From: a virus
Direction: 5' to 3' (one strand)
IMG/VR virus record: IMGVR_UViG_3300006750_000099
Coordinates: 1 to 21,970 of that record
DNA: 21,970 bases
Positions 1 to 21,970 of this stretch are shown here, piece after piece. A program made the position numbers and the translations under genes. Position 1 is the first letter of the stretch, and each line of letters begins with the position of its first letter. Under the pieces are notes generated by a model that was given only the letters and a program-made list of their open reading frames with translations, was not told the origin of the DNA and searched no databases.

Positions 1-1371
1 ATCATCAGTTTTCTTCTTCATTACATTCTTTTCAATGAGAATGTTCAATGTGCTGTTCTAGCAAACAAACTCTCAACCGCACGGGAGCTTCTTGGTAGAT
101 TACAGTTAGCATATGAGAATCTTCCAAAGTGGATGCAACAGGGGGTGGTTGTATGGAATAAGGGAAACATCGAACTAGAGAATGGTTCCAAGATTCTTGC
201 TGCAGCCACGTCTTCTTCGGCGGTCAGAGGAAGTTCCTTTAATATTATTTTTCTTGATGAATTTGCTCACGTTCCAAATAATATAGCAGACCAGTTTTTC
301 ACTTCAGTTTATCCTACTATTTCTTCTGGTGAATCTACAAAGGTTTTCATAGTATCAACTCCACTTGGGTTGAATATGTTTTATAAAATGTGGATAGACG
401 CAGAAGAGGGAAGAAATAGTTATGTTCCAATTGAAGTACATTGGGCTGAAACTCCTGGAAGAAATGAAAAATGGAGAAATGAAACTCTAAAGAATATTGG
501 AGAAACTCAGTTTACCCAAGAATTTGAAGGTGAATTTATAGGTTCTACCCATACACTTATTGCTCCATCTAAACTTAGAACTATGGCTTTTAAATCTCCT
601 ATTGCTTCTCAAGGTGGAATGGATATGTATGAAAATCCAGTAAAGGGGGCAACTTATTGTATTGTAGCAGATAGTGCTCAAGGTAAGGGACAAGACTATT
701 CTGCTTTAAGTGTTTTTGACATTTCTGATATTCCTTATAGACAAGTCGCCAAATATAGAGATAACCAAATTTCTCCAATGGTTTATCCAAACATTATCTA
801 CAATATTGGAATGAAATACAATACAGCATGGCTTATTGTGGAAATCAATGATATTGGACAACAAATAGCAGAATGTCTTCATTTTGATTTGGAGTATGAA
901 AATATTCTTATGGCATCTATGCATGGTAGAGCGGGACAGAAGATTGGTGGTGGATTTGGGAAAAATAATCAACTAGGAATTAGAACAAGTAAACAACTCA
1001 AGAGAATTGGTTGTGCTGCTTTAAAAGACATGATTGAAACAGACAAGTTGATTATTCCAGATTTTGATACTATTGCTGAATTGACTACATTTGCTTCAAA
1101 ACATAATTCATTTGAAGCAGAAGAAGGTTCTCATGATGACTTAGCAATGACATTGGTAATGTTTGCTTGGGTAGTACAACAACAATATTTTAAAGATATG
1201 ACAGATTTAGATATACGTAAACAAATCTATGAAGATCAAATGGAGACAATGGAGCAAGATATGCTTCCATTTGGAGTCATAGATGATGGGCAAAATCAAA
1301 ATACATTTGAAGATAAAACTGGTCAAACATGGAAAGTGGTTGAAGATGAGGCTGTGAGAAATTATTTCTAA
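1..1371 (+). CDS. gp17: Terminase large subunit (T4 gp17-like), 5' truncated by window edge
   Basis: DNA-packaging motor ATPase and headful nuclease that pumps DNA through the portal. The frame is open from base 1, so the ATG at 133 is internal: 44 upstream codons in the same frame read like gp17. The Walker A loop lies off the left edge. The Walker B segment IIFLDEF is at about 244-264. The RNase H-like nuclease domain keeps its acidic residues: the Asp of VADSAQGKGQDY (about 670), the Glu of LIVEIND (about 841) and the Asp pair of EEGSHDDLAM (about 1135). The STPLG coupling motif follows Walker B. The C-terminus is complete, ending in TAA. About 456 residues are visible, compared with 610 in T4. 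The next structural gene on this strand is the tail sheath, as in T4-like phages. Identification is from recognised motifs and overall similarity to T4 gp17. Confidence 0.95.
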   Translation: MISFLLHYILFNENVQCAVLANKLSTARELLGRLQLAYENLPKWMQQGVVVWNKGNIELENGSKILAAATSSSAVRGSSFNIIFLDEFAHVPNNIADQFFTSVYPTISSGESTKVFIVSTPLGLNMFYKMWIDAEEGRNSYVPIEVHWAETPGRNEKWRNETLKNIGETQFTQEFEGEFIGSTHTLIAPSKLRTMAFKSPIASQGGMDMYENPVKGATYCIVADSAQGKGQDYSALSVFDISDIPYRQVAKYRDNQISPMVYPNIIYNIGMKYNTAWLIVEINDIGQQIAECLHFDLEYENILMASMHGRAGQKIGGGFGKNNQLGIRTSKQLKRIGCAALKDMIETDKLIIPDFDTIAELTTFASKHNSFEAEEGSHDDLAMTLVMFAWVVQQQYFKDMTDLDIRKQIYEDQMETMEQDMLPFGVIDDGQNQNTFEDKTGQTWKVVEDEAVRNYF

Positions 1372-1736
1372 GCATCATTACTGAATCCAAAGTCATCCAT
1401 ATGGTCTTCTGTAGATCCTAATTTTATATTTTGAATAAGCTTCTTGGCATCAGGGTGTATTCTTGTTGAATTATATTTCAAACGAGATTCACTCTTTGTA
1501 CAAGTAATTAAGTGTTCAGGGTTTACGCACCCATTATTTTGACAAGTTTGATGTACAATATGTTTATTTGGTATTTCACCCTTGTAGTGAATATAAGCAA
1601 ACCTGTGAGCGGGGATAGATTTTCCTAGATAAGAAAACATTCCATATCCCTGTTGTGTTTTAGAGGCAATCCATGTCCAACAACCAGTATTTGAACTATT
1701 ATTAAACTTAGTCCGAAATCTTTCAATTTCTTTCAT
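1368..1736 (-). CDS. Free-standing HNH endonuclease (homing-type)
   Basis: A 122-residue protein with an HNH nuclease pattern: a CWTW N-terminal element, PAHRFAY, then IVHQTC...NGCVNPEHL, which supplies the first His, the central Asn and the final His. This resembles the short HNH enzymes that spread as selfish genes in phages. The start is placed at 1736 because GGAG stands six bases before this ATG; an in-frame ATG at 1757 would add seven residues but has no ribosome site. It is the only convincing - strand protein gene in the window, and its stop overlaps the terminase stop by four bases. A TATAAATG element (1755-1762) just upstream could be a weak late promoter. DNA cleavage is inferred from the motif; the target is unknown, although such genes usually cut near their own insertion point. 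Confidence 0.85.
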   Translation of the reverse strand: MKEIERFRTKFNNSSNTGCWTWIASKTQQGYGMFSYLGKSIPAHRFAYIHYKGEIPNKHIVHQTCQNNGCVNPEHLITCTKSESRLKYNSTRIHPDAKKLIQNIKLGSTEDHMDDFGFSNDA

Positions 1737-1754
1737 GTTAATCTCCATCAAAAT

Positions 1755-1762
1755 CATTTATA
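1755..1762 (-). promoter_or_regulatory. Possible weak late promoter for the HNH gene
   Basis: On the - strand this reads TATAAATG, one mismatch from the late consensus TATAAATA. The expected start about a dozen bases downstream leaves a very short leader that still includes the GGAG ribosome site. AT-rich context makes a chance match plausible. Confidence 0.3.
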
Positions 1763-1799
1763 TCTCAATATATATTTAGTATATGAAGAAACTCTATTT

Positions 1800-1807
1800 T
1801 ATAAATA
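1800..1807 (+). promoter_or_regulatory. Late promoter (TATAAATA) for tail sheath
   Basis: Exact T4-type late element TATAAATA, 58 bases before the sheath ATG, with ribosome site AGGAG at 1855-1859. In T4 this element is read by RNA polymerase carrying gp55, and a gp55 gene is present in this window at 16368. Confidence 0.85.
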
Positions 1808-1865
1808 ATCATAGTAAGTAAGAATGATTTACACAGTTCACTAAACTTTTTTTAGGAGAGAACAC

Positions 1866-4085
1866 ATGGGTTTTCAAGTAAGTCCTGGCGTAAATACATC
1901 GGAAATTGATTTAACAACTGTAGTACCCGGGATCTCTTCGATTGATGCTGGGTTAGCTGGTCCTGCCCGATGGGGTCCGGCAAATGATGTAACTCTGATT
2001 GATTCAGAGGATTTGCTTGTTCAGACTTTCCAAAAGCCTGATGCAAATACATATACAACATTTTTCACAGCGGCCAATTTTTTAAATTATTCAAGTAAAT
2101 TACATTTTGTTAGAGCGGTCTCAAGTGCCGCTAAAAATGCTTCTTCCGCTGGAACTCCAGTATTAATTTCCAATAATGCTGTGTATTATGACACGTATGA
2201 TACAGATAGTGGTGGAACACCGATTACAACTGCTGGAGATTGGAATGCTAGATGGGCTGGAGCACTAGGAAATAGTCTTAAAGTTTCTCTTTGTGGACCA
2301 ACCAGAGCAAACCTCGCATCTGGAAATACAGTAGTTGCTTCCAATTCAGACGTAACACTCACAGGTGGTGCTACAGTTGCGATTCATGCGTCAACTGGAG
2401 CAATGACCGCTACAGATTCATTGTTTGGTACTGAACTCAGAGTTGGAGATTCAATAGCAGTTGGTTCTAATACTTTCATTATTTCTGCAATCGCAAGTAA
2501 TACTGCATGTACAGTCCATAGAGATCCAGTAACAGGTGCAATTTCAAGCGGTACTGCGGTTCGTTTGAAAAGGTCAGCATTCGCAGAACCTTCAAGGAAT
2601 ATGTTAGGTACAGTAGCGGTTACAGCAAATGTCGCAACGGTTACAGCAACAACTGCAACTGCAAGAGATGCTGCTACAACTGCATTTGACCTACAATATA
2701 CTGTTGGTGATATTATCAAGATTAATGGTGAAGAAAGAAGAGTTACAGCTGTAACAAATTCCTCATCCATGACAGTTAATACTGGATTCACAAATACAGC
2801 AACAGCACAAACCCATTCAAGAACATGGGAATATGCTGGAAGTTTCGATAAAGAACCAGTTACTACAGACTATACTGCCTCAAGAGGCGGACTCTATGAT
2901 GAAGTTCATGTCGCCGTAGTAGATGAAGACGGAGAATGGACAGGAAATAGAAACGAAGTTCTTGAAGCCTATACTGGTGTTTCTGTAGCAAAGGGTGCGA
3001 AATTCGAAGATGGAGGTAAAGCTTTCTATCTTGACAGAATTAATCGCAGATCTAAGTATGTCTGGTGGATGGATCACAATGTAGCAGGAGATGCTTATAC
3101 CACAGCCGGTGCATCAGTAGCTGCATGGGGTGCAGATGCTGGAGCGAGCGAATGGCAATCATCTGGTGATATTGTCACAGCAAGTCTCACTGGTGGTGTT
3201 GATGGATCAGATGTAACTGATGGAAATAAGATTACATCTTATGGTAAATTCAAAAATGCTGAAGAGACTGAAATAGGTCTTTTGATGGGTGGAGAATCTA
3301 GTGCAACAGTAGCACTTGAACTCATTTCAATTGTTGAAGCGAGAAAAGATTGTGTTGCATTCATTTCTCCAGAAAAATCTGATGTTGTTAATAATGTTGG
3401 AGGAGAAGCAGATGCAGTTGTAGATTTCAGAAACAGTCTTGGATCTACTTCTTATGCTTTGCTTGATAGTGGATGGAAGTATCAATATGACCGTTACAAT
3501 GATGTATATCGCTATATTCCATTAAATGGAGATACTGCGGGAGTAACTGCAGCAACAGAAGCAAGCAGAGATGCTTGGTACTCACCTGCTGGATTTACTA
3601 GAGGTAATATCAGAAACGTGGTTAAACTTCCATTTAATCCAAGACAATCTGAGAGGGATGCTCTTTATAAGAACAATGTTAATCCTGTAACAACCTTTAT
3701 GGGAACAGGAACAGTTCTGTTTGGAGATAAGACACTTTTGGCAAAACCAAGTGCATTTGATAGAATCAATGTTCGAAGATTGTTCATTATTCTTGAAAAA
3801 GCAATCTCAAGATTTGCGAGATTCCAATTGTTCGAGTTCAATGATGCGTTTACAAGAGCCCAGTTTGTTGGGGCTGTAGAACCATTTTTGAGAAATGTTC
3901 AAGGGCGAGATGGTATTGTAGACTTTAAAGTTGTCTGTGATGATTCTAATAATACTTCTGATGTTGTTGATAGAAATGAATTTGTGGGAGACATTTATGT
4001 CAAACCAAATCGTGCAATCAACTATATTCAACTCAATTTTGTTGCAGTTAGAACTGGTGTTGATTTTTCAGAAATTATTGGTTAG
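1866..4085 (+). CDS. gp18: Tail sheath protein (T4 gp18-like)
   Basis: The contractile sheath subunit that polymerises around the tail tube and drives injection. The 739-residue product opens with the typical sheath start MGFQVSPGVNTSEID. It ends with the conserved C-terminal polymerisation domain (RRLFIILEKAIS..., FEFNDAFTRAQF, VKPNRAINYIQLNFVAVRTG). The central part (roughly residues 90-330) is Thr/Ala/Ser-rich and beta-like, resembling the surface-exposed protease-resistant insertions seen in marine T4-like sheaths; it makes the protein longer than T4's 659. Start supported by AGGAG seven bases upstream and the TATAAATA element at 1800. It precedes tail tube and portal genes, as in T4. Confidence 0.95.
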   Translation: MGFQVSPGVNTSEIDLTTVVPGISSIDAGLAGPARWGPANDVTLIDSEDLLVQTFQKPDANTYTTFFTAANFLNYSSKLHFVRAVSSAAKNASSAGTPVLISNNAVYYDTYDTDSGGTPITTAGDWNARWAGALGNSLKVSLCGPTRANLASGNTVVASNSDVTLTGGATVAIHASTGAMTATDSLFGTELRVGDSIAVGSNTFIISAIASNTACTVHRDPVTGAISSGTAVRLKRSAFAEPSRNMLGTVAVTANVATVTATTATARDAATTAFDLQYTVGDIIKINGEERRVTAVTNSSSMTVNTGFTNTATAQTHSRTWEYAGSFDKEPVTTDYTASRGGLYDEVHVAVVDEDGEWTGNRNEVLEAYTGVSVAKGAKFEDGGKAFYLDRINRRSKYVWWMDHNVAGDAYTTAGASVAAWGADAGASEWQSSGDIVTASLTGGVDGSDVTDGNKITSYGKFKNAEETEIGLLMGGESSATVALELISIVEARKDCVAFISPEKSDVVNNVGGEADAVVDFRNSLGSTSYALLDSGWKYQYDRYNDVYRYIPLNGDTAGVTAATEASRDAWYSPAGFTRGNIRNVVKLPFNPRQSERDALYKNNVNPVTTFMGTGTVLFGDKTLLAKPSAFDRINVRRLFIILEKAISRFARFQLFEFNDAFTRAQFVGAVEPFLRNVQGRDGIVDFKVVCDDSNNTSDVVDRNEFVGDIYVKPNRAINYIQLNFVAVRTGVDFSEIIG

Positions 4086-4088
4086 TAG

Positions 4089-4096
4089 TATAAATA
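4089..4096 (+). promoter_or_regulatory. Late promoter (TATAAATA) in the sheath-tube gap
   Basis: Exact late consensus three bases after the sheath stop. The expected start, near 4103-4109, falls immediately before the hairpin at 4112, so the first thing transcribed would be that structure and its T-run. Gene 19 begins only at 4219. Confidence 0.75.
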
Positions 4097-4111
4097 GTTA
4101 ATGTAATATAA

Positions 4112-4179
4112 GGTGGGGGAAGACGGCAGTAGCCGAAGGGTGTACTTATAAAAAAGACTTCCCCACCCTTGTTTTTTTT
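4112..4179 (+). terminator. Two-stem hairpin with T8 run: terminator or small structured RNA
   Basis: The 5' arm GGTGGGGGAAG (4112-4122) pairs with CTTCCCCACC (4158-4167), giving ten base pairs with one bulged G. The 35-base loop contains a second perfect stem CGGC/GCCG (4124-4127 with 4132-4135) closed by AGTA. Eight T's follow at 4172-4179. As a terminator it would end sheath transcripts. Because a late promoter lies just upstream, it could equally define an RNA of about 70 bases. Confidence 0.75.
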
Positions 4180-4218
4180 AAATCACTGCCGGCCCTTAAA
4201 AGGGGTTAAAGGAGAATA

Positions 4219-4749
4219 ATGGCTTTTTCAATTTCCACATTTAGATCATCAGGAATGAATCAGGGTGGAGCTAGACCCAATTTATTTGAGGTTTTTATTG
4301 CTGGTCAGGCATTACCCGCAAATTTTCGATATCTTTGTAAAATTGCTACAATTCCACCATCCACGATGGGGGTAGTAGAAGTTCCTTATTTTGGAAGAAT
4401 GGTTAAAGTTCCTGGTAACAGAACTTTTGATAATCTTTCAGTAACCGTTATTAATGATGAAGATATGATGGTAAGGAATGCAATAGAAAATTGGATGAAT
4501 AGAATGAATACTCATGTAGGCAATGTATCTGAAGATCCTAATGGATTATTTGCAGAAATGACAATATCCCACTATTCAAGAGAGGGAGGAACTTCAGCAA
4601 TTGGTGGCGGTTCTTGGAACTTTACAAATTGTTTTCCAGTAGCACTTGGAGAAATTGGTCTTGATTGGGGTTCTAATGATACTATTGAAGAATTTACTAT
4701 TGATTTTGCTTTTGATTATTGGATTCACGGAAGTAATACTCCTGGCTAA
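4219..4749 (+). CDS. gp19: Tail tube protein (T4 gp19-like)
   Basis: The 176-residue subunit of the inner tail tube, around which gp18 polymerises and through which DNA passes (T4 gp19 has 163 residues). Recognisable pieces are the N-terminal RPNLFEVFI strand, the ATIPPSTMG segment, and a RTFDNLSVTVINDEDMMVR stretch followed by an amphipathic NAIENWMNRMN helix, the usual tube-fold core. Start supported by AAGGAG at 4209-4214. It is separated from the sheath gene by a late promoter and a strong hairpin, so its level may depend on read-through. The gene ends in a terminator-like hairpin that includes its own stop codon. A paralogue with the same core pattern is encoded at 13770. Confidence 0.93.
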   Translation: MAFSISTFRSSGMNQGGARPNLFEVFIAGQALPANFRYLCKIATIPPSTMGVVEVPYFGRMVKVPGNRTFDNLSVTVINDEDMMVRNAIENWMNRMNTHVGNVSEDPNGLFAEMTISHYSREGGTSAIGGGSWNFTNCFPVALGEIGLDWGSNDTIEEFTIDFAFDYWIHGSNTPG

Positions 4750-4770
4750 ACAACCAGGACATCTTTTTTT
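4740..4770 (+). terminator. Rho-independent terminator after tail tube gene
   Basis: Stem TCCTGG (4740-4745) with CCAGGA (4754-4759), eight-base loop, then seven T's at 4764-4770. The 5' arm lies in the last codons of gene 19 and the stop TAA is in the loop. Confidence 0.7.
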
Positions 4771-4795
4771 AAGATTATTGGACACTTTTTAAGTT

Positions 4796-4803
4796 TATAA
4801 ATA
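4796..4803 (+). promoter_or_regulatory. Late promoter (TATAAATA) for portal gene
   Basis: Exact late consensus 26 bases after the gene 19 terminator T-run and 77 bases before the portal ATG, isolating portal as the first gene of a new late transcript. Confidence 0.8.
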
Positions 4804-4833
4804 TACTTAGAAGAAGAACCTTTCCAATTAACT

Positions 4834-4860
4834 AGGGGCATGGGGGGCTTCTCAGCCCCT
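4834..4860 (+). other. GC-rich leader hairpin before portal, with two competing 5' arms
   Basis: GGGGCT (4844-4849) pairs perfectly with AGCCCC (4854-4859) around a TCTC loop. An upstream AGGGGC (4834-4839) is an exact alternative partner for GCCCCT (4855-4860). No T-run follows, so it is not a standard terminator. The ribosome site AGGAG (4868-4872) begins eight bases beyond the structure. Effect on portal translation is inference. Confidence 0.5.
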
Positions 4861-4879
4861 TACCTCTAGGAGTTTATGA

Positions 4880-6526
4880 ATGGCAGTTGAATTATTTGGT
4901 TTTACTATTGGAAGAACACAAAAAGAGAAAGAGGCACGTGAAAAAGTCTCTTTCACCCTTCCTCAATATGATGATGGAGCACTTGATGTTTCTGGAACAC
5001 CTGGCGGAGCTTTTGCAACCTACCTTGATATGGAGGGTGCCGCAAAGAATGAGATGGATCTTATTCAGCGCTATCGTCAAATGGCTTTGTTTCCAGAGGC
5101 CGAATTGGCGGTGGATGATATTGTTAATGAAGCAATAGTTTGTGATAGAGAAGAATCCCCTGTTTCAATAAATCTAGAAAATGTTAATCTTTCCCCAGAC
5201 ATCAAAGAAAAAATCCAAGAGAATTTTGTTGAAGTAATAGATTTGCTTCGAATGAGAGATGGTGGATATGATACCTTCAAAAAGTGGTATGTAGATGGTA
5301 GGTTATATTATCACATCATTATAGACCCCAATAATACAAAACGGGGTATTCTTGAACTTCGCCCAATAGATGCTTTAAAGATTAAAAAAGTCAGACAAAT
5401 TTTACCCCCCAAAAATCCATCAGATCTCCAAGCCACCCCAAGAATAGAGGAATATTTTTCATTTAATGATGGTGGTATGGATGGTAAAAAGGGTGGTCAA
5501 ATAGTACGAATTGCCCCAGATTCAATAGCATATGCTCATTCTGGACTTTTGAGTGAAGACAGAAAAATGGTACTTTCTTATCTACACAAAGCAATTAAAC
5601 CTCTTAATCAACTTAGAATGATAGAAGATGCTGTTGTCATCTATCGAATTTCCAGAGCACCAGAACGTAGAATTTTCTATATTGATGTCGGTAACCTTCC
5701 AAAGATGAAGGCAGAACAATATCTTAAAGATATTATGACACGGTATAAGAACAAGATGGTATATGATGCTCAAACAGGAGAAATGAGAGATGACCGCAAG
5801 CATATGAGTATGTTGGAAGACTATTGGCTTCCAAGGAGAGAGGGCGGAAGAGGAACAGAAATTTCCACACTTCCTGGTGGAGAAAATTTGGGTGAATTAG
5901 AAGATGTAATATATTTCCAGAAAAAACTTTATAAAGCGCTTAATGTACCATCTTCAAGATTAGAACAAGAATCTGGGTTTGTTCTGGGACGAGCACAAGA
6001 AATTACAAGAGATGAAGTTAAATTTACACGATTTATTGAAAGACTAAGAAATCGTTTTGGACATTTGTTTAATACTTGTTTGGAAAAGCAATTGATTCTT
6101 AAAGGGGTTTTAACACTTAATGATTGGAGAATGATTGAACAAAAAATCCACTATGAATGGCAAACAGATTCACAATTTGCTGAACTTAAAGAAGCAGAGA
6201 TGTTGACGGAAAGGTTAAATCTCTTACAAAGTATGAATTTTGCTGATGAGATTGTTGGAAATTTTTATTCTAAAGAGTATATTAGAAAGAGAATTTTGAA
6301 ACAGACACAAGAAGAAATAATGGAGATTGATAAGCAAATTGAGTTGGAAAAGGCAGCTGCAGGGCCACCAGAAGAAGATGATGAATATGCATCATATAAA
6401 CATGAAGGTGGAGAGAATTTAAATGAAGATAATGTTGATGAAAAATTTAAATCAAACATCAATGATATTTTTAAAAAAGTCTTAGAAGAAGATATAGATG
6501 AAGAGCAGATTAGAGCAAGTAATTGA
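4880..6526 (+). CDS. gp20: Portal vertex protein (T4 gp20-like)
   Basis: Dodecameric ring protein at the unique head vertex; it starts head assembly and is the docking site for the terminase and then the tail. The 548 residues compare with 524 in T4. Recognised stretches are MALFPEAELAVDDIVNEAIV, RPIDALKIKKVRQI, YRISRAPERRIFYIDVGNLP, PRREGGRGTEISTLPGG and PSSRLEQESGF, all hallmark T4-like portal segments. The last 60 residues are acidic and probably disordered. Start at 4880 is supported by AGGAG at 4868-4872; an ATG at 4876 is in another frame. Own late promoter at 4796. The head-core operon follows. Confidence 0.95.
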   Translation: MAVELFGFTIGRTQKEKEAREKVSFTLPQYDDGALDVSGTPGGAFATYLDMEGAAKNEMDLIQRYRQMALFPEAELAVDDIVNEAIVCDREESPVSINLENVNLSPDIKEKIQENFVEVIDLLRMRDGGYDTFKKWYVDGRLYYHIIIDPNNTKRGILELRPIDALKIKKVRQILPPKNPSDLQATPRIEEYFSFNDGGMDGKKGGQIVRIAPDSIAYAHSGLLSEDRKMVLSYLHKAIKPLNQLRMIEDAVVIYRISRAPERRIFYIDVGNLPKMKAEQYLKDIMTRYKNKMVYDAQTGEMRDDRKHMSMLEDYWLPRREGGRGTEISTLPGGENLGELEDVIYFQKKLYKALNVPSSRLEQESGFVLGRAQEITRDEVKFTRFIERLRNRFGHLFNTCLEKQLILKGVLTLNDWRMIEQKIHYEWQTDSQFAELKEAEMLTERLNLLQSMNFADEIVGNFYSKEYIRKRILKQTQEEIMEIDKQIELEKAAAGPPEEDDEYASYKHEGGENLNEDNVDEKFKSNINDIFKKVLEEDIDEEQIRASN

Positions 6527-6544
6527 TGTTGGTTTTTAAATAAA

Positions 6545-6552
6545 TATAAATA
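6545..6552 (+). promoter_or_regulatory. Late promoter (TATAAATA) for head-core operon
   Basis: Exact late consensus 31 bases before the 67-like ATG. It would drive the closely packed run of genes from 6584 to 9798, none of which has another exact TATAAATA in front of it. Confidence 0.8.
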
Positions 6553-6583
6553 CTAATGATATAATTTTAATATAGGGAAAACT

Positions 6584-6823
6584 ATGAGCGATTATACACC
6601 AGAAGATATTGTGAATTATTCTCTTACTCAAGATGGAGCAAGAGTTAAAGAAGCCATCACAGGAGTATTGGCAGATAAGATTATGAAAGGGATGGAAGCT
6701 AAGAAAGCAGAAGTCGCTCAATCTATGTTCAATTCTGCAGTTAATTCAGAGCCTCCTGTAGAAGAACCAAGTGGAGAGACAGCACCTGTGGAACCAGAGG
6801 TAAATACAGTTGAAGCGGAATGA
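6584..6823 (+). CDS. gp67: Prohead core protein, T4 gp67-like
   Basis: A 79-residue protein with a helical N-terminal half (MSDYTPEDIVNYSLTQDG, KIMKGMEAKKAEVAQSMF) and an acidic, Pro/Glu-rich tail (residues about 52-79). Size, acidity and position immediately after the portal gene match T4 gp67 (80 residues), a small core protein needed for correct head shape and degraded by gp21. Sequence similarity to T4 itself is weak by eye, so the assignment rests on context and architecture. The start follows a late promoter and a GGGAAA ribosome site. The end overlaps the next gene by four bases (ATGA), implying translational coupling. Confidence 0.75.
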   Translation: MSDYTPEDIVNYSLTQDGARVKEAITGVLADKIMKGMEAKKAEVAQSMFNSAVNSEPPVEEPSGETAPVEPEVNTVEAE

Positions 6824-7698
6824 AGAAATTCAAAGAGTTCAAATCGGAGCAACAATATATAGCAGAAATTGGGCCGATAGCTGCGACTCTTATGGGTGCG
6901 ATGGCTCTTTGGGGAGGTTATCAGGCTTTTAAAAAAGTTAAAGAAAAAGTTAAAGGATATAGAGAAACAAAACAAGAAAAAAAAGATAATAAGAAAGCCG
7001 GAGTTTCCATAGAATTAAAAAAATTTAATTCAGAAACCGGAAAAATGGATGTGGAAACTGAAATGATTGCCAAACCTGGTACAAGTGATGCGGCGATGTC
7101 AGCTGATGATATTGCTAAAGAACAGAAGAAAAGACAAAAAAAGTTAGACGCTGAAAATACTAGATTAAAGAATGCATATCAGGAAAAGGAAAAAGGAGCT
7201 AAAGAAAAAAGAGGTGGAATAGAGGATGTTGAAGATGCAGAAGAATATTTTAAAAACAAAGGTAAAGCTCCTACCGGATGGGCAGACACTAGAACTGATA
7301 AAGAAAAAGAAGATGGGGTGGATTTCAAAGGTAAAATTATGACAAGAGCAGATGCTGCAAAAGAGAAAAAGCGTCAAAGGAAAGTAGGAACAATAGGAAG
7401 AGGGGGAAAAGATACTTCTAAACCAGCTCCGGCAGAAACAGAAAGTACGATGTTAAAATTTGGGGAATTTATCACAGAAGATGTAATAAAAGACTTGAAA
7501 AAAATAATCAAGTCTAAAAAAGATAGTGAAATAGAACTAGATGATGGGTCAGAAATACCTATTGATCCAGTGACAGCGGAGATTTTTGTTAAATATATAG
7601 AAGGACTAGGTTCTTCAGAGAAAAACAAAACAATTAAACAGATCCAACGGACAGAAAGAGGCTTCATGAAAGTCCTTGGTAAAGCACATGAGGAATAA
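6820..7698 (+). CDS. Head core/internal protein with two capsid-targeting-like motifs (gp68 position)
   Basis: A 292-residue, lysine-rich protein with no family I can name. The N-terminus MKKFKEFKSEQQYIAE resembles the T4 capsid-targeting signal and ends in IAE, matching the gp21 cleavage rule (Ile/Leu-x-Glu). A small hydrophobic stretch follows (about 17-37, rich in Ala/Met/Gly), then a charged, probably helical and disordered region (40-200). At residues 211-220 a second signal-like block, MLKFGEFITE, precedes a compact C-terminal domain (221-292, with ELDDGSEIPIDP and TAEIFVKYIEGL). This could be two internal proteins fused, separated again by gp21. In T4 the gene here is 68, a 141-residue core protein. 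Start at 6820 overlaps the previous stop. Function beyond head core or internal protein is inference. Confidence 0.65.
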   Translation: MKKFKEFKSEQQYIAEIGPIAATLMGAMALWGGYQAFKKVKEKVKGYRETKQEKKDNKKAGVSIELKKFNSETGKMDVETEMIAKPGTSDAAMSADDIAKEQKKRQKKLDAENTRLKNAYQEKEKGAKEKRGGIEDVEDAEEYFKNKGKAPTGWADTRTDKEKEDGVDFKGKIMTRADAAKEKKRQRKVGTIGRGGKDTSKPAPAETESTMLKFGEFITEDVIKDLKKIIKSKKDSEIELDDGSEIPIDPVTAEIFVKYIEGLGSSEKNKTIKQIQRTERGFMKVLGKAHEE

Positions 7699-7701
7699 CC
7701 A

Positions 7702-8466
7702 ATGGCAATTACAAAATTAGTAAACACTCTAACGGATACACATAGCAAACACAGAGTGGTAACTACTGGTCTTGCTGATGGTGCTACAGAATTATCAAGT
7801 AATGTATTTGTTGATGTTTCAGCATTAAAATATGCGACAACTACCCTAACTCTAGCTGCTGCACCCAGTACAAATTTTTGTATAGGAGAAACTTTAACAA
7901 CAAATGATGGTACACCAATTTTCATGGTTGTACAAGATTATGACGCTGCGGCGACTACTGTTTCAGTTTATAGATGTACAAGTGCTACAGATCCAACTCC
8001 TTTGGGATGGGCAAGTGGCGTTGCGACTGGAGTTGGAACTGGAAAAACATTGACAGGAAGTGTATCTGGTCTATCATCCACAACTACACATGGTTCTACA
8101 GCATTAGCAATTACAGCTAAAGAAGTTAATCTTAGACATATATGGTGGGATTTAGCATCTGGTATTACTCATTGTAGAATATTTTTTGACGGAAGTGGAA
8201 CAGAACAAACTCTTATGTATTTACGGGGTGGTTCAACTGGAGCATGGAATCTAGCAGAAGTATTTGGAAGCTCTTTAACAATGGGTGCCGCGGCAGGTAA
8301 TTCCAGTGGAGTATTGGGAGATCTTGGAGTAACTACTGTTGGAGTTGCTAGTGGTGATACTTATTTAATAGGATTAGAAATACAAAAAGTTTCTGGATTT
8401 AATTTACCAAACTTTGAGCAAAATGCGCGTCTTGGTTATGATGCATATAGAACAGGGAATCATTAA
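7702..8466 (+). CDS. Unknown probable virion protein in the head operon
   Basis: A 254-residue protein of unknown family. Composition is rich in Thr, Ser, Gly and Ala with alternating hydrophobic residues, suggesting beta-sheet. A repeating style of segments (TTLTLAAAPSTNFCIGETL, TGKTLTGSVSGLSS, NLRHIWWDLASGITHCRIFF) looks like a phage surface or decoration protein rather than an enzyme. There is no signal peptide and no LxE-type N-terminal targeting signal. The ATG follows GAGGA at 7690-7694. It lies between core-protein genes in the portal-protease interval, where T4 has no equivalent, so a capsid-associated role is likely but unproven. The next gene begins on the A of its stop codon (TAATG), implying coupled translation. 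Confidence 0.6.
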   Translation: MAITKLVNTLTDTHSKHRVVTTGLADGATELSSNVFVDVSALKYATTTLTLAAAPSTNFCIGETLTTNDGTPIFMVVQDYDAAATTVSVYRCTSATDPTPLGWASGVATGVGTGKTLTGSVSGLSSTTTHGSTALAITAKEVNLRHIWWDLASGITHCRIFFDGSGTEQTLMYLRGGSTGAWNLAEVFGSSLTMGAAAGNSSGVLGDLGVTTVGVASGDTYLIGLEIQKVSGFNLPNFEQNARLGYDAYRTGNH

Positions 8467-8762
8467 TGAAAACTTTTAAAGAATTAATAGACAGTCTTGT
8501 AGAAATTACAATAGGTCAACGGGAGAAAAAAACTTCCGGTGATAGAATGAAAGCCAAGCAAGAATATAGAAAAAATAAACAGAAGAAAAAAGCATATATG
8601 AAAAAGTACAGGAGAAGTTCTGGTGCTAAAATGCTTCAAAAGAAGGGTGACCGCATGGCGAAACAAGGCAAAACCGCGACAGGTAGAGATATTTCAGTAG
8701 CAGGTGGTGCTGGTGCAGCTCAACGCGCGAAGGAAAGAAAACAAGAGCTTCAGAAGCGGTAG
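8466..8762 (+). CDS. Basic putative internal head protein with capsid-targeting signal
   Basis: A 98-residue, extremely basic protein (long runs of Lys/Arg such as RKNKQKKKAYMKKYRR). The N-terminus MKTFKELIDSLVE has the MKT-aromatic-x-E pattern of T4 internal protein signals and ends in LVE, a gp21-type cleavage site. After cleavage an almost purely Lys/Arg/Gln/Gly-rich DNA-compatible polypeptide of about 85 residues would remain. Start is coupled to the preceding stop (TAATG). Followed two bases later by another protein of the same design. Role proposed by analogy with T4 internal proteins, which are packed with DNA and injected. A DNA-condensing function is inference. Confidence 0.65.
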   Translation: MKTFKELIDSLVEITIGQREKKTSGDRMKAKQEYRKNKQKKKAYMKKYRRSSGAKMLQKKGDRMAKQGKTATGRDISVAGGAGAAQRAKERKQELQKR

Positions 8763-8764
8763 AG

Positions 8765-9133
8765 ATGAAAACCTACTCTGAATTTATAGCTGAACTAACT
8801 ACACAGCAAAGAATGAAAAAATCTTTGACTATGAGAAAGAAGTCAAAGATTATAGCGAGAAAGCGGGCGATTTCTATGAGGAAACCCCCTACTCCAGAAA
8901 AGGTTCAGAGAGCGATTAAGAAAGCGGTACGAAGTAAAGCTATGCATATAGTGGATAAGATGGGAATATATAAGACAGCATCTGCTGGTGTTAAAGCGGG
9001 GTTAGAAAAGAAAGCCGATATGAAAGTACAGAGAATGGGTAGTAAATGGGAAAAAAGGCTTAAACCAGAAATTAGAAAAAGAATGAAGGATGCGTTTAAA
9101 CAACGTATGCATGTTAAAAATCCAGAAGGATAA
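8765..9133 (+). CDS. Internal head protein with near-canonical T4 capsid-targeting sequence
   Basis: A 122-residue, strongly basic protein. Its first ten residues MKTYSEFIAE differ from the T4 internal-protein signal MKTYQEFIAE at a single position. In T4 this peptide directs proteins into the prohead core and is removed by gp21 after the Glu. The mature part is helical and Lys/Arg-rich (MRKKSKIIARKRAISMRK, RAIKKAVRSKAMHIVDKMG), with a C-terminal KRMKDAFKQRMHV segment. No enzymatic motif seen. It lies directly before the gene 21 protease, two bases after the 98-residue protein gene. Expected fate: encapsidated, trimmed, possibly ejected with the DNA into the host. What it does there is unknown; T4 IPI blocks a restriction enzyme, but no similarity in the mature part is apparent. 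Confidence 0.75.
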   Translation: MKTYSEFIAELTTQQRMKKSLTMRKKSKIIARKRAISMRKPPTPEKVQRAIKKAVRSKAMHIVDKMGIYKTASAGVKAGLEKKADMKVQRMGSKWEKRLKPEIRKRMKDAFKQRMHVKNPEG

Positions 9134-9147
9134 TAGGGAGAGATACT

Positions 9148-9798
9148 ATGAAACTTATTAGCGAAGAAGCATCTAATGTAGAATTTCTTACTGAAACTAC
9201 AAAGAAGGGTGGTAAGAATTATTTTATTGAAGGTATTTTTATGCAAGCCAATACGAAGAATAGAAATGGTAGAATCTATCCCCAAGAAATTCTTCAAAAA
9301 GAAGCAAAAAGATATAATACGGAATTTATTCAGAAGAAAAGAGCATTTGGTGAGCTGGGTCATCCAGACGGTCCAACAGTTAATTTGGAACGGGTTTCAC
9401 ATATGATTGAAGAATTACAAGAAGTTGAACAGAATTTTATGGGAAGAGCAAAGATTCTGGATACACCGTATGGAAAAATTGTAAAGAATCTGATTGATGA
9501 AGGAGCTCGATTAGGAGTTTCATCGAGAGGAATGGGTTCATTAAAACCTGTAAAGGATGGTATTCAAGAGGTGCAGGGAGATTTTTATCTTGCTACTGCA
9601 GCTGATATTGTTGCTGATCCTTCGGCACCCGATGCATTTGTTGCTGGAATTATGGAAGGCAAGGAGTGGATTTGGGATAACGGTCTTTTAAAAGAGACTA
9701 AAATACAAGAATATAAAAATCAAATAGAGAAAGCTTCAAGAAAGAGTAGGGAACAGACCCTTACTAAAGCATTTGAAGACTTTATTGTCAATTTGTAA
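9148..9798 (+). CDS. gp21: Prohead core protease (T4 gp21-like)
   Basis: Serine protease of the prohead that cleaves scaffold, core and capsid proteins after Leu/Ile-x-Glu and then itself. 216 residues, against 212 in T4. The herpesvirus-protease-type catalytic pieces are visible: FGELGHPDG with His72 and GVSSRGMG with the nucleophile among Ser125/Ser126. The start of the fold, FIEGIFMQANTKNRNGRIYP, is typical of this family. An LTE site at residues 14-16 could be its own maturation site. Start supported by GGGAGAG at 9136-9142. It follows the proposed substrates and precedes scaffold and capsid genes, the T4 order 20-67-68-21-22-23. Confidence 0.95.
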   Translation: MKLISEEASNVEFLTETTKKGGKNYFIEGIFMQANTKNRNGRIYPQEILQKEAKRYNTEFIQKKRAFGELGHPDGPTVNLERVSHMIEELQEVEQNFMGRAKILDTPYGKIVKNLIDEGARLGVSSRGMGSLKPVKDGIQEVQGDFYLATAADIVADPSAPDAFVAGIMEGKEWIWDNGLLKETKIQEYKNQIEKASRKSREQTLTKAFEDFIVNL

Positions 9799-9809
9799 GT
9801 TTATATTTT

Positions 9810-9817
9810 TATAAATA
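9810..9817 (+). promoter_or_regulatory. Late promoter (TATAAATA) for scaffold/capsid genes
   Basis: Exact late consensus 39 bases before the scaffold ATG at 9857, which has a CAGGAGA ribosome site. No exact TATAAATA is present in the 10958-11008 gap before gene 23, so this promoter probably serves both. Confidence 0.8.
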
Positions 9818-9856
9818 ATACTAAGAAATCTATTTTAAACACACAGGAGATTTTCA

Positions 9857-10051
9857 ATGTCTGAAGAAATTTTGGAACAACAGTCTGAAGAACTGGAAGA
9901 AGAGCAACAAGCTGTGGAATCTTCAGACGAAGAAATCAACGAAGCCAAAGCTCGAGTAAAAGAAGATGATGATGAAGGTGAAGAAGAAGATGATGAAGAA
10001 GAGGTAGAAGAAGCTGTCGAAATTCCTAAAACAAAAGCAGGAATGATGTAA
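9857..10051 (+). CDS. gp22: Scaffold protein gp22, N-terminal segment ending at an in-frame TAA
   Basis: 64 residues, very acidic (a run of Glu/Asp at residues 34-51), then EIPKTKAGMM and a TAA at 10049-10051. The next codons in the same frame (AIYDSLNTMKKSEL) carry straight on into the scaffold protein, and the combined segment KAGM..A.YDSLN.MKKSEL is how I remember the corresponding region of marine T4-like scaffold proteins. The two parts therefore look like one ancestral reading frame of about 366 residues. Start supported by CAGGAGA and the late promoter at 9810. Alternatives are a true nonsense mutation, stop read-through, or a base error. As drawn, this piece alone is unlikely to be a functional scaffold. 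Confidence 0.75.
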   Translation: MSEEILEQQSEELEEEQQAVESSDEEINEAKARVKEDDDEGEEEDDEEEVEEAVEIPKTKAGMM

Positions 10052-10075
10052 GCTATCTATGATTCTCTTAATACA

Positions 10076-10957
10076 ATGAAGAAATCTGAACTTCAGGATT
10101 CTTTTGCTCAAATTATAGGAGCTACTCTTTCTGAACAAGATGATGATGAGGAAGAGGAAGAAGGCGATGAAGAAGAAAAACCAGTAGAATCGAAGAAACT
10201 CAGTAAGGAAGACCTAGAAATTAATGTCAAAGAAGACATTGATGCCATTGTTAGTGGGGAAGAACTTTCAGAAGATTTTAAGACTAAAGCGGCTACTATA
10301 TTTGAAGCGGCTGTATCAACTAAAGTTATTTCCGAGGTAAATGAGAGACTGCAAGTTTTTGAAGATGAATACAAAAAAGAACTTTCTGAAGCTAAAGACG
10401 AATATATGACCAATATGTCTGAAAAAGTCGATGGTTATCTTAATTACGTTGTAGAAGAGTGGATGAAAGACAATGAAATAGCTTTAGAAAAAGGAATTCG
10501 TTCGGAACTCGTAGAAGATTTTATGACCGGACTTAAAAACCTTTTTCAAGAGCATTATATTGACATTCCAGAAGAGAAAGTTGACTTAGTTGATGATCTT
10601 TTTGGAAAAGTCGAAGAACTTGAAAAGCAACTTGATGAATCCATTAATACTAATGTGGATGTCAAAAAGGAACTTGCTAAGTTCAAAAGGGAAGAGGTTT
10701 TAAGAAATGTTTCGGAAGAACTTGCTGAAACAGAAAAAGAAAAACTCACAAAACTTGCAGATGGTATCGATTATGAAGACGATTCTCAATACCAAGAGAA
10801 GCTTGAAGTATTAAAGGAAAATTATTTTCCGAAGACAAGTGATACTCCTCAAACAATTACTGAAGAAGTAGAAAATACTGAAACAGATGAAGAGACAGGG
10901 GAGACTATTGATCCATCTATTAGTCGTTATGTCAATGCAATGAAAAGACATAATTAA
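10076..10957 (+). CDS. gp22: Prohead scaffold core protein (T4 gp22-like), C-terminal part
   Basis: 293 residues from the first Met after the internal stop; the same frame is open from 10052. Acidic and largely coiled-coil (for example LVDDLFGKVEELEKQLDES and KREEVLRNVSEELAETEKEK), as expected for the scaffold that fills the prohead and is degraded by gp21. The block DIDAIVSGEELSEDF, KAATIFEAAV is characteristic of marine gp22. No ribosome-binding sequence precedes the ATG at 10076 (upstream bases are pyrimidine/AT-rich), which argues that this part is normally made by continuing from 9857. Many Leu/Ile-x-Glu sites would allow complete digestion. Gene 23 follows after 51 bases, as in T4. Confidence 0.85.
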   Translation: MKKSELQDSFAQIIGATLSEQDDDEEEEEGDEEEKPVESKKLSKEDLEINVKEDIDAIVSGEELSEDFKTKAATIFEAAVSTKVISEVNERLQVFEDEYKKELSEAKDEYMTNMSEKVDGYLNYVVEEWMKDNEIALEKGIRSELVEDFMTGLKNLFQEHYIDIPEEKVDLVDDLFGKVEELEKQLDESINTNVDVKKELAKFKREEVLRNVSEELAETEKEKLTKLADGIDYEDDSQYQEKLEVLKENYFPKTSDTPQTITEEVENTETDEETGETIDPSISRYVNAMKRHN

Positions 10958-11008
10958 TTTTTAATTTACTATAACTTTTAAACATTTTAACAACTTTAGG
11001 AGATAAAA

Positions 11009-12322
11009 ATGTATCTAGCTGAAGGACTTCAACAAAAATGGGGCCCGGTCTTGGATCATGATGATATGCCCGAGATTAAAGACCCGTACAGAAGGGCTGT
11101 GACAGCTGTCCTTTTGGAAAACCAAGAAAAGGCAATGAAGGAGCAAGGCTCGTCAGATTCCTGGGGAATGTTGACAGAGGCAACTCCAACTGTCGCTACT
11201 GCTACAGCATCTGCATCTGGTGTTATCCAGTATCAAGATCCTGTCTTGATTTCGATGCTTCGCAGAGCAATGCCTAATCTTATTGCGTATGATATCTGTG
11301 GTGTCCAGCCTATGACAGGACCTACAGGACTTATTTTCGCAATGAGAGCACGTTATGATTCACAATCAACCGGTACTGAAAGTTTCTACAATGAATCTGA
11401 TGTTACACATGCTGGTGCAGCAACTACTGGAACACAAGCAAGTGCGGGCTCAGCCGGTACTGACTTTGCTCAAGGTGGTTCTGCAGACAATGTAGCTGGC
11501 GGCGTTGCAACTGCTGCTGGTGAAGGCTTGGGTATTACTGGAACTTCTGGAACTCATGGAGATGATTTCCAGGAAATGGCATTCTCAATTGAGAGAGTTG
11601 CCGTTACAGCAAAGACAAGAGCATTGAAGGGTGAATATTCAATGGAATTGTCTCAAGACCTGAAAGCTGTTCATGGTCTAGATGCTGAAACAGAACTCGC
11701 AAATATTCTCTCACAAGAAATTCTTGCAGAGATTAACCGTGAGGTTGTTCACAACATCTATTTTGCTGCTACAACTGGTGCTGCTCATAATACCACAAGT
11801 TCTGGTATTTTTGACCTTGACACAGACTCTAATGGCCGTTGGTCAGTTGAGAAATTCAAAGGTTTGATGTTCCAGATTGAGCGTGAAGCTAATGCAGTCG
11901 CAAAAGCAACACGACGTGGTAAAGGTAACGTCATACTCACTTCCTCAGATGTCGCATCCGCACTTGCTATGGCAGGCGTGATGGACGGATCAGGAGTTGA
12001 TGACACAGGTAATTCCTTTGTTGGTACACTGAATGGTCGCTACAAAGTTTATGTAGATCCATATTTCAGTTCATCCGCAACAAATTTCTTTGTTGTTGGA
12101 TATAAAGGAGCCAGTGCTTATGACGCAGGTATTTTCTACTGCCCATATGTACCACTACAAATGGTGCGTGCGGTTGGTGAAAATTCATTCCAGCCTAAGA
12201 TTGGTTTTAAAACCCGCTACGGTATGGTAGGAAATCCATTTGCAACTGCTTCTAGTGCAGGAACAATTGCAGCTGGAACCAACTACTACTACAGAATTGT
12301 TAAGGTTTCTAACCTGATGTAA
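11009..12322 (+). CDS. gp23: Major capsid protein (T4 gp23-like)
   Basis: Main hexamer-forming head protein, HK97 fold, 437 residues (T4 521). The N-terminal delta domain is expected to be removed by gp21 after MLTE at residues 54-57, leaving mature protein starting ATPTVATATAS. Recognised T4-like capsid segments include QDPVLISMLRRAMPNLIAYD, CGVQPMTGPTGLIFAMRARY, VTAKTRALKGEYSMELSQDL and YKVYVDPYFSS...YKGASAYDAG near the C-terminus. Codons here are visibly more GC-rich than in neighbouring genes, consistent with high expression. AGGAGA ribosome site at 10998-11003. A strong terminator follows. No gene 24 (vertex) homologue is adjacent. Confidence 0.97.
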   Translation: MYLAEGLQQKWGPVLDHDDMPEIKDPYRRAVTAVLLENQEKAMKEQGSSDSWGMLTEATPTVATATASASGVIQYQDPVLISMLRRAMPNLIAYDICGVQPMTGPTGLIFAMRARYDSQSTGTESFYNESDVTHAGAATTGTQASAGSAGTDFAQGGSADNVAGGVATAAGEGLGITGTSGTHGDDFQEMAFSIERVAVTAKTRALKGEYSMELSQDLKAVHGLDAETELANILSQEILAEINREVVHNIYFAATTGAAHNTTSSGIFDLDTDSNGRWSVEKFKGLMFQIEREANAVAKATRRGKGNVILTSSDVASALAMAGVMDGSGVDDTGNSFVGTLNGRYKVYVDPYFSSSATNFFVVGYKGASAYDAGIFYCPYVPLQMVRAVGENSFQPKIGFKTRYGMVGNPFATASSAGTIAAGTNYYYRIVKVSNLM

Positions 12323-12351
12323 TTCTAGAGGGGGACCCAATTGGTTCTATC

Positions 12352-12389
12352 AAAGGGGCGAGTCACAATTTGTGTCCGCCCCTTTTTTT
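12352..12389 (+). terminator. Rho-independent terminator after major capsid gene
   Basis: AAAGGGGCG (12352-12360) pairs with CGCCCCTTT (12377-12385). The 16-base interior contains a further CACAA/TTGTG pairing. The T-run spans 12383-12389. Bidirectional in form because of the A-tract on the left. Confidence 0.88.
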
Positions 12390-12395
12390 ATGCTG

Positions 12396-12403
12396 ACTAA
12401 ATA
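12396..12403 (+). promoter_or_regulatory. Possible non-consensus late promoter
   Basis: ACTAAATA differs from TATAAATA at two positions and lies 59 bases before the ATG at 12463, just after the gene 23 terminator where a new promoter would be expected. Weak evidence. Confidence 0.3.
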
Positions 12404-12462
12404 ATATAGAAGGGAACGTATTCAACAACCAATAATTTTATTCAATCAGAAAGAGGTGGAGC

Positions 12463-13755
12463 ATGGCAGATAATAAAATCATAGAATTGGTAGAGGCAAA
12501 AGCGCCCGCTTCTACAGATTTAGCACTTCTTGTTGCTGAACCATCAATTAATCCATCGAATAAAAAATTAACTTTAGGAACCCTTTTTAATAAGATACCA
12601 TCATGGTTAGGATTTTCTCAAGCTCCTATCACTTATACTAGTGGTGCAATAGATATTACCTCACCAATATCATTTCTTTCTGTAACTGGTACAGTAGCAT
12701 TTACACTCGCGGCAGGATCTCAAGGACAGATAAAAACTCTAGTATGTACAGTTGCTGCAACCACTGCAGCAAAAGCTTTTACTGTCACCTCTTCATCAGG
12801 TTTATTAGTTACAAGTGAAGCTCATGGATTGATAGATACACAGATAATTCAAGTAACCTCCGCTGGTACATTACCAACTGGTTTATCTGCTGGTGTAGAT
12901 TATTTTGTAAGAGATAAGACAGATGATACTTTTAAGTTAGCATTAACTTCAGGTGGAACAGCAATAGCTTATACAAATGCTGGTAGTGGAATTCATAGTT
13001 GGACTACAAATCCAGTTGGTACACTTACTCCTGTTGCTACTGCTAATGATGGATATAATACAATTACTTTTAATACAGTAGGACAATCAGCAACTTTAAT
13101 GTATTCAAATTCTGGATGGATTGTTCTATCACAAACTACTCATGGATTAGTATTAACTCCAAATAGAGTAATTCAAGGTATAACTGATACAACAGATGTA
13201 CTTATTAATCAATATGATGGTGCAGAAGTTGCACGTATTCACGATGGAGCCACAAATATTGTAGCATCATCGGGAACAGGAGCATCTTCATTAGCGGGTA
13301 CTGCCGGAAAGGGTGGATTCGGTTTCCGAAGGCCATTCTATGGTGTAACCGCCGCTGCTGATGATGAATCAATAACACTCTCTTTGGCTCATTCTGGTTC
13401 AATTATTGGTGTAACTGGTGCAGCATTTGATTTGGACATAATTCTCCCCGCAATTGCTGCTGGTGAAGAAGGGTGGTTTGTAGACATTGCTATTACTACT
13501 GCATTTAGTGGAACAAATAACTTGGAAATTAAAACAAACGGCGATTCGGGTGATACAATTTATCTATATGGAAATGATGCTGGAACCTCTGGTGCAGATG
13601 TCGCTGGTGGTGATGTTGTTAGAACACAAGCTGATCCAGTTGCAGGAACATTGATGAAATTTACTTGTATGAAGGGTGGAGCCGCAGAACAATGGATTTG
13701 TGAAGCATTTACACCAAGTGGTGATCTTCCATCTGTTGAAGCCGCAGTCGCATAA
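12463..13755 (+). CDS. Probable virion surface/decoration protein
   Basis: 430 residues, no enzyme motif. After a short charged N-terminus the protein is Thr/Gly/Ala/Ser-rich and beta-like. Residues about 110-185 contain a module that recurs in unrelated phage virion proteins: LPTGLSAGVDYFVRDK, DDTFKLALTSGGTAI, then a Gly-rich GSGIHSW turn. A distinct C-terminal domain (about 290-430, LDIILPAIAAGEEGWFVDI, SGDTIYLYGNDAG) looks like a lectin/jelly-roll-like or fibre-type domain. It lies where T4 has vertex gene 24, but no gp24/gp23-like fold is apparent. Ribosome site AGAGGTGGAG before the ATG. Likely head decoration or fibre component; exact role unknown. Confidence 0.6.
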   Translation: MADNKIIELVEAKAPASTDLALLVAEPSINPSNKKLTLGTLFNKIPSWLGFSQAPITYTSGAIDITSPISFLSVTGTVAFTLAAGSQGQIKTLVCTVAATTAAKAFTVTSSSGLLVTSEAHGLIDTQIIQVTSAGTLPTGLSAGVDYFVRDKTDDTFKLALTSGGTAIAYTNAGSGIHSWTTNPVGTLTPVATANDGYNTITFNTVGQSATLMYSNSGWIVLSQTTHGLVLTPNRVIQGITDTTDVLINQYDGAEVARIHDGATNIVASSGTGASSLAGTAGKGGFGFRRPFYGVTAAADDESITLSLAHSGSIIGVTGAAFDLDIILPAIAAGEEGWFVDIAITTAFSGTNNLEIKTNGDSGDTIYLYGNDAGTSGADVAGGDVVRTQADPVAGTLMKFTCMKGGAAEQWICEAFTPSGDLPSVEAAVA

Positions 13756-13769
13756 TAGGATAATAATCT

Positions 13770-14327
13770 ATGTCAGCAATGCAAAATTTACCAGCAAATA
13801 TCAGTTTACTTTCTCCAGTTGGATTTAAGTTTACTTTATCCAAACTTCCAGAGGTAACTTATTTTTGTCAAGCAGCTAATATTCCAGGAATTTCTCTTAG
13901 TTCAGTAGAAAATCCAACTCCATTGAAAACCACTTATTTTCCAGGAGATGAAGTAACTTTTGATGAATTGTCTGTCCGTTTTATAGTAGATGAAAATTTA
14001 AAAAATTGGACTTCTTTGTATAATTGGATAAGAGCATTAGGAACTCCAACTGCAGAGGATGAAAGGGATTATCGGAAACTCAAACAGGATAATGAACTTA
14101 CAACAGAGGGAGTCCTAACAGTACTTACTGGTAATATGAATCCTCAAATGCATGTAAGATTCCATGATTTATTTCCACTTTCACTATCAGGAATTAGTTT
14201 TGATTCAGGCGCGACTGATGTGGAATACGTTTCAGCTGATGTGTCATTTCGATATGACCTCTATGAAATAGAAAATTTACTTCAAAATGAAACATCTTAT
14301 GATGGAGCACCAGTATATTCAGAATAA
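13770..14327 (+). CDS. Tail-tube-fold virion protein (gp19 paralogue)
   Basis: 185 residues. The core aligns by eye with the tail tube protein at 4219: FCQAANIPGISLSS with ATIPPSTMG, a TTYFPGDEVTFDELSVRF strand pair with RTFDNLSVTVI, and the helix WTSLYNWIRALG with AIENWMNRM. The C-terminal strands (FPLSLSGISFDSG, YVSADVSFRYDLYEIE) also follow tube-fold spacing. Proteins of this fold in T4-like phages include the tube and the baseplate tube-initiator gp54, and a tail terminator such as gp3 sometimes sits in this genomic position. I cannot decide between these. The ATG is 14 bases after the preceding stop with AGGATAA upstream. Confidence 0.7.
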   Translation: MSAMQNLPANISLLSPVGFKFTLSKLPEVTYFCQAANIPGISLSSVENPTPLKTTYFPGDEVTFDELSVRFIVDENLKNWTSLYNWIRALGTPTAEDERDYRKLKQDNELTTEGVLTVLTGNMNPQMHVRFHDLFPLSLSGISFDSGATDVEYVSADVSFRYDLYEIENLLQNETSYDGAPVYSE

Positions 14328-14345
14328 TAATAATTAGGAGGTGAT

Positions 14346-14783
14346 TTGAAACTTGAAGAGATTCAAGAATTTTGGCATAAAGACCGTGAAATTGACTATT
14401 CAGAATTAGGAACTGAATCTATTAGAATTCCACAAATTCATGACAAATATTTAAAAATTTATACAGATGAGCGAATCCGGCTTAAGGGATTAGAATTTGA
14501 ATTAGCAAAATTGATCCGTGCTAAGACAGATTTTTATTCTGGTAGAATGCCTCAAGAAGATTTGGAGAGGCGTGGATGGGAACCATTTTTGGGTAGACTT
14601 CTCAAAAATGAAATTAGTAACTATATTGAATCAGATGATGATGTTATTAAAATTAAACAGCAAGTTATAGTATTACAAGAAAAGATTAATTATCTAGATT
14701 CTATTATTAAAATGATTAATAATCGAGGGTTTCAGATAAAAAACGCTCTAGATTGGCTAAAGTTCTCTCATGGAACCACATGA
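14346..14783 (+). CDS. uvsY: UvsY recombination mediator
   Basis: Loads the phage recombinase UvsX onto single-stranded DNA coated with gp32. 145 residues, T4 137. Recognised features are the N-terminal KLEEIQEFW helix, LIRAKTDFYSGRM, the DDDVIKIKQQV segment and the C-terminal NRGFQIKNALDWLKF helix. The start is a TTG at 14346 preceded by an unusually complete ribosome site AGGAGGTGAT; no ATG gives a full-length product. The last 14 bases overlap uvsW. Order UvsY-UvsW-55 is typical of marine T4-like genomes. Confidence 0.9.
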   Translation: MKLEEIQEFWHKDREIDYSELGTESIRIPQIHDKYLKIYTDERIRLKGLEFELAKLIRAKTDFYSGRMPQEDLERRGWEPFLGRLLKNEISNYIESDDDVIKIKQQVIVLQEKINYLDSIIKMINNRGFQIKNALDWLKFSHGTT

Positions 14784-16224
14784 TGTAATTATTACTAAAA
14801 AAAATGAAGTCTATATTAAAGTTGATTGTGAACCTTCCATCGCCCAAGAAATTTGTGATCACTTTACCTTTTTGGTTCCAGGACATACTTTTATGCCTGC
14901 TTATAGAAAGCGTTTATGGGATGGTAAAATCCGCCTATTTAACATCTATAATAGATTGTTGTATGGAGGATTACTAGAACATCTTTGTAAGTTTTTGTAT
15001 ATTAGAAATTACAAGGTTAAATTTCAATCCAACTTTGAAATCGCAAAATGTAATCTCCAATCCAAATTTATTGATTCTTTAAAATTACCACATACTATTA
15101 GAGATTACCAATTAGACGCCATAAATCATGCACTTTCCCATCAAAAAACTTTATTAGTTTCTCCAACGGCATCTGGGAAATCTCTTGTCATCTATATATT
15201 AGTAAGATATCTAAAACTCAAAACATTAATTCTTGTTCCAACAATTTCTTTAGTAACTCAAATGTTTCAAGACTTTAGGAGTTATGGTTGGGATGCTGCT
15301 AATAATTGTCATACAGTTTATGCTGGGAGGGATAAAGGGTCAGAATTACCTATAGTAATTAGTACTTGGCAATCTCTTTATAAAATGCCTCAAAAATACT
15401 TTGAGCAATATCAAATGATAATTGGTGATGAGGCACATGGATTTAAGTCTAAATCACTCACCTCTATTATGACAAAGTGTATTAATGCGAAATATAGAAT
15501 TGGAGCTACTGGAACTTTAGATGGGACTCAAACACACAAACTAGTTTTAGAAGGACTTTTCGGGAAAGTATTTAAAGTAACTTCTACTAAGAAGCTTATA
15601 GATGATAAACACCTTTCACCATTTGAAATTAAGGCCTTAGTGCTTAGACATCCAGCTTCAATTTGTTTTGATTTAAGAAAATCTAACTATCAAGAAGAGC
15701 TAGAGTATTTAATATCATCAAAAGCAAGGAATATCTTTATAAAAAATCTAGTATTAGGTTTGAATACAAATACTCTTCTTTTGTTTCGTTTTGTAGAAAA
15801 ACATGGACAGTTACTTTACAACATGATAAAGGAGAAAACAGATGCTACAGATAGAAAAACTTTCTTTGTACACGGAGGAACTGATTCAGATACTAGAGAG
15901 CAAATCAGACATATTGTTGAATCAGAAAAAAATGCAATTATCGTCGCCAGCTATGGTGTATTTAGTGTTGGCGTCGACATTAGGAATCTTCATAACATTG
16001 TGTTTGCTAGTCCTACTAAGTCGCGTATAAGAAATTTACAATCCATAGGTAGAGGATTAAGAAAATCAGCAAAAAAGAATATTGCCACTCTTTATGATAT
16101 TGCTGATGATTTAAGTTATAATGAAAAGAAGAATTATACTTTAGACCATTTTGAAGAAAGAATAGAAATATATAAAGATGAGAAATTTCCACTTCGTGTT
16201 TACAAAATTGCCCTCAAAACTTAA
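14770..16224 (+). CDS. uvsW: UvsW DNA/RNA helicase
   Basis: Superfamily 2 helicase that unwinds R-loops and branched recombination intermediates, switching replication from origin- to recombination-dependent mode. 484 residues. An N-terminal DNA-binding domain (about 1-105, including the AYRKRLWDGKIRLF block) precedes helicase motif I SPTASGKS (131-138), DEAH (220-223), GATGT (245-249), and a C-terminal RecA domain with FFVHGG, VGVDI and motif VI QSIGRGLRKS. Overlap with uvsY implies coupling. A dyad CTGCAG/CTGCAG just after the stop is too T-poor to be a convincing terminator. Confidence 0.93.
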   Translation: MEPHDVIITKKNEVYIKVDCEPSIAQEICDHFTFLVPGHTFMPAYRKRLWDGKIRLFNIYNRLLYGGLLEHLCKFLYIRNYKVKFQSNFEIAKCNLQSKFIDSLKLPHTIRDYQLDAINHALSHQKTLLVSPTASGKSLVIYILVRYLKLKTLILVPTISLVTQMFQDFRSYGWDAANNCHTVYAGRDKGSELPIVISTWQSLYKMPQKYFEQYQMIIGDEAHGFKSKSLTSIMTKCINAKYRIGATGTLDGTQTHKLVLEGLFGKVFKVTSTKKLIDDKHLSPFEIKALVLRHPASICFDLRKSNYQEELEYLISSKARNIFIKNLVLGLNTNTLLLFRFVEKHGQLLYNMIKEKTDATDRKTFFVHGGTDSDTREQIRHIVESEKNAIIVASYGVFSVGVDIRNLHNIVFASPTKSRIRNLQSIGRGLRKSAKKNIATLYDIADDLSYNEKKNYTLDHFEERIEIYKDEKFPLRVYKIALKT

Positions 16225-16267
16225 TTCCTGCAGCAACTGCAGCTGCCTTCCCTTTAAAACCTAACAC
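16214..16267 (-). other. Possible leaderless micro-ORF downstream of the leftward promoter
   Basis: A GTG at 16267 opens a 17-residue frame (VLGFKGKAAAVAAGIKF) ending within the uvsW 3' end. Its first base falls at about the predicted start of the - strand promoter transcript, so it would be leaderless. The frame is also open upstream without an ATG, so it could be the remnant C-terminus of a lost gene, or chance. Confidence 0.2.
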
Positions 16268-16271
16268 GGTA

Positions 16272-16300
16272 ATTATAACACGTGATATGTGATTTGTCAA
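16272..16300 (-). promoter_or_regulatory. Perfect-consensus sigma70 promoter pointing left
   Basis: On the - strand: TTGACA (16295-16300), 17-base spacer, TATAAT (16272-16277), with TG in the extended -10 position. Expected start near 16265. No annotated - strand gene follows; the transcript would run antisense to uvsW. Confidence 0.7.
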
Positions 16301-16305
16301 GTGGG

Positions 16306-16333
16306 TTGACTTTTGGTGATTATATGTTATAAT
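16306..16333 (+). promoter_or_regulatory. Host-type sigma70 promoter for gene 55 operon
   Basis: TTGACT (16306-16311), 16-base spacer, TATAAT (16328-16333), extended -10 TG at 16325-16326. It lies 34 bases upstream of the gp55 ATG. Genes 55-47-46-def would thus be transcribed before late sigma is made. The -35 box forms a GTCAA/TTGAC inverted repeat with that of the leftward promoter. Confidence 0.8.
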
Positions 16334-16367
16334 AATGTTATGTTGTTTTAGAATAAGGAGATAAATA

Positions 16368-16946
16368 ATGAAAAAGAATCCATTGCATTATGTAGATAAT
16401 GAACAGTTTCTTGAATCTATGATTAATTATCAAAAGGAAATTAAGCAAGCAAAAGAAGCTGATGAGCCCCTTCCAGTTATACCAGAATATATAGGTGAAT
16501 GTTTTTTGAAAATAGCTAATAGATTATCATTTAGACCTAATTTTATTAATTATGCATTTAGAGAGGATATGATTTCAGATGGTATTGAAAACTGTATACA
16601 GTATATGAATAATTTCAATCCAGAAAAGTCATCTAATCCATTTGCTTATTTTACTCAAATTATCTATTATGCATTTATTAGAAGGATACAAAAAGAGAAA
16701 AAACAATTGTATATAAAATATAAAACAATGGATACTCAGGCTGCTATGTCAGAAAATGTGGAAATATCACAAAATGATACTGAACAAAGATATAGTTATG
16801 AGACAATGACTCAAGATCAAAAAGTAAATATGTATAATTTTATTTCTAATTTCGAAGAGAGTAAGAAAAAGAAAAAAGAAACAGCAAAGAAAAAAACAAC
16901 AAAGGTTGATGATAGCACCAATTTAGAATTGATTATGAGCGTATGA
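16368..16946 (+). CDS. gp55: Late-transcription sigma factor (T4 gp55-like)
   Basis: Small divergent sigma factor that directs host RNA polymerase to TATAAATA late promoters together with the sliding clamp and gp33. 192 residues, T4 185. Recognised segments: HYVDNEQFLESMINYQKEI at the N-terminus, FRPNFINYAFREDMISDGIE (core-binding helix, matching the T4 KQEMIADGIE region), NPFAYFTQIIYYAFIRRIQKEKK, and a Lys-rich linker before a hydrophobic C-terminal end (NLELIMSV). Ribosome site AAGGAG at 16355-16360. Own sigma70 promoter upstream. The stop overlaps gene 47 by four bases (ATGA). Confidence 0.93.
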   Translation: MKKNPLHYVDNEQFLESMINYQKEIKQAKEADEPLPVIPEYIGECFLKIANRLSFRPNFINYAFREDMISDGIENCIQYMNNFNPEKSSNPFAYFTQIIYYAFIRRIQKEKKQLYIKYKTMDTQAAMSENVEISQNDTEQRYSYETMTQDQKVNMYNFISNFEESKKKKKETAKKKTTKVDDSTNLELIMSV

Positions 16947-18031
16947 AAGTAGCAGTAATAACGGATACACATTTTGGTGCGCGTAATGACAGTCAAGTTT
17001 TTGCGGGGTATTTCAAAAAGTTTTATGAAGAGATATTTTTTCCTACTCTATTAGAGAGGGGTATTGATACAGTTGTTCATTTGGGAGATATTGTCGATAG
17101 GCGAAAGTTTATTAACTATAAAACTCTCTATCAAATGCGGCATAATTTCTTTGATCAGTGCTGGGAACATTATATCAATTTACACCTTTTGATTGGTAAT
17201 CACGATACGGCATATAAAAATACAAATGAACTAAACAGTATGGACAGTCTTAGGATGATGAGATCTGGCAGTGAAGGTGCTGGTGGTGGATTTATCAAGG
17301 TATATGAAGTCCCTACGGAAATTGAACTAGACAATACCAAAGTATTTTTACAACCTTGGATATGTGATGAAAATAGAGAGCAATCCCTTAAAGCAATTCA
17401 AGATACTGAGGCACAGATTCTTTTTGGTCATTTGGAAGTTAGGGGGTTTGAAATGCATACAGGAAGTTTTAGTCGTGAGGGGGTGGAAGCTAATACATTT
17501 CAAAAGTTTGATATGGCAATGAGTGGACATTTTCACCATAAATCTGATAATGGAAATATCTACTATCTTGGAAGCCCTTATCAAATTACTTGGTCAGATT
17601 ATAAAGATCCAAGAGGGTTTCATATATTTGATACAGATACCAGAGAGCTAGAATTTATTCTTAATCCTTTGGAAATGTTTCATAAGATTTATTATGATGA
17701 TGATAAAATGACCTTAGAATCAATTCAGAATGAGGACTATTCAAAATATAAAGATTGTTATATAAAGGTGGTAGTAGTTAAAAAGAATAATCCCTTTTGG
17801 TTCGACACCTTGATTGATAATCTTTATAAGGTGGATGCTGGAGACATTTCTGTTGTTGAAAATTTTGATGAAGATTTTCTTATAGGGGATGAAAATTTGA
17901 TAGATGAGGCTGAAGATACTATGACAATATTGTCAAAATATGTAAATTCACTTAATATAGATAATAAAAAAGAACTTGATACTTTAATGAAATCTTTGTA
18001 TACTGAATCTTTGGCTGTAGAGACGGTATAA
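16943..18031 (+). CDS. gp47: Recombination nuclease subunit gp47 (SbcD/Mre11-like)
   Basis: Metal-dependent phosphodiesterase that, with the gp46 ATPase, resects DNA ends for recombination and helps degrade host DNA. 362 residues. Calcineurin-type motifs: D8/H10 in TDTHFG, GDIVDRR (48-54), GNHD (85-88), GHLE (162-165) and GHFHH (195-199). The C-terminal third (VVVVKKNNPFWFDTL onward) would contact gp46. ATG overlaps the gene 55 stop (ATGA). Confidence 0.95.
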   Translation: MKVAVITDTHFGARNDSQVFAGYFKKFYEEIFFPTLLERGIDTVVHLGDIVDRRKFINYKTLYQMRHNFFDQCWEHYINLHLLIGNHDTAYKNTNELNSMDSLRMMRSGSEGAGGGFIKVYEVPTEIELDNTKVFLQPWICDENREQSLKAIQDTEAQILFGHLEVRGFEMHTGSFSREGVEANTFQKFDMAMSGHFHHKSDNGNIYYLGSPYQITWSDYKDPRGFHIFDTDTRELEFILNPLEMFHKIYYDDDKMTLESIQNEDYSKYKDCYIKVVVVKKNNPFWFDTLIDNLYKVDAGDISVVENFDEDFLIGDENLIDEAEDTMTILSKYVNSLNIDNKKELDTLMKSLYTESLAVETV

Positions 18032-18051
18032 TAAAAAGATTGGGGAATAAT

Positions 18052-18378
18052 ATGATAAAAACTTATGCTGAAGTTATAGCGGAAAGGGAAAAAGATATGC
18101 CTAGCCATTATGCAGAAGAAGAAGAAAAAATATGGAAAGAGCAAAAGGAACATAGAGAGAAGATTAAAGCGCAATCAGTCTCACTTGGTGAAGAGTTGGC
18201 AACTGCGGTTACTTTGGAAATTGCAGATAAAGTATTTTCGAAAATAGCCCTGCAGGCTCATGAAAGAGACATTACATTTAATAAAATGTGTAATCTTATT
18301 ATACGAGATGGAATGAAGTCTGCGGAATATAAATTTGAACATGATAACAAACCTCAATTTTTAGCAGAAGATAAGTGA
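18052..18378 (+). CDS. Small unknown protein between genes 47 and 46
   Basis: 108 residues, no family recognised. Start put at ATG 18052 because GGGGA (18042-18046) stands at proper distance; a TTG at 18040 in the same frame overlaps that site and is unlikely. The N-terminus MIKTYAEVIAE oddly resembles the T4 capsid-targeting signal MKTYQEFIAE and ends in IAE, a gp21-type site, although the gene lies in an early operon. A charged helix (EEEEKIWKEQKEHREKIKA) follows, then an apparently globular helical part (AVTLEIADKVFSKIAL, FNKMCNLIIRDG). Its TGA overlaps the GTG of gene 46, so it is part of the same coupled operon. Function unknown. Confidence 0.75.
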   Translation: MIKTYAEVIAEREKDMPSHYAEEEEKIWKEQKEHREKIKAQSVSLGEELATAVTLEIADKVFSKIALQAHERDITFNKMCNLIIRDGMKSAEYKFEHDNKPQFLAEDK

Positions 18379-20090
18379 TACAATTTAAAACTATACGGTG
18401 GAAGAATTTATTAGCTTCCGGAAATGCTTTTACACAAGTTAAACTTAATACTGATAGTTCCACATTAATAATAGGTGAGAATGGTGCAGGTAAATCCACT
18501 ATTTTAGATGCTCTAACCTTTGGGTTATTTGGGCGTCCATTCCGTTCTATTAATAAAAATCAATTAGTTAATTCTGTTAATCAAGGAGGAACTGAGGTAG
18601 AAATTGAATTTGAGATTGGAAGTAAGGAATATGTTATTAAAAGGGGGATAAGTAAAAACTTCTTTGCCATATATCAAGATGGAAAACTTCTTAATCAAGA
18701 TGCCTCGGTTAGAGACTATCAAGAGTTTTTAGAAAAAACTATTCTCAAATTAAATTACAAATCCTTTACTCAGATTGTAATTTTGGGGAGTTCTTCTTTT
18801 ATCCCATTTATGCGACTCAAAGCATCTGAGCGTAGAGCAATTATTGAAGATCTTCTTGATATAGAAATTTTTTCTGTTATGAATCTACTTTTAAAGGGTA
18901 GAGCTGCACAGAACAAAGAAGATATGGGAACAGTTGATATTGCTCTTGGATTATCAAAGGGAGAGAGAGAGCATTTAGAATTTTTGATTGACAAACTCAA
19001 AGAAGACAAATCAATACAAATCACTAAAAATAAAAAGGATATAGAGAAACATGAAGAATTTCTTAAAAAGTACAAACAGGAGATTAAGGACTATTCTGAT
19101 AAAAATCATGTGCTTTCTGAATCCATATCTGACCAGGAAAACGTCCGAAAGAAAGTTAATACGTTATCTGATTATGGGCGGGGCATTGAAAAAAATATAA
19201 TGAAATTTGAAGATGAGATTGAATTTTATGAAAAAAATGAAACTTGTAGTGTATGTAGACAAGATATTCCTGAAGAATTTCGTGAGAATATGATTGAAGA
19301 TTTCCACGCTAAAATGCATAAAAGTGGGCAAGCAATTTTAAAACTCGGACTAGATTTACATGATCAAAAAGAAAGAGTTAAGGAGATTGATAAAATTCTT
19401 GATACCATGAATGAACATAATACTGAAGCAACTCATGCTCAGAATTCTTTAGAAGCGTGTGTTCAGTACATAGAAAAGGTTACTGGACAAAATAAAGAAC
19501 TTCTGCAGATGACAGAGGATATAGATCAGAAGAGAAAAGATTTAGATATTTTAAAAGATGATATTGACATATATAATAAAGAGAAGGAAGACCTGTCAAA
19601 TCAAAAATATTTGTATGAAACAGCAGCAACCCTTCTTAAAGATACTGGCATAAAAACACGTATTATCAAGCAGTATTTGCCAATTATCAATAAATTAATC
19701 AATGTTCATCTTGGCAAGTTGGATTTTTATGTTTCATTTGAGCTGGATGAGGCTTTTAATGAGACTATTAGATCTAGATATCGAGATGAGTTTACCTATG
19801 ATTCTTTTAGTGAAGGTGAGAAGATGAGGATTGATCTTGCTCTTTTATTTACATGGAGAGCTGTTGCTAAACTCAAAAATAGTGTGAACACTAACCTGCT
19901 GGTGCTCGATGAGGTATTCGACAGCTCTCTTGATGCTGCGGGAACTGATGAGTTCTTAAAAATTTTAAATGATTTAGCTGGTGATGTAAATACATTTGTT
20001 ATAAGCCATAAAGGTGAAATTTTATTTGATAAATTCAATAAAGTTATTAAATTCGAGAAATATAAAAACTTCTCAAGAATAGTTTCGTGA
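18375..20090 (+). CDS. gp46: Recombination nuclease ATPase gp46 (SbcC/Rad50-like)
   Basis: ABC-type SMC-like ATPase partner of gp47. 571 residues, T4 560. Walker A GENGAGKST (34-42), Q-loop region ILGSSSF, long antiparallel coiled coil broken by a zinc-hook CSVC (Cys291 and Cys294), then signature FSEGEKMRIDLAL (about 478 onward) and Walker B LLVLDEVFD (about 510). Start is GTG overlapping the previous stop (GTGA); no ATG allows the conserved MIQFKTIRWKNLLASG beginning. Deformylase starts in the same GTGA manner at its 3' end. Confidence 0.95.
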   Translation: MIQFKTIRWKNLLASGNAFTQVKLNTDSSTLIIGENGAGKSTILDALTFGLFGRPFRSINKNQLVNSVNQGGTEVEIEFEIGSKEYVIKRGISKNFFAIYQDGKLLNQDASVRDYQEFLEKTILKLNYKSFTQIVILGSSSFIPFMRLKASERRAIIEDLLDIEIFSVMNLLLKGRAAQNKEDMGTVDIALGLSKGEREHLEFLIDKLKEDKSIQITKNKKDIEKHEEFLKKYKQEIKDYSDKNHVLSESISDQENVRKKVNTLSDYGRGIEKNIMKFEDEIEFYEKNETCSVCRQDIPEEFRENMIEDFHAKMHKSGQAILKLGLDLHDQKERVKEIDKILDTMNEHNTEATHAQNSLEACVQYIEKVTGQNKELLQMTEDIDQKRKDLDILKDDIDIYNKEKEDLSNQKYLYETAATLLKDTGIKTRIIKQYLPIINKLINVHLGKLDFYVSFELDEAFNETIRSRYRDEFTYDSFSEGEKMRIDLALLFTWRAVAKLKNSVNTNLLVLDEVFDSSLDAAGTDEFLKILNDLAGDVNTFVISHKGEILFDKFNKVIKFEKYKNFSRIVS

Positions 20091-20665
20091 TTAATCTAGT
20101 CCCTGAATCAGACCCAAATTTAAAAAAAGTACCTAGCTTGTGGGATTTTAAAAATCCCCTTAATATTATTCGACGCCTTGAAACTGAGGAAGTTACAGAT
20201 ACACCAGATGTTCAAGATGAATTGAAAGCACCAGATTTATATAATATATTAGTACAGCATATGGTTTATTATAGGGGATTAGGATTAGCTGCTAATCAAA
20301 TAGGAATACCATTCAAGGCATTTTCTATGATGGTAAATGATAAAGACGTTATATGTTGCTTTAATCCTGAAATTATAAAGGAATCAGATGAAACAATAGT
20401 AATAAAGGAAGGATGTTTAAGTTATCCATTGTTATTTTTAAAAATAAAAAGACCTAAAGAAATTTGGGTCAAATATAAAAATGCAGATGGTGATGAAATT
20501 GATGCTCATTTTGAGGGATTGGCTGCAAGAACCTTTCAACATGAAATGGATCATATGAATGGGACTGTTTTTTTGGATAGAGTAAGTAAGGGATCTTTGC
20601 GGCTTGCCAGGCGTAAACAGAGAACACTTTTGAAAAAAGAAAGAAGAAATGGAAGAAAGAATTGA
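20087..20665 (+). CDS. def: Peptide deformylase (phage-encoded)
   Basis: Metalloenzyme that removes the formyl group from new proteins. 192 residues with all three motifs: GLGLAANQIG (64-73), EGCLSYP with metal ligand Cys110 (108-114), and QHEMDHMNG with His152, Glu153 and His156. All catalytic residues are intact, so activity is expected. Unlike many short phage deformylases it retains an N-terminal extension of about 45 residues and a basic C-terminal tail (RLARRKQRTLLKKERRNGRKN). Start GTG overlaps the gene 46 stop. Phage deformylases are known from marine cyanophages; its place in the recombination operon would make it early. Confidence 0.94.
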   Translation: MINLVPESDPNLKKVPSLWDFKNPLNIIRRLETEEVTDTPDVQDELKAPDLYNILVQHMVYYRGLGLAANQIGIPFKAFSMMVNDKDVICCFNPEIIKESDETIVIKEGCLSYPLLFLKIKRPKEIWVKYKNADGDEIDAHFEGLAARTFQHEMDHMNGTVFLDRVSKGSLRLARRKQRTLLKKERRNGRKN

Positions 20666-20849
20666 AAAGTTTGGTTCAAGTAAAAAATTAAAAAGATTTC
20701 ATAACAAAAAACAAAGGAGTAATCAAAAACAACATTTGAAGGATGTGACAGTTTCTTATAGAGATATTCAAGAGCAAGAACATGAAGATGATGTGTTGTA
20801 TGAAGAATTTGAAAGGGAAAAAGAATGGATGAGAATGGAGAACTATTAG
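20649..20849 (+). CDS. Small charged protein of unknown function
   Basis: 66 residues overlapping the deformylase end by 17 bases and the next gene by 25. Basic first half (SSKKLKRFHNKKQRSNQKQHLK), acidic second half (EQEHEDDVLYEEFEREKEW). No motif known. Overlaps on both sides are consistent with a coupled operon member. No strong ribosome site separate from the deformylase coding sequence is seen, so this remains tentative. Confidence 0.5.
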   Translation: MEERIEKFGSSKKLKRFHNKKQRSNQKQHLKDVTVSYRDIQEQEHEDDVLYEEFEREKEWMRMENY

Positions 20850-21346
20850 AAAAGGTACACAGAGAACAAGCTGAGAAACAAAAACAGCTTGAAAAGGATT
20901 TCTCTGCACATTTTATGGCAGAACTTGCTCGGCGGAATTTGATATTTCATAAAGCTCATGAGATGGATAAAAAGGTGATCATTTGTGATATTGATGGTAC
21001 AATTTGTTCACAAAGAGTATTTTCAAAAGAAAGGGCTCCAGATGATGAAGTATCTTTTCGTGAAGCAGAACCTTTTTCAAAAAGAATTGAATATATGAAT
21101 TCTCTCCATGAAGATGGACATTATATAATATATTGGTCTGCGAGGGGATATGAAAGTGGTACTGATTTTTTAGATGAGACTAGAAAACAATTAGATTCAT
21201 GGAATGTAAAATATAATGAATGTATAGTGTTTAAACCAAATTATGATATTTGGATTGATGATAAGGCAGTTGGTGTCCGTAGGGATACAGAGGGCGCCAT
21301 TTCAGAATTTAAAACTAATATAGAACAGGCAATGGGGGTGTTGTGA
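20825..21346 (+). CDS. HAD-superfamily phosphatase
   Basis: 173 residues. HAD motifs: ICDIDGT with nucleophile Asp55 and acid/base Asp57, motif II YWSARG (Ser105), and motif IV WIDDKAVG (Asp145/Asp146). An N-terminal charged helix (about 1-48, EKVHREQAEKQKQLEKDF) is additional to the minimal domain and may be a separate coiled coil. A later Met48 (MDKKVIICDIDG) is an alternative start, but GGGA at suitable spacing supports 20825. Resembles small phage and capsule-cluster HAD phosphatases. Substrate (sugar phosphate, nucleotide or DNA 3' phosphate) cannot be inferred. Last protein gene before the GC-rich stretch. Confidence 0.82.
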   Translation: MDENGELLEKVHREQAEKQKQLEKDFSAHFMAELARRNLIFHKAHEMDKKVIICDIDGTICSQRVFSKERAPDDEVSFREAEPFSKRIEYMNSLHEDGHYIIYWSARGYESGTDFLDETRKQLDSWNVKYNECIVFKPNYDIWIDDKAVGVRRDTEGAISEFKTNIEQAMGVL

Positions 21347-21350
21347 TCTC

Positions 21351-21480
21351 TGTCATTAGGTTGACTACCTATTCATAGGAGACATGGCAGGATTCGTCAT
21401 CTGCTTAGCGACACGGCGTAAAAGAGCGAACCTCGTAAAATTGAGGGGAAGCGGGCTGTGAAGCTAGCACCCCCTTTTCC
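21351..21480 (+). ncRNA. GC-rich candidate structured RNA/leader
   Basis: From 21361 to 21480, 61 of 120 bases are G or C, against about one third in flanking DNA. Several short hairpins lie in series: AGGT/ACCT, CCTA/TAGG around TTCA, ATGGC/GTCAT (one G-T pair), CCTC/GAGG around GTAAAATT, and a final GGGG/CCCC with an inner GGCT/AGCT. A CCCCTTTTCC tract follows. The stretch does not resemble a tRNA. It lies directly upstream of a 55-residue gene and isocitrate lyase. A 25-codon frame from ATG 21384 exists, but its AGGAG is only two bases away. Riboswitch, small RNA or transferred DNA all remain possible. Confidence 0.45.
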
Positions 21481-21520
21481 TAAATATCGTGTAACCTCAC
21501 AAAAAGATAGGAGTCTCCCC

Positions 21521-21688
21521 ATGTTCTTTTATCAGCACCTAACCACTTTTCAAGTGGAAACTAAAAGTAGTTCTACAACATTTCCTTATCAAAATGAAGC
21601 AGATATTCTTTATCAAAAATATGTAAAAGATAAAATACCAGTTGAATTTTTTAAAAATGGAAAATTACAAAAGGAGTTTAAACCGTGA
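21521..21688 (+). CDS. Small protein of unknown function upstream of isocitrate lyase
   Basis: 55 residues from ATG 21521, which has AGGAG seven bases before it. The longer frame from GTG 21458 runs through the GC-rich structured stretch and has no ribosome site. No recognised family; the sequence contains FPYQNEADILYQKYVKDKIP and a lysine-rich end. No membrane segment or signal peptide. It ends 46 bases before the isocitrate lyase ATG. Confidence 0.6.
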   Translation: MFFYQHLTTFQVETKSSSTTFPYQNEADILYQKYVKDKIPVEFFKNGKLQKEFKP

Positions 21689-21734
21689 ATTTATATAGAT
21701 GGAACACACCCATTTAAAATAGAAAGTGAATAAA

Positions 21735-21970
21735 ATGGTATATAGTAAAGAAGGAAGGTGGGATCAAACTGAAAGACCCTATACTCCAGCAGATGTGAAA
21801 AGATTAAGTGGTTCTGTCAGGGTTGAACACACTCTTGCAAAACAGGGTGCAGAAAAACTCTGGAACAAATTACATTATACAAATTATGTTAGTGCATTGG
21901 GTGCATTAACTGGTAATCAAGCAATGCAACAAGCAAAGGCAGGACTTGATGCAATCTACCTCTCAGGGTG
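21735..21970 (+). CDS. aceA: Isocitrate lyase, N-terminal part (cut by window edge)
   Basis: 78 codons are visible and read as the N-terminus of bacterial isocitrate lyase, which splits isocitrate into succinate and glyoxylate, the first step of the glyoxylate shunt. Diagnostic blocks in order: GRW and [14 protein letters not shown] (residues 7-26), [13 protein letters not shown] (31-43), [16 protein letters not shown] (51-66), [10 protein letters not shown] (69-78); the cut codon is compatible with the usual Trp that follows. The catalytic KKCGH loop would be downstream and cannot be checked. Start: ATG 21735, weakly preceded by GAAAGTG; a GTG at 21726 is an alternative. An in-frame TAG at 21720 bounds the frame. 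In phage context this is an auxiliary metabolic gene. Confidence 0.9.

Follow-up and report, generated by a model that had tools for sequence, protein, structure and literature searches.

The gene o8765 (8765..9133, plus strand) most probably encodes an internal head protein that is directed into the capsid by a capsid-targeting signal (CTS), is trimmed by the prohead protease gp21 and occupies the gene 68 slot, where its product probably binds DNA and/or the head core. As we envisage it, the first ten residues would bring the protein into the prohead core, and gp21, the product of the adjacent gene, would cut once after Glu10, as suggested by the motif at this place and its conservation. The resulting 112-residue, very basic, three-helix product would then stay in the head, where its most likely task, in what is the gene 68 slot of T4, is to bind the DNA packaged there and/or the acidic core while the head is being assembled. 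Since CTS-type N-termini are found in large numbers in uncultured T4-like viruses, o8765 is, judged by its sequence, a new family within the already known class of CTS-tagged internal head proteins.

Genomic setting and conservation of o8765

The stretch of DNA analyzed here (the window) is an entire IMG/VR virus record of 21,970 bases with the gene order gp17-gp18-gp19-gp20, five further genes, gp21-gp22-gp23 and then replication genes, which can be compared with the order 17-18-19-20-67-68-21-22-23 of T4. Window genes without a domain or profile match were named from this order and from tblastn names. The nearest isolates by gp21 are the Pelagibacter phages Mosig (66%) and HTVC008M (64%), and the source phage is apparently an uncultured marine relative of T4. 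Gene o8765 has an ATG start and 122 codons, and its translation, MKTYSEFIAELTTQQRMKKSLTMRKKSKIIARKRAISMRKPPTPEKVQRAIKKAVRSKAMHIVDKMGIYKTASAGVKAGLEKKADMKVQRMGSKWEKRLKPEIRKRMKDAFKQRMHVKNPEG, begins with MKTYSEFIAELTTQQR and gives a predicted head protein precursor of pI 11.05 with 37 K/R versus 10 D/E. Just downstream of its end at 9133 follows the gene of the prohead protease gp21 (9148..9798, plus strand; Pfam Peptidase_S77, 1e-35; PHROG head maturation protease, 1.5e-81), which carries an N-terminal LTE motif of its own. What the original prediction had read from the DNA of this region, i.e., an open reading frame of exactly this extent, a highly basic mature part (112 aa, 32% K+R) and a gp21 gene directly downstream in a T4-like phage, was borne out in full.

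Close relatives of o8765 with 43-100% identity were found at 12 IMG/VR loci and lie directly before gp21 in the loci read in detail. We examined 76 gp21 loci, 18 of which combine a gp21 of at least 74% identity with sufficient upstream DNA (one further locus, L273, was set aside because its upstream DNA is too short). A gene of the o8765 family directly precedes gp21 in 17 of these 18 environmental loci, the sole exception being L310, whose gp21 identity of 75% covers a partial match. None of the 57 loci with a gp21 below 72% identity has a family gene directly before gp21, and the one weak match at such a locus (L312, E 3e-4) concerns a different ORF ca. 1 kb upstream. Two loci, L270 and L271, carry two copies of the family gene. 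When o8765 is compared with the two diverged relatives closest to it, dN/dS amounts to 0.13 and 0.18, indicating purifying selection, and these values together with the synteny at 17 of 18 loci establish that o8765 is a real gene.

The block between gp20 and gp21 also holds a small acidic protein of pI 4.2 (6584..6823, plus strand), which is assigned to the gene 67 position by its place alone and not by homology to T4 gp67, and the conserved 254-aa protein o7702 (7702..8466, plus strand). Further downstream, the gp22 scaffold gene (9857..10957, plus strand) is interrupted by an in-frame TAA at 10049-10051 and forms one uninterrupted ORF in seven relatives (L001-L007); the stop codon is a sequencing error or a sporadic mutation. 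We also note a 129-aa ORF between gp17 and gp18 (1368-1757, minus strand) that looks like an HNH endonuclease by eye and has no NCBIfam match. At the far end of the window (21726-21970), the start of an isocitrate lyase gene is cut by the end of the record (PF00463, 1e-7; NCBIfam PRK15063, 4.5e-31); isocitrate lyase has been reported from marine viromes (PMC4053976).

Targeting signal and its occurrence in other phages

Residues 1-10 of o8765, MKTYSEFIAE (8765..8794, plus strand), form the predicted CTS and are identical to the signal of T4 IPII and IPIII at nine of ten positions. The one-position difference pointed out in the original prediction was checked in the T4 record itself, where ipII and ipIII both start with ATGAAAACATATCAAGAATTTATTGCCGAA (MKTYQEFIAE). 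With a degenerate strict pattern (MKx[FY]xE-hydrophobic-hydrophobic-xE), T4 has three matches, namely ipII, ipIII and gene 61.1, and the window has a single one, with the pattern contained in none of 100 dinucleotide shuffles. The T4 gene 61.1 product (54 aa, annotated as hypothetical; AF158101 18966-19130) has the CTS-type start MKTFKEFIKE.

Genetic work on T4 attributed targeting to residues 4 and 7 of the signal and processing to residues 8 and 10 (PMC9026906). Across 17 aligned members of the o8765 family, residue 4 is always F or Y and residue 7 always F, L or M, K2 and an acidic residue 6 are each present in 16 of the 17, and a Glu is found at position 9 or 10 in every one. The signal as a whole drifts across the family (MKKYKEMISE, MKSFKELVSE, MKTFKELREA, MKDFKDFMEA), so that it is the functional pattern, and not the near-exact likeness to T4, that is inherited as a constant. 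The near-exact likeness is confined to the window's own clade.

Two neighbors of o8765 have CTS-like starts as well. One is o8466 (8466..8762, plus strand; MKTFKELIDSLVE), a 98-aa basic protein with LVE at residues 11-13 whose N-terminal region is related to that of o8765 (hhalign 1.6e-4 over 27 columns), and the other is o6820 (6820..7698, plus strand; MKKFKEFKSEQQYIAE), which brings the apparently CTS-tagged genes in the five-gene block before gp21 to three. Inside o6820, a second CTS-like stretch, MLKFGEFITE (7450-7479), is kept in similar form in all relatives, and the middle of the protein is variable. An internal translation start at this place was rejected, as the codon in question is ATG, ATT, GTA, GTT or CTT among the relatives; the stretch is possibly a gp21 site that frees the conserved C-terminal domain.

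The search of marine T4-like genomes proposed along with the original prediction was carried out on isolates. The genomes of five cyanophages and two Pelagibacter phages contain no match to the strict pattern anywhere, and the gp20-gp21 intervals of these seven isolates contain no member of the o8765 family. For these isolates, the idea that every marine T4-like phage has CTS genes next to gp21 is rejected. Looser CTS-like starts exist in HTVC008M (e.g., MKSFKDF and MKTFTDF), so the strict pattern underestimates CTS-like usage.

A scan of IMG/VR for MKTxxEF[IM]xE found at least 120 stretches, which are a sample and not a total. Among the matches listed, 107 of 113 starts lie at most 30 codons from an upstream stop, and the mature part has a pI of at least 9 in 92 of 115, compared with 31% of background ORFs; by these counts, what the pattern picks out in environmental phages are genuine protein starts with basic cargo behind them. 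An S77 protease is present in all eight tested carrier records of at least 135 kb and in 3 of 12 shorter carriers. In a scan for MKTFxEF, a pattern that leaves the cleavage site free, 28 of the 93 N-termini among the matches listed still had [ILMV]xE at residues 8-10, against 1.1% per position elsewhere. Signal and cleavage site co-occur, and such proteins are, on the evidence of this census, common in environmental T4-like phages.

In another environmental T4-like phage (locus L146, 5052-8885, minus strand), gp21 has four CTS-type ORFs around it, of which one lies upstream and three lie downstream. CTS-like starts (MMKFTQFLAE, MMLDFKNFITE and MKKFTSYLTE) were also seen in DUF6267 or DUF6267-like proteins that adjoin genes for the basic module described below (L358, 552-1787; L356, 1128-2351; L352, 2607-3836, minus strand). 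These neighbors are possibly packaged enzymes.

Predicted cleavage site and the basic helical module

The gp21 protease cuts after L/I-x-E (PMC9026906), a rule that Ile-Ala-Glu at residues 8-10 of o8765 (8786..8794, plus strand) matches as originally claimed, with the predicted cut after Glu10. This is the sole [ILMV]xE in the protein, and each of nine family members has exactly one, though the mature part contains few Glu and the absence of further motifs there is therefore weak evidence. The predicted P1' residue, Leu, is unusual (2 of 115 among the census matches listed), and six of the 17 family members have F-M-E instead of L/I-x-E, with V or M at P3 in some others. Regarding other head proteins of the lineage, gp21 itself keeps [LV]-x-E at residues 14-16, and gp23 keeps (L/M)-x-E at residues ca. 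52-59, mostly with Ala next; in the window, the major capsid protein gp23 (11009..12322, plus strand) has this conserved maturation motif as L-T-E at residues 55-57, followed by Ala. What we consider the strongest natural evidence for the cleavage site is the alignment of relative L280, in which o8466 and o8765 are fused into a single 255-aa protein with the o8765 part behind. The second half of this fusion has lost the MK-x-aromatic targeting residues, and its LNE|LNFIQR aligns with IAE|LTTQQR of the window, so that an L-x-E persists at the corresponding position.

The mature part (residues 11-122; 8795..9130, plus strand) would form a basic three-helix module, as suggested by homology and by an AlphaFold2 model of o8765 (pLDDT 89.7) with helices at residues 4-38, 44-63 and 74-117, in which the N-terminal helix runs on into the first module helix. 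It had been described as showing no known family, a statement that profile comparison overturns by linking it to a module of HTVC008M, phiM12, DLP_6, OC and C48C1. A profile of the 17 family members finds HTVC008M gp142 at 3.8e-7 in a search of the whole genome as well as the environmental records G027 and G026 and, searched against a small set, matches phiM12 gp159 (PHROG 23027), Ochrobactrum OC p410, C48C1_CDS0088 and DLP_6 AAY80_068. Comparison of the family with six module relatives by hhalign gives a probability of 96.8% and an E of 2.1e-10 over 104 columns, and a further comparison adds G041 and G046. These alignments identify the mature part as a diverged version of a basic helical module found in other phages of the T4 superfamily, with which it shares ca. 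104 columns of homology and the richness in K/R. The module is found stand-alone or within large proteins (602 to >1300 residues of open frame, away from gp21), some of which match DUF5824 or have sub-threshold cytidylyltransferase-like or HNH matches. Unlike several copies that are buried in such large proteins away from gp21, o8765 is a stand-alone form beside it.

Other searches with the mature part gave no matches, or only sub-threshold chance matches, in Pfam, NCBIfam and PADLOC, and sequence matches to solved structures were no better than chance. Foldseek against the PDB returned nothing significant and VIA-align a single row with Z 2.2, which does not imply a novel fold. Fold matches in BFVD are individually not significant (best E 0.05), and the top ten contain phiM12 S5MQF5 (602 aa) and entries matching the lengths of OC p410 (193) and DLP_6 068 (722); the module proteins of these three phages were also found separately by profile search. 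A match to PHROG 3966 (E 0.004) was rejected as homology of the mature part and is mainly driven by the CTS, since the matches of T4 IPIII and IPII to this profile are confined to their residues 1-21 and 1-15, respectively. An IMG/VR scan with the close-relative profile yielded little extra, and scans with single module proteins found few relatives.

At the module boundary, [ILMV]xE is present in 10 of 13 o8765 family members (IAE in the window). The same holds for 8 of 11 remote relatives (ILE, VEE, VVE, VSE, LGE, LTE, LQE and LDE) against a background of 0.048 per test window (binomial 4e-9), or for 5 of 11 with strict [IL]xE (8e-6), in a test that was devised post hoc on sequences already seen and with relatives that are not independent. 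The predicted cut would be LGE|ALTYSQR in gp159 of Sinorhizobium phage phiM12 and VVE|AMDMA in HTVC008M gp142. In the case of C48C1_CDS0088, the match to the o8765 profile extends over residues 1-113 and includes the signal (MLSFKQFVSE|VLDATQRR...). The larger module proteins appear to carry a cut site at the same boundary, though the boundary Glu could instead have a structural role within the module helix. An S77 prohead protease is encoded in all five isolate genomes with the module and in 8 of 11 records overall; no S77 match was found in G041, a 142-kb record that carries the module. We tentatively put forward the broader idea that T4-superfamily phages might have in common a portable basic module that enters the prohead, in some cases as part of a large multi-domain protein, and is excised there at a conserved [ILV]xE boundary by gp21, with o8765 as its minimal stand-alone form.

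Comparison with T4 head proteins and implications

Among other explanations, the one that survives best, though we consider it unlikely, is that o8765 has the same function as T4 gp68 and would, as a core protein, first shape the prohead and then be digested and lost. The gene indeed has the exact position of gene 68, immediately before gp21 and between gp20/gp67 and gp21, and its product shares a strongly basic region with gp68, where it is the C-terminal half. However, no sequence relation was found (hhalign E 0.43 and 0.041; no match of o8765 to PHROG 1049, which is T4 gp68), and T4 gp68 has no CTS. The seven [ILMVF]xE sites of T4 gp68 stand against one predicted cleavage site in o8765, so its mature protein should survive the protease, and multi-site degradation by gp21 as in gp68 is not predicted from the sequence. 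Cyanophages have been reported to lack gp67 and gp68 (PMC2984593), and in the cyanophage records that we examined the gp20-gp21 interval contains just one small gene.

With T4 IPII and IPIII, o8765 shares the N-terminal CTS, the gp21-type site at residue 10 and the format of a small basic protein. It differs from them in its mature part, which is unrelated at the sensitivity used (the 17-member profile has no match at E 0.01 in the whole T4 genome, the mature domains of IPI, IPII and IPIII included), and in the place of its gene, which is near-constant beside gp21 in its lineage whereas T4 ipII and ipIII sit between denV and e. The T4 internal proteins have been described as not highly conserved (PMC9026906); some of them are injected, and one inhibits a nuclease (PMC9958956; PMC9026906). 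An ejected effector had been among the candidates of the original prediction; o8765 would then be packaged, injected with the DNA and block host restriction or defense, like T4 IPI against GmrSD, and the shared class of N-terminal signal and the small, basic product are in line with this. We nevertheless find such an effector improbable and the suggestion unsupported, given that the gene is nearly constant in its lineage, keeps its synteny and evolves under purifying selection, that it lies in the head operon and not in a variable locus, and that it has no match in PADLOC, a library of defense and not anti-defense proteins. Furthermore, its module also occurs inside large cytidylyltransferase-like and DUF5824 proteins, suggesting a general packaging or DNA-binding role. 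A function in head assembly or DNA packing fits a near-constant head-operon gene under purifying selection better than an arms-race effector; DNA binding by the mature part is a plausible candidate on grounds of its charge, and ejection of the product together with the DNA is possible. Finally, a chance match or generic amphipathic helix on a DNA- or RNA-binding protein that stays in the cytoplasm and out of the head would agree with the continuity of the modelled N-terminal helix and the first module helix, but is very improbable in light of the specificity of the CTS motif, its conserved functional positions, the L-x-E kept in the L280 fusion and the boundary motifs in fused relatives.

With o8765 read as a CTS-targeted, gp21-trimmed internal head protein, T4-style head loading probably reaches beyond enteric T4-like phages into uncultured relatives of Pelagibacter phages, and the gene 67/68 slot reported missing from cyanophages (PMC2984593) is here occupied by CTS-type basic proteins. 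If the idea of a portable module is true, the cytidylyltransferase-like proteins, the DUF5824 proteins and the DUF6267 proteins with CTS-like starts would be head-packaged enzymes that are delivered into the cell. A CTS at the start of a protein and [ILV]xE at the module boundary together offer a sequence handle on packaged cargo, by which the cargo of uncultured T4-like phages becomes testable through cultured carriers.
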